The notes under the pieces: generated by a model
The model's database searches: none
What the model was told of the DNA's origin: nothing
Seen by the model: the letters and a program-made list of their open reading frames with translations, nothing else
Translations under genes and position numbers: made by a program
Part shown: one piece after another, positions 1 to 64,000 of the stretch
How positions within the stretch are numbered: position 1 is the first letter of the stretch
Layout of the letters: each line of letters opens with the position of its first letter
Source: Pseudopyrenochaeta lycopersici
Lineage: Eukaryota; Ascomycota; Dothideomycetes; Pleosporales; Pseudopyrenochaetaceae
DNA length: 64,000 bases
Assembly (NCBI GenBank): GCA_003313425.1
Contig: NHZP01000003.1
Span: forward strand, 2,232,001 to 2,296,000
Direction of reading: 5' to 3'

Positions 1-555
1 ATCATTGCTCGCGGCCCCACAAACATCGATAGCATCGGAATTAATAATGGCGGCCCTTTGTTCCAAGATGTTACCGTTTATGGCCTTGCTTCGGCTGCCA
101 AAGGAGCAGACATTTTTACGTACCATGCGAAGTCGGGACAAAAGGTGACCTTCCAAATCCAAATCATGACCGGTCCTCCTCTGAACGTGACCTTGAATGA
201 TGTCCTCGGGACTCAGGAGCTAGCTAAGGTGATTACCAATGATCAAGGAAGAACCGAGATGCTTTATGAAGCTGTGGCCGACGTGGAACTCCAGTTGAGT
301 ATCTTGGCTGCAGCCGCGGATGCTACAAGTTTGTATTCAATTAAAGTGGTGGTGGCTCGGCCCGATCTGGGTCCAACCGGCAATGGCACCTGCGATACAC
401 CGAATGGTTCCTTGTGTCAGCCTCTCGGAGAGCGCAAGTGTTGTGGCACAGGCTTCCTTATCTGTGATCACGGCGGCACTGTGTTTCTAGATTGTGGCCC
501 AGGGACCGTTTGTAGGAGCGACAATGGCACTGGGGTTTATTGTGGGTGGCCTTGA
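1..555 (+). CDS. C-terminal part of a secreted cysteine-rich protein with a CBM19-like tail
   Basis: The frame is open from base 1 to the TGA at 553-555, so this is the 3' end of a gene starting outside the window; 184 codons are visible. The first 120 or so residues are hydrophilic and beta-rich with no recognised motif. The last 60 residues hold eight cysteines spaced like a small chitin-binding module: a GTC, a CC pair, an FLIC-DHGG segment, then DCGPGTVC and a final C-GWP. The C-DHG and GT-C words recall CBM19 tails of fungal chitinases. A carbohydrate-binding extracellular protein is inferred; no catalytic domain is visible. G+C is normal and there are no RIP stops, so it looks like a live host gene. 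An unrelated cysteine-knot domain is an alternative. Confidence 0.6.
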   Translation: MIARGPTNIDSIGINNGGPLFQDVTVYGLASAAKGADIFTYHAKSGQKVTFQIQIMTGPPLNVTLNDVLGTQELAKVITNDQGRTEMLYEAVADVELQLSILAAAADATSLYSIKVVVARPDLGPTGNGTCDTPNGSLCQPLGERKCCGTGFLICDHGGTVFLDCGPGTVCRSDNGTGVYCGWP

Positions 556-849
556 CAGTTTTTCGGCTTCTACTAGCAATTAAAATACACAACAGCGGTT
601 TTATTCGCTTCTAACTATAGGAACCTCGTTCCAGCTCGAAGAGAAGCAGACGCACCACCAAGAGTCTATTGTTTAGGGGGGTCATATTTTCCTCGCAAGT
701 ATGTGAAATATAGTCTGCGATAATATTCTTTATTAGCAAAGGCTCCGATTGTAGTGGGAAAGTACTACAGTTGTGGCTATGTAAATTGTCTCATCGACGT
801 CGAAAGCCGCTTCGGCTCTTCTTCCCTGCTCTTTATGATTAAAGTGCTA

Positions 850-2694
850 ACGTGAGCGGCAAGCGAAACGCCCAGGTAAGCGAAACGCCCACCCCACCAA
901 GCTTTACAACTTTGCACGTTAACAACTCAATGCTACAAAAAGCTACTACAGCTTATAGTAGCTTAAATTAATCCTCTACTTCTACTATATCTTTCTTACA
1001 CGTGCGCTTATTGTGTCCTGCCTCTCTACAAGTTTTACAGCGTCGGATACCCCTTGTACTAGCACCTGTTTGAGCTCTCTCCGCACGCCTCTCCACCTCA
1101 AGTTGGGCATCAACGTCCCTCTGAGTAATTAAGTCCTCTCCCTCCTCCTTTGATAGGGTCCCTCCCTGCTGGATCTGCTTTTTCTTACGCTTTTTCCGCT
1201 CAGAAGCAGCTCTATTTGCCTGCTTAAGACTAGCTACTCTAGCTTCTAGCAACGTGTGTGAGTGTACCTTTAATGTTGATCCCTTTTTAACTTGTAACAC
1301 CATCTTAATGATAGAATCAGGAGAGGAACTCTTATAGTCACGAATCCTCTTTATAATTAGTGTTGTTTGAGCCTCTATCTCCTAGGCGTTGCTGGGTGTT
1401 TTGGGGTGCTAGGGGGTGGGCCCTGGTAGAGGTGGTGTCGGCGTGCGAGGCTTCACCTTAAGCTTTGATAGCACCACCTCTGGGCTGTGTGGGACTAGGC
1501 TAGTTGCTTGGAAGCTAGATAGAATATTCTGCTGTGAGAACGAGGTCTTGAATACCTCCTTAAAGGAAGCTAGGAATGCTTTTTTGTTAATGTGGGTGAT
1601 GTGACTGTCTACTAAGACCCTAATCTCTCGCTGGTATGCCTGCTTTAATGGCGCAAAGCAGCCTACATTAAGCGGCTGCAGGATATGGGATGAATGGGAA
1701 GGCATACAGAGGGTAATTATCTTATTCTCCTTACATAGATCCTGGAAGGCAAGTAAATTATGGCTCTCGTGGCTATTAATTACTAGTAGCTGGTGACTGC
1801 CTACTGTCCGGGCTGCTGTATGCTGGATAAAGTGCTGTAGCTAGGCTAGACTAAGTTCGTTGTTAGTCCAGCTATTCTTACTAAGGCCTATACGCTAGCC
1901 CTTAGATAGATCAGGCAACCAGGACTTGTCGTGGTTCTTAGCTTTGAAGATAATGAAGGGTAGAATTGTCCAGCCCATAGCGTTGATACCAGCAATCAAC
2001 GTCACCCACTCGCGGTTGCTAGGTTGTATCCCCAGTAGTCGAGTACGTCTCTCAGACGCAGTTACTACCTTGACGGACCCTCCTACGCCCATAGTAAAGC
2101 CAGTCTCGTCAAAGTTATAGGTATCTTTATCTAGGACGCCGTACTTAGCTTTGATGTTGCGTACAAGGTCAAACTAGGGGCTAATAACAGCTGGATCGCT
2201 GCATAGGACTCTCTGGTAGTCGCGTGGCCTACTTAGTTGGGATTTAATCTCAGGCTTACGAGAGACGAAGTTTCTGGCCCATTTTTCTCCCACCTGGCCA
2301 CTACCACGAGCAGCCAGCAACTAATTCGCTATCTCACGGAGATAAGACAGTGTAGGGGCAAATCCTCGCGCGTCTAGCTTCCTTATATATTGGATAATCG
2401 CGTCTTCCTCGTGCCTGTTAAGCTTTAACGAGTTGGGTTGGCTGTCGCGTCGTGAAAGCTTTCCAGCGCGTCGGTCGCGGAGAGTCCTTCTAGGAACGTT
2501 GTAGACTGCTGCAGCTCGTCGATCACTTAATATCGCGTCTTTTTTCATTGCTTGGATAGCTAAGATAATTCTATCCTCACAAGGGAGTAATTCAATATTG
2601 AGTTGTTGAGACATTGCAGTTAAAGGTAGAGGAGGTGTGGTCTTGGCAAGAGTGGGCGTTTCGCTTACCTGGGCGTTTCGCTTGCCGCTCACGT
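850..2694 (-). mobile_element. Complete but inactive Fot1/pogo-type DNA transposon
   Basis: 1845-bp element bounded by perfect 43-bp terminal inverted repeats (850-892 and 2652-2694) and by TA target duplications (848-849 and 2695-2696). Each terminus starts ACGTGAGCGG and contains the 14-bp word AAGCGAAACGCCCA twice, three bases apart, which looks like a doubled transposase-binding site. The interior carries a pogo-class transposase on the minus strand. Size and TA duplication fit Fot1-like elements of filamentous fungi. Perfect TIRs next to a stop-ridden gene point to inactivation by point mutation rather than great age. Confidence 0.92.
968..2614 (-). pseudogene. Pogo/Fot1-class DDE transposase, broken by point mutations
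   Basis: Read on the minus strand, the pieces follow the family order. An N-terminal Psq-type helix-turn-helix (about 2614-2321, with RRAAAVYNVPRRTLRDR) is followed by the catalytic DDE_1 core (2092-1895, with the typical GWTILPFIIFKAKNH segment). Then comes the SSHILQPLNVGCFAPLKQAY segment (1705-1409), and a C-terminal basic region ending in a C-x2-C-x4-H-x4-C zinc knuckle (near 1000-1050). In-frame TAG/TAA codons separate the pieces, as expected when CAG/CAA/TGG are hit by RIP. The start is placed at the second ATG (2614) because the first lies inside the terminal repeat. No active transposase can come from this copy. Confidence 0.88.
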
Positions 2695-2871
2695 TATATG
2701 GATCCGCTAATTGACTATCCCATGCACCGCCAACATCGCCCTGGCACGGGCCACCTTTTAATAGCCAATTAGATCTAAATGCATCCGAACACTAAATGTT
2801 TATCGTGATGATGGCAATTTTTATTTACCAGCTAAAACACGCCTTTTTCGAAACCTCTCGCACATGTAACT

Positions 2872-4677
2872 ATGTTAAAACGTGCAGCGCTATTAAGTAA
2901 TAATACTGATTTTGTAAAATATACGAAGTATAGTAAAAAAGCTAGTGATTTTCCTGACCTTTCGTCAACGCTGCTACCTGCCTGGCAACCGCTGAGAATT
3001 AGTAACCCACATACTTTTAGACGCTCTCTCTTACCTAAAGGTGTAGACGTTGACTCTCCTATTGCTTTGTTTAGCTTATTTTTTAACGTAGATGTCCTTG
3101 ATTGGATCGTATACTATACAAATCAGCACGCTGAGAAGCTTTAAGCTGACGCACCGCCAACACTAGCCTACTGGAGGTGGAAACCTACGTCTTTAAGCAA
3201 ACTGTATACGTACTTTACAATCGTCGTTTATATAGGAGTCTACAGGGAGCCTTCGCTCGTCGAATACTGGTAAAAACTCTATAGTACAGCGCCTTAGTAT
3301 GAGATTAATCGCTACATGGCGAAGGAGTGATAGGAGCAGCTTAACTGATACCTGTACTGTACAGAAGTTAATTAGAGCTTTAAGTCGCCCTTTAGCCGTA
3401 TATGGGATCTCTCAGAGACGCTCCGCGAGCGCTCCTTAAAGTATTAGACACCTGGAGTCCACCTCTGTATAGATAAGGCTATCGCGAGATTTACTGGACG
3501 CGCGAGCGAGCTTGTAATAATCAAGATAAAGCCAACTCTAGAGGGCTTTAAAATCTGGTGTTTAGCTAACGACAGAGTAATACTAAACTGGTTATTTCAT
3601 GCTAGAGGACGAGGGCCTGTTAATTTACCTAACTTACCTGCTGACGCGCTAGCTTTTACTCCTATAGAGTCAGTCCCCGTTACTCTTGTACTCGCCGTAG
3701 ATGCTGCTGGCCGTCGCCTTTTCCCGCCAAATCTCCACATTGTGTGGGACGACAATCTCTTTAATACTATACCTATGCTCGAATACCTCAGATCTAAAGG
3801 CGTAGGCTGCGCTGGGACAGTTAGGACAACAAAGATAGCGACAGAGGAGAGATTTGAGGCGACAGCTGAGGCTGAACTTCTAGCAGAAGCTCCAGCTGTT
3901 AGTACTTAGGCGCGGGCAAAGCTGTAAAAAGAGCGCTTTAATAGCGACCTTATAAAGCTTAAGACTTAGCATACGCGTAAGCTAGAGTGGGGAGACACTA
4001 CTAGGCCCTTTTATAAAGTTAGCAAGTCCTCTAAGCTGCTTGGAGAGACAATTAGGTTGTCCTTTTTGCTAGTACTGTTGCTGAGCGTGAGTTTCTTGCC
4101 TCTCTACTATGCTAAGGTTCCGCTGACAGTATTTGCTACAGCGACGCAGCTTATTATGAAGCAACGCCGACGCTCTAAGATGGCCTAAAACAATAAGAAG
4201 ATCTTCGAGAAGGCCTTTAGTAACGAGCCTATAAAGTTACTAGGCATCCCTTATATAATAGACGACTATAATTGCTACAAGAGCGAGGTTGATCGCTTTA
4301 ATTAAGTGAAAAGCTACTACTTAATTCAGCAGGTCCGCCAGCGTACCTAGCGACCTCTGTGGTACTTCTTACTAGATCTGACGCTTAACAACTGTTACAG
4401 GCTATCCTTATACTCCTCTACCCAGTCTGCTAAACGTAGCGGCCATAAGAAGTTTCTATATAAGCTTATTGAGCAGCTGTTCGAGCGCAGTGGCCGCCCT
4501 ACGCGAGGATCAAATAAACGTTAGAGACTTAATGAAGTTATTATTACTAGAGAGAGCGCTAACAAGAGCTCTCATACGTCTATAAAGCTGTTCGCGGAGG
4601 GTAAAAGTTGTGTAGCTTGTGCTGAAGCTAGGCGTACGCCGCATAAGAAACTCCTATCTCGCACACCTCTAGGTTAA
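2872..4677 (+). pseudogene. piggyBac-like transposase (DDE_Tnp_1_7), RIP-decayed
   Basis: The frame starts MLKRAALLSNNTDF and keeps recognisable piggyBac signatures despite about 20 in-frame TAG/TAA/TGA codons. These are an FFNVDVLDWIVYYTNQHA N-terminal motif, a first catalytic segment near 3475-3520 (IDKAIARFTGRASE, where the family has DE), WDDNLFNTIPMLEYL with the second aspartate near 3750, GCAGTVRTTK near 3810, and GIPYIIDDYNCYKSEVDRFN then RPLWYFLLDLTLNNCYRLS near 4240-4400. The tail has a CVACAEAR-type cysteine region. Around 4020-4190 the homology slips to another frame and back, so small indels are present. The stops sit where CAG, CAA or TGG are expected. Boundaries with TTAA targets were not found. 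Confidence 0.85.
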
Positions 4678-6092
4678 GTTACAGGCAATTCACGCCCATC
4701 TCATGGATCTCAGCGTCCTCCACGTACTTAATATGGCTGTTAGAGTTGCAGGACGCCTCTGTGTAGGCCAGAAGTTAATGCTGAGTGCTGGGAGGAGCAT
4801 CTCCGCCGGCATCAAACAATCAAATCGACGGACACAAAAGCAAGCTCATGTATTATGTAAACCTATCTTAATGTCTCTAGAAATGAATATGCCATACAAA
4901 GTTACCCTACAGAGCGCAATTCTTGGTGTTCTGTCAGTTCGGAGCAATTCATCCGATTGGCCATCCTCATATGGTCCGTGCCAGGGCGATGTTGGCGGTG
5001 CATGGGATAGTTTTATGAAATTAGTATTTCTTATCGTAAACCACACCTACTATGATTAGTTTATGGCTTTCGAACCGAGGATATTCTTCAGCCGCAAAAA
5101 GCCCAGCACGGAAAGATCTGTGTAGCATTCCGAACAATACTTCCTATTGCAAATATGGGACTTTAAAGCCTAGACCGGCTGTGTATTGACCTCATTGTAC
5201 AACTAGTCATTGGTAGGCGGTATAAAATATACTCGGCGATGAGCCCAAATAAATGGTTTATGGATTAAGTATACTGCGCCGACCTGCATGTCCCTAGGGG
5301 ATATTTCTATGACATCTTAGACCAGGAAGACATAGGAAGGCCAATTTTGGTGCAGGTTTTGTGACGTCTTGTGCAAGAGCTGCTTCGAGGCCGGCCCTCG
5401 GAACGTACCATCATTTCCGACCCCGCATGAAGTGCACGGACACAATTCCGATAAGCGAGGCAGGGACCAGCATAGAACGAAAGTGTGCCGCGTGCAAGAT
5501 GCGGCATAGTAATGTTAGGAATCGAGCACTGCCCCAGCCCCTCGCCTGCCCCCGGTCTGTGTTGTGGTGCTTCTGCTATTGTGCTGCGACTGCTGTGCTA
5601 CGATTGTTATGCTGCGACTGTTGCGCTGTACTGAAGCATATTCAGGTCGCTAATTTAGTCGTGCAAAGCTGTGCATACGGCTTGGCGACGATTTTGCGTC
5701 ACCAATCTTGAGCCCAATTACCGCTCCTGCGTCCCGCTCTGTGTGCCAAGTGCGGGAGACTTGGTATTGAGTTCTCGTCACCCTGGCATTCGGTTGGAAT
5801 ACATTACGCCGTGCAGGCCGGGCAGCCACTACAGATCTTGGGGGGCACATTCTGGGGAAAGCTGGGGCAACGCTATTCTTTATCAGGCTAAGACTTTGCA
5901 GGGATAAGTAGCATTCGGCAGTTCCCTGCGACGCTTTTGAACGGCAATCCCGGAAACATTGTTGATCGGCAGTTGTCTCGCTCGTCGTGGCAGCTTGTGA
6001 CAACCATGTTGATATAGAACCCGCCAGTCGCACTTTATTTGAAGACATCGTAGGGTCCCACTCACCTCTTAAAACCCCTCGCGTCATTCAAT
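4678..6092. other. Intergenic region, no gene recognised
   Basis: Follows the dead piggyBac gene and runs to the start of the MFS gene. Short open frames occur on both strands but none has a recognisable motif or splice logic. Around 5570-5635 there is a run of imperfect tandem copies of a tgctgcgactg-like word (low-complexity). The last few hundred bases must hold the MFS promoter; no clear TATA box is seen. Confidence 0.5.
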
Positions 6093-7788
6093 ATGGATAT
6101 TAAGAATTCTACTGAGATCAATGAGAAGATCGAAGGAACGTATGATGTTGTGGAAACTTCTGAAGCTATGCGCAGGGCCGAGAGAAGGTTGCGCAGAAAG
6201 ATTGATCTCTTTGTCGTGCCAACTGTAATGCTGTTGTATCTGATGTGCTTCATTGATCGAGCCAATATCGGTAAGCACCTCCCATTGTACCGACAGCTCA
6301 ATTAACTAACAAAACCACAGGAAATGCTCGTCTGGCTGGCTTCGAGAGGGATCTTAAGCTTAAGGGCTACGATTATAACACCGTCTTGTCTGTCTTCTAT
6401 GTTGGATACATTTTGTTTGAAATTCCGGCTACCATGTGTTGCAAGGTGATGGGTATGACGTCTCAATCTGACCCCCTTTGCGAACTTTACTAATCTCAAC
6501 TGTGAAGGCCCTGGCTGGTTCCTACCCTTAACCACAGTCGGCTTTGGAGTTTGCTCAATCGCGACTGCCTTTGTCAAAACTCGGGCTCAAGTTTGCGCCG
6601 TACGCTTTCTCTTGGGCATCTTTGAGGCTGGTTTGATGCCTGGCTGCGCATATTACCTCTCGCGCTGGTACCGTCGCGCTGAGTATAGTTTCCGTCTGGG
6701 CATGTTCTTTTCTATGGTTCCGCTCTCTGGCGCGTTTGGTGGGCTCTTAGCCTCAGCCATTTTAAAGTTACCGCATGTTGGATCTTTGCGCGGATGGGAA
6801 ATGTAAGAATCACGATCCTAATTCTGGAAAGGTTAGTTGGTTAACTGAAAATGTGCAGGATCTTCGCCATTGAAGGCATAATTACCGTTGCTATTGGCCT
6901 CCTCGCTTTCGTAACAATGACGGACCGCCCTGAGACCGCCCGCTGGCTCACCGAAGCTCAAAAAGAACTGGCCATTAACCGCGTCAAATCCGAACGTCTA
7001 GCCCAATCCGTCCTTCTCGATAAAATCGATATGACTAAACTAAAGCGCGGATTTACTAATCCGATCACACTTGCTACATCATTTACGTTCTTTTTAAGCA
7101 ACATCACCGTTCTGGGTATTTCGTTCTTCTTGCCCACTATCATTAGGACTATCTATCCCGGCCGAACTACAATCCAACAACAGCTCCTCACAGTGCCCCC
7201 TTACGTCGTCGGCGCCTTTTTCTTGTTCTTGATTTCTGGACTCAGCTGGCGCTTCGACCATCGCCAGGCATTCATTGTACTTACAGGGCCCACGGTTTTC
7301 GCCGGTTATGCAATCTTCTTAGCCACGATTAATGCGAACATTCGTTATGGAGCAGTTTTTTTGACAGCTAGCACAGCCTTTGCACTCGGCGTTATGTGTA
7401 ACGCGCAAGTCGCGGCAAACGTTACATCGGACTCGGCGCGGAATATCGCTATCGGGACGAATGGTAGGTTTAACCACGATTCCCTTTTATGACAAAATTG
7501 ATACTAATAATCGAACCAATAGCCATGTTCGGTTATTGCGGAGCTCTTATTGCCACCTGGACATACTTACCCTGGGATACCCCCAAATACATGCTTGGAA
7601 ATGGTATCAATCTGGCTTGCGCGGCTGCGTGGACAGGTATTGGTATCGGAGCGGGCCTGTGGATGAAGTACGATAACAAGAAACGCGATGAGAGGCAGGC
7701 TGCGGGCATGGAGGAGATTGCTGGGTTAACGCAGTTAGAGATTCAGGATTTGGAGTTTAGGCATCCAGCATGGAGGTGGAAGCTGTAA
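6093..7788 (+). CDS. MFS permease of the Dal5-like anion:cation symporter (ACS) family
   Basis: Five exons: 6093-6270, 6321-6452, 6508-6802, 6859-7463 and 7523-7788. They join in frame to 491 codons. All four introns (50, 55, 56 and 59 bp) are GT-AG, with branch words such as attaactaac, actaatc and tactaataa. The product starts with a hydrophilic cytosolic tail; TM1 ends in the family signature FIDRANIGNARLAG. Then come VLSVFYVGYILFEIPATM and RFLLGIFEAGLMPGCAYYLSRWY, a central loop with TDRPETARWLT, and six further membrane helices. This is the usual 12-TM layout and length for allantoate/vitamin/organic-anion permeases of the plasma membrane. The substrate cannot be told from sequence. There are no stops or frameshifts, so it is probably functional. 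Confidence 0.92.
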
Positions 7789-9320
7789 GGCCAAAGATTT
7801 GGGTGAGAGATCAAAGGGAAAGAGGATGTCATGGATAAATTCGTGTACACTATGAACAGCAAAAGAATCTCAAGAGTCAGGCGCCATGAATGATAAAAAC
7901 ATTTCGAGCTTAGATTGTAATACTTGCTTGCTTACCCATCGTAGATGCCCGTGAGTTTCTCACTAAATAGCTTTTTAAGCTGTCTTTATCTAGATCTACG
8001 AAAAGTTTATCGACTCTAACACAGCAGTCTGGCAGTTGGGTTTCGGCTGTGCCCCCCCCCCCTCCACGCTGAGTACCAAGTCCTTTGTCATGGTTGGGAT
8101 ATTACCACTTGTTAGTAGGCACGCTCGCCCCTGTGGTATGACTTCGAAAGCTTTGAATCGTGGCCTCTTAAAGAACTGTTTACTGTTGAGAAGCGGTGGA
8201 CAGCATAGGTAAGCTGAACCGGAGTTACGTTCTACGAGAAGCAAGCGGTAAAAGTTGGCTTGTGAAATCTCCTTGACTCAGCGCAAAATAGCACTGGGAG
8301 TTTTCAGTAGCAATTAACTATATTTCCTGGCAATACCAAACGTAGTAAGAATTAGGCTATTATGAGCGTGGTCGGTATTCTGCTGGTACGTTGCTTAACC
8401 TTTACTGTTAATTTTAGACTCTAGACGGTAATTGGCTATTTCAGGCGTTATATTCATACGCGCAGTGTGTTCCAAAAGCTAGGAAATACCTTTGATTTAT
8501 CTGTCCTTTATGACCAAGTTGCCAGATACCTAAAACAAAATTAACTGTGAACAAATAGGTCAGAATCTATAGGCAACGGGCCGGATCGTATATAGCTCCC
8601 CGAGGAGCTGTAGAAGACAGCAATTACGTACTATACCGTATTTCCAAGTGCAGTATTCCTAACTCTACTGCTTCTACAACGCAACTAAAGATGCTTATCT
8701 TTTAATAAGAAAAGTTTGTCTTAGCTTGTGCCGCTTGCTTTCGACTAGTCTTATTCCTGTAAACCTGTATGATAACATACGTAATATTAAGGTATTAAAT
8801 ACGATAATAATCTAAATAACCTACTTATGTTTTCTAATCTTAGATTTGGAGACTGCAAAGAAATTGTTTTGCTCGTTCCTAGGACCATTAGTGACAGAGC
8901 TGACGTCGCGCCTAATTCCTGGTTGGCAGCATTCACACTCCCCAGCCGATCCACTAGTTAATAGCTTTACTCAAATCGAGTAAGTTAATCTGAAATGCCT
9001 CTTGCAATAACCTCTTCTATGCAGCGATCGTGGGCTTTGTATCAATTGCGACTAAATCGTATAATCTTTCGTGGGAATAGAGAAACCATAGCCCGAAGAT
9101 GTTTGAATCAAGGCAACCCAAACAACAAGAGAAGCATGTGATTATCTTCAGGAAATTATTCGCCCCCCCCCCCCCCCCCCCCCTCCCCCAAATCGTTCCC
9201 TAACGTCATACTAATGTTTACGACTATTTCGATCTTTTTAGACACTTCTGCAGTGGCATTAAGGACCTTAAAGGCCTTAGCCGCGGTAATGCTGTTATTA
9301 TAAGAAAATCTATTAACATG
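7789..9320. other. Intergenic region with poly-C tracts
   Basis: No gene, RNA gene or transposon end was recognised between the MFS stop and the AT-rich block. Open frames are short and motif-free. The only structure seen is two homopolymer runs, 11 C at 8052-8062 and 21 C at 9163-9183 (followed by T and five more C). Confidence 0.55.
9163..9183. repeat. Poly-C homopolymer tract of 21 bases
   Basis: Uninterrupted run of 21 C, then T and five C. No adjacent reading frame suggests a PPT or a contingency locus. The length may be affected by sequencing error. Confidence 0.8.
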
Positions 9321-9847
9321 TTAGATAAGAATAATTATTTATTCTAAGTCTTTACTTATAATTAAAATAAGGTACAGATTTATATATAAACTAGCAGCGC
9401 TTTACTAGGGAGTTAAGAGGCTTACTATAAAGTTAGATTTAGTTATTATTTAATATAGTAAAAAGTCGTTAAATATCTTAGCTACCTGTCTAAAGGCTAT
9501 AATATTAGGCTTAAGTACGTAGCTTTAGATATTATATTAATAATTATAGTAGATTATAAATAATTAAGGTAGCTAACTTAAGAGTTTATATAGGCAGTAT
9601 TAGCATTTTAATTACTTCTATTTTACTGAAGTAATAACTACTCCTTTACTTTTCTAGCTAACAGTCTTATAAATATTAGTCTAGGTTAATAGGGATTAAG
9701 TAGATCGCGCTAAATAATAATAGTATCTTAGTTGCTGGTTCTTTAGCCTCTTATTCTAGGCGATCTTATAGAGATCGTGGCACTAAATAAGACAAACTAC
9801 TTCCTCTGTAACGTACTAGTTACCTTTCTTAGGCCTAGATTTATTCT
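9321..9847. other. AT-rich RIP-like relic flanking the Tc1-like copy
   Basis: Sharp rise in A+T with frequent TA dinucleotides and no open frame. It resembles the RIPed retrotransposon DNA further right, but no motif identifies the parent element. The same AT-rich texture resumes after 11201, so the Tc1-like element probably inserted into this relic. Confidence 0.5.
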
Positions 9848-11201
9848 TACAGTCACATGAATAAAGTTTCTTCCGCCAGCGCACGAGCCAGCCTCACATG
9901 CATTTGTACGCAAAACTTCAACACCACGTATCTCAGCCAAAATATAATATAATTGAATTATTTTTGAAGCAGGAGTTGCGCACGCAGTCAGTATTTAGTT
10001 TGCCAACCTCGCGCTTGTCTGTATGCAGCAATTCGTCGTGGCATACTCAAGATGAGGCGGCGGATGAGCCTCGCTGGTATGCGATGCCAGCACTCTTTCA
10101 ATGCACTGCAAAAGCTATCCTAATCTTCCTCAGCGGCGCTATAATTGTTATACTGAGGATAGAATTTATACATGCGCTTCTTGAGATGCTACTAGAGGTG
10201 CTTAATTGGGTTGAGGTCAGGTGAGTACGCTGGCCAGTTGATGGTGGTGATGTGGTGCTCACGGAGGAACTCACGCGTCACTGCAGCTGTATGGATGCGC
10301 GCGTTATCCTGCATAAATAGCTGTGTACGACGCTAATGAGGTAGAAGGCCCTTTTTCAAGGCTTGAATGTAACTTTGGGCAGAGTAGCCACCTTTTGGAG
10401 CATTGAAATCGCGCTCTATTATGACAAGCTTACTTCTCCGTGCTTGCCTATGTTCATTTAACTATATTAACGCCCACACTATCTATGCTGGTTTCCTGCT
10501 AGTACTGCGGGTTTCTAGCATCCTTGGCTTCCATTTCTCCTATGGGTAGCGGAAAGCCCACTCTTGATTTTAGCCTAAGCCCTTCTGAACTGAGCACTCG
10601 TCTGAGAACTTAAGCGTGCGCTGATGCTACGGGAAGTGCGAGTACTCCCTACAGAACTTAAGGCGCCTCAACGCATGCGCGCGGTTGAGCTTAGGACGTA
10701 TTTTACAGCGAGATTTAGTCAGGCCTTGTCCTTTGAGATACTTGTACAATGTGCGCGAGCAAGGTGGCTTTGTTGAGGTGCCATCTGGATTTATAACTAC
10801 TGCTGCTTCAGCAAGCTCTTTTTACTTAATTTTTGGCTGCGCGCGTGCTTTGCGATAGATGAGCTTTTTCTGATGAAGCGATAGTATAGGTGGTCTGCCG
10901 CTGCGAGGTTTATCTGCTATTGTACCAGTTTGGTGATATTTTTTCCTGAGGTCGCGTATGCAGCGTTAAGTACGGCCATACGCGTTAGCAACTTTAGCGA
11001 CTGTAGCACCAGCATGCAACCTCCCAATAATCTGATTCCGTGGCTGGACTGTTAAATTAGGCCCTCTGCGCGTATTTTGGTCTATTTCTTGAAGAATTCG
11101 GCGTTGTGGTGGCATAGTTATGATACTGCAAAGTCGAGGTGTTGATGTTGGGGGAGGACGCGTCGCGCTAACGCGGAAGAAACTTTGTTACTAGTACTGT
11201 A
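9848..11201 (-). mobile_element. Tc1/mariner-like element, copy 1 (lightly mutated)
   Basis: 1354 bp including TA duplications. Left end tacagtcacatgaat then aaagtttcttccgc; right end, read inward, tacagtactagtaac then the same aaagtttcttccgc. The outer 6 and inner 14 bases of the 29-bp termini match while the middle differs. One transposase pseudogene fills it on the minus strand. A second copy of the same net length lies at 17682-19444. This copy has kept most CA/TG dinucleotides that are TA in the second, so it is the less RIPed of the pair. Confidence 0.9.
9988..11115 (-). pseudogene. Tc1-like DDE transposase with about ten stop codons
   Basis: 376 codons from ATG at 11115 (MPPQRRILQEID) to TGA at 9988. 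The N-terminal Tc1 helix-turn-helix is seen as IIGRLHAGATVAKVANAYG, with the GRPP linker. Catalytic segments follow: LKFSDECSVQKG (first D), LFMQDNARIHTA (second D), and YSPDLNPIKHL, where the third acidic residue of NPIEHLW is lysine. That is a G-to-A change as RIP would make. In-frame TAG/TAA replace tryptophan or glutamine at several conserved places, for example after NPIKHL. Clearly non-functional, but the least damaged reference for this family in the window. Confidence 0.9.
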
Positions 11202-12292
11202 AGAAGTATTTACTATCTTTAATAATAATAATAATATAAAATGTTATAAGGGAAGAGCTCTATAAGAATTTTTATATCTAAAAAGGTAAATTTTAAAGAG
11301 AATACTTAAAGTAAGGAAAGATAATAGAGTTTATAACCCCTAACAGTCTTAGAATACTTATTTTAAATAATCCTTTATAATCTAAACTAGGTAATGAATT
11401 ATCTATAGAAATGTATTTATTACTAGAGACTAGTAAATTCTTCTTCTAATCTTTACTTTAGGCTAGTAATTATCATGCACATGCTGTGTATGCGGCAGGG
11501 GTCGCCCAATCTTGCCTAATAAGAGAATGTTTTGTTTAGCGGAGCCTTAGTGTAGCCCATACAGATTCACCAACGCAATTTAATTATTCCTAGCACTACA
11601 GCATAACATAATGAGAAGAAAAGAGTGTGAACTCATGGTTTTACTTCCGATTATCAATTGCTATATGACAGGTTATTCGATCTAAGATAACACATGCCGA
11701 TTAATTCGACATTACGGTCATCATCGTTAATGCTCATAGGAAAGAATTTGAGAATAGAGGTCTTAGAAACTGTTGTGGCAAAGAAGAGCCGCATCTGAAG
11801 TTCTTTTTACTAGGGCGAAGAAAAACTAGCGGCTAAAGAAGATGTTTGCAATGCTGGGCCTAATAGTCTATTTGTTGCCTTGTACCGCACTCCTCGCGCT
11901 CTAAGGACAGCAACAGTTTTCCACGCTCTAGCTCCAGCCTGAGCGCTGGCTTTTGGGAAGACCGTGCCCAATCAGGGTACATAGCTGGCTCCTACGAGCT
12001 TTCTGAGTAGACAATGTTCCGTCAAATAGATTACCTAAACACAAGTTACCCAGCTCTTTGTTTTTCCTCGACATTGTTATATTCAAGGATTTCAATACGT
12101 AAGGCGATAATAAGGGTGTGTATCAGTTATTTTGTGCTAAGAAACTGTTACATTCGTAAATTTATAGACAGATTTATTCGTAATACGCCACGAGAGAGGC
12201 AATAGGGTGTTGCTAGCTAAGACCATTTCTGCCTGCAAAGCTCCTTTTGACATTAACCAACTGCAATTAAGCATACATAGCTTCAAAGTTCA
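11202..12292. other. Intergenic region, left third AT-rich
   Basis: 11202-11480 continues the AT-rich relic interrupted by the Tc1-like element. 11480-12292 has ordinary composition but no recognisable gene; a 63-codon frame at 12014-12205 is hydrophobic and basic without motif. Confidence 0.45.
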
Positions 12293-13240
12293 CTACTTTT
12301 TGTTAATCTCATGCGAACACCAAGCTTGCTTGCTAACGTCAACCCAAGTGCATGACATGAACAAAGGATCTGCACGGCTATAATACAGTCTCAACTGACC
12401 AGATGGAGGGTCAACAGAAGCCGAGAGTAGCGCTTTAGGGTCAGCCGTGGCCATAATATTGTCAAGAGACCCTGCAGTCTACTCTTGCGCGCCATTAGTA
12501 TTACACAGCTCGCGCAGGAAGCCTTCTCTGTCGATGAAATAGACGCGAATCTGATTTATTAAATAAGAATTCTTTAACATAATTTACAGCTTAGAGGTAT
12601 GTGAATCATGGTTAGAAATAATAAAGCATGCCTACCTCGTTTCGACCATCCTTCGTATAGCATACGGCAACCTGTAGGGAGCCACTGCTAGAGACTACAG
12701 GATACCCTGCAACCATAATAGTTGAGGGAACATAAATCAGAACAGTGGGGCTCGTAGAGCTGGCTTCAGGACCAGTGCTGCTAAGAAAAGCAATTTGATC
12801 ACTATCCTTTCGAGAGTAGAAGAGATAGTTCTTGCCGTTTGATTACACTGCAGCTGAAGAGATAATAACCTAATTAACAGGTTGGATCAAGCTTGATTAT
12901 AACATAGTCGTAGCTCATACAACACTGTTCATGTTCATAGCTGCTTTGAGGGAAAGATGGATTCGGAGCGTCTGATAATGATTAACTGTTAGTCTATTTG
13001 CTCCCCTCCTTTTCTGAACACTTCTTGGGGCTGAGGCCCTTTCGGTTAAAGTGAAGAACCCCGCCTACGTCTCTGCAGAGCAACATTCAGCTGACGGTCT
13101 TGCTGAGAGTTAAGTAGAGGGTTCGGCTGGTTCGGCTGGTTCGGCTGGGTATTAGGTAGAATGTTGGCTTGAATGGCTGGAGAAGTGGCTGACTGAGAGT
13201 CTGGCTGCCTATTTAGCGGAGCGCTTTCAAGTTTCGACAC
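12293..13240 (-). pseudogene. Fungal fucose-type lectin-like beta-propeller gene, decayed
   Basis: Two minus-strand blocks look like blades of a fungal fucose-specific-lectin propeller. One, near 12640-12850, reads NGKNYLFYSRKDSDQIAFLS and ends SSGSLQVAVCYTKDGRNE. The other, near 12295-12560, has IRVYFIDREGFLRELC and LRLYYSRADPLFMSCTW. They are separated by a plausible intron (donor at 12635, acceptor near 12572). Tryptophan/aromatic and L-YY spacing matches repeats that bind fucose. Stops interrupt both (for example TAG after NTNGAQE). The upstream part, 13046-13240, encodes an Asn/Pro/Gln-rich linker with three copies of QPN, as in membrane-anchored members of this family, but the N-terminus cannot be reconstructed. 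Function is inferred; this copy is dead. Confidence 0.55.
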
Positions 13241-13429
13241 CCAAACTTAGAGTAGAGCATACCCCAACAATTCTTTCTGCGCTTCAAACAGAGTTTGGAT
13301 GGCGTCATGTACTGCTGCACTTCATCAATATGCAGACATGAATCGCATGGATAGGCACTGCCACTCAAACGCGCCTTGCTGAAGTTAGCAACTAGAGCCT
13401 CGAACATGTCAAGGCCAAGCAATAATTAG

Positions 13430-14010
13430 CTACAAATTCGGACTAGTTACTCTTCGAGCTGCTAAGATAGGGTGTTCCCGGGCGGCCCGAGCCTCACCGC
13501 AACTCGCTTACGATGTCGGCTTGATAACAGCTCAGCCTAAAGTGGCCAAATGCAAGACAAATTCAGGGTTAAGGGGTCTGTAGCTGGCTGAGATCCACAT
13601 TATGGGCCGCTGACAGCTAACCCAAACCGTTTGAGTAGTTAACAAGCCTTTTCTTAAGTGCTTATGTGAGCGCTAGGTGAATCGTCGTTTGATCGTTCAC
13701 ACGCCAGGTGAAAGGTGGATTTTCCAAACATGGCCGGATTCAAAAATCCGTGGAATGATTTGACATAATAATAACGATTTGCTTCTCGTTTTTCAGCGGC
13801 GAGCATAGTTAAAGTGTGAAGGAGTTTCTTTCTCAATTGATCCTCGTACGATGTTCAGCCAGCCAAACAGCTCCTCTGCAAAGGATGTTGAGCTCTAGTG
13901 TGCAAACTTAAAGGCCACCCCACACTATATTGCATTAAAATCTAGACCTTCTGTTGCGGACACTTTTAAACAATGATTTGATATCCTATGCATATTGCGG
14001 AGTTGTAAGG
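13430..14010. other. Intergenic, nothing recognised
   Basis: Ordinary composition, no supported gene. A 60-codon minus-strand frame at 13654-13836 has no motif. Confidence 0.4.
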
Positions 14011-14246
14011 TGTCAGGGTTCAATCCTTCCAAGGTAAAGTCGCAGGTGGAAGGTAACTGTTACATCTACCTTTTACCTGGCCGAACTACTGGATTAAGCC
14101 TAGCGCCTGAACCAGCGGCTCTAGCTCTTGTATTTAAATAGTACCTCTCCCCCGAAGGTGAGAGGTATCTGCTATTTTGTCCACTTCTTTTAAATAGAGT
14201 TACTCTTAACCAGACCGTCCCAACTGTGCGTGTTGACTGCCTCACA
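14011..14246 (+). repeat. Solo LTR of the gypsy G2 family
   Basis: 236 bp starting TGTCAGGGTTCAATCC and ending GACTGCCTCACA, flanked by a perfect 5-bp duplication TAAGG (14006-14010 and 14247-14251). It matches the LTRs at 24201-24502, 33707-34008 and 51117-51344, including the CCCCCGAAGGTGAGAGGTA segment. It carries a single copy of the roughly 37-bp internal repeat that is present three times in some relatives. No internal element sequence is adjacent, so it is a recombination-derived solo LTR. Confidence 0.93.
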
Positions 14247-15873
14247 TAAGGAAAGCTCGCTTAACTTACAGTCCTAGCGTGAAAGAAATAAGCTGCGAAA
14301 GAAAGTAAGCGTAGAGAAAAGGGAAAAGTCACAATGCAACAGCAGGCCTAGCAATACAAGGTAATGCAAAGCTGATCTAGAAGTAGGTAGCGCTAAACAA
14401 TTTAAGTTTGAATTCTAATAAACAAAATGCTACTTTTCTAGAAAGAAACCCAACCAGCGCAAACTATTACTTCAAGTACGTGGCATAATATGGTAGGCAT
14501 ATGTCTATTTAGAAACTTCCTTAAATTACCTTACGCATGAGACAAAGGCTATTACATTTTGCGAGACTCTAAACCTTCCAATTTCAGTCTACGACATTGA
14601 TATTAATGCCACATATGCTACAAGACAATAGTCTACTTATTCTTTCAATCTTTTTATGCTTAAGAGATATAAGAGATCGTCAACATTCTTACGATTTTGA
14701 GCATAGCACCTCTGCTACTTCTGCAACAAATTGACATCCGTAACCGTCTATTGAAGAGGCGACTAGTTACGCTGATAGAGACGTGTTAAAGCCTACGCAA
14801 AAGGCAGGCCAAGTAACCTTATGAAAGCTTAATCCGCGACGATAGATTAGAGTTTTCTTCTAGCTCTAGGCACCTGCGATGACTATAGGACATCCTATGA
14901 TCCTATACTTATTAGATACTAGGGTGCCCAGAATTTTAATATCGCTGTACTATAGTAAGTATGTTTGAGCTAAAGATTAGTATTTTTGGAATATTAGAGC
15001 TTCTAAGAGCTATACACTTTTTTATGTTCCGCGCATGGCAAACTTTCCAGAAGCGCTAGAAGATGAAGAAGACGACGCTGTGCAGCGAACGCTGGCTATT
15101 ACAGAAGTTGAACAGCAATGTCTACTGTAGGTTAACAGAGTTTCTTAAGGAGTAGTATTCTTGTATGTATAGTCTGAATAGAGTGGCTAAATATTTAGTA
15201 AGATTATAATCTTACGTGATGCTTGGGCTCTGGTAGGACTGCCAAAGAGCATTGAGGTAAATATTAACCGGCTAGTGGAAGAGGTAAGGACCAAATAGGT
15301 TCTAATGTTCTGTTTGCTCTGCTGCGGCTCTGCTTGCGCGACGTTTTACGGCGGCTGGAGGCTAGAATGGCGGCTGCTGCAATGTGGAGCGAACGATATA
15401 ATGCTATAGTTTCGAGCTGGTGTGTTGATGCAGTGATAAAAGTGGTATGGACAAAATATTTGCGGCAGGTAAAATCTAGAATCGACATAAGCATATAAGT
15501 ATAGCCATTTCAAGTCTATGTAAGTAGTTTTACTGTACTAACGTCCTTAATAGCGATATATCTATGTTCTCTGAGCCTAGAATTATATTTTTACTATGCA
15601 AACTTCTATATGCCGAAACAATAGGTGAAAGAGAAATTTCTACAAATAGATATTCTCATTAGCGGCAAGCTTGCTCCATAAAAGGTCGTACCTTAGTAAC
15701 TCAGGCACTCGGACTAACTCTATGCCTCGAATTTTTCCGACGAGATGTCAGAACTATTACAGAGAGGATATTGTGATATGTATAAAAGTCCAAACGCAAC
15801 TTTGGAAGAGTTTCGAGCAGCAAGCCTAATTCCTTCCCCATCAAGCCACCCACGCCACCTTCCCATACAAGGG
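14247..15873. other. Intergenic, no supported gene
   Basis: About 1.6 kb of moderately AT-rich DNA. Only short frames are seen, including a 31-codon acidic one at 15036-15131 (MANFPEALEDEEDD). Nothing could be assigned. Confidence 0.4.
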
Positions 15874-16859
15874 CCTTACAGGGGCATAGATTGGTCTTCC
15901 ACCCTCCAGATTAAGAGGCCCGGCTAGACATACAAGAACTCTGCTGGCCAAGTCAGACTGTTGTAAAACTTCTCTGAGATGTCGGGGTCAGCACAGTTCG
16001 CCGACGTATCTGAGTCAACTACTTCAGCGGAGAGTACAATTTTTGACTATAATGTCTGCTTTGCTGAGTGCGCACGAGACATAGGAAAGAACTATCTACA
16101 ATTTTACTACAGCGACAGCTGGGCCGATCCAAGCAAGCAAGTTACGCCGCTGCACTAAAAAAAAAATTGAGCAAAAATGCCTTAACCCAAAAGGTCTACG
16201 ACAACTCCAGTGGTGCCATAGATCTAATGCAAGAAAATGACATAGGAGTCGCCCTACTCAGTATTGGCAATGAAATTTAAGAAGCTCTGCTTCAGCCTAT
16301 CGGCCAGCTTAGCAACAGCGGCGGCCTCTGCACCGTCTGCCAAAATTCTCAGGAGCGCGTCTAAAACAATTAAGGAAAACAACTTAATCAAGCAGCGCAA
16401 GGCCGTGATTGCCATCGATAATGACTAGAACTGGCAACGCAGCAGTCATGGTAAGACCGCGTGCTCGGCTCCGGAGACTACGATGTCTAAGGCGTGTCGT
16501 ACTACCCCAATTAGAACACTGATGCCTGCCCGTCTTCAACTCTGTACAACAAGGTGAAGAATTAAGGAAAGTAATTCAAGACTGTTGAAATGAATTGGCC
16601 TGTGTCTTACCTAAATCCGTCGAGGCTCTTCTGCGCCGATGCTAGGGATATTCACTTCAGCGTGTCTGGCCAGATGCAGGGGGTGGAGCAGGTCGCGGAC
16701 TTCGTGAAACTGGTACCGAATGGATTGGGTACCGGGTTTTTCATTTGGGAGTCTCTGTGGCAATGCCCCAGCGGCTCAGACAGCAGCAGCGTGGGCAATT
16801 TAATGGCCGAGCTTGATCGCAGGCTTCGCGCTAGTATAAATGTGCACCACGCCATTTAG
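15874..16859 (+). pseudogene. GH53 endo-beta-1,4-galactanase, decayed
   Basis: Family landmarks occur in order. YRGIDWSS, near 15874, is the GH53 N-terminal strand, followed by TYKNSAGQVR. YYSDSWADPSKQ, near 16100, is the conserved HYSDTWADP block. ALLSIGNEI, near 16250, contains the acid/base glutamate. An SYYPN remnant lies near 16500, and SVSGQMQGVEQVADFVKLVPNGLGTGFFIWES, near 16650-16755, is the C-terminal strand set. Several stops (for instance TAG in the DNGWDW region near 16425) and frame slips separate the blocks; many changes are G-to-A or C-to-T. The enzyme would cut beta-1,4-galactan side chains of pectin outside the cell. This copy is not functional, and no signal peptide is visible upstream. 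Confidence 0.8.
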
Positions 16860-17681
16860 ACGGCATATGGAGGATGGCTGTACAGAATTATAAAGACTTC
16901 GCAGACAGAAACAGGGGATTCTTTCTATTGCATTCACTTCTGAAACGTGTACATATCAAATAGAGTGCAAATCTTTTCACTAGTCAAAGTTCTTAATGTC
17001 ACGCATCATACTAAAGCCCTTTCTTCAAGTTTCTTTAGGTTTTACGCCGTCCTCTAGATCCTCCATGATACATTAAGGCTTCTCACATTTACATGTGTTT
17101 TAACCAAACTCGGAATTTCACTACGCTACCCAGTTAGGGTCTAGGTTGATACGCTGGTTGGACATGCCTGCAGTCTGCGCCCTAATCACGAGTCGCAGGC
17201 TGCCGCTTCCGTTCATTTGCCGATGCCTGGTAACATAATTGTATTCAATAACAAAGAAGTCTATCTTGATAATAGGGCAGTTTAGGTCCATCTATGTACT
17301 AGCAGACCTATAACTGAGAAACTGCCAAAAGTTTCTATATTTCTGAAGGTTCCACCACGACTCCAAAGGTATCACCAAGGGACATCACAACAACTAGGCT
17401 CTAGCTTATTATATTCTGTTACACCTTCACATGTGTGTCGTACGTATCAGGCGTAGTTAAATCCAAATTAAAGTGTTTTGATCACCTCCTGTACTCCGTA
17501 GCTTCATCTTAGACTTCGCAGCCTCCATTGTCAGGCTGTACCCTTACAGACCACATATTGGATCGTATTAGTATAGATTAGCCTACAAATATAAAAAAAG
17601 AACAATCAGTGTGAAGCTTCATAGCGATTAGTCCCGTAAACACCATGTAGTAATCTAATTTTCGATTGCTGAAATATCTGC
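16860..17681. other. Intergenic, nothing recognised
   Basis: About 0.8 kb between the GH53 pseudogene and Tc1-like copy 2. No open frame with a motif, no tRNA-like fold noticed and no transposon terminus. Confidence 0.4.
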
Positions 17682-17821
17682 TACAGTCACACGAATAAAG
17701 TTTCTTCCGCCAGCGCACGAGCCAGCCTCACATGCATTTGTACGTAAAACTTTAACACTACGTATCTCAGCTAAAATATAATATAATTAAATTATTTTTA
17801 AAGCAGGAGTTGCGCACGCAG

Positions 17822-19358
17822 TTAGTATTTAGTTTACTAACCTCGCGCTTATCTGCATATAGTAATTTGTTATAGTATACTTAAGATAAGGCGGTAGATA
17901 AGCCTCGCTAGTATGCGACGCTAGCACTCTTTTAATATACTATAAAACCTATCCTACTCTTCTTTAGCAGCACTATAATTATTATATTAAGGATAGAATT
18001 TATATATACGCTTCTTAAGATACTACTAGAGGTGCTTAATTAGGTTAAAGTTAGGTAAGTACGCTAGCTAGTTAATAGTAGTAATATAGTACTTATAGAG
18101 AAACTTACGCGTTACTATAGCTGTATAGATGCGCGCGTTATCTTATATAAATAGCTGTGTATAACGCTAATAAGGTAGAAGGCCCTTTATTAAGGCTTAA
18201 ATATAACTTTAAGTAGAGTAGCTACCTTTTAGAGTATTAAAATCGCGCTCTATTATAATAAGCTTACTTCTCTGTACTTACTTATATTTATTTAACTATA
18301 TTAACGCCTATACTATCTATGCTAACGTGTCTCACAAGCGAGCGCCGCAGTCCAAAATACACCAAAAATCTTAAAAAATTGTCTCCTATATCTTAACGTT
18401 AGCAATATTAAATACTCTGCAAACTTAAAGATAGCTTCTTATACTAATTTTAAAGTATTTACTAACTTTTTAGACTAAAAGGCTATATAATTCTATAGAT
18501 ATAGTATTTTTATCCTTAGCTTCTGATAATTTTATTATATCTTAAGAATTACTTAATGTATACGCTTATAACTTAAGAAATAATCTACATACAAGTATAA
18601 GAAGCTATCCCTAAGTTTTTAGATTATTAAGTATTACTAATGTTGAGATCTAGGAGACGAATTTTTAAGATTTTTGGTGTATTTTGGACTGCGGCGCTCG
18701 CTTGTCCGCGGCGCTCGCTTGTGAGACACGTTAGTTTCCTACTAGTACTATAGGTTTCTAGTATCTTTAGCTTCTATTTCTCCTATTAGTAGTAGAAAGC
18801 TTACTTTTAATTTTAGCCTAAGCCCTTCTAAACTAAGCACTTATCTAAGAACTTAAGCGTGTGCTAATACTATAGGAAGTACGAGTACTCCCTATAGAAC
18901 TTAAGGCGCCTTAACGTATACGCGTAGTTAAGCTTAGGACGTATTTTATAGTAAGATTTAGTTAGGCTTTATCCTTTAAGATACTTATATAATATGCGTA
19001 AGTAAGGTAGCTTTATTAAGGTGCTATCTAGATTTATAACTACTACTACTTTAGTAAGCTCTTTATACTTAATTTTTAGCTGCGCGCGTACTTTATAATA
19101 GATAAGCTTTTTCTAATAAAGTAATAGTATAGGTAGTCTACTACTGCAAGGTTTATCTACTATTATACTAGTTTAGTAATATTTTTTCCTAAGGTCGCGT
19201 ATGTAGCGTTAAGTACAGCTATACGTGTTAGTAACTTTAGTAACTATAGTACTAGCATGTAACCTCCTAATAATCTAATTCCGCTGCTAGACTGTTAAAT
19301 TAGGCCCTCTACGCGTATTTTAGTCTATTTCTTAAAGAATTCGGCGTTGTGGTGGCAT
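17822..19358 (-). pseudogene. Tc1-like transposase, RIPed beyond repair and interrupted
   Basis: The ATG at 19358 and the stop at 17822-17824 correspond to those of copy 1 (TGA turned into TAA). Tens of nonsense and missense transitions are visible by comparison with copy 1, and the frame is split at 18325-18731 by a MITE. It is useful only as a RIP comparison for copy 1. Confidence 0.88.
18325..18731. mobile_element. 407-bp pogo-like MITE nested in the Tc1-like element
   Basis: TA duplications flank it (18323-18324 and 18732-18733). Copy 1 has the empty site (ctatgctgg at the homologous position). Ends start ACGTGTCTCACAAGCG and run inward for about 55 bp as inverted repeats, including AGTCCAAAATACACC. 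The right end has an extra 17-bp direct copy of gcggcgctcgcttgtcc, so that motif is single on the left and double on the right. The interior is AT-rich and non-coding. The ACGTG terminus and TA target match the Fot1-type element at 850-2694. Confidence 0.92.
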
Positions 19359-19654
19359 AGTTATAATACTGCAAAGTCGAGGTGTTAATGTTGGGGGAGG
19401 ACGCGTCGCGCTAACGCGGAAGAAACTTTGTTACTAGTACTGTAGCTATCCAGGGCAGTACTCCGAACACAAATTCTTCTATAAATTCTAAACTATATTA
19501 AGATAATTATATCTATAACTAGAGTTTCATTTGTATAAGCAAACTATAGGAATAGATAAATAGTAATCTCTATTGGATAAGGATAAAGGTCTACCTAGCT
19601 ATATATAATGACCTGTCTAGCCTAGGTACCTTGTGGCTATAGTTTTGCAAATGC

Positions 19655-20979
19655 TCAAACATCAATTCCTTGTAGTCGGCAGTTTTCCTGGATAGTACGT
19701 CCTGGGAAAGTATCAGCGTTAAAAGTGCACACCGGAAGGTTAAAGATGCACTTGGCGGTGGCATCGAGTGGTAAGATATCCGGGGTAAACAACTGCACAC
19801 CACTTGTGTCGAAGCAATCTGAGGGACCCTGCAAGAATGTTTCCTTGGAAATTCCATACTTCGCCATCATTGTATTAGCGATCCCATCTGCTGCTTCATT
19901 GCCTATTCGCAGTTCGAAGTTGTTCGGGACATTAGTAGCCGAGGTGCAGAGTTTGGGAGGCTGGTCTCCATTGCCGCAGAAACTGGTGGTGCCTCTGTAG
20001 ACGTAGGCCTTTTGTCCTTGCAGTAGGAGAGAGATAGAACGAAGCTTCATACTATCAGCAACTTTTGACTGCATGTCTGCTTTGGTGAAGTTTTGGGCGA
20101 CGCCTAAGAAACCCCCACCGGCCAAAATGGAATTGATACCTGACGTTGGATTGTCAATCTCAGCGATAAGGGTAGTACGGAGAGAGTTTGAGATGGTAGA
20201 TTGGTAGTCTTTGACGGCAGTGGCGATGCTCACGCCGACGTCGCTCCATTTAACAAAGAGATTTGGTTCCTGCGGGGGCTTCATCTGCTGAGTTAAGAAC
20301 GTTGTAACCACCTGGGCAACGGTATTCACGTTAGCTAGGGCGCCGGTGAATGGAACGGCACTCAGGCCAAGGGTGACCATAGAAAGCACTTCTTGGAAAG
20401 GGGTAACATTGTCTTCAGGTTTGGGCCAGAAGTCAGCGACAACGGCTGGGATTTCTAAGGACATAATGGCAGTAGCGAATGAGACGGCGGTGTTGAGCGA
20501 GTTCATGTAACTGTTATAGTTCTGGACTGCGACTAAGCTATACCTGCATTGCATGATTAGCTGTACATTCTGAAGTGTAGGTACATCGTGGTGAAATCTG
20601 TAATATAAATCCTAGAAAAGCTTACCACGCGGGAAGAGTAACTGGGAGACAAGGTTGGCCAGCGTTGCAAAATTGTTCAAGGCCACTGCAAAAACAGTTG
20701 TTAGTCAATTGCAATATTACGCAGCATCTTATTGAATTCGTCAGGCACTCACCAAAAAAAGTTAGGGGCTCCTAAGGAGGCAGCAAACCCCTGGACATTG
20801 TTCGTGGTGAGATTCAGAGCGGCCGCTGCGAGAAAATCATCGAGACCTAGTTTAGTCCATGTGGCCTCGTTCAACGCTTCAGAGGGGCACGAAGTACTTC
20901 CTTGAGGGATGGGAATTGGGTTTGCCGTGGCGAGCTGAAGCGCTGGAAGCAAGGCAAGGAGGTTTGCTTTGTAATACAT
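19655..20979 (-). CDS. Secreted DUF7872-type protein of unknown function
   Basis: Three exons, 20753-20979, 20626-20685 and 19655-20543, join in frame to 391 codons. Introns are 20686-20752 and 20544-20625, both GT-AG with branch words tgactaac and gctaatc. The ATG at 20979 is chosen because it starts a clear signal peptide (MYYKANLLALLPALQLATANP); the upstream in-frame codons lack an ATG. Splicing restores the cysteine block GAPNFFCGLEQFCNAGQ followed by YSLVAVQNYNSYMNSL. That layout, with the later FVKWSDVGVSIATAVKDYQ and CGNGDQPPKLC segments, is what I recall of the DUF7872 family of fungal secreted proteins. A 9-residue VCTFNADTF tail region follows. Role unknown; extracellular location inferred. 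No disruption is seen, although it sits between RIPed transposons. Confidence 0.8.
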
Positions 20980-22064
20980 GACGGCACTTCGCCTTTGTAG
21001 CGAAGAAAGATATTGAATCACGAAAAGATAGCTAGTGAGTAACAAACCGAAGTAGCAAGATTGAAACGAGTGAATAGCTACAATGAAAGGAAGGTTTGAG
21101 GAGAGATAGAATTAAGAAATTTGAAAAGAAAGTGAATGTTTCTAGGGACAATGAATGTAACAGTTGGGAGGCTAATGGAGAAAGAAGAAGAAGGATTTGA
21201 AATGCAACAATATCCTACTTATTATACTTCTATTTCATCTCGCGTTGTGGATCTACTCTTAAGGTGAAATAACATGACGAGATTGTAAAACGTGCTAGGT
21301 TTTAGGCTAAACTCTTTTGTCTAGAGTTAGAATGCTATATGCAAAAACAAACATATTAAAGCCGAAGTATGGCCTTTGAATGACATGGTTCACTACCAAG
21401 TCGGCGACCTCACCAAGTTTAGTATGCTACGAACCTGTAGAGGAAAAGAGAGAGCTTGGCCACAGGCACCCAGGTAATCTATGAGGTGGACCACCATATT
21501 ATCTAGGAGGCTTAAGAGCCAGCTATATAAAGGAGAGCTGAGCACGGTCTACTACAGGGTCCAGCATACGGTAGGAGCGTAGGCAGCGTGTACGCATGCA
21601 TGATCGCGCACGTGATCGCGCACGCGAGTCTACCTTTTCAGGTATCTCCTGCGTGAGCTCCACCCTCAGCTCGCACGTGAGCGTGCACGTGAGCACGCAC
21701 GTGAACCTATCCCCCAGGGTATTGCGGTGCCCGGGTTCTCGACAGTGCCCGGCACCGCGCTAAGCAAGGGGCTTAACAGTGCCTAGCACCTATCCGAGAG
21801 GATACAATAAGAGAGGTCCCTTATATAAAAAATCTCGCTTAGAATTACATAGCGTTAGAGTTCTTATCTAAAGTTCTACAAGTAACTTATATCTTTAAGA
21901 CTTTAATATATACCTATTATATTAATAAAGTTATATTTTTATATCTTATCTCTTATATATAATCTTCTTATATAATATTAATAAATTTACTACTAAGAGT
22001 ATATTAGATAATTTACTATTAGTTATTATTATAAAAGTTAGAGTTAAAAGTTTTATAATAGAGT
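20980..22064. other. Upstream region of the DUF7872 gene and an LTR-like relic
   Basis: 20980-21300 is the divergent upstream region of the minus-strand gene; no firm TATA box. From about 21400 the sequence resembles an LTR or leader: tatataaaggagagctgagc near 21524 (TATA-like), then GC-rich palindromic repeats, then a strongly AT-rich stretch from about 21850 to 22060. No element ends were identified. Confidence 0.4.
21674..21709. promoter_or_regulatory. Three CACGTG boxes in exact 12-bp register
   Basis: CACGTG hexamers start at 21674, 21686 and 21698, one per 12-bp tandem unit (CACGTGAGC plus three variable bases); a fourth lies at 21609. CACGTG is the core E-box bound by Cbf1/bHLH factors. 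Either this is a regulatory cluster of an LTR-like relic or an upstream element about 0.7 kb from the DUF7872 gene. Function is inferred only. Confidence 0.45.
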
Positions 22065-24862
22065 TGTCAGATAAGAGGCATAAAAACTAAAGTATACGAA
22101 TACTGCATCATAGACGGTATCACCTATGTATTATCAATGTATTAGGTCTGTGTTTAAAAGGAGAGAGAATAGAACTAACAAACAGCACAATTAATTCTAA
22201 TCTACGATTATAACTAAAAAGATTTATTAAAATTCTAATAATTAAGAGTCTTACTAACCCTATAATAAGTAAGGACTATATCTTACGCAAATATTACTAG
22301 CGCACGCGACGCTATAATTATCCTTACTAACTATATAAACTACACGCTATAGTTACTATTACTAAAAGTAAAAGTAGAGTTCTATAATATATAGGTAATC
22401 GCAGACTCTAATAAAACTAGAGAACCTTTACTAGAACTAATCCCCCTAGTCCTACTATAATTAGCTAACTATGTACTAGCTGTAGTCTAATAACAGGCAC
22501 CTAGCGCGTTGTTAAACTCTTAAAGTAACTAGGTTAGATTATTAAGCTAGATAATAAGATTAAACCTATCCTAAACTAATATAACCCTAGCTACACTAAT
22601 AAAACTATTAGACTTATTACTTAAAAGCTAAGAAATATATAAGGCTAATTAAGATAACTATAAAGTATAACTTAAAGCTTATAAGATTAATAAGAAGAAA
22701 TATAATAGAGAATAGGCTAACTATTAGTTACTTATAATATATATTTAGAGTATAGTATTAGCGCATATTTAGTGTAACTACTACCTCTCTAGTACTATAA
22801 TTTACTAATAGATTATTAATATCTAAAGGATCGTAAGAATTAACCTACTTAAAGAACGCTAATAAGTATAAATAAGATATTATAATATATTAAAGCTAAT
22901 AAGGACCCTAGTAAACTAGGATATCTAGCTTACTAAATATAATTAAGTAGTAACTAATGCTAAGAGTAAAAGAGTTGTAGAGGTATAATATAATAATAAT
23001 ATTATATAAGATTTCTTATTAGTAGTAGAAAAGGTAGTACTTATATAAGTAACTACCTTCTTTAGCTAAGTAGCTAGAGGTAACTTAGACTATAATAAAA
23101 AAGAAATAATAAAACTCTTCTAAGAGTATATAAGCTACTCTTACTTATAAAAAGGTAATTAGAAGAGCGCTTTTACTACTAGAGACGCTATATACCCTAA
23201 TAGTAGTAAATCTAACTAAGGTATATAGAAAGACGCCTCTAGTATAGCTAAAGAAGTATTATTAGCCTTATAAGGTAAGAACTATAGTAGAACTTAAGGA
23301 AAATATAAATTTAAGTAAAGTAGTACTAGATATAGGTATTCCTCTCTAGAAGATATAGTAGTAGTTAAAGGTATAATATACTATACTTATAAATAGCGCT
23401 ATCATCTTTTTAATTATTTCTATCTAAATAAAGATAAAGCACCTGCGTAGTTTATACTAGATTTAAGGATAGCTAAACTTATTAAGTATAAAAGAAAGTA
23501 TAACCTAGAGCTAATTAAATTATTAGACTTAAAGCACTAATAATCTAAGACACTGCTAATTAAGAATTTATATATACTAACCTCTAAAGTTATAAAAGAT
23601 TAACTAGAAAGAAGAGTTATATTAATAATTAAAGTAGTATATACTGCGTTAGTATTCTTAATAAAGAACTAACTATATCTACTAAAGAATATATTTATCT
23701 TTAATTTAAGCGCAATAATACATATCTATAATATAGCGTAACATCTAACTTACTTTTATCTACTTATCCCTAGTAACTACGTATAGACAGGTAATATATA
23801 AATATAGATTAAAGAGTATAGTACTATATATATTAAAGTTAAGTTACTATATAGTATAGAGATACTCTAATTAGAGAACGTTACCTTCTACCTAAAAATT
23901 CTATATAACTTTATCTTATTTAGACTACTTAGATAGTAAGGAATTTAGTAGGATAATATAAATAAACCTATATTATTAAAGAGATAAGATAACTTAATTA
24001 TTATATACCTAATAGAAGTATATAACTAATAGGTATTTAAGTAATTAGATATAAATAATAGTACCTTTTATACCTAATTTAACTCTTAAACTAAGTAGTT
24101 ACTATAAAGAGTAAGTATAATACTATAGTATAAGCGCCTAGGGTATCTAAGGCCTGCAGTAATTAAATACCTTATCTAATAATCTAAGGGAGTGCGCATT
24201 TGTCAGGGTTCAATCCTTTCAGGTTACTAGACGCAGGTGAAAGGGTTCAATCCTTCCAAGTTACTAGACGCAAGTGAAAGGTAACGATCCTGCCAAGTTA
24301 CTAGACGCAGGTGAAAGGTAACTCTTACCTCTTACCTTTCACCTAGCTGGATAACTGGATCGGGACTAGCCTGCTCTAGCTCATGTATATAGGCAGCACC
24401 TCTCCCCCGAAGGTGAGAGGTATCTGCTATTTTGCCCATTTCCTTTTAAATTGAGTTTCTTCAACTAAGACCGTCCTAACTGTGCGTGTTGACTGCCTTA
24501 CAGCATTAAAGGCGTTACTATAGTTAAGTATAACGCATATAAGAGAGCTAAATTAAAGCGCAGGATCTGCAGAGAACCTTAACTAAGTAAAGAAGGACTA
24601 GGAGAATAAATCGCGATTAACTTTTATAACTACAAAGTTAGAAGCTACTTTAAGGAAAAGAGCTAAATACTTATTACTAACTAATTCTTAGTATATAACT
24701 AAGATTTCTACTTTACTAATAACAGACTAGTATAATCTATTATTTAGTTACTAGATAATTTTACTTACTTCCTCTATACGCAGTTTAATATTTCTATAAA
24801 AGTAATTAAGATAGATAATAAGATAGTAACTATTAAGCTAGAAGTTAAGTGTAACGTATAGT
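22065..24862 (+). mobile_element. Copia-D: truncated, RIPed Ty1/copia element
   Basis: The 5' LTR spans 22065-22240 (starts TGTCAGATAAGAGG, ends attctaata, a RIPed form of attctgaca). The primer site ATTAAGAGTCTTACT follows directly. Gag and pol follow on the plus strand as a wreck of TAG/TAA codons. Alignment by eye to copia-A and copia-B is good through gag, the gag-pol stop at 23601-23603 followed by CTAGAA, the protease, and the gag-pre-integrase and integrase region. Homology stops at about 24862 in the integrase, so RT, RNase H and the 3' LTR are missing. A solo LTR is inserted at 24201. Confidence 0.8.
24201..24502 (+). repeat. Solo LTR of the gypsy G2 family inside copia-D
   Basis: 302 bp, TGTCAGGGTTCAATCC to GACTGCCTTACA, with a perfect 5-bp duplication GCATT (24196-24200 and 24503-24507). 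It holds three tandem copies of a roughly 37-bp unit containing TTACTAGACGCAGGTGAAAGG, like the 302-bp LTR at 33707-34008. The copia-D integrase sequence continues on both sides, which proves insertion into it. Confidence 0.95.
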
Positions 24863-25515
24863 TTCAGGCAATAGTACTTGCTTCACACCACAGATAATAG
24901 TAAAGGGATAGTTCTATATTGCTGTAACTCAGCTATAGGAGAGAATAATACTTGTCGTCCCCGCTCCGCGCAGTAGGCGCAGGTTTTAAGTAGGTCTGTC
25001 GCGTTACGCGCTAGCCCTTAAAAAGGCCTAGCGTAATAATACTACAACACTAAGATTTAGATTTATAATACTTTATTATAGAGCCTTCCCCTCTAGCTAG
25101 CGTCCTAACAGTATTAATAGCCTTAATAAAAACCTAAAACTATGCAGGAAAGTAGGAAAAGAGTGTCTATATATGTGTGTTTTAATCACGCGTCCTTAAC
25201 GCGCCTTATGCACGTTATTATTATGTATTATAAGCGCGCTGTGTTACACTCTTACCTCTAGAAAAAAGTTAAGGTAATTAAGACTTTTATTCCCTAGTAA
25301 TAAGGTGCAGACCTACTTTATAATAGTAGAGTTTTCTAGTATTATTGTAATATCGCGCTGCTCCTTTACTCTATTATAATAACACTATTAAATCGCATAC
25401 GTAACGCATATAACTCGCTTAATACTATAGTCTATTACCTAAATCTAAAGTAAATTAAGAAGTCGCACCTTTATAGTACTAGACTGTACGCGTAGAGCGA
25501 CGGCGATAAGCATAC
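24863..25515. other. Unassigned retroelement-like DNA between two copia fragments
   Basis: RIP-like AT-rich sequence with a few GC islands (for example near 24960-25030). A word around 25178-25200 (gtgttttaatcacgcg) loosely resembles the G2 leader near 50690 in reverse. No open frame; origin unknown. Confidence 0.35.
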
Positions 25516-26913
25516 TGTCAGATTCAAGGACTATTTAGCTTGATCTTTGATGAATTTTGATGATGAACGTGGTTGATTAATTCTGTGTTCGCTCCGTTTT
25601 CTACTTTTATATGCCCCTCTGCTAAGTAGTTACACCTAAGAGTTTGTGCTACTATCTAGGATCTCGCAACTTAGAGATTAACACGTGATATCTAACACCC
25701 TATCAGGCTTTACATCTAACACACCCCCTTAGCTTAGATAACTATGTAAGCTAGATAACTAATTATAAGCCCCTTATGTAATAATAAGGTCCTTAAGTTA
25801 TCTCTAAATCTCTTTAAGTAGTGCTTCTTTTATTACCTTATAGTTTCTTACTTCTACTAGTCTAAGTTATTTTAAGAAGTTATTCTATTTATTATAGGGT
25901 AATGCCTTTATAAGCCCGTCTGCAATTATTTTAGTTAAATATATATGCTCTATTTTTATCTTTCCTAATAAAACCTCTTGTCTAAGCTAATAATTGTAGA
26001 TATTAATATAGCGAAGCTTAGTCTAGAGCTTTAAAACTTCTATAGTTACTAGCTAGATTATTTAAGTATTATCGTACTAAATTATTATTATAGGTGACAG
26101 TAGCTTAACTTCTAGTTCTTCTAGTAGTTACCTTGTAAAGATTACTTCTTTAGCTACTTATAATAGTGCTAGTAATTTAGCTTTAGTCGTTAATGTAGTT
26201 ACTATATCTTATTTATTTACTTTCTATGCGATTAGCCTATTAAATAACTTAATTATATATCCTTAAGAGCTTTTCCTATCTAAGGTGTTGTTAGTAAATA
26301 AGGCGTCGCTTGCGACTTATAGGTAATTACCTCCTCTAAGTTATAGTGCTCGCGACTTTATCTTATTAAAGTATAGTAGTACTCTATTAGCAGTATTATA
26401 GTGCTCTTTACTAGGGTTTAATAGGAATCGTGCTAGTCTTAATATAGTAAAAGTAATATTAGGCCTTGTCGTGACTGCTGCGTATAGTAGTAAACTAACT
26501 TTGCATTAATACTTATTAACTTTAGATAGTATTACTATTCCTAAGCGCGGCTTTAGTTTGGCTATGCTTATTAGTGTGTCGTGTTAATAATTCTAATTAT
26601 TAACTAAACAGCTTATCTTCTTAGCGTATATAGCTTAAGAGAGATAGATAAGTTATTAATCTTACTTTTAGATAACCTTAACTCCTAGAAACTACTATAG
26701 GTTGCTACTACCTATTATCGTGTACTTTCTTATAAGCAGCTTAACTGCTTATTCTACTTCTATAGTCTTTAACTTATAATATATAAGAATAATATTATCT
26801 ACGTAGAAGAAGATAATAAGTCTATCTTTAATTATATAGTATAGCTCTTGTAGTACTTCTATAAATCTTAAGGCTTTAAGGGTTATTATAAACTTCTTTT
26901 ACTATAGTAAGAG
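25516..26913 (-). mobile_element. Copia-C: 3' fragment of a Ty1/copia element
   Basis: The 3' LTR spans 25516-25721 (TGTCAGATTC to CATCTAACA on the plus strand). It is followed by the reverse complement of a purine tract (acaccccctt agctt), so the element points to the minus strand. RNase H and the C-terminal part of RT follow to 26913, matching copia-B 43317-44480 at low identity with many RIP-type stops. It ends abruptly at the LTR of G1. Confidence 0.75.
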
Positions 26914-27165
26914 TGTTATGGGCGAAGAGGCCTAACTAACGAGTGTGCATTTATCCTATACTACAGAAGGAGAAAGATAGAGAAGAGGTTACAGGTATCC
27001 TTAGAGGATATATATATATATGTTCGTACGAGCGAAGAGGAACGTGCTCCTCTGGCTGCTAACTTGTACGAGCTAATAAGAAAAGGGGGCAGAGGAGATT
27101 AAGGAGTTCTTTCCCCGTGCGATAGTAGCGAAGCCTCTCCTGCTTAAAGGGCGCAGCCTATTACA
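26914..27165 (+). repeat. G1-family LTR copy A (intact ends)
   Basis: 252 bp starting TGTTATGGGCGAAGAGG and ending GCAGCCTATTACA. The middle has a TATATATA run joining a 5' half to a 3' half. The same LTR is found at 52623-52872 with RIP-type changes. The flanking five bases aagag on the left have no match on the right. Confidence 0.85.
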
Positions 27166-27420
27166 CGTATAAATATATATATATATCCTCTAAGGATACC
27201 TGTAACCTCTTCTCTATCTTTCTCCTTCTGTAGTATAGGACAAATGCACACTCGTTAGTTAGGCCTCTTCGCCCATAACAATACGAGTAAAGAGGAACGT
27301 GCTCCTCTAGCTGCTAACTTATATAAGCTAATAAGAAAAGGGGGCAGAGGAGATTAAGAAGTTCTTTTCCTGTGCGATAGTAGCGAAGCCTCTCTTACTT
27401 AAAGGGCGCAGCCTATTATA
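27166..27420 (+). repeat. G1-family LTR copy B with its 5' half inverted
   Basis: 27166-27280 is the reverse complement of the LTR 5' half (it ends gcccataaca). 27281-27420 is the 3' half in normal orientation, ending cctattata next to a G1 purine-tract complement (ataccctcctcctcc). So one LTR is internally inverted at its TATATA run, giving a palindrome of about 95-bp arms with copy A. Confidence 0.85.
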
Positions 27421-27728
27421 ATACCCTCCTCCTCCTTAAATAACTGTATTACTTCTTTATACGTAGTTTAACCTTAACCTTATACTTATATAAGTAGCGT
27501 TATATTATTATACTGCAAAAGTAGAGATATTACGTGTACTTTTTCTTATTTATTTATAAGTAATTTTCCTCCTTTACCTATTATTATTACCTAATAACGT
27601 AAAGTAGAGGAGAGGTTAGTTATTTACTCGCTCGTGCGCATATAAAGAGCTTTTCCTCTAACTCTTTCTTTCTCTTTTACTACTTAACTTTAACTTACTT
27701 GCGTATAACTTATCTTCCTATTATTACT

Positions 27729-28640
27729 AACATACCTCCTAAAGCAGCTCTCTTAGCTAGTTAGCCTAATTATAGTGTGTAGGGTCCTAGTAGTTATAGC
27801 AGTAGTGTAAACTATCTTACTTATATAACTGCTAGCAATATTATGTCTACGCACGCGGCTGCTAGGGCTAACATTACTTAGGTTACTTACGCTTAGCTTA
27901 CTTAAACTGCTCCTAACTAAACTTAACCTACTAGTATTATTATTCCTACTACTTAGGGTAATACGTCTCTTCTCTTTACTAACTACGTACTCTAGTATAT
28001 CTTAGATACTCTAGTTACAGACGAGTTTTACTATCTCTTTATAACTACTTTTATACGTTTTATTCCTCTTTTCTTTTCTATATCTAACGTTATTTAGCCT
28101 AAGCTAGTTCGCATTACTAAATTCTTCCTTTATCCTGTTAATTAATCCCTGTATAATACTTAGTAGGGCTATAGTCTTAATAATTTCTCTCCTATTATTA
28201 CTTATTATATAATTAATGCTTAGTAACTCCTCTCTAGTTATTAACCCTACCTTAAAGCCTACCTTATCTATAGCTACGGTTCTCTTAACGCTAACTTCTA
28301 TTCTAATAACTATGCTAAGGCTATATAAGAGTATTATACGTTTACAGCCTTTACTAAGTATATCTCTATTACTAGCGAGTAGAGCAAGGCTTACTCTAAT
28401 TACGTATAGTAGGATTATAGTGCGTCTTATATAGCTAGGCGTGCTCTACTTCTCCTACCTTCTAACAGAGTCTCTGTTCCTTAGCGTAGTTAAGGTTAGG
28501 GTTAAGTCCTTACTAAGCCTAAGGAGGATAAACGTTTCTTAGATATCTTAGGTTAGAGAGCCTTGTACGGGGTTAGTTAGCTTATGCTAGCTTATTTCTC
28601 TAACCTTTTAGTAGTTTCCTAGATAGTAGCTATATAGGCT
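27729..28640 (+). pseudogene. RIP-decayed accessory frame antisense to gypsy G1 pol
   Basis: Reading the plus strand from 27729 (ATA, probably a RIPed ATG, then CCTCCTAAAGCAGC) gives a frame of about 300 codons. I could follow it without frame slips, and its only interruptions are TAG and TAA, no TGA. Each could come from CAG, CAA or TGG. The conceptual product begins PPKAALLAS, has a Ser/Thr/Ala-rich N-terminus and later NYVLQYILDTLVTDEFYYLF. It matches no family I know. It lies between the C-terminal end of pol (about 28790, minus strand) and the 3' LTR, so it would be an extra gene on the opposite strand inside the element. Chance openness in AT-rich DNA is the main alternative. Confidence 0.45.
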
Positions 28641-28789
28641 GTATATAAGTCCTCTATTTCTTATAGGCTTCTATAGTAATAAGATTCTCTTCTAGCTCTT
28701 AAGTTAGGTTATAGTACCCCTCCTATTTTATATAGAACTTATTATATTAATTTTGTAAGCGCTTATCTTAGATATTCTTAATTACCTAT

Positions 28790-31757
28790 TTAAGGTAGTC
28801 TTCCTGTAGGTTATTATCTTATATAATAACAGCAGCAGGGTTTAAGTTGTTAGTTTATTATAATAGGAAAGGGTCTTTAGCAGCTAGTCTTAGCTTCTCT
28901 ATATAGTATAATTTAGTTCTCTATAGTACATAAAGCTTAACCTAATAGAGGTCTTGTACGCAGGTAACTTAGTACTTCTTACTTTTCTAGTTAAGTTTCT
29001 TGCTTCTGCGTGTAGTTTGTACGTGCCTAAGGTCTAACTATACCTAGTCTCTAACCTTATACTTAGGAGCTAGGCAACGTATCTTATTCGCCTGTGCTTC
29101 CTGTTGTTATTAAGCGTGTGTTATAGCTAAGATAGCCTAGTTAGCAGCTTATTTTAGCGTTTATATAATGCTTTCTGCTTGTTTACTAGGGGGTGTTACT
29201 CTATTAAGTAGGTTGCTGCTAGCTAATTTCCTAGGTAGCTTTAGGAAGGGTGAGTTTAGATAGCTGTGTAGAAGGAAGAAAGGAGTAACGCCTGTAGAGG
29301 AGTTTATATAAGTATTTAGTATTAGCTTAAGGATTAGGTATAGCGTTACCTAGTTATTCTAGTCGTAGTTATAAAAGATTTAACTAACTACTTTAATATT
29401 ACTATTCGCGCGTTCTGTAGTGCTGTCTGTTTATAGGTAGTAGGCTGTTAACAGGTTCCTCTATACTCTTAAGAGTTTGCAGATTTTTCCTTATAGTTTG
29501 CTTATAAATTGCGTACCCCTGTCTAATATAATAGACCTAGGGAGCCTATAGTAGCAGAAGACTTCTTATATAAATACCTAGGCTATATTATCTACTTTAA
29601 TTATCTTAAGTAGGATTAGTATTACGCCTTTACCTAGGCAGTCTTTAACTACTATTAAGTTAGTGTAGCTAGATAACAGTAGTAGACTAGTAATAAAGTT
29701 AACTGTTAAGTCTTACTACGTACAACTAGGTACTAGTAACAGGCGTAGGTATCTATGCTTACTATCTCTCTATAGGGTGCTTTATCTACATAAGCTGTAA
29801 TTCTATACAAATTAGCGGACGTTTTTACTTATACCTAGCTAGTACTAGGTACTAGCTAGCGTGCGGTACGTTTCTTCTCTTCCTAGGTAACCTGTTTACA
29901 CAGCTAGATATGCTTACTAGATAATTCCTGTACGAAGGAGTTTATTTTTAGGCACCTAGATCCTAGATCTCTATTAGAGCTTTCTCTCTAAGTTAATTAT
30001 GTAATCTCCTAGTAATATAGTAAGTTTCTTTATTATACTAGGTAGTAACCTAGTACCTAGCTTTATAGCGTTGTAGACTTCCTAATAGGTTAAGTCGTCT
30101 TATACAGCTTAGTCCTAGTATTTAGTAATTAAGTCCTTAAGGATTAGAGCTTTTAGTAGGGACTTAGCTATAATTAAGCTGTTAAGAGTTAATATAGGGG
30201 TTCGTACGACTCCTATAACTGTTGTATCTTACTATTAGGCTAGTACTAATATAACAAACTCTTTACTTACTAGGTAGCTATTGTCTGTTTCTTATAGTAG
30301 GTCCTAGTCTCTTCTAGATAGTGCGTCTGTTTAGGTGTTCTCCTTACCTAGATAGTACTATAGCTTTATATTATTAAACTATAATAAGTAGACTAACTAT
30401 TATACGTGTTATTCTATTATCTTTTACTTCTTTAAAAAGTACTCTAGGTTCTTATAGTTAGTAATTACTTTAAATTCTTATACGCTATAGAGTTCTGCGT
30501 TCTATTTATTTAGGTATGTAATAACTGCTAGTAACTCCTTATTATAAATTAGGTAGTTACTCTTATACACTAGAAATTTCTTTAAGAAGTAAGCTACTAT
30601 ATAAAGAGTTCCTTACTTATCTTCTTATAATAGTACCCTGCCTATAGTAAAGCCTAAAGAGTTATATTCTACTATTATCTATTATTTAAGTAAGAAAGTA
30701 GTAAGGACTTTATCTACTAAGAATATATCTTTAAAAGCTTAGAAACTCTACTCTTATTCTATATCTTATAGGAATTTCTCTTCTTTTCTTATTAGCTATA
30801 TAAGAGGCTCTACTAGTTAAAAGAAGTTTAGAATAAAGTATTTATAGAAGTTAGTAAACCCTAGGAATCTTTATACGCCTTTAACTATTATTAGAGCCTC
30901 TTATTCTTAAATAGCTTAGACTTTCTTAAAGTCTATAGATATACCCTTCTATACTTCTAAGATAAAGCTAAGGTACTTTATACGCTAAATATTAAACTTA
31001 TATTTACTTAGTTCTAGGTGTAGTCTTACTTCTTATAAGTAATCTAATACTTTTTATACGTAGGCGTAGTACTAAGAGAAAGATCCTTTAGTAAAGATAA
31101 AGATATTATCTAAGTATATAGAGGCGAAGTTATCTAAGAAGTCTTATAGGGCCTAGTTAATATACCTCTAGAAGGTACTTAGTATATTTACTAAGCTAAA
31201 GGGTATTACTAGCTACTTATATAATTTAAATTATATTTAAAACGCAGTTATCTATTCTAATTCTTTACTTATTCTTATCTTATAGAATACTATAGTAACG
31301 TCTAGCTTAGTATACTATATAGATCGTCTAATTTAGTTTAACATCTTACGTATAAGAGGTAATAGGTAATAGTCCTTCTTAGTTAGGGCGTTAAGAGCTC
31401 TGTAGTCTACATAGAATTATAGTCCTCCTTCTAGCTTACGTATAAATAGTACAGGTAAGGCTGCTAGTAAGCTGCTCGCATAGATAAACTCTTTATCTAG
31501 GAGGTCTAATAGCGTCTTCCTTAGTACTAAGAGTTTATCTCTTAATATTACGTAGAGAGGTCTGTATAGTATCTCTAGCTTTTATCTATCCTTCTCTTCT
31601 AACTCTATTACATAGTCTTATTATAGGCTTTATTATAGGGGAAGCTTATATCTTTCTTTAGGTAGGAATATCTTTAGATAAGGTTATATATAAGCTAGTA
31701 GGGCGTTATATATTTCTTATAGTATTTTCTAGACCTTTAGGCGTAGTATATTCTTAA
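28790..31757 (-). pseudogene. Gypsy G1 pol: RT, RNase H, integrase and C-terminal domain remnants
   Basis: On the minus strand the RT core is recognisable near 31440-31200 (RALNALTKKDYYLLPLI, then YTKLDV and FKLYK-L). The RNase H and connection regions follow near 30400-30900 and the integrase region near 29000-30100. A C-terminal stretch near 29060-28790 reads KYKVRD, TTRRSKKLN and AAKDPFL, typical of the chromodomain-adjacent end of fungal gypsy pol. Stops are dense and of RIP type. RT is cut at 31758 by a Tc1-like element and continues at 33090. Confidence 0.75.
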
Positions 31758-33089
31758 TACAGTTACAGGACAAAAGTTTAGTTCGCGAAGCGACGCGTCA
31801 AAGCGTCCCTTATTAACACTAAATTTTTAAACTACTACTAAAATGCTATAACGCCGTTAATTTAGCTAAGAAATAAGTAGTAATATAAGAATAACTACCT
31901 AATTAACTCTAAATAAACGCATAAGAATTATCGCGAAGTTAGAAGTAGGGTGTAGCGCGAAGAAGTTAGTAGAAGAATTTCGCGTCACACCTAAATATGT
32001 ACGCGACACCTTGCGACGATAGCAGGTCTACTACACTATAAAAGACCTACCTTAATCTAGGCGCCCTAAGATACTATCGCAACGTAACGAGCGAGTGCTG
32101 TTTTAAATAGCTTAAAAATATCCTAAAATAGAGTATAGGCAGCTCCTTAAAGAAGCTGCCCTTACTAATTAAATATCTGCTAAAACTGCGTACAGAGTGC
32201 TTAAGAGGTATAACCTAAAGAAGTTTAGATGCAAGCGTAGACCTAAGATTACTTAATATATAGCAGGAAGAAGAAGAGCGTAGGAGAGGAAGTAGCAGCA
32301 TTTTAACTAGAAGAGGAGGACTATACGCTTTTCTAATAAGTACTCTATTTAGAAAGGCTCTAGTTCTAACTAAGAATAGTACTTCTACTATCCTAATAAG
32401 AAATAGAGGCATAAGATAATAGAGGAGCATAATACGTTGCGTCCTCCTACGCAGATAGTGTGGGCGTTAATCTAGATTAATAGAAGGGGGAGGGCCTAGA
32501 AGAGTCTGCTAGTAATTATAGAGAGGGACCCTAACGCCCCCTATAATAGCTACTTAGCTTAGAGCTATACCTAGGCGCTAGAAGAAGGTCTCCTCTATAA
32601 TTATTAGAGGGGCAACCTCTTCTAATAGGATAATACACGCATATACACTGCACGAGCAACTAGCGCGTAGTTACAGAGGCACTGTATAAACGTTGTTAAC
32701 TTCCTACTCTACTTACTAGACCTTAACCCTATTAAGCATATATAGTAGGTACTAAAAAGGAAAGTAAATAAGCTTTACCTAGAGCTAGCTACGACTAGCG
32801 AGTCTGTAGAGGACTAAGAGCGATTTTATAAAGTATTAAAGGAAGCATAGCAGAAGATCCCTAATTTATACGTGAAGACGCTTATTCTATCTATGCTGCA
32901 ACGCCTTACTACTCTAAAGCATGCGCACGGTTATTAAATAAAATACTAAGCTTTTTATAATAAATTAACGCCTCTTTTTACGTTTTTATAACTTTTAGGG
33001 GTTTATTAATAGATAGGGTAGAGAGAGGTGTTAATGTTTGGACCTCGTATTCAGTTATTAGTGAACCGAACTTTTATCATAGTACTGTA
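31758..33089 (+). mobile_element. Tc1/mariner-like element inserted in gypsy G1 pol
   Basis: 1332 bp including TA duplications. Ends are tacagttacaggacaaaagt and, read inward from the right, tacagtactatgataaaagt; they share the tacagt start and an aaaagttYRGTTC core with differences of RIP type. One transposase pseudogene on the plus strand. G1 pol sequence flanks both sides. It is a different family from the 9848-11201 element. Confidence 0.85.
31890..32937 (+). pseudogene. Tc1-like transposase, about 25 stop codons
   Basis: Recognisable from RIIAKLEVGCSAKKLVEEF (HTH) through the RRPK linker, KRYNLKKFRCKRRPKI, and LRPPTQIVWALI. The catalytic LFxxDNTRIYTARAT follows with its aspartate, then DLNPIKHI (where E is expected in NPIEH) and LILSMLQRL near the end, to TAA at 32935-32937. 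The start is uncertain because the first codons are RIPed. Dead. Confidence 0.82.
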
Positions 33090-33706
33090 TCTCTTAGGCT
33101 TATAGTAAAGATTTAAGTCTTACTATAGCTTTATCTATAGTATTATACGTAGTATTAGAAAGCTATAGCTAATACTAGAGTATAGCTAAAGTCTAGGGTA
33201 GCGTGTTCTATACTATATATAGTAACCTTATATACTTTTAAGTATAGAAGTTTCTTCTCTGCGTTAATAACGCCTTTAATACTCTCTAACTAAGCCTTCC
33301 TAAGGATTATATTATATTAGTAAGTAGTTAGGGTAATATACGCAGCTGCGTACTGCGATATTCCTCTTACGTCTAATAAAAATTTAGTAATATATAATAC
33401 TATACTTTTTTATTTATTTACTCCTTTAATCTTAATAAGGAGGATCTTAATATATAGTAAGTTTAAGTCTCTTATAAGTTTTCTTACTTAATAAATAGTA
33501 GGTATAGTAACTATTATTAATTATAGCAGTAGCTAGTTATATAGAATTAATAATAATATTTATAGATATAGGTTTTATAGTTACTAGCTATAGTAAAAGT
33601 AACCTTATTATTTATATAAGGTTTTAGACTTATACAGGCTCTAGTATATAACTTTATACTAAAGCTACTCTTTTCCCTTATCTAAGGAGGATAGGAATTC
33701 TGTTAC
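33090..33706 (-). pseudogene. Gypsy G1 pol, N-terminal (protease/RT start) remnant
   Basis: Continuation of G1 between the Tc1-like insertion and the G2 insertion. Very AT-rich and full of stops; assigned by position between recognised RT to the left and the G1 gag region to the right (51345 onward). No motif is firm on its own. Confidence 0.5.
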
Positions 33707-34008
33707 TGTAAGGCAGTCAACACGCACAGTTGGGACGGTCTTAGTTGAAGAAACTCAATTTAAAAGGAAATGGATAAAATAGCAGATACCTCTCACCTTC
33801 GGGGGAGAGGTGCTGCCTATATACATGAGCTAGAGCAGGCTAGTCCCGATCCAGTTACCTAGCTTAGTAAAAGGTAAGAGGTAACAGTTACCTTTCACCT
33901 GCGTCTAGTAACTTGGCAGGATCGTTACCTTTCACCTGCGTCTAGTAACTTGGAAGGATTAAACCCTTTCACCTGCGTCTAGTAACCTGAAAGGATTAAA
34001 CCCTAACA
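33707..34008 (-). repeat. Gypsy G2 3' LTR (three internal tandem units)
   Basis: Plus-strand view starts TGTAAGGCAGTCAAC and ends ACCCTAACA. It contains three tandem copies of a unit with CACCTGCGTCTAGTAAC. Same length as the solo LTR at 24201-24502. Confidence 0.93.
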
Positions 34009-34363
34009 CGACCCCCCCCTTTAAAATAGTGAGGGCCTCTAAACTAAGAGATAAAAATTTAAGATAAAACATAAGAAAACTGTTTACTACTAAGTCCCTC
34101 TAACTTAGTGAATCTGGCAATAGGCTTTATATAGCGCTGCGCATGTCTAAACAGTTTCCTATATAAAATCGCCGAGCTCTAAGGTGTTTTCTAATACTTC
34201 TACTCTGCGACGCGAAAACAGAACCTAAAGACCTTCGTACGATATATATAGGAGCAACCTTTGCAATTTTCGTTCAGTTGCAAGGTCCCTAGACGTGGCG
34301 CGCAAAGCGAGGCGCACTGCGCAGAGTGAGGGCGAAGGCGGGCAATCTTAAGGCTATAGATGC

Positions 34364-34437
34364 GCGAATTGAGGCTGAAGGCGCGCAAATTAAGGCTGGA
34401 GGCGCGCAAATTGAGGCAAATTGAGGCGCGCCAACTT
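34364..34437. repeat. Short tandem repeat near the G2 3' end
   Basis: About three imperfect copies of a gcgcgcaaattgaggctgaag-like unit between G2 pol and the 3' LTR. It is not AT-shifted like the rest of G2. No role seen; it may belong to a spacer. Confidence 0.6.
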
Positions 34438-34439
34438 GA

Positions 34440-36769
34440 GCAAAACTTTTTAGATACCTTCGTCGCCGCTAAGATACTCTTCTGCAGCTAGCCTATCCTT
34501 ATTAAGTAGTAACTAATTTGGAGGCATGCAATAAGTAGGTGGCTTAGGCTTATTAGGCTGTCGCTAATAAAACAGATAAGCGTTGTAGTTGTTAGGGTAC
34601 TTAGTCGCCGGGTGCTAGGTAGGTTTCAGGTATCTAGTCTATTTAATCAGGTACTGCCACTCGCGCTTTCGGCGGCCTTTAACGCTAGTTTACTAGCAAT
34701 TAAGAAAATTATTAATAAGCTACTTATCTTAAACCTCGCTATTAAGATTAATTACCTTAACAGCTACTAGCTAAGCTAGCGCTTAATCTAGAAGCCCTTT
34801 CAAGGGCGCAGGCTAAAGAAGCTTAAGGTAAAATACAGGAAAAACTCCGCTGCCTAACATGTCTGGTAGAAGGTCTAATTAATACGCCCAGCCGTCATAC
34901 ACAACTCTCGTAACACTATAAGGCCCTACCTACTTAAGGTCTAGCTTCTTTAATTCCTGTTTAGTAGACTAATTAATTGTATTAACTATAACTTAGTCTC
35001 TAACAGCGTACTTTAGCACTAATTAGTAAGAGGTGTTAGCGTAGTAAGCTTATTCTTATTAAGCCTATAGCATTTATTCTTATAAATAAGTAACTAGGTC
35101 CGCGTAGGTGTTTATAAGCTTATCTGCCTGGATTTTATTACTAGCTACGGCGCTACTAAGCTTTTCGTCGCGGTTTTCCCCTGGGTGTATGCTACTACAA
35201 GGGTAATATCTAAGATCTGTAAAGAATAGCGTTATGCCTGTAGAGGCGTTAACTGTATCGTTAGCCTAAAACTTAGTAATGTAAAGCTAGGCAGCCTAGT
35301 TAGTTTGTGCGTAGTTAATATACTAATAAAGATAAATTTCTAAGGCTTAATTTACCTACTTAGTCTGCCTATCTATTTTAGGGTAATAGGCTGTTAATAA
35401 GCGCTGTTAGATACGCAGTCGCTTACAGACCCGCCTCCAAAACTAACTAACGAAATTTGAACTACAGTTAGAGATAATACTAAGGGGAATGCTATGCAAT
35501 TTAAAGACCTCTATAAAGCACCTAGCAGCTTCAGCTGCGGTACAGCCATACGTAGGGAAAAAGTGCTGTCTTTTTATAAGGCGGTCTATAATAACGAGGA
35601 TATTCTTAAAAGTACGGCTATCTAGCTAAGAGGCAGGTAAATCTTAAATAAAATTAACCAAAATTTCCGTCCAGCGTCCATAAGGCACTGGCAGTAGCCG
35701 CAAGTAACTATGCTTGCCGTCCCGAGGGCTTTTAGTTGTCATAAACCATTCCAGGTTCTTATGGTCCGTTATCACCTGTATTGGTTAAGAAGAGCCTATA
35801 AGTTCAGGCTCCTATTCCTTAAATGCCCGTATAATTACTATAAGTTTAAGATTATAGATGTCGTAGTTACATTCTGCTAGAGAGTGTTTCTTTAAAAAGA
35901 AAGCAACAGGTTATAGGACGTCCTTATTATTATATTACTTTATAACTCTGCCTAATACTTATCCTAACGCATTAGTAAAGATGTAGATTTACTTAGCAGG
36001 ATTAAAATGCTTTAACACTACGCCTACACGAAATGCTGCTTTAAGAGCCTTAAAAGCTTTTACTTCTTCCTCCCCCTATATAATTAGCTTATAACGAACC
36101 TTCTTATAGGTAGGTTTATTAGGATTGCTACTTTTCTTTTCTACAACAGTAGCCTTAATAAGGCGTGTGAGTAGTAACGCTATCTTTAAGTAGCCTTTAA
36201 TAAAGCGCTAGGAGAAGCTAGTGTACCTAAGGAAAGCGAGCACATCTTAGGCAGTCTTTAGTGTTTCCTATTGCTGTACAGCCTTAATCTTCTTAAGGTT
36301 AATTTTAATGCCCTTATTTATAATTATTATACCTAAGAACTTAATACAGTCTATATAAAATTCTGATTTGCGTAAGTCTACATAGAACCCTTTTTCCTTA
36401 AGGCGCGTAAGCACCTTTTTTATATGCTCTATGTAGGCTTCTACTAATTCTAAGAAAACTAAGATATCGTCTAGATAGGCAGTATAAAACTTATTAAGGT
36501 ACTTAAAAAGAGCGCTGTTAATTACCCTTTAAAACGTGGCTAGAGTATTATAGAGGCTTATAGGCATCACGCGGTATTAATAAGTGCCCTAACGCGTAGA
36601 GAAGGCAGTAAGCTACTCTAAACTAGGCTTTATGCGAATTTAATAAAAAGCGTGCATAACATTAAATTTAGAAAAGATAACAGCTTTATTAAGCTTAGCT
36701 AAAGTCTTGCAGAAGAAAGGAATTAGGTATTAATCCTTAATAGAGGCTTTATTAAGGTCTTAATAATCT
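34440..36769 (-). pseudogene. Gypsy G2 pol: RT (C-terminal part), RNase H, integrase remnants
   Basis: On the minus strand the RT catalytic box is clear near 36470-36490 (TAYLDDILVF), followed by KVLTRLKEKGFYVDLRKSEF and FLGIIIINKGIKI. RNase H follows (TNAxG-VLG near 35950, then VITDHKNLE near 35760), then integrase and C-terminal sequence to about 34500. Stops are RIP-type. RT is interrupted at 36769 by copia-A and resumes at 42013 with the CVD motif. Confidence 0.82.
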
Positions 36770-36943
36770 TGTCAGATACAAGCAGCGATCGTACGCGATA
36801 CAGCATTGTAGCACAAAGCTCGGGTGTAACCACTTGGCACACACACACTACATAAAAAGGAAAAAAATAGCAAAGAACTTAATGATGAATACAATGAAAA
36901 ACCTATCAACATACCTCATCGCATTTGAGCATTCTATCTGACA
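36770..36943 (+). repeat. Copia-A 5' LTR
   Basis: 174 bp, identical by eye to the 3' LTR at 41839-42012. TG...CA ends, with an imperfect TCAG-CTGA terminal inverted repeat. Confidence 0.95.
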
Positions 36944-36956
36944 ATTAAGAGTCTCA
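36944..36956 (+). promoter_or_regulatory. Copia-A primer-binding site, probable internal tRNA-Lys priming
   Basis: ATTAAGAGTCTCA starts directly after the LTR. Its complement, GACTCTTAAT, has the form of the anticodon loop and stem of tRNA-Lys(CUU) rather than a tRNA 3' end, suggesting half-tRNA priming as known for Drosophila copia and Candida Tca2. The same word follows the LTRs of copia-B and copia-D. Confidence 0.55.
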
Positions 36957-36980
36957 CTGTCTCAATTACACTCTGAAACA

Positions 36981-38228
36981 ATGTCGCTGTCGACAATGCG
37001 AGAACCAACCGTACTCCTAATGGACTACACGACGTACACGCCATGGCTGCAACAGCTAGAAACGCGATGCGTCTCCCTTGACGTGTGGGAACAGATAGAT
37101 CCTACTCAAAATACTCCTCTGAAAACGAAACCAAGAATCCCAACCGAGCCAGACATCACGAAGTACGAGAGAAAGACGACGCTTGGTATCGACGACAATG
37201 GAGCACCTCTGCGACCAGAGGCCCCGTCCGAGCTCTCAACAAACGGCCTCAAGGCGTGGAAGGAGGACACCGACTTCTACAAACTCCGCCTTGAGTCATA
37301 CAAGATAGCAGACAGAGACTATCGCGAAGAACGGGCGAATATGGACAAAGTGGTGGTATATATCCAACAATCAGTATCACCCCACCTCATGAAGAACTGC
37401 TGTAAGCCAGGTGAACCAATTCGAACGTGGCTCATCAGCCTGAAACAAACCGTCGGAATAGACGCCGAAGAAGAACGGTTGCGAGCACGTCACCGATACC
37501 TAGCCGCCCTCAAACCAATGAGACAGCCCGGGAGTTGGGACACCTGGCTCTCGGAATACGACCACGCCGCAACGAACGCGGAGACCGAAGGGGTCGCTGA
37601 AATACAGAATATACAAGATATCGTACAAGACTTTCTTGACTCAGTCATGAAGATAGCACCAACCTGGGCAACGACATTCCAGGACTATGGTCGGCGAGAA
37701 CAAAATATGACTCGCAAAGAAATGATGAAACGCTTCCGAGAACACATGAGCAAGTACCACCCTTTAAAGGGGAAGCAGCAGAGGGGCGCCTTTACTGTAG
37801 GGAACACCTCATTTCTCGCTGCTGGTGGTGAATCCACCCCGGGCACTGACAGGGACGCCTCTCACGTTGCCGATAGCGCACCATCCACTCCAACCACACA
37901 GGGGAGTCGGGGAAGACCTCGTCAAAAACGAACTTTTGGTCAAAATACCATATCCAAGCAGTCCTCAACAGGGGATACAGCGGCAGCTGAAGGAGTAAAA
38001 TGCCCTGCTTGTGAACAACGCCATGGACTAGAGAATTGTTACTATGTCCACACAAATAAAGCACCAGAGTGGTTCACACCTCGCTCAGGAATCGCAGCGA
38101 TGGTAAGGCACCGACTGGAACATGACGCTGACCTGCAAGAACAGCTTAGGAGCGGGAAAAGAGCTCGCACAAAAACACCAACCATCAAAACGTCAACGTC
38201 TCAGACACCCGAAATGTCTACGGAGTGA
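36981..38228 (+). CDS. Copia-A Gag (nucleocapsid-like) protein
   Basis: 415 codons, ATG at 36981 just downstream of the primer site, ending at TGA 38226-38228. The N-terminal half has the copia Gag fold signature: a WLQQLETRC-like start, then VVVYIQQSVSPHL and a RTWLISLKQTVG helix region (UBN2-like). Near the C-terminus a CPACEQRHGLENCYYVH segment is a C-x2-C-x3-H-x4-C-type knuckle, a variant zinc knuckle for RNA binding. It would form virus-like particles in the cytoplasm. The tail SQTPEMSTE leads into the stop codon, which is followed by CTAG; pol continues in the same frame. Confidence 0.92.
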   Translation: MSLSTMREPTVLLMDYTTYTPWLQQLETRCVSLDVWEQIDPTQNTPLKTKPRIPTEPDITKYERKTTLGIDDNGAPLRPEAPSELSTNGLKAWKEDTDFYKLRLESYKIADRDYREERANMDKVVVYIQQSVSPHLMKNCCKPGEPIRTWLISLKQTVGIDAEEERLRARHRYLAALKPMRQPGSWDTWLSEYDHAATNAETEGVAEIQNIQDIVQDFLDSVMKIAPTWATTFQDYGRREQNMTRKEMMKRFREHMSKYHPLKGKQQRGAFTVGNTSFLAAGGESTPGTDRDASHVADSAPSTPTTQGSRGRPRQKRTFGQNTISKQSSTGDTAAAEGVKCPACEQRHGLENCYYVHTNKAPEWFTPRSGIAAMVRHRLEHDADLQEQLRSGKRARTKTPTIKTSTSQTPEMSTE

Positions 38229-38234
38229 CTAGAG
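38226..38234 (+). promoter_or_regulatory. Gag-pol stop codon in UGA-CUA readthrough context
   Basis: The only stop between gag and pol is TGA, directly followed by CTAGAG; pol is in the same frame (38229 is divisible by three with the YVDD codons). UGA followed by CUA is the established high-readthrough context of eukaryotes, including fungal genes with cryptic peroxisomal extensions. Copia-B has TGA-CTA-GAA at the homologous point (46866-46858) and copia-D has TAA-CTA-GAA (23601-23609, a likely RIP change). This fits Gag to Gag-Pol ratio control by readthrough. Confidence 0.82.
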
Positions 38235-41200
38235 GGACGGAAGATTTCAACGATTAATGCTGCCTTAACTGCTGCATCATTTCGAGCAGAAGCTTCAGAC
38301 TATCCACTGAGGCACTCGTTTATTTTGGACTCAGGATCCACGATACACATCACGAACGATCGTAACCGAGTCCGAGACCTCAGTCCGCCTACGGCTGCAG
38401 ACTGTATTTGGGCCGGAAATACACGGATCTGGATACAAGGATACGGATCAGTCCTACTCGACCTCATCGGACCGAACGGGCCGACTAAACTCGAACTGCG
38501 CAACGTAGCCTGGTGTCCAGACATCCTGTGTAATTTGGTCTCTTTTAGACTACTCAGACAGCAAGGGATGTGGTGGGACAACCAGAGTGACCCTACTGCT
38601 CTGAAGAGACGGGATAACACTACAATCACACACCTGAAGGAGGCACATGGCCAATGGATACTCGAACACCAGGACAAGGGCGAAGCCGCCTTCTTCACGA
38701 AAGCAATCAACTCCCGCACCAAGCGATCAGCACAGAAGGCCGACGCCATGCGGTGGCATAGGCGAATGGGACACCCAGGACCAGCAGCAATCGAGCACTT
38801 AGTCCAACAATCTGAGGGGGTGCGCATCAAAGGAATCACCACTGTACAATGCAACGCATGTGGAAGAGCCAAGACTAAACGCCAGATAAGACGCACACCC
38901 CGAGTACACGACCAAGGGCCTGGGGAAAGACTCGCTATTGACTTCCACACGTACGAGGAAGGAAGTTCAACAAAAGAGAAGAGTCAGATGCTAGTTACTG
39001 ATCGGTACTCTGGTTTCATGTGGGATTTCTACTTCAAGGACAATCGACTCGGAAAGTCCATTATCGGGTTCCTGGATATCATCGTCCGCTTCCTGAAGAA
39101 GCAGTACAACATTACAGTCAAGGTCATCGAATGCGACGGAGAGATCGCGACTACTAAACCCGAAGTTTCAAGATGGTGTACCGCGCGCTCAATTCGATTG
39201 GAGCCTTCCGCCCCAGACACTCAATCCCAGAACGGTGGAGCTGAACGCTCAGGGGGTGTGGTAAAAGACAAATCGCGCACGATACGATTAGACGCAAACC
39301 TACCATGGGAACTGTGGCCAGAGATCGTACGAGCAGCAGTGTACCTATACAATCGAACGCCAAACTACTCAAACGCCTGGAAATCACCCTACGAAGTTTT
39401 CTTCACTACGGCAGCCCTGTACGATGGCATAATTACCTCCCCGCGGAAACCGAATCAAGCCCATCTTAAGGCATACGGTTGTAAGGCATTCGCCCTTACC
39501 GACGATACACTTCGAGGCAAATCGCGACTCCAACGTCTCGACCCCAGAGCATGGATAGGATACCTCGTTGGATACCGATCCTCCAATATCTACAGAATCT
39601 GGATTCCATCCATGGCCAAAGTAATCAGCACTCGAGATGTAGTGTTTGATGAAGAATTAATATTTGACGGGAAGACGGAAGACCTTATGGACAACCTTAT
39701 GCACAGCACGCTAAACGAGATAGCTGCATGGATGAGGACAGTTGAACTGCCAGAACCAACCCATGAGGAACCAGAGACCCAAACGTTTTATGAAGACGAC
39801 ACCATTCAAGACTCTGAAACGACCCAGCAAGGTAACCAACCGGGTTACTATCAAGGGAGGAGGATCAACTACACCTACCCCTCTCCGCCAACTACTCCGC
39901 CGCCAGTAGCTCTGCTTACGCAACTTTTATCTGGCGAGCATCAAGGAGATAGCCAAACAACATCTGGCTCATCAAAAACGATTCCTTGGGAAGCGGCCTT
40001 TATAGCGGGCACCCAAGCAGGGCACGTTGGAACCCACAATGGGAAGATAATCGACAAGGCCCAGATGAAGCGAATGTTGGCCCAAGGATTAAAGCCACAT
40101 CAAAGCGAGTTACCGCCGCTGCCAACTTCTCACACAGGAATTGAGAAACATCCTCTCTGCGAATGGTTCAAGGAAGCTGAGAAAGAGCACCTTAAAAGCC
40201 ATCACAAGATGAAATCATGGTCCGAAGTGCCAATAAAGAAGATCAAACTGACAAGACAACAGATCCTCGATTGTATGTGGGTGTATACCTACAAACTAGA
40301 CAAGAACCATCACTTGCTGAAGTGTAAGGCGCGACTCGTCGTCCGAGGTGACCAACAAAGGAATATTACCTCACAAGACACTTACGCAGCTACTCTCGCC
40401 AGCCGTTCATTCCGAATGCTGATGGCAATAGCAGCTCACTACAATCTGGAGCTCAAGCAATACGATGTCACGAACGCCTTTGTCCACGCAACCATGGATC
40501 AAGAAGTATACATGAGAATGCCCCACGGCTACCGAAAGCCCGGAACGATACTCCAGGTAAACAAGGCTTTATACGGTCTCCGAATCTCCCCTCTCCTCTG
40601 GCAAAAGGAATTCACATCAACCCTCAAGAAACTTGGCTTTCAGAACGTCCCTCACGAGCCATGCTGCCTAATTAAAGACGGAATTATCATATTCTTCTAT
40701 GTCGACGATATCATTCTTGCATACAGCAAGCAGAAGGAGACTGAAGCCCAGCAAGCGATTCAACATCTTAGAGACAAGTACTCTATCACAGGTGGAGATG
40801 ATCTTCAATGGTTTCTTGGAGTTGAAGTCATTAGGAACCGAGAGCAGCGCAAGATCCAGCTATCACAAGCAGCATACGCGGACAAGATCAGCCGCTTAGT
40901 CGGCAGAAAAGACATCCGACATGACACTCCAATGGCAGCCATTGAACTAAAGCCCCGAGACGGCCTAGCTACTCCATCAGAAATCAACAAGTACCAACGC
41001 AAGATTGGATCTCTGCTATATGCAGCTGTTACAACCCGACCGGACATCGCCTTTGCAACATCAAGACTGGCCCGATTCCTTATGAACCCTGGCACTGAGC
41101 ACCATACAGCAGCTGACCGAGTTCTCCTTTACCTCCAAAGCACCAAATCAAGAGCCCTTGAGCTTGGTGGAGATGACTGTCTTGAAGTAGCGAGCGATGC

Positions 41201-41735
41201 CTCGTTTGCAGACAACACAATCGATAGAAAGAGCTCGCAGGGATACACAATCAAGTTATTCGGCGGTTTGATTGCTTGGAAAGCAAGTAAGCAAGATACA
41301 GTCACAACATCGACTACAGAAGCTGAGCTTCTTGCGCTATCACAAGTGGCAAAAGAAGCTATATTCATATCACGACTACTTAAGGAACTGCAAATCAATC
41401 TGCCTGAGGACACAATCACGATACAATGCGATAACACTCAAACCATCCGGCTAATCAATAATGAAGTCTCACGGCTGCAAACCAAGCTCCGGCATGTGGA
41501 CATTCACAATCATTGGCTGAGACAGGAGGTGTCAAGAAGAAGTATTCGGGTCATCCATGTCCAATCGGCTGACATGCTAGCTGATGGCTTTACAAAGGCG
41601 TTGCCAGCCAACAAATGGACACAGTTTCTAAGCCAAATGGGCCTGGTAGAACTCACAGGAAGCAGAGAAATAACAGCAGCACGCCTTGAAGAGATCCAAA
41701 GCCAAATTGAGAAGCTAGAGATCGAACAGGCGTAG
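38229..41735 (+). CDS. Copia-A Pol: protease, integrase, reverse transcriptase, RNase H
   Basis: 1168 codons in frame with gag after the UGA; there is no separate ATG at the start, so it is expected to be made as a Gag-Pol fusion of about 1584 residues. Aspartic protease: ILDSGSTIHI at 38322-38351. Gag-pre-integrase zinc region: WHRRMGHPG near 38755 and CNACGRAK near 38850. The integrase core has RLAIDFHTYEEG near 38930, ECDGEIATT near 39130 and NGGAERSGG near 39235. RT: MWVYTYKLDKNHHLLKCKAR near 40280 and YVDD at 40698-40709. RNase H: VASDASFADN near 41190, then STTEAELLALSQVAKEA near 41315. The length is normal for copia pol and no domain is broken. Confidence 0.95.
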   Translation, partial: LEGRKISTINAALTAASFRAEASDYPLRHSFILDSGSTIHITNDRNRVRDLSPPTAADCIWAGNTRIWIQGYGSVLLDLIGPNGPTKLELRNVAWCPDILCNLVSFRLLRQQGMWWDNQSDPTALKRRDNTTITHLKEAHGQWILEHQDKGEAAFFTKAINSRTKRSAQKADAMRWHRRMGHPGPAAIEHLVQQSEGVRIKGITTVQCNACGRAKTKRQIRRTPRVHDQGPGERLAIDFHTYEEGSSTKEKSQMLVTDRYSGFMWDFYFKDNRLGKSIIGFLDIIVRFLKKQYNITVKVIECDGEIATTKPEVSRWCTARSIRLEPSAPDTQSQNGGAERSGGVVKDKSRTIRLDANLPWELWPEIVRAAVYLYNRTPNYSNAWKSPYEVFFTTAALYDGIITSPRKPNQAHLKAYGCKAFALTDDTLRGKSRLQRLDPRAWIGYLVGYRSSNIYRIWIPSMAKVISTRDVVFDEELIFDGKTEDLMDNLMHSTLNEIAAWMRTVELPEPTHEEPETQTFYEDDTIQDSETTQQGNQPGYYQGRRINYTYPSPPTTPPPVALLTQLLSGEHQGDSQTTSGSSKTIPWEAAFIAGTQAGHVGTHNGKIIDKAQMKRMLAQGLKPHQSELPPLPTSHTGIEKHPLCEWFKEAEKEHLKSHHKMKSWSEVPIKKIKLTRQQILDCMWVYTYKLDKNHHLLKCKARLVVRGDQQRNITSQDTYAATLASRSFRMLMAIAAHYNLELKQYDVTNAFVHATMDQEVYMRMPHGYRKPGTILQVNKALYGLRISPLLWQKEFTSTLKKLGFQNVPHEPCCLIKDGIIIFFYVDDIILAYSKQKETEAQQAIQHLRDKYSITGGDDLQWFLGVEVIRNREQRKIQLSQAAYADKISRLVGRKDIRHDTPMAAIELKPRDGLATPSEINKYQRKIGSLLYAAVTTRPDIAFATSRLARFLMNPGTEHHTAADRVLLYLQSTKSRALELGGDDCLEVASDASFADNTIDRKSSQGYTIKLFGGLIAWKASKQDTVTTSTTEAELLALSQVAKEAIFISRLLKELQINLPEDTITIQCDNTQTIRLINNEVSRLQTKLRHVDIHNHWLRQEVSRRSIRVIHVQSADMLADGFTKALPANKWTQFLSQMGLVELTGSREITAARLEEIQSQIEKLEIEQA

Positions 41736-41828
41736 CTAGACGGCGATCAATGCTCCTTGTACACGACCTCGAGATTCACTAGAAGACAACGGAAGTGGTT
41801 CTTGTCCAGCTTGAAATGGTTTCCAAGC

Positions 41829-41838
41829 TGAGGGGGTG
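41829..41838 (+). promoter_or_regulatory. Copia-A polypurine tract
   Basis: tgagggggtg lies directly before the 3' LTR (41839). The same purine word stands next to the 3' LTR of copia-B as its complement (caccccctca, 43317-43326). Confidence 0.85.
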
Positions 41839-42012
41839 TGTCAGATACAAGCAGCGATCGTACGCGATACAGCATTGTAGCACAAAGCTCGGGTGTAACC
41901 ACTTGGCACACACACACTACATAAAAAGGAAAAAAATAGCAAAGAACTTAATGATGAATACAATGAAAAACCTATCAACATACCTCATCGCATTTGAGCA
42001 TTCTATCTGACA
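41839..42012 (+). repeat. Copia-A 3' LTR
   Basis: 174 bp, identical to the 5' LTR by eye. Followed by the AATCT target duplication, after which the G2 RT sequence resumes. Confidence 0.95.
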
Positions 42013-43155
42013 AATCTACGCAGACTTAGATACTACCGCTAGGTTTAGCGATAATAAGCAAGTTATTTTGTGCAGCAGAGGGTCCCTAGAAGATAAAATC
42101 TTAGGCCTCTATCTCCTAAATATATTACTTAATAGCTTTAAACTGTTTACTAGAAAATAGTCTTGCTTAATAATTAGGCACCTTAGCTCCTAGCTTAAGC
42201 TTAATCTTGTAGTTATGTTCTAAGTAATCTAGGAGCTTAGCCGCAGCTACTTTATTAAACACAGGAATAATTAAGGTATATTCCTTAAGCAGGTGCGGAG
42301 GCAGGATATTATTTAATAAGACTTCCTTAGGAGGGTCGAAGAACTTATTATAGTCCTTTTATGCCGCTACGCAACAGATTTTCTGTAACGCTCCTAGTAG
42401 TAAGCGCTAAACTATTATAAATAGAGGGTGGTTTTTTTATTTAGTAAACGCCTAAATAGCTCTTAGCGAGACGACCTTAATACCTACCGCAGGTTTAGTT
42501 TGCTAGTATAGTACTTAGTGTTTGTTGTCTAGCTTTACTAGGGCTGTAGTATCTAACTTTACCTATTGTTAGCTAGTCTTACCTTTATTCCTACTATCTA
42601 TAGAGGAACTAGGCTGTGTAGAGGCGTTAGGCGTAGCTCGCTCGCAGACGACTTATAGTATATGCGAGTATTACTAGCATTCTGTTTAGTAGTATGCGTT
42701 AGGGAATTTAATTATACCCTAACAGTAATTAAAGCGTAGTACGTGCAGTTTCCTCTAGCAGAATCCTAACACTAGGTTAAAGGCCCTATACTAGTTAAGA
42801 ATATAGGCGGAAGTATACTTAAAGTAGGAATTAATTTTTATATAGAATTTAACCCTGTAAGTAATAGATTCTAAAGCAACGCCTTTATATCCTTCGCATA
42901 TAATAGCTGTAATAAGAGAAATTAGTTAGAACCCCTAGGTAAGCTAGAGGAACCGCTGTAAGATAAAGTTTGTATCTGCCCTGTTATCTACTAATATCTG
43001 GGCGACGTAGGGGGCGTTTTCTTATTATCTAATTATGCTTAAGAAAGCAAACTAGTCTAGGCTGTCTAGACACAGCTTATCTTTCTAGACAGCCTGCGTA
43101 CGTCGCAGAAGTGCCTGCGCTACGGGCTTATGTATGCTGCCCTAGTAAGTAGTAG
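42013..43155 (-). pseudogene. Gypsy G2 pol: protease and N-terminal RT remnant
   Basis: Minus strand: the RT entry motif IIAKPSGSI-VCVD lies next to copia-A, matching the FVPKPDGTLRFCVD block, so copia-A split RT right after CVD. Further right, near 42960, a protease-like QILVDNRADTNFI occurs (LVDSGAD in live elements; S to N is a G-to-A change). RIP stops throughout. Copia-B inserted just upstream of the protease region. Confidence 0.75.
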
Positions 43156-43316
43156 TGTCAGAATTTTAATGAATGTGTTGGTCAGAAAATTGATTATTTA
43201 TTTATTATTGTTCTGTCTGTTCTTTTTATAGCTCCTCTGCTTCCGGAGGTTCCGTAGATCGCAATAGTTATCAGTCCTACTATTTATCGCTCTTTCCTTA
43301 TATTTAACAATCTGAC
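43156..43316 (-). repeat. Copia-B 3' LTR
   Basis: 161 bp, TGTCAGAATTTTAATG to CAATCTGACA on the plus strand. Differs from the partner LTR at 48221-48383 mostly by G/A and C/T exchanges. Confidence 0.92.
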
Positions 43317-43329
43317 ACACCCCCTCAGC

Positions 43330-46300
43330 TTAGAGTAATCTTCTAAGCTGTCAAAAACTTATATCTTATACAATTGTCAGATCCTCTATTTAAGTCTGTA
43401 TGTCTTCAAGTTTTAACTCTTTTACTAAGGCCGGTTTCTTGTTTACTAGTCCTAATTAATTAAGAAAGTTCTCCTATTTATTTAAGGGCAGCGCTTTAGT
43501 AAGTCTATCTGCTATTATTTGCGAGGACTTTACGTATTTAACTTGAATTCGTCCAAGCAATATTTCCTGTTGTAGCTAGTAATTATGGATGTCTATATGT
43601 CGAAGTTTGGTTTGGAGTTTTGCAATCTCTTCCGTCACAAGTTAAATTGTCTGTGTATTATCGCATTGAATTGTAATGGTCGACTCCGGTAAGGATATCT
43701 AGAGCTCCTTAAGAAGTCGCGAGGTAAAGATAGCTTCCTTTACTACTTAGGAGAGTGCGAGCAGTTCTACTTCAGTCGTTAAGGTAGTAACCGTGTCCTG
43801 TTTACTTGCTCTCTAGGTAACAAGACTACCAAATAGCTTAATTACATAACCTTGCGAACTCTTTCTATCAACTGTGTTATCGGTAAATGATGCATCGCTG
43901 GCTACTTTAAGCTTGTCGCCTCCTCCCAATTAGAGTGCTCTTGATTTTGTCGCTGCAAGGTAGAGCAGGACTCTGTCAGCAGCCTCCTAATACTCTGTAC
44001 TAGGGTTGACGAGGAAGCGTGCAAGGCGCGATGTTGCGAAGGCGATATCTAGTCGTGTTGTAACGGCGGCAAATAGTAAGGAACCAATCTTACGCTGGTA
44101 TTTGTTGACTTCTGAAGGTGATGCTAATCCCTCACGTGACTAGAGTTCAACGCTTACTATTAGGGTATTATGTCAGACATCTTTCCTATCTGTAAGTCTG
44201 CTAATTTTGTCGGCATAGGCTAACTAGGAGAGTTGAATTAATCGTTGTTCTTAGTCTCTGATAACTTTAACGCCGAGGAACTATTACAAGTCTTCTCCCC
44301 CTGTGAAGGTGTATCTTTCTTAAAGAGCCTTGATAGCTTGTTAAGCTTCTACCTCCTTCTTCTGGTAATAGGCTAAGATAATGTCATTAACGTAAAAGAA
44401 GATGATAATGCTATCCTTAATCATGCAGCAGGCCTTATGTGGCACTTGTTTGAAGCCTAGTTTAGTGAGGGTTAAGACGAATTCTTTCTGCTATAGGAGC
44501 GGTGAAATTTGAAGACCGTAAAGTGCCTTTTTAAGCTTAAGGATTGTTCCGGGCTTCTAGTATCCTCGTGGCATTCTTATGTAGATTTCTCTATCTATTG
44601 TTGCATGCACGAATGCGTTAGTAACGTTGTACTGTTTGAGTTCAAGGTTGAACTTGGCAGCGATTGCTATGAGCATTCGAAAAGACCTGCTGGCTAACGT
44701 GGCTGCGTATGTGTCTTGTGACGTGATGTTTCGTTGCTGATCGCTACGAACGATAAGTCGTGCTTTACATTTAATAAGGCGATAGTGTTTATCTAATTTG
44801 TAGGTATACACCCACATACAGTCTAATATTTAGCGACCTCTCTGTTTGATAGGAGTGATTAGCACTTCAGCCCAGGACTTCATTTATTTATAGCTCCTTA
44901 GGTGTTCTTGTTCAGCTTCCTTAAACATTTCGTGTAGAGGATAATCTTCAAGCTTTAAGTAAGTCGTTAGCAGAGGTGGCAATTAGTTTCGGTAAGGCTT
45001 CACCCCCTTTTCTAGTATTCTCTTCAGCTATACCTTATTAATAGGATTACCTTTGTGTTCCCCTACGTGCCCTGCTTAAGTGCCGGCTATAAATACTGCT
45101 GCCTATAGTTCTGTTTTCGACGAGCTATATATCGTCGTGCTATTAGCTTCAAGTTTGTTAGCCTACGCCTGGCTAAGGATAGCTACAGGTGGCGGAGTGT
45201 CTGGCGGCGTTGGGTATAAGTCCATCACTTTTCTACTTCGGCAACCTCTTAACTTTTGACCTTATAGACTTAAACTCTCTCCTAATATTGTATTGTCTTC
45301 GTAGAACGACCCAGTCTTAGGCTGTTCCTGTCGCGGTAGTATAGGTAGTTCAATCGTTTTCACCCACATTACAATCTCGTGCAGGGTATTATGCATAAGG
45401 TTATCTATAAGGTCTTCCGTTTTACCGCTAAACACTACGCTTTTGTTAAAGACTACGTCTCTTGTGCTAATAACTTTAGCTAGTAACAGGATCCAAACTT
45501 AGTAGATGTTTGTAGATTAATAGCCAATAAGATAGCCAATCCAGGCTTTTAGATCCAAGCGTTGCAGTCGCAACTTTCCTTAGTAGGTATCGTCAGTTAT
45601 TACAAATGCCTTGCAGCCATATGCTTTAAGATAAGCTTGGTTTAGTTTCCGTAGTCTAGTGACGATACCATTCATAGCAGCGACCCTTATAAAGAATACC
45701 TTGTATAGGCTTTTCCAGCAGTTTAAGTAGTTCAGCGTTCTATTATAAAGGTATACTACCGCTCTTATAATTTCTAGCTATAGTTCCTAGGGGAGATTAG
45801 CATCCAGTTGTATCGTGCGTGCCTTTTCTTTTATCACACCCCCTGAGCGTTCTCCTCCGCTATTCTGTGATTAGGTATCAGGAGTAGAAGGCTCAACCTT
45901 TATGCCTTTAGACGTACACCATCTTTTAACTTCTGGCTTGACAGTTACTATCTCGTTGTCCGTCTTAATCACTTTTACAGAAATATTAAACTGCGTATAT
46001 AGGAAGCAAGTGAAATTATCTAGTAATCAAATAATAGATCGTGCTGGTCTGTTATCAGTGAAGTAGAAATCCTAGTTATATGCTGAGAATCGGTTAGTAA
46101 TCAGCATTTGGCTCTTTTCCTTTAAGTAGCTCCCGACTTCGTAGTCGTGAAAGTTAATCGCGATTCGTTCTCCCGGTCCTTCTTCGCTCAGTTAAGGTTC
46201 TCTGCGGATCCTGCGCTTTAATTTAGCTCTCCTACATGCGTTGCACTCGACTGTAGTAACGCCTTTAATGCGCACCCTCTTAGATTGTTAGACTAGGTGT

Positions 46301-48183
46301 TCGATCGCTGCAGGCCCTAGATGCCCTAGGCGCTTATGCTATAGTATTACACTTACTCTTTGTGGCGCCCGCTTGGTTCAAGAGTTGAATCGGGTATAAA
46401 AGGCACTGTCGTTTGCATCTGAATGCTTAAGTACCCATTGGTCGTGTGCTTCCGTCAGGTATGCGATAATTGAGTTGTCCTATCTCCGTAGTGTTGTTAG
46501 CTCTTGTTTATTATCCTACTAGATCCCCTGTCTTCTAAGTAGCCTGAATAACACTAGGTTACAGAGGAGGTTAGGACACCAAGCCACGTTATTAAGCCTT
46601 AGAGTATGCTTTCTTTCTGCTCCTTAGGTTTTGACGTACACTGTCCTATAGCCTTTAATCTAGACTTATGTATTACCTGCCTAAATACAGTCTCTTATTA
46701 CTGGCTCGCGAAGGTGTTCAATTCAATTAATGTTATTGCAGATGTGTGCGGTTGAGCCGGAGTTAAGGATGAATGCATTCTTAAGTGGGTATTCTCGACT
46801 ACTGGCATTGAACGTTGATGCGGCTATGACTGCTTCAGTAGTTACTATAACACGACCTTCTAGTCAATCTGTTAATAGGTCGGGAGTTTGTGATGTTTTA
46901 ATGCGCGGCGTAATCGATCGCGATGCGGAGGAAAGGCGCGGTTTCTTAGCCTCTAGGCTTGATTCCTGTATCGCCCTCTGTAAGTTATTATTATTATTAA
47001 TTTTGTACTGTACTAGTTTAGTGATACTTTAATTTGGCTTAAACTACTTAGGTGCCTTATTAGTATACACGTAGTAACAGTCTAATAAGTTGTAGCGCTG
47101 TCCATAAGCAGGATAATCATCTCTAGCTGCCGCTGTATTCCCAATCAGGAACTGCTTGGATTTGGTTATTTAACTATCACGTTTTCGTTTCTGCCTAGGT
47201 TTCCCCTGGCCGCCCTATAAAGGGGCAGATGGCGCTCTTTCCAACACACTCAGGGCGTCCCCATTTTATGTGCCCTGAACGGATGCACTATTAGAGACAT
47301 ATGATACTTCTCCCGCAGCGAAAGCGCTCTTCTGCGTGCCCTTTAATAGGTGGGATAGGCTTATGTGGTCGCGGAAGAGTTTTATCATCTTCTTCCTATT
47401 AATGGTCGTTCTGTTATATCTAGGACTAGAGAAGGTAGCTACCCATGTTGGGGCCACCTTTAAGACAGCGCCTAGGAAGTTATTTTTCACATCTTCTGTT
47501 TGCAGCACCTCGCTAACCTTTAGGGTTTCAGCTCAGGTTGCTGCTCGATCGTACTTGGTCAGCTATGTTTCCTAATTACTTAGGGTTCTTATTAGCCTGA
47601 GTGCAGCGTAGTACTTCTCTCGCGCTTTAGTTCGTTCTTCCTGTAGGTTAACACCTACTGTCTCCCAGAGGGAGGTTACCTATTCCCGGACTGACTTGCC
47701 CGACTCACAGCAGCTTAGTTGTAGATAAGGTAAGATAGTAGCTAGTATATGCTTGATCAGCTTCTTATACTTCGTCCTTTCTTCTTAATATTCCTTATCT
47801 AAGAGCTTATACAATTTAAGGTGTATCTTATAGTCATCGCGGTCCTCTTTATATACTTCCTATCCACTCTAGGAGAGTTCAGAGATCCTTGTTAGAATAG
47901 TAGCAGAAGGAATCTCCTCTTATTATGTTAGTTGCGTGTTTCCGCGCGTTTAAGAGCTTGACGTAGTACTCCTCGCTAAAACTATCGCTGCAGGTTAATA
48001 ATCAGCAATGTTTAGTAATCGTGGAACTGTTAGCTTCCGTTTCAGTTCTTCAGTACCTTCCAGGTCGACGAGGGGCCAGTTCCTTAATGATTCGCACTTC
48101 ATCTTAAACTGGCGGTACCAGGCCGTCCAGCTGTTGTAATCAGTTAGGACGACGGTCGCGTCCCTTGTGCTTAGGGTTGCCAT
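43330..48183 (-). pseudogene. Copia-B gag-pol, inactivated by nonsense transitions
   Basis: From the right: the Gag start is MATLSTRDATVVLTDYNSW at 48183, comparable to copia-A MSLSTMREPTVLLMDYTTY. Later comes VKNNFLGAVLKVAPTWVATF (near 47490). The gag tail SQTPDLLTD is followed by TGA-CTA-GAA at 46866-46858. The protease reads FILNSGSTAHI near 46770, with catalytic D changed to N (G to A). The RT entry MWVYTYKLDKHYRLIKCKAR is at 44817. RNase H reaches to 43330. Stops are mostly TAG/TAA at expected W/Q positions. Useful as an independent comparison for the copia-A gag-pol junction. Confidence 0.88.
46858..46866 (-). promoter_or_regulatory. Copia-B gag-pol stop, TGA-CTA-GAA
   Basis: On the minus strand the gag frame ends in TGA followed by CTAGAAGGT, and the pol frame (EYPLKNAFILNSGST) continues without shift. 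The surrounding residues match copia-A (LEGR after the stop in both). Confidence 0.8.
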
Positions 48184-48220
48184 CGTTTTAGTGTGTAATC
48201 GAGGCAGTAAGACTCTTAAT

Positions 48221-48383
48221 TGTCAGAATTTTAATAAATGTGTTAGTCAGAAAATTAATTATTTATTTATTGTTGTTCTGTCTGTTCTTTTTTATAGCTC
48301 CTCTGCTTCCAGAGGTTCCGTAGATCGCAATAGTTATCGGTCCTACTATTTATCGCTCTTTCCTTGTATTTGACAATCTGACA
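48221..48383 (-). repeat. Copia-B 5' LTR
   Basis: 163 bp, TGTCAGAATTTTAATA to CAATCTGACA, followed by AGTAG, the target duplication. Confidence 0.92.
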
Positions 48384-51116
48384 AGTAGCCAGCGCGGTTT
48401 CCTAAGACTAATTATTAACCCTAGACGAAGGACGTTTATCTAGGGTTACTCTTCCCCTAAATAAATAACATCCTTAGCCTTATTACTATTACTGTTAGAG
48501 GCTTCTTTATAATTAGAGTTACTAGTCTCTAGGCTTACGTGCACGTAATAATTAGTAGCTAGGTTACTGCGTGGATTTCCTTAATACTAGTTACGGCTGG
48601 AGTCCGCGTTATAAGGCTTAGGACTGTTAGCTAGCTTATAGTCACCTATTCTATTGTCTTTAAACGACAGACGTAGGCCTAGAGCAGGCTCACTAGCTTT
48701 CTTAATAGGCTTATCCGCCGCTGTCCTTAGAACAAATTTACGAGGCGGTGCTAGGCTTAGTCTGGCTGGTGCGTTACGCCCCTTCGTTTAATTAGCGAGA
48801 TACTAAGGCAATTACTAGAGGTTGTAGCTCTGACATACATTATTAATTGTATTATAAAGAGATTAGAAGTTAGTAGTAGTATAGACAGCGGGCGCGCTGC
48901 TAAGGCTCTATTAGAGATAGCCTAGAAGCTTAGCCTAAAGCTTATACGCTTAAGTTATAGTAATCTATCTAAGCTAAGTAGTAATAGCGTTAAACTCTGT
49001 CTAGAACAGAGCCTATGCTTTAACTGTAGTAAGGTATTCTAGTAAGCTACGTTCTAGGAAGACTAAAGCATTATATTACTATTCTGCTGTAACGTAGTAG
49101 TTACAGTTACTAAAGATAGAGTTAAGGATATAAAAATACTTAAAGTCGTCCTTATATTAATATAAAAACCTATTAGGCTCTTATAGTAAGGTTTAAGCAG
49201 AACTACTAGTAGCTTAAAAGATAAATTATACTCGTATGTTATTATGTTACTAGTCTAACCTATTATTTTTAAAATAGTTAAGTATCTTTATAATCTACCT
49301 ATAAAGATTAGGACCCCTAGAGTATACTAGAGGCACCTAAATTTACTTATTCTTTATAGACGAGAACTAATATAATCCCTTAATCTTATAGTAGAGCTTA
49401 GTTAGATAAGGGCTTAGTATTACTATATTGCTTAGGGATGTTTAGTATTCGCGAGTAAGAGGAAGGTTAGTTAAGAGTAGAATACGCTAAGGGGAACTAA
49501 ACTTATTAAGAATACTGCCCGCTGCGTTACCTTATAAGAGGATTTATGTAGGTATACTTATTCCTTCTAGTAGAGGCTTATTTATAGCTCCTAAGGCTAG
49601 CTGTAATAGGGTAAGTCTAGTAAGGCCTAAAACCTTAGGAGAGCTAGATAACAGACAGTCGCGCAACACAGAGTTACGCTTATTCTTAATTTCTTATAAT
49701 AAACCTTCTAAGGTCTTATAGTTAGCGACGAGCTTATTCTACTACTTACTAAGCTTATTATATTCTTTAACTAGCTTATCCTTTTATTAAGTAAAGCTGC
49801 GTTATTATTTAGTTAGTTCCTGCTTTAGAGTAGAAGCGTTAAGGTAGTGTGTCTTGAATAACTTCTTATCCTTATTAAGAGTATATAGAGTACACCTAAA
49901 TAGTGTTGTTAGGCGTGTAAGTTACGTAGGATTAAGGCTTAAGAACTTACTAGGGTAGTTCTTTATAAGCTAGATACCTAAGAGTGCTAATTACTAAATA
50001 GAAGCAGGTAGACTTAAGCTTACAGATAGTAGTAAACCTAGAAGGCTACTTAGAGGAAGATAGTTATTAAAGTCCTTAGGGAGACCTAGATTAGCAGCTT
50101 CCTTACGTAGCTGCATCTAATAAGCTCCTGTAGCACGCTGTGTTATATTATAAGAGAAGGAATATAGGTTAACTTCCTTAGTTAACAAGTTAGCACAGGA
50201 GCTTGTTAGCGCAAATTTAGGGTACTCTACGTCTTTAATAACAGGGTTTTCTAAGATAACTAGTTCTAAATCCTCTATAGCCTTATTCTTATTCTTCTCT
50301 TAGCGTTAATAAGCTCTTTCTCTAAGTTAATTACGAGCTGCCTATATTTTAGCTAACGCGTCGTCTTTCTAATAGGCTTAAAATTTAGGCTGCTAGCTAG
50401 AGGACCTTTTATTATAAGAGCTATCTGCTATTAGGCTAAATAAAGAAGGTTAGATAGAAGTAAGAGTAGATATAGAGGTAAAAGTAAAAGTTAAAGTAAA
50501 ACTAGAGGGAATCCTTAAGCTTTAGTAAGCAGACTTAAGATTTAACTATTAGTTAAGTAGTGTTGTTAGTTAGGTAAGGTTGCTAGGACTAGGAGAAATA
50601 CTTAGGAGTATTATATATAGGCTAAGTTTAGAGAATTACCTAATTAGGAAGTTTTAGAGGGTAAATGCGTGCTTAAGGCAGCATGTGCGCGTAATTAAAA
50701 CACACGCATAGACTATAGTGTGTGAAAGTAGGAGTAATTCCTAGAGTGTTCCTATTTAAGGAAGAGAATAATAAGACGTGTCTTGTTAATAATAATTCTA
50801 GCGTTTAAGTAGCGTAAAGCGCAGGTACTAAGGTGCGAAACAGGTTACTAGTAAGGAAACCTAGCAAATTCTAGGCTATTCTAAAGCTTAACTAAGAGGG
50901 AATAGCTTACAAAATTTTAGCTAAACTAGCAGCAGAGGATAGCACTATAAATTAACTATTATGCGAGGGCTATCCTAAAGCTTAACTAAGGGGGGATAGG
51001 ATCTAGTCCTAGTACGTTAGTACTACCTTACTGTTAAACTTACCTAAGAAGTAACAGCTTAAGTAACTGTGTGTTAACTACAGAGAAGAGCTAAAGCGCT
51101 GTATGATCTGCTATTA
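48384..51116 (-). pseudogene. Gypsy G2 gag and 5' leader, RIPed
   Basis: Lies between copia-B and the G2 5' LTR. AT-rich with many stops on the minus strand. Gag identity follows from position and from a Lys/Arg-rich region; no clear CCHC knuckle survives. The last 500 bp before the LTR (50600-51116) are the leader, less AT-rich, with direct repeats of a cctaaagcttaactaag word (near 50880 and 50970). Confidence 0.55.
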
Positions 51117-51344
51117 TGTAAGGCAGTCAACACGCACAGTTAGGATGGTCTTAGTTAAAGAAACTTAATTTAAAAGGAAATGGATAAAATAGCAGATACC
51201 TCTCACCTTCGGGGGAGAGGTGCTGCCTATATACATGAGCTAGAGCAGGCTAGTCCCGATCCAGTTACCTAGCTTGGTGAAAGGTAAGAGGTAACAGTTA
51301 CCTTTCACCTGCGTCTAGTAACCTGAAAGGATTGAACACTAACA
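51117..51344 (-). repeat. Gypsy G2 5' LTR (one internal unit)
   Basis: 228 bp, TGTAAGGCAGTCAAC to GAACACTAACA, followed by GTTAC. It lacks two of the internal tandem units found in its partner at 33707-34008, and has several transitions. Confidence 0.93.
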
Positions 51345-52622
51345 GTTACTTATTTAGTAGTTATAGATATAATTTTTATAAGTTTTATAGGTTTATTAAC
51401 CTATCTTATATAATAGCCTTTTTAGCTATTTAATAACTTTATTATATACTAGGCTACTTAATAGTTATATAGACCGCACCTTAAATAGGCACTGTTCTCT
51501 TTTCTTTCTTAGACTTATTTACGTATTCCTTAGAATTCTTTTCTAGATTTTATATAGAGCTAGTAAGCTGCTATAGAAGTTATCTAGTCTATCTTATTAT
51601 TATCTCTTTAAGTTATTAGTTAGCTCTGTATATTATACGCTTTACCTATATAGCTCTTACTTGTAGTAATTCTCTCTATAGCTCTTAAATTTTCCTTCGT
51701 TACCCTAGTCTATTATATAAACTCTTTATATATTTCTCTAAATAGTAGTTAATAACCTACTTAAGTCTTTAGTAGCTTACTATTTAAGCTACTCTTAAGA
51801 TAGTTAATCTTCTAAACGTAGCTTACGTTATCTAACCTAGCTTTAAGGAGCTTAAGGTTAAACGCTTAGATATAAGGGTTAAATTCTATTCTTCTTTACT
51901 TAGTTATACAGAGGTATTTAAGGGCCTTCTCTTTTACTATAGAGTCCTTAAAGAAGTTATTAAGGTAGGACTATAGCTTAAGGAGAGATAGTGTTACTAG
52001 CCTATTTATAAGGTTTGTTATATATAGGCTAAGGGCGTTAAACGCTTAGCCTGTTATATAAGTAATAACGTAATTTACTCTACTATTATTATCTAGGTAG
52101 GCTGCACAGTCTCTATACAGCTTTACTTAGACTTTTATTTTCTATTAAAGATATTACTTATGCAAGCCTTTCTTAAAGACTTTTATATTTAGTAGTCTTA
52201 GTTTCCTAATCTTTTATATAGGAGAGTCTTACTATTCTATTAAAAAGATAGTAGAGACTGTGCATACTATCTATGCACTGCTTAATTTAGCGACTAAATT
52301 CTTTAGCTCCTAAACTTAGTTCTGTAATAACTCGTATAGCTAGCTCTGCTGTTAACTAGCTAACTTGTTAAGGCTGTCTTATAAGGAGTTAACTGTTACT
52401 AATAGATCTTCTACTAAGGGTTAGTTATTGCGTAGTTATTAGGGGTCGTGCTGATGTAACTAGTGTTACTAAGGTGCGTGCTGGTGCAGCTAGTATTACT
52501 GCTGTCCTAAGGCTTCTGTTATCTGCATCTAGTGCTCTTATTGTTATAGCTCGTACGCTTGTTAGTTTAAGGCCCTTAGTGTCCGTCTATTCTTTTTTTT
52601 AGGTTATTAATCTTTCTCCTTA
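51345..52622 (-). pseudogene. Gypsy G1 gag region, RIPed
   Basis: G1 sequence resuming after the GTTAC duplication and running to the G1 5' LTR. No surviving frame longer than about 60 codons; assigned as gag/leader by position. Extremely high in TA. Confidence 0.5.
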
Positions 52623-52872
52623 TATTATAGGCGAAGAGGCCTAGCTAACGAGTGTGCATATATCCTATACTACAGAAGGAGAAAGATAGAGAAGAGGTTA
52701 CAGGTATCCTTAGAGGATATATATATATGTTCGTATAAGTAAAGAGGGACGTACTTCTCTAGCTACTAACTTATACAAGCTTATAAGAAAAGGGGGCAGA
52801 GGAGATTAAGGAGTTCGCTCCCCGTGCGATAGTAGCGAAGCCTCTCTTGCTTAAAGGGCGCAGCCTATTACA
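52623..52872 (-). repeat. Gypsy G1 5' LTR
   Basis: 250 bp, TATTATAGGCGAAGAGG (RIPed TGTTATGGG) to GCAGCCTATTACA; matches 26914-27165 along its whole length with transitions. The following ATAAT has no partner at the left end. Confidence 0.88.
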
Positions 52873-54016
52873 ATAATCTAGTCTTTAACAGTCTTTATAG
52901 TAGGTATTATATCTTTTATATAGGGCGAGAGATAGGTAAGAAGGTCGCGAAACAGCTTACTATTAACCTGCCTAAATAATATATTATTATAGATAATCTA
53001 GTAAATAAGAAGCGTTTAGAAAGTAGTTTCATTAAAGGCTAATGCTAGCGTATTTAATATCTCTTACTCTTAAGACTTATTTATATCTAAGGCTGCTAGC
53101 ACTAATATACTCCTTCTTTTAAAAGGAATAATTTCTCTCTTCTTATTCTAAGTTTTACTATAAACTTAGTAGATATATTTAACTGTATTTATCTTCTACT
53201 GTTAACCTTATAATAATAAGTATAACATATTTAAAAAATTAGGTTAGAAGTATAGTAGTAGATATATAGCTACAAGCGGGCGCTAGTCTTAGTATATTTA
53301 ATTAGTACGCTAAACTTCTAGATAGGTAAGTTTAGCCTAGCTGTACGCCTTAAAATTAGAATACTAAAGCTAGGAAGTTAAGACTAAATAATACTATTAT
53401 ATTTAAATTTTAATCCCTTAATTAGTAAGGTGTTAGCTGTACACGCTTTTATACTCTACTCTAACTTAAAAGTTAGCTCTATTAAGATATCTAAAGTAAT
53501 ATTAAAAACGCTATCTAGTAATAACTTTACAAATAACATTAGTAAAGATAGTAATAAAAGTTACTTAGAATAAGCTTACTAAGCCTTCTTTATAATATAG
53601 AACCCTTTTTAATATAGAAGTTTAGAGAGTTTATACGTATAGTATAGAAAGTTATATAGAAAAAGTTAATAGTATAAGATATAATACGTCTGCGGTAGTA
53701 TCTATAGATATAGTAATAGTATTATTAAATATAATAGCCCCTAAGCCTCTATATATAATATTAAATATAATATTAGATATAATATTTGTTGGCGGGCAGC
53801 AGGCAGGAGGAACTAGGTTGATTCCTATCAAATGAGACACAAGGGAACTATATACCCTGTGGATGCTTATATAACAGAGCACGTGAGGAGCTAACCGTGT
53901 TGGCTAACAATATTAAATGTAATAGTAGATATAATAGTAGAGGCAACGTACTATACTGATGGCTTGAAATAGATAGATTTAGATATCTATTCTGTATCTG
54001 GATAACCGAGATTTGG
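52873..54016. other. AT-rich relic between the gypsy nest and the LINE
   Basis: RIP-like DNA without a gene. At 53786-53910 a short island of normal composition (tggcgggcagcaggcagg) sits between two stretches of ttaaatataatattagatat-like repeats; it could be a small insertion or an unRIPed host segment. Confidence 0.4.
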
Positions 54017-55957
54017 ATGGCTTTTCTAAACACATCTAATTCAGATCCATCCATTCCTCACACTGCCGACAGCAGCGCCGACTGCGCATCCGAGAAGATT
54101 CGTACGCGGGAGGCCAGCACTGGCGACCCTGCTTCGTCCATCGCAGTGCACGATAGGTCCCAAGGCCAGTTGGCCGCCTCGCTGATCGCCAATAGCTCCG
54201 TGAGATGTGCGTCCGCCTGATCTAAGCTGGCCACTGTCCTCGAGATGGATGCCCCGGACGGTGTTGCATATATGCCAATGCCCGCTCGTCCGTTCCGCAC
54301 CGATGCGTCTGCGAAGATGTCCACCCTGTCCTGGCCTGTTGTCTTCGATAATGTCTTACGCCTGTTCTTCACCCTCGCAGAGTACCACCTCGGGCCTGGC
54401 TACCCACAGCGGGCACGCATACGGTTTGACCTCCATCACATCGTCTATTCGGACCTCCTCGCACATCTCTGCCGTTCGCATCAGCGGTGACCGGTGCTTC
54501 GTGCAGAGCCGCTGTCGCTTGAGCATCCAGTGGGGATGCGACTGGCCGAGCTTATGGAGCGACACCCGGAACGCAATCGTCTGATTGCGCAGTCTCTGCT
54601 CCATGGGGACCAGACCTGCTTCCACCTCCGCAATCGCGCCCGCGACCGTGCGGAATCCCCTGATGACCGCCTGCGCTGTGATCCTCTGCGCCTGCATGAG
54701 GAGCTGCTTCATTTCGTGCGTCGCGATCGGGTACCACACAGGCGACGCATAGTCCGCCACCGGCAGCACTGCGCTCTTCGCCAGTTGCTTGACTGTCTTG
54801 GGCCGGAGCCCTTTCAGTCTGCGCAGCGCCAGTGCAACCTTTATCGCCTTGCCGGCCTTATTAGCCAGGTGTGCCTTGAACCGGAGCTCCTTGTCGAGCG
54901 TCACTCCAAGGAGCTTGACCTCGTCTGTCGGCATGATATCCTTCTCTTTAAATCGTAGCGCTGTCGTGCTTTCCCGGGCTGCTCCTTTGTATCTCGTGAG
55001 GTAGATAAAGGATGTCTTCTTTGCATCGAATACAGCTCCACTAGCGAGCTCCCACTTCTCCAGCATCGGCACCACCTCATTCTAGAGAATACGCGTGTTT
55101 CCCTCTGCTGATGGCCCCGTCACCCATGCCGAATAGTCGTCGACGAAGGCCATCGAGCTGCCGTTCTTAGGCGCGCTCTGTACCAGGTCCGCGTTGAAGA
55201 AGTGGAATAGGATGGGAGCGAGCGCCGACCCTTGAGTTGTTTCTGAACAGCATGTGACGAGGTGGCGTATATGCCTATAGGCAAATACAGTTGGAATGTG
55301 GTAGCAGGCTTAATTGTAAAGACTAGCCATCTAGGTGTTCTTATATAGACAATAGACCTGGTTGCCTACTAGGCAGCTATAGGCAGCCACACGTGATCAT
55401 GGGATTCAACTGTATTTGCCTATAGGCATATACGCCACCTCGTCACGTGCTGTTCAGAAACAACTCCCTGGGGTAGCCGTGCCTGCGGTAGGTCCATTAT
55501 CTCCGTAGTATCGCCATTCACTACCACTGACGCTTTTCGTTGGCTGCAGAAGTTAACGATCCAGTCCACTAATCGGCCAGGGATTCTCCTGTCCTGTAGT
55601 CTTCTGGCAAGCACAGTAACATCAACGCCATTGTAAGCGCCCTTTACATCGAAACTAACTAAGCTCAGAACTCTTCTGTCCCTCCAGGCTTGGAAGACGC
55701 TTTCTTGGAGAATAGCCAAGGCTCGATCTTCCTTTTCTTGCCCCAAAATGGCTCTTCGGAAGCAGACGATGCGTCTCCGCTAGGAACGACAATCTTTCTG
55801 CTACCACTGCTTCTAGGTTCTTCCCCAAGGTAGCGAGGAGGGAGATAGGTCGGTATGCCTTTGCTACCGTATAGTCCGATTTGTTTGGCTTCCGCAGAGG
55901 CACAATCTTCGCAATCTTCCATGTCCTAGGGAGTGTATATATATTGGTCTGTGGCAA
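54017..55957 (-). pseudogene. Non-LTR retrotransposon (Tad1-like LINE) ORF2 fragment: RT and RNase H
   Basis: Minus strand. The RT palm begins PRTWKIAKIVPLRKPNKSDY at 55930 and continues AYRPISLLATLGK, then VSFDVKGAYNGVDV. It is interrupted at 55465-55235 by a MITE and resumes with GSALAPILFHFF and MAFVDDYSAWVTG (the xxDD box, near 55150). A stop follows at 55082, then VKLLGVTLDKELRFKAHL and KLLMQAQRITAQAVIRGFRT (thumb). A frameshift near 54370 precedes the RNase H domain: IFADASVRNGRAGIG, HLTELLAISEAANW, RIFSDAQSALLSA. Order and motifs are those of fungal Tad-clade LINEs. The 5' part (APE endonuclease, ORF1) is missing, as is usual for 5'-truncated copies. G+C is high, so it was little RIPed. 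Confidence 0.9.
55235..55465. mobile_element. 231-bp MITE inserted in the LINE RT
   Basis: Nearly perfect 59-bp terminal inverted repeats (55235-55293 and 55407-55465) starting AGTTGTTTCTGAACAGCA and containing GTGACGAGGTGGCGTATATG. It splits the LINE codons for LPQG and SALAP. The flanks read CCCTTG on the left and CCCTGG on the right, an imperfect 6-bp duplication. Non-coding; family unknown. Confidence 0.9.
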
Positions 55958-56040
55958 GGGTGTGTTTGAGAGTGGCTCATCACTGTTTGTGATGAGCCGT
56001 CACACCACGTGATCTGGGATCCAACTAAAACGGGGGGACA
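55958..56040. other. Hairpin-bearing junction between LINE and pogo remnants
   Basis: GGCTCATCAC and GTGATGAGCC (about 55974-55998) form a perfect 10-bp stem with a five-base loop. The next stretch, cacgtgatctgggatccaac, resembles part of the 55235 MITE (cacgtgatcatgggattcaac). Probably debris of another small element at the truncation point. Confidence 0.5.
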
Positions 56041-56669
56041 AATCTCACTAGCCACTTTCACTTTGCACGTCCTGCACTCGATCAACGTGTGGCGAGGCTC
56101 AACGTTATATTGGCTAATCTTATCACGTAGGAGATCAAAGTAGAGGGTATACTTTGCTCCTGAATCAGCCTGGTGGCGCGATCGATCGATCCCAGTTGCC
56201 CACTTTGAGATGAGCTCAGCCTTATGATTCTCGACGTAGCGATCAACCCAGTGTACGCCAAGCTCTTTTTTTTTAGCAATCTGTGAGCCAAAGCGTTGTA
56301 TCATAGGCCTAGTAGGGGGTAAGCCTTGCTTTTTAAGGCGTTCAATGTAGCGTAGGAGCTCCTGCTCTTGGTAGGGGTGGAGAGCCTGATGATTTTCTGC
56401 CTTGGTGTTGCGTGAGGCTGAGACGCCTTGGTGTCTCCGCGCGAGCGTTGTACGATTACAACGATACTTTTTTGCAATTTCTCGATAACTTAATTTTTCT
56501 CCAGGCTTCAACAATTCTATAGCTGCAATAGCAGCCTCAATTGAGCTCATATTGGTGGAGTTATCTCATGTTGAAGTTTTGTGGTTGCCAGGGAGGGGTG
56601 GCTCGCTACGCCTGGCTCGTTACGCCGTCCACCTCGGTAGCGCGGAAGAAACTTTGTTACTAGTACTGT
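56041..56669 (-). mobile_element. Truncated pogo-type element abutting a Tc1-type terminus
   Basis: The right edge is the 29-bp terminus gcggaagaaactttgttact plus agtactgta, the same as that of the Tc1-like copies at 11173-11201 and 19416-19444. Just inside lie GTGGACGGCGTAACGAGCCA and GGCGTAGCGAGCCA, a doubled motif like the pogo TIR at 850. Then comes a pogo transposase N-terminus. The simplest reading is a pogo element inserted at the TA next to a Tc1-like end, with everything on the far side lost. The left end is truncated near 56041. Confidence 0.65.
56050..56550 (-). pseudogene. Pogo/Tigger-type transposase, N-terminal third only
   Basis: ATG at 56550. Psq-type helix-turn-helix: ELLKPGEKLSYREIAKKYRC then NRTTLARRHQG. 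The CENP-B-type DNA-binding domain follows (LHPYQEQELLRYIERLKKQG, then IQRFGSQIAKKKELG and KWATGIDRSR). The frame is open for more than 160 codons without a stop, but homology ends near NVEPRH and the DDE core is absent. Its ATG overlaps the TGA of the neighbouring receptor frame (ATGA at 56547-56550). It cannot transpose, though a DNA-binding fragment could be made. Confidence 0.82.
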
Positions 56670-58232
56670 AACTCCTCTTGCATGACTGTCTCGCCGAAGA
56701 CTTGCTTGACTTGGGTACTCCAGCATCTCAGTTTGTTCAGCGCTTCGCTCGCGTTGCTCTTCGCGGAAAGGCGGCCGCGTTACTGCCTCACCAGATTCGG
56801 AGTAATTGCTCATTGAAGATTCGACGAGGCTGGAGTCGCTGCGCATATTGTGATGGGTATGAGGTGTCATAGAATTATGGGACCTGAGGCTTCTCATGAA
56901 GCTTTGCCTGCCTTCCGTCTTGTTCCTGCTATTATTGGTGTCCAGTGATACGTTGATCCAAGACCATGACTTGCGCCGCTCCCGCTGCGATGTTCGGTTG
57001 CTTCGACTCCGCGATGAGATATGCAAGAGAAACTCGTTCACCCTCACCGCCAGGAGCCTGATGAGTATACGGATAGACGGGAGCGATACGCAAGCGAAGC
57101 CAGCGGCGAGTTCGAGCTCCGTCCATACAGTGAGAGGAACGTAGTCCCACGTTGGGTCGATCGAGATCTTGAAGGCAAGAAGTGTTTGGAGCCGAATAAT
57201 TGTGGCTATACAGCCAAACGTTCCAATCGTGAACATCAAACCAACAGCAATTTTGCGATATCTCTTCATCTGCAAATTCCGGATAAATACTAAGGGCAGT
57301 ATCAGCAACATGATGTCCTGCACGAGAGCGCTGGCTGAAGTCGCATAAGCGAGTGCCTGAATATCCATGCATTTGCCTTTGATGTTCTGATTCCAGAACG
57401 ACTGGACTGGTGTGCAGGCGAACGTCGTGAGGAAGAAGATGACAAGGCTGTTCACGATGATGTAGGCAAGTATTATGTACGCGGAGATCTCGAAGCGTCG
57501 CGTCTTAAAAATTTCGAGGTAGAATAGGATTAGCGAGACTTTAATCATGCCGAGGACTATCACGTAGGTTGACCAGGAGATGAAAACTATCTACATTAGT
57601 ATAGGAGCATACAAGAGGGATCCGTGGCTTACAAAAGCGTAAGATGGGAAGTAGCGTGCCGTCTTCGAGGTTCCACAAATGGTTCCCGAACCCCATCTTC
57701 GTCATAGCAAGAACGCAACCGAGGGGGACGGCGACCAAAAGGAGAGCTGCGATCACGATCCAATCATCCAGCGCTAGGCGTTTCGATACCAGCTTTCCGG
57801 CTATTCTCAGAGTAACGAAGAGAAATGCCATGGAGTACACGATGCCGGTGTACAGGAACACTTCCTTTCTTTTCGACTCTTCTGAGAGATGACAAATATC
57901 CGCCTGCACCCTCGCTGTGCCCAGGTTGTCCGCCATGGTGCAGTTGGCGAGCATGCACGCGGCCAGCGTCTGCACAAGCCCGTCATTGTTGCATACGCAA
58001 TCGAAGTCCTCCAAGCCGCATCCGCTTGTCGGCACAGTAAGAAATAGGCATTGTATCTAAGTAGTAATTAGCGAAAAAGGCCTCGTCACCTGCGGGCATG
58101 ATTTCTTCGACTTACGCCACAAGGTGGGATCTCTGCGAGACCTAGCTGGCGAGACTCCAAATTCGACCCCAGGGCCCTAGCGTTAAAAAATGTCATCAAA
58201 AACAGGACTGTGATGAGCGCACGACTACCCAT
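56547..58232 (-). CDS. CFEM-domain seven-TM receptor (Pth11-like) with a transposon-derived C-terminus
   Basis: Three exons, 58116-58232, 57633-58056 and 56547-57586 (introns 58057-58115 and 57587-57632), give 526 codons. ATG 58232 (context CAACCATGG) starts a signal peptide MGSRALITVLFLMTFFNARA. The CFEM domain has all eight cysteines, from IPPC and QC to SGC, FDC, VC, AAC, ANC and DIC. Seven membrane segments follow, including FLYTGIVYSMAFLFVTLRIA, a DDWIVIAALLL helix and the GFACVSLPSIRILIRLL end, then a Ser/Arg-rich cytosolic tail. Members of this family sense surface cues at the plasma membrane. The last 40 codons (56669-56547) come from the transposon terminus and its flank, replacing the native tail after about DSHARGV. 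The frame is open 438 nt further upstream to ATG 58670; that N-terminus would bury the signal peptide, so it is less likely. Confidence 0.85.
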
Positions 58233-58670
58233 GGTTGCAAAGGGCTCCCTCCGTACACGAAAAGGAACATGCCGAGTACTGTTTGCGGTTGGGACATCCC
58301 GTGGAGAAAAGGCATTTTCCATAGCCTCATTCGTCGAGTTCCCGATCGGTATGGTTTCTACTTCCTCGATTTTGACCCGGGGTGGAGAAAGCTCGTGTAT
58401 GAAAAATGGCTGTCTAGGTAGGAAGTCGTAGGTCCCCTGGCTTTCTTTGGCCAAGTCGATGCCGAAGAAATTCCAACCATCAGCACGGTGCGTCCGTTGG
58501 ACTCCAGTACAGTTGTTCAAAGAGGAGGCTTGGTCAGTGTTTCCCTCTACCCATGCATCCTTGCACTTAAACGCGTTGGGGCCGGTTATGACGGGCCAGC
58601 GATCTAAATCGATGTCCAGCGTCTCCAAATCCTGAGGATTAGCGAGTCTTCTACTCTCGGGTTTGGACAT
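58233..58670 (-). other. In-frame open extension upstream of the receptor start
   Basis: 146 codons without a stop from ATG 58670 to the receptor ATG 58232, in the same frame. The product would contain WPVITGPNAFKCKDAW and NCTGVQRTHRADGWNFFGID. It is hydrophilic with no recognised domain. It may be 5' UTR, an alternative first exon, or a remnant of another gene fused upstream. Confidence 0.4.
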
Positions 58671-59338
58671 GTTGAGTGATTGGGGAGAGAATGATATAAT
58701 ATGTTAAAGTAGGGAATTGAGATGCTGATGTATCCAAAGTAAAGAACGAATAGTTATGCTCTGTTCATCTCGGAGACAATGTCCCCCTCTTGATATACAA
58801 ACCAAACTCAACAATCCTTCTGGCAGACGTGACCTCACCTTTTTAGCTTCAAGGTTGCATAATAGGACTACTGTTGGGTTTAATCATTTGGGACCAATGC
58901 TTTGCCAGCACTGCAAAGCGTTCTTCAAGCTGAGCGTCGCTTATGGCAACCGCGCATCCACTGAAGCCAGACAAAGACAACCAGATCAAGTCAGCCGTAC
59001 GGGCTGTAAAAGCCAGCTGAGCCTAAAGTATAAATGATCAAGGATAATTCAGCCGTTGTGAGTCCCTGCGTTTTTAGTTGCTCACCTGCAGCTGCGAGCC
59101 ACCTTAGCTTCCTTAGGCCAACCCGATAATGATCTGTGCAAGCATTTTGTCACTGTCAATCGTGGCATGATAGTGCACTATCCTAGGAACTCTATTTGAA
59201 TGTCAGCAGATCCACATTACGTAGAAGTACTGGCGAAGCTATGGATCCGGCGGTCATCACGACGAGCCCCGCTTGGCACGATCATGTAGTGACTGGCGAC
59301 ACGCAAGCGAAATCGTCCGACCCTTCTACTCTCACGAT
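58671..59338. other. Intergenic, nothing certain
   Basis: Upstream region of the receptor gene. A 93-codon plus-strand frame (58756-59037) includes MLCQHCKAFF, faintly like the start of HET-domain proteins, but the rest does not agree. Confidence 0.35.
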
Positions 59339-59565
59339 CTACTATGGTATCAGGCATAAATAGTATAGGTAGTCGATACATATAGCGGTAAAAGCGGAAT
59401 AAGGAAAAGCTGTTACCGTAGATCTTACACCAATCAACCAAGTCCAGCGTGCTTATTCTTCTCAGATTCTGCCCCGTGCACCGTTAATAACGGCTAAGTA
59501 GGGTATTTTGACACACCAGCCACCGCGCGGTCCACCTACACTACTTATGCCTGATACCACAGTAG
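59339..59565. mobile_element. 227-bp MITE-like inverted-repeat element
   Basis: Termini CTACTATGGTATCAGGCATA (left) and, read inward from the right, CTACTGTGGTATCAGGCATA extend about 34 bp. The few differences are G in one and A in the other. The interior (59373-59531) is non-coding. No convincing target duplication (acgat/acgta). The family is unknown. Confidence 0.65.
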
Positions 59566-59930
59566 ACGTATCCAGCCATCAATAAGAGGGACAATCCTCT
59601 CAGTAGCTCTCCTTATTAATACTCTTCCACTCCTTCTCCCAGAATAGACAAGGCCCTTTAATGTACTTAGTGAATGAGAGCAAATAGCTCCAGCCGGACT
59701 AGGATCAATACGGAAACGATCGTGGGAACACTGGGAAGGATTCACCAGGCAGTATGCAGGCTACATTCGCCGAGGGCTATCAAGACATGGCTGCAGGGTG
59801 AGTGCAGGCCATAAGCGTTCGCCAGAGCATTGTAGCTCGAGATAAAACGTTTCTGTCCAGCGGCTAACGTCAGACATGTCGACAATCAAGCCGATCAAGC
59901 CTCGGCTTCAAACTTGGCTTGAGGCTTGTT

Positions 59931-61140
59931 CTAGTATTGCAAACTTGACTTGTTCGGCTTAGTAGCTTGATAGTGGCTTGATAGTTTGGTGTATTGTAGA
60001 TTGCTTGCCCATATAAATTGCTCGCTGTCCTGATCCCAATCGCATAAACCGTACATAGCCTCTATCTCAGCATCAGCTATTGTTGCCCTAGTAGCACTGT
60101 TACCTTGATCTGAGCCAGCTTTACGCCACCGTCTAACGCACTGTATAGCAGCTAGTAACTGAGGTTTGATTGATCGCCTTCGGGGTTCAAGAAGGTCGCC
60201 AAGTTCACTAAACATACGCTCGCACTCACAACTTAAAGCTGGTATAGAGAGGACGTCAATCGCTAGCTTGCTAAGGTTAGGGTAGCAACTGCGCAGCCCT
60301 AACCAGTATTTTATTGGGAACTTGGCGTGATCATAGTCCTTCTCCACCCTTAGCTCGCATTTCTTCCACCTCTCGAACTCATCTAGTTCGCCCACGTTAT
60401 TGGTGACGCTGGTGCTGGGGTCGATGACGCTATCGATAGCGTCGTCCATGTCGCTAGAGATGACCTTTGGCCGCTTTGCTGAGTGCGGCAGGATGTTGTA
60501 ATCAGCCCATAGCGCGTGGAACGCGCGGTTGTTTGCCTTCAGCCACTGTAGCTTGTCACTCCATGAGGTGTCGCAGTATGGCTTATAGTATGGATGGAGT
60601 ATCGTGGCCGCGTAGTATGCTGGAGAGAGGTTGAGCTTAGAGTAGTACTTGCTGGCTTTTGCCCAGGCGGCTCTAAGGTTAATTGCTAGATGATCTTCAG
60701 GGGCCTCGTTATGCGCGTTATAGTCAACCGCCTCGTAATACTTGACGCGCTGCTCGTAGTAAGTTAATATATACTCAAATACTGGGATAATGTCAGCTAT
60801 AGAGCCATAGCGACCGCTTCTGCCGCGACCTTCAAGACGCTTTGTTGCTGACTTCAGCGGCTTCAGCACATCTATATATTCGGTAACTACTGCCCAATCA
60901 GCAGCTGTTAGTCCGTCAGACCGCATCCACGGCTGCACGTCGGGCAGTTTGTTGCCTCTGCTTATCGCGTACGTGTCTTCGTCTCGCACGCGTCGTATAT
61001 GGTGGTTGGCGTATGCGTTAACAGCCGACTGCAGTTTGACAGCACGTTCAAAAGCGGAGTGGTACGAGTTCCAGCGCGTAACAACTGGCTTGACTGGTTC
61101 AAGTATTTTGCGATCCTCAGCGGTGTTGACAGGTCTAGAA
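59931..61140 (-). pseudogene. hAT transposase, C-terminal part
   Basis: Open for about 400 codons from near 61140 to TAA/TAG at 59931. It starts within the catalytic region (VVTRWNSYHSAFERAVKLQ near 61075), then WAVVTEYIDVLKPLKSATKRL and LRAAWAKASKYYSKLNLSPA, where the third catalytic region and the YYAATILHPYYK block lie. It ends with the hAT dimerisation domain (YWLGLRSCYPNLSKLAIDVL, then IPALSCECERMFSELGDLL). The N-terminal BED finger and first catalytic aspartate are missing. Upstream, 61140-61215 keeps an open frame over unrelated gagaccga repeats. No stops inside, so it was truncated recently. Confidence 0.85.
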
Positions 61141-61435
61141 AGTACGGTGATATCTGATCGGAGAGACCGAAATTTTAGACTTTCGGTGAGACCGAGAAGA
61201 TCGGATTGACCGTCGGCCAGACCGAAGAGCTGAAGTTGAGACCGCAGATATAAAGACTAGGCTGCGCTCTAAAGAAAGAGATAGAGATAACTCACAAATA
61301 GAGATAATTCAAAGTCTATTGAGAATTGCATCACATGTGCCACGTATCTGAGTACTCATACCAACAATTTGAACCTTACTTTACAGCACAAGTACATAGT
61401 CAATATATTATTTTTATGTGCGCATCTTTCTCAGC

Positions 61436-61651
61436 ATGTCCAGAAGTGGTATTCTGAATATCAGTACCCCTAAAAAAGCTCGCATACGTGGCACTGCTGA
61501 CTTCAATGACGCAATGGGCATCCCATACTATCATACCGACTTATTTAAGTTCTACGGCGTCTCAAAACAGCAGGGCTGGGCTATACACAAGGAGGGAAGA
61601 GAAGAGGAGGTTCCAGATAATCTAGCAGAGATGGCTTTTGACAGAACTCAC
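61436..61651 (+). pseudogene. N-terminal fragment of a fungal DDE transposase
   Basis: ATG 61436 begins MSRSGILNISTPKKARIRGT, then GIPYYHTDLFKFYGVSKQQGW. This is the helix-turn-helix-like start I recognise from a class of fungal Tc1/mariner-superfamily transposases (STPKRARVQG-like). The frame continues to 61651, where the hAT-type terminus begins and cuts it off. Only about 72 codons remain. Confidence 0.4.
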
Positions 61652-61848
61652 CAGACTTGCCAACAAGCAAGCGGCTTGCAAGCACTTGCTTGATCGGCTT
61701 GATTATATAATCGTTCCATCAAGTCAAGTCTTTGAATGAGGATTTTGGTGTCAAGCCAAGCTACGATGCAAGGCTTGCTTGATCGGCTTGGTCGGCTTGA
61801 TGTTTTAGAGCCGGTGCTGTATTCTTGGCTTGCTTGTTGGCAACTCTG
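61652..61848. repeat. 197-bp unit with hAT-type inverted termini
   Basis: Starts CAGACTTGCCAACAAGCAAG and ends GGCTTGCTTGTTGGCAACTCTG, nearly perfect inverted repeats of about 21 bp. Several CTTGATCGGCTTG words lie inside. It could be a non-autonomous hAT MITE or the right end of the 59872 element. No 8-bp duplication is seen. Confidence 0.6.
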
Positions 61849-61951
61849 CTCGCATTGTAGTAACTAACTCAAGTGACCAAACACCACAGCTACAGCTAAG
61901 ATAAAGGTACCTCAGAGGAACCACACTTCGACCATACTCACGTTGACAAGA

Positions 61952-62150
61952 ATGAATACCCCATGGAGAACCAAGAAGCTCGATGCCGTTCTCCCCATTG
62001 TGTCTCAAGCTTATTCAGAGTTCTCCAAACCACCGAACATCAACATCGAAAATTTTGTAGGCTTTGTGAAAGTTCCTGTGGGCTTGGCTGGGCCTCTGCG
62101 GATTCAGGCGGCTGAAGAGACGGACGACAATTTCTTCGCTCCGCTGGCTA
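61952..62150 (+). pseudogene. 5' fragment of an HMG-CoA reductase-like gene
   Basis: ATG 61952 starts MNTPWRTKKLDAVLPIVSQA, followed by NINIENFVGFVKVPVGLAGP and FFAPLA. The segment ENxxGxxxxPVGxAGPL followed by an F-x-PLAT word is the substrate-binding entry of HMG-CoA reductase (mevalonate pathway). Homology stops at about 62150, where TxEATLVAS should follow; the remaining catalytic domain is not downstream. This is a truncated duplicate or rearrangement relic, not a working enzyme. Confidence 0.6.
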
Positions 62151-62514
62151 AGGCAAGATGCTGCATGTCAGTTCGCCGCCACTCAATAATCGAGAGACGC
62201 ATCTCTACGATATCGCGAAGTGACTCCGGGCTGATCGTCTTGCGTGAACTGTAAATGTGAGCGGACGATGAATGGAATCGTACCGAGAAAGGGAGTCCAC
62301 TGCCTGTAAGATGCCTATCAAAGTGGTGGTTGCTCTTTCAGACCCATGTATCACGCTAGCAAGGGATGGCCGCCACCATTGATGACCGCGCTAGAAATCA
62401 CGCTGGCAGCGACTGTGTGGGATAGCCATGAGCCAGTCCACGATAGATGGTAGGTCAACTGTGATGATACTCTTCAGCGGTTACGCTTGGCACAACTGCA
62501 ATGCCATTGCCCGT
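62151..62514. other. Intergenic, nothing recognised
   Basis: Between the HMGR fragment and a LINE fragment. No motif on either strand. Confidence 0.35.
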
Positions 62515-62670
62515 ATGCTGTACCGATAACAGCGCCGACTGCGAAGTCCGAGAAGATCGCATGCTGGCTGCTAGTGTTGGGAAGCTTTTCTCGCCGAGAG
62601 CTATACACGGCGGATCCTGTAGTTGGTTGGCGGCCTCGCTGATGGCAAACAGTCCTGCAGTCTTGTTGAG
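62515..62670 (-). pseudogene. Second LINE RNase H fragment
   Basis: About 130 bp resemble 54065-54195 (shared words agcgccgactgcg, tccgagaagat and gcggcctcgctgat). It is therefore a piece of the same LINE family's RNase H region on the minus strand. Heavily decayed, without ends. Confidence 0.65.
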
Positions 62671-62722
62671 GGTATGTTCCTTAAGTTACCATGAGTATGG
62701 AGCGCATGATGAGCGAAGGTCT

Positions 62723-63320
62723 TCACAGGGAATGCAATGAGAAAGCGACAAAGTCCGGTAGGTATCGACAGAAGCATTGAGCCCACTCTTCAAAGTACGG
62801 AATTTGGTGCTCCTCGAGGTACTTTATGAGTGTTGGGTATGCTGAATAGTCTCTCAAAATGCTCCGCCATCCGCCATTGAACTGCTCCTCAGTCTCCTTG
62901 CCAACAAGGTCATGCCAGCGCTGTATGAAACCAGTACGGTCTTCTTCGATCTGGTCTTTCTCCGTGTCTGTATTCGCCCTACGAACATCCCATGCCTTGA
63001 TAGCTTGCGCTTGAACGTTCTGGTTGATGTGCCAAATGCAGAGCCGCTGGTGAACGTCCGGGTATAGAGCGCGGAGAGCTGCCTTTAGGGCAGCATCATG
63101 GTCAGTGACGAAGCGCCTAGGGACCACCTCTAGCCACTCGAACAGCTCCTTCATTGCTTGGATATGCCAGCCGTAGTGTGCGGGGTCCTCGCCAGCCATA
63201 AAGCCAAAGCAGCTATTATACACTTTCTTATGGCAGGTATCACCTACAGCATGCAGAGGGGCATGTCAAACTGGTTGTTCTCGTAGGTAGCCTTAATCTG
63301 GACGACGTCAGCCGTATACC
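62723..63320 (-). pseudogene. Mutator-like (MULE) transposase fragment
   Basis: Minus strand: ATYENNQFDMPL near 63290 (the family's TYKTNRYKMPLL), then a frameshift. FGFMAGEDPAHYGWHIQAMK follows near 63190, then RRFVTDHDAALKAALRALYP (near 63110) and RLCIWHINQNVQAQA near 63040. These are the MULE-domain landmarks in order, including the aspartate of VTDHD and the C-x-W-H motif. The later FNGGWRSIL segment also fits. The C-terminal zinc finger and the N-terminal FAR1 region are missing or out of frame. Confidence 0.85.
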
Positions 63321-64000
63321 AGCCGTGGTTATAGCTAAAGGGAAGGTGTTCCAGAACGTCTGCATGCAGGAGCCCCAGAAGTCCCTGTCAAGCTGGATCA
63401 CGCTAGTTGCGACCGTCCATCCGGCCCGGAGCTGGGGATGGCGGCGACAAGGCCTGCGGGCTTGGGTCTGATTGTTGGGGCACGGGAGGGGATGCTGTCT
63501 TAGCCCTGGGCGCGCGTTCGCTGCATTTTCGCATCCCGCTGAGCGCACACCGTGGATCCGTAGTCTCTGCAGGCTGATCCTGTGCGTCGCTGCTTGATGG
63601 CCGCGACTGCTCGCTGAAACCCCAAGGGATGTGGCCTCCACCTTGCCTCCAAGCAGAGCTGCCAATGGCAGACTTTGAATCCACTTGCAGAATTTTTCCT
63701 CGCGTTTACTCACATTCTATGAGCAGAGCCATCATGTAGAGAGAGCGACATCGCTAGCCCCGGCATATTCCGGTCGTCCTGTTGCGGAACTCGATGGGCT
63801 GAGTGGCTAACGCAGACCGCGTTTGATTTGGCAATGACTCTTGGTTTAATATTGGGTCCACTTGCCTCGGGGTGTCTTGGAAAATCCGGTGTGCATGACT
63901 TGGAGCCTTGGCACAATGCCAACTGCCCCCTACACCGATCTGACACCGCCACAATTCCAGCAGTATGGGAAACTTCCATTGGCACGGACTCCAAGCACAA
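63321..64000. other. Unassigned sequence at the right edge
   Basis: Overlapping minus-strand frames of 90-160 codons exist, Pro/Ser/Arg-rich, but none shows a motif and they conflict with one another. Part may be upstream MULE sequence. Confidence 0.35.

Follow-up and report, generated by a model that had tools for sequence, protein, structure and literature searches.

In the Ty1/copia retrotransposon copia-A of Pseudopyrenochaeta lycopersici, gag and pol share one reading frame whose sole interruption is TGA-CTA-GAG, and the TGA at position 38226 is very probably a programmed readthrough codon, which we consider the best explanation of the arrangement (positions refer to the window, i.e., the whole stretch of 64,000 nucleotides analysed here). 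Most ribosomes would terminate at this TGA and release Gag, whereas a minority would decode the UGA with a near-cognate tRNA, UGA-CU(A) terminating poorly in fungi, and would then continue in the gag frame to yield Gag-Pol. The occurrence of readthrough in the host, its rate and its role in the ratio of Gag to Gag-Pol are what we infer from the sequence. The shared frame, the single stop kept in five diverged families and the CT following in all 65 TGA loci point to readthrough rather than frameshifting, as the original prediction on this DNA had proposed. Readthrough also fits the conserved coding of pol from the stop on and the lack of any shared methionine, intron or nested structure in the family representatives.

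Copia-A is a young Ty1/copia element with identical LTRs and a 5-bp target duplication. Its parts, together with the corresponding junctions of two further elements of the window, are the following:

36765-42017, + strand: whole copia-A including the target duplications, delimited by the LTR pair and the AATCT duplication
36765..36769, no strand: target-site duplication AATCT, left copy, 5 bp, read from the sequence
36770..36943, + strand: 5' LTR of copia-A (TGTCAG...CTGACA), a 100% identical direct repeat of 174 bp
36981..38225, + strand: gag of copia-A (family F1), 415 aa, in a frame opening with the ATG at 36981
38001..38039, + strand: Cys-His stretch (CX2CX3HX4C) near the Gag C-terminus, labelled by inspection of the sequence
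38226..38228, + strand: in-frame TGA separating gag and pol, codon 416 of the frame from 36981
38229..38231, + strand: CTA, putative 3' readthrough context; all six families begin this codon with CT, five having CTA and F2 CTT
38229..41735, + strand: pol of copia-A, 1168 codons plus TAG, from the reading frame and Pfam
38328..38336, + strand: DSG at residue 34 of pol, whose first Met follows only at residue 114
41839..42012, + strand: 3' LTR of copia-A, a 174-bp direct repeat identical to the 5' LTR
42013..42017, no strand: target-site duplication AATCT, right copy, read from the sequence
46858..46866, - strand: copia-B junction TGA-CTA-GAA, reading TGACTAGAA, in a damaged copy of family F4
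23601..23609, + strand: copia-D junction TAA-CTA-GAA, reading TAACTAGAA, in a damaged, F3-like copy

The frame from 36981 contains stops only at codons 416 (TGA, 38226-38228) and 1585 (TAG, 41733-41735), and the coordinates and bases originally given for it were confirmed. Membership of Ty1/copia is indicated by the LTR pair with its short target duplication and by the integrase upstream of RVT_2. Pol_BBD, gag_pre-integrs, SH3_retrovirus and RVT_2 matched pol above the Pfam cut-off and rve below it (E 0.0043), with gag_pre-integrs and rve lying upstream, followed by SH3_retrovirus and RVT_2, i.e., integrase before reverse transcriptase. The DSG at pol residue 34, which we take to be the protease active-site motif, is present in all of F1-F5. 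A programmed frameshift of the Ty1 type was not found in copia-A, pol lying in gag's own frame. Gag itself gave no Pfam match at E 0.01. While the usual retroelement Gag knuckle is CX2CX4HX4C, the Gag of the copia-A lineage carries CX2CX3HX4C in its place (38001-38039), and this stretch is common to the representatives of F1-F5. Elsewhere in the window, positions 18334-18705 hold an inverted repeat with 181-nt arms, 76% complementary and 10 nt apart.

Conservation of the junction had been claimed for three elements, and copia-A, copia-B and copia-D do represent three separate families (F1, F4 and F3-like, by inspection of the junction peptide), although copies within families are not independent. 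The bases at both further junctions proved correct, as did the in-frame pol of copia-B; copia-B and copia-D have a single frame through the junction, yet many further TAG/TAA stops.

To place these elements among their relatives, copia-A pol residues 1-227 were searched against the 62.7-Mb genome of the same assembly. The best 150 of 276 candidates were scored, so that copies are undercounted; the genome holds at least 151 matches to the pol N-terminus, 150 of them listed, one being copia-B. Thirty matches were read first (L001-L030, L001 being copia-A), and junction DNA was then read for 93 of a further 113 matches starting at query residue 1 or 2, whereas six matches starting later in the query were left out of the junction reading. 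Exclusion of L028, which ends before pol residue 10, reduced 123 loci to 122. All 122 loci keeping the junction carry a stop at the homologous codon (65 TGA, 57 TAA), neither TAG nor a sense codon occurring there, and with copia-B and copia-D included the stop is present in 124/124 junctions read (66 TGA, 58 TAA). CT directly follows in 65/65 TGA loci. Many copies appear capable of coding on both sides: 43 of the 150 listed matches have an uninterrupted pol frame of 1165 or 1168 codons, and 44 of the 65 TGA loci combine a gag free of stops over 395 codons or more with a pol that is open throughout the stretch read, 230 codons or more (F1 15/17, F2 6/11, F3 20/28, F4 1/7, F5 2/2). The bare presence of the nine bases TGACTAGAG, however, means nothing, because they occur at 300 places in the genome versus 401 for the reversed pattern and are thus not enriched.

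The TAA of copia-D had been explained as a product of RIP acting on TGA. Consistently, TAA copies are more RIP-like than TGA copies, with a median TpA/ApT of 1.83 (range 0.99-2.11) vs 0.69 (0.56-1.72) and a median G+C of 0.364 vs 0.503, although the TpA/ApT ranges overlap and some TGA copies are RIPed too. Since RIP (C to T, G to A) only turns TGA into TAA and cannot remove the stop, RIPed copies add little. Moreover, copies are not independent and often identical within a family, so the unit of evidence is the family and not the copy count; independent support amounts to about five lineages, plus one distant family (F6).

Some of the matches are clustered. Four RIP-damaged pol matches lie on one strand of G000:C38:246555-260283 with spacings of 4266, 4265 and 4520 bases, the first three of F1 type with equal score and the last of F2 type, which resembles a tandem array of damaged elements. 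In G000:C88:91567-99291 and G000:C73:200885-205716, F3 and F1 pol matches are spaced ~6.4 kb and ~3.5 kb apart within the contig, as in nests of young elements.

The 122 loci fall into five families, i.e., F1 (copia-A, 33 loci), F2 (23), F3 (44), F4 (copia-B type, 11) and F5 (11). Their representatives share 53-77% protein identity in the pol N-terminus and 40-54% in gag, the latter counted from the first Met of the frame and partial for F3, whose gag ATG is not clearly inside the stretch read. The least-damaged copies carry TGA in all five families, followed by CTA in F1, F3, F4 and F5 and by CTT in 23/23 copies read of F2, among them copies open on both sides. Hence, gag and pol form one frame with a single stop, which persists in diverged relatives whose gag and pol are both open, and the context is readthrough-prone throughout, with UGA-CUA in F1, F3, F4, F5 and F6 and UGA-CUU in F2. 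In the five representatives, the junction peptide consists of T-P, variable residues ending in an acidic one, the stop and L-E-G-R, where residues 1-4 (LEGR) and residue 6 after the stop are identical in all five. The G after CTA accordingly opens a conserved Glu codon. CUAG, put forward as the conserved context in the original prediction, is thus not invariant, and the kept core is UGA-CU(A). As to the claimed conservation of stop-CUA-GA, the stop (124/124) and the CT (65/65) stood, whereas F2 reads CTT and F6 CTA-TCA. A different context had been named as evidence that would count against readthrough; F2 has one, yet still with CT after TGA.

How much weight the CTA can bear was judged from codon sharing. 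The five representatives have 94 invariant residues in common, including 11 Leu, and the junction Leu has a codon common to 4/5 families, compared with at most three for the other ten. Among 61 invariant columns (residues with at least three codons), however, 12 share a codon in four and 5 in five families, and with 17/61 degenerate columns sharing a codon in at least four families, CTA alone says little. Selection on CTA was therefore rejected as a conclusion from codon sharing, the codon ranking top of the 11 Leu columns but being unexceptional among degenerate columns. It is the stop and its CU, rather than CTA, that carry the argument.

On the other side of the stop, the preceding codon is GAG, GAC, GAT, GAT and GAT in the representatives of F1-F5, and an acidic codon (GAN) stands there in the representatives of all six families as well as in the fission-yeast elements and Tca2 (GAA in both). 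In F1-F5 it may be kept by common descent, which would leave about four separate cases. The acidic codon could also reflect the Gag C-terminus and not termination, and we offer it as a second part of the signal by way of hypothesis.

Sequence divergence around the stop was assessed by plain, ungapped proportions of synonymous and nonsynonymous differences (pS and pN) over ten family pairs. Median pS was 0.74 in the last 20 gag codons, 0.70 in pol 1-30 and 0.78 in pol 31-80, and the corresponding median pN was 0.34, 0.36 and 0.30, with the pair F3-F4 as exception in the last 20 gag codons (pN 0.56 vs pS 0.45). As pS is well over pN on both sides, the residues just after the stop are under coding constraint. 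In the comparison of stop and CUAG with synonymous divergence that had been suggested as a check, the stop is thus kept within this genome at a median pS of 0.70-0.78, but the sharing of CTA is not exceptional among degenerate codons.

This constraint also speaks against an intron at the junction, and removal of the stop from a minor mRNA by splicing, or by A-to-I editing, is very unlikely. Splicing is known for retroelements, and in filamentous ascomycetes stop codons can undergo A-to-I editing; such editing, however, prefers an A after U, not after G. Using a simple consensus (donor, branch site, YAG), no intron candidate removing the stop in frame was present between -250 and +250 in the five representatives, so that the spliced stop named as a possible objection to readthrough did not materialize. 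A fresh start of pol after the stop, by reinitiation, an IRES or an internal promoter, is somewhat easier to imagine but still quite improbable. It would suit the Met at pol residue 20 in F3 and 13 in F4, and a minor promoter is described for the Tca2 junction in the available text of PMC2194720. With the first pol Met at residues 114, 151, 20, 13 and 114 in F1-F5, however, F1, F2 and F5 have none before the DSG at residue 34, and an AUG start would cost these three families the protease site. The identity of residues 1-4 and 6 directly after the stop argues against a start at an AUG.

Readthrough of the UGA driven mainly by long-range or 3' RNA structure is unlikely as well, albeit less so than the preceding options. 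In F5, the sequence just 3' of the stop is stabler than shuffles (MFE z -2.0 to -2.8), and in F1 one 80-nt window at +40 reached z -3.6. Just 3' of the stop, however, six of the seven representatives folded, F2-F4 among them, gave z between -1.3 and +1.9, and a codon-aligned alifold of the five families (z +0.19, +0.65 and +0.95) was no better than codon-column shuffles. The search for a downstream RNA stem, as had been proposed, thus revealed no nested structure common to the representatives tested within 150 nt, F5 and the one F1 window being the places that fold better than shuffles. Least probable of all, and hardly credible, is the idea that a dying master element acquired a nonsense mutation, which recent bursts then spread. 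Some families did indeed expand recently (16 F1 copies among the matches listed share identical pol N-termini), and RIP is able to keep, not remove, a stop. Nevertheless, the stop occupies the same codon in five families in spite of the divergence of their pol N-termini, in each of F1-F5 one copy or more is free of further stops on either side of the junction over the stretch read, and stop and next codon recur at the distant F6 junction. Furthermore, an intact member with one full frame, which the original prediction had named as contrary evidence, was not seen among the 122 loci.

Programmed readthrough at UGA-CU(A) remains our preferred reading, against which the following points have to be set: the CTT of F2, the unexceptional CTA, the lack of enrichment of the 9-mer, the folding of F5 and of one F1 window, an F6 copy reading TGA-ATA and the failure of the Tca2 reporter.

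Apart from F1-F5, an RVT_2 search revealed other copia families with uninterrupted frames of 1547-2106 codons, which, judged by length only, should contain gag and pol together. The rule that had been drawn for this copia lineage thus holds for F1-F5 and F6, but not for all copia elements here. F6, whose pol frame spans 1161 codons, is a copia family of which one copy was read (L124), with gag and pol in one frame and GAT-TGA-CTA-TCA between them. When up to 3 mismatches are allowed, its 30-base junction occurs at 8 places: 6 are exact, another has a single mismatch, and the last, with two, is the damaged copy that reads TGA-ATA. Pieces of F6 pol match Pol_BBD and rve, whereas the part of its gag read has no significant similarity to copia-A gag, and the pol N-terminus shares only 27% with copia-A over 83 residues around the protease site. 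The F6 integrase is 33% identical (86 bits) to that of a family with a 1581-codon frame and 25-27% (46-52 bits) to those of families with frames of 1547 to 1638 codons, compared with 22-25% for F1-F5, whose scores did not exceed 42 bits. Further long-frame families, with 1719-2106 codons or, in one case, 1556, scored 34-36 bits, no better than F1-F5. Lying nearer to one apparently single-frame family than to F1-F5, F6 suggests, but does not prove, a separate gain of UGA-CUA as the simplest reading; alternatively, the stop may be ancestral with later losses. The apparently leaky stop may have more than one origin in this genome.

A further copia family with a 1162-codon pol frame (L125, G000:C57:208700-210300) encodes pol at -1 with respect to the gag frame, the two overlapping by ~49 nt (nt 635-686), and a scan of nt 561-760 revealed no canonical X XXY YYZ slippery site. 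Either this genome contains a third way of arranging Gag and Pol, or the copy is damaged. No relatives of copia-A were confirmed in viral contigs or prokaryote genomes, as expected for a fungal element.

The UGA-CU(A) motif and its mechanism are already known from published work on fission-yeast Ty3/gypsy elements and fungal enzymes; what is new here is the copia lineage, a variant with CUU and perhaps a second gain within one genome. Should the interpretation be correct, some six nucleotides would suffice for fungal Ty1/copia elements to control Gag-Pol, and RNA structure would not be needed; Tca2, the only fungal copia precedent found in the openly licensed literature, differs in this respect. 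For Ty1/copia elements of filamentous fungi, that literature yielded no description of readthrough at UGA-CU. One could speculate, with rather more doubt than confidence, that UGA-CU(A) was adopted independently at least twice by copia in one genome (F1-F5 and F6) and, as a third case, by gypsy elements of fission yeast because fungal termination is leaky there, GAN-UGA-CUN possibly being a portable fungal Gag-Pol switch that works without RNA structure. Confirmation of two independent gains would illustrate the ease with which retroelements can acquire such a switch. The six families also offer a natural series for context effects on termination in filamentous fungi, including CUA vs CUU, G or U after CUA and three different acidic codons before the stop, with the single-long-frame copia families of the same genome as internal controls.

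That UGA-CUA promotes readthrough in eukaryotes, as had been assumed, is in line with two reports. UGA-CU is sufficient for readthrough in Ustilago maydis, and an A in third place adds to it in HeLa cells (PMC4207609), while UGA-CUAG is read through in mammals, about 12 nt of 3' sequence being enough (PMC4132726). The minimal UGA-CU motif of fungal and animal metabolic enzymes fits both the CTA and the CTT families; there, readthrough yields peroxisomal forms, whereas here it would set Gag to Gag-Pol (PMC4207609). The vertebrate genes OPRL1, OPRK1, AQP4 and MAPK10 likewise use UGA-CUA(G), but they are cellular genes with short extensions, and the G after CUA is part of their motif (PMC4132726).

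The parallel drawn with Candida Tca2 is a weak one. Tca2 is a copia element whose lineage gained its in-frame stop from single-ORF ancestors according to the available text of a yeast survey (PMC4022208), and it shares with the present elements the in-frame UGA between gag and pol and the acidic codon before it (PMC2194720, PMC4022208). Its oligonucleotide list, however, gives GAA before and AAA after the UGA, and its 300-nt junction showed no readthrough in S. cerevisiae in the accessible part of that study (PMC2194720). Tca2 has a purine-rich 3' spacer and a proposed pseudoknot, whereas here CTA or CTT directly follows the stop and there is no such spacer; the same source describes structure-dependent readthrough of the MuLV type with a 3' stem or pseudoknot (PMC2194720).

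The fission-yeast Ty3/gypsy elements Tj1, Tcry1 and Tosmo1-3 carry GAA-TGA-CT(A/G) between gag and pol, and their authors infer readthrough, related lineages having a single ORF or a -1 frameshift in the text available (PMC10085805). As in copia-A, an acidic codon precedes the in-frame TGA and CTA (there also CTG) follows it, the third base of the Leu codon being A or G there and A or T here; the elements described here are, however, Ty1/copia by RVT_2 and domain order and live in other hosts (PMC10085805). Finally, RtPc3 and RtPc4 of Paracoccidioides are Ty1/copia elements like copia-A, but with one uninterrupted ORF in the accessible description, and thereby resemble, by frame length, the other copia families of this genome (PMC4427930).
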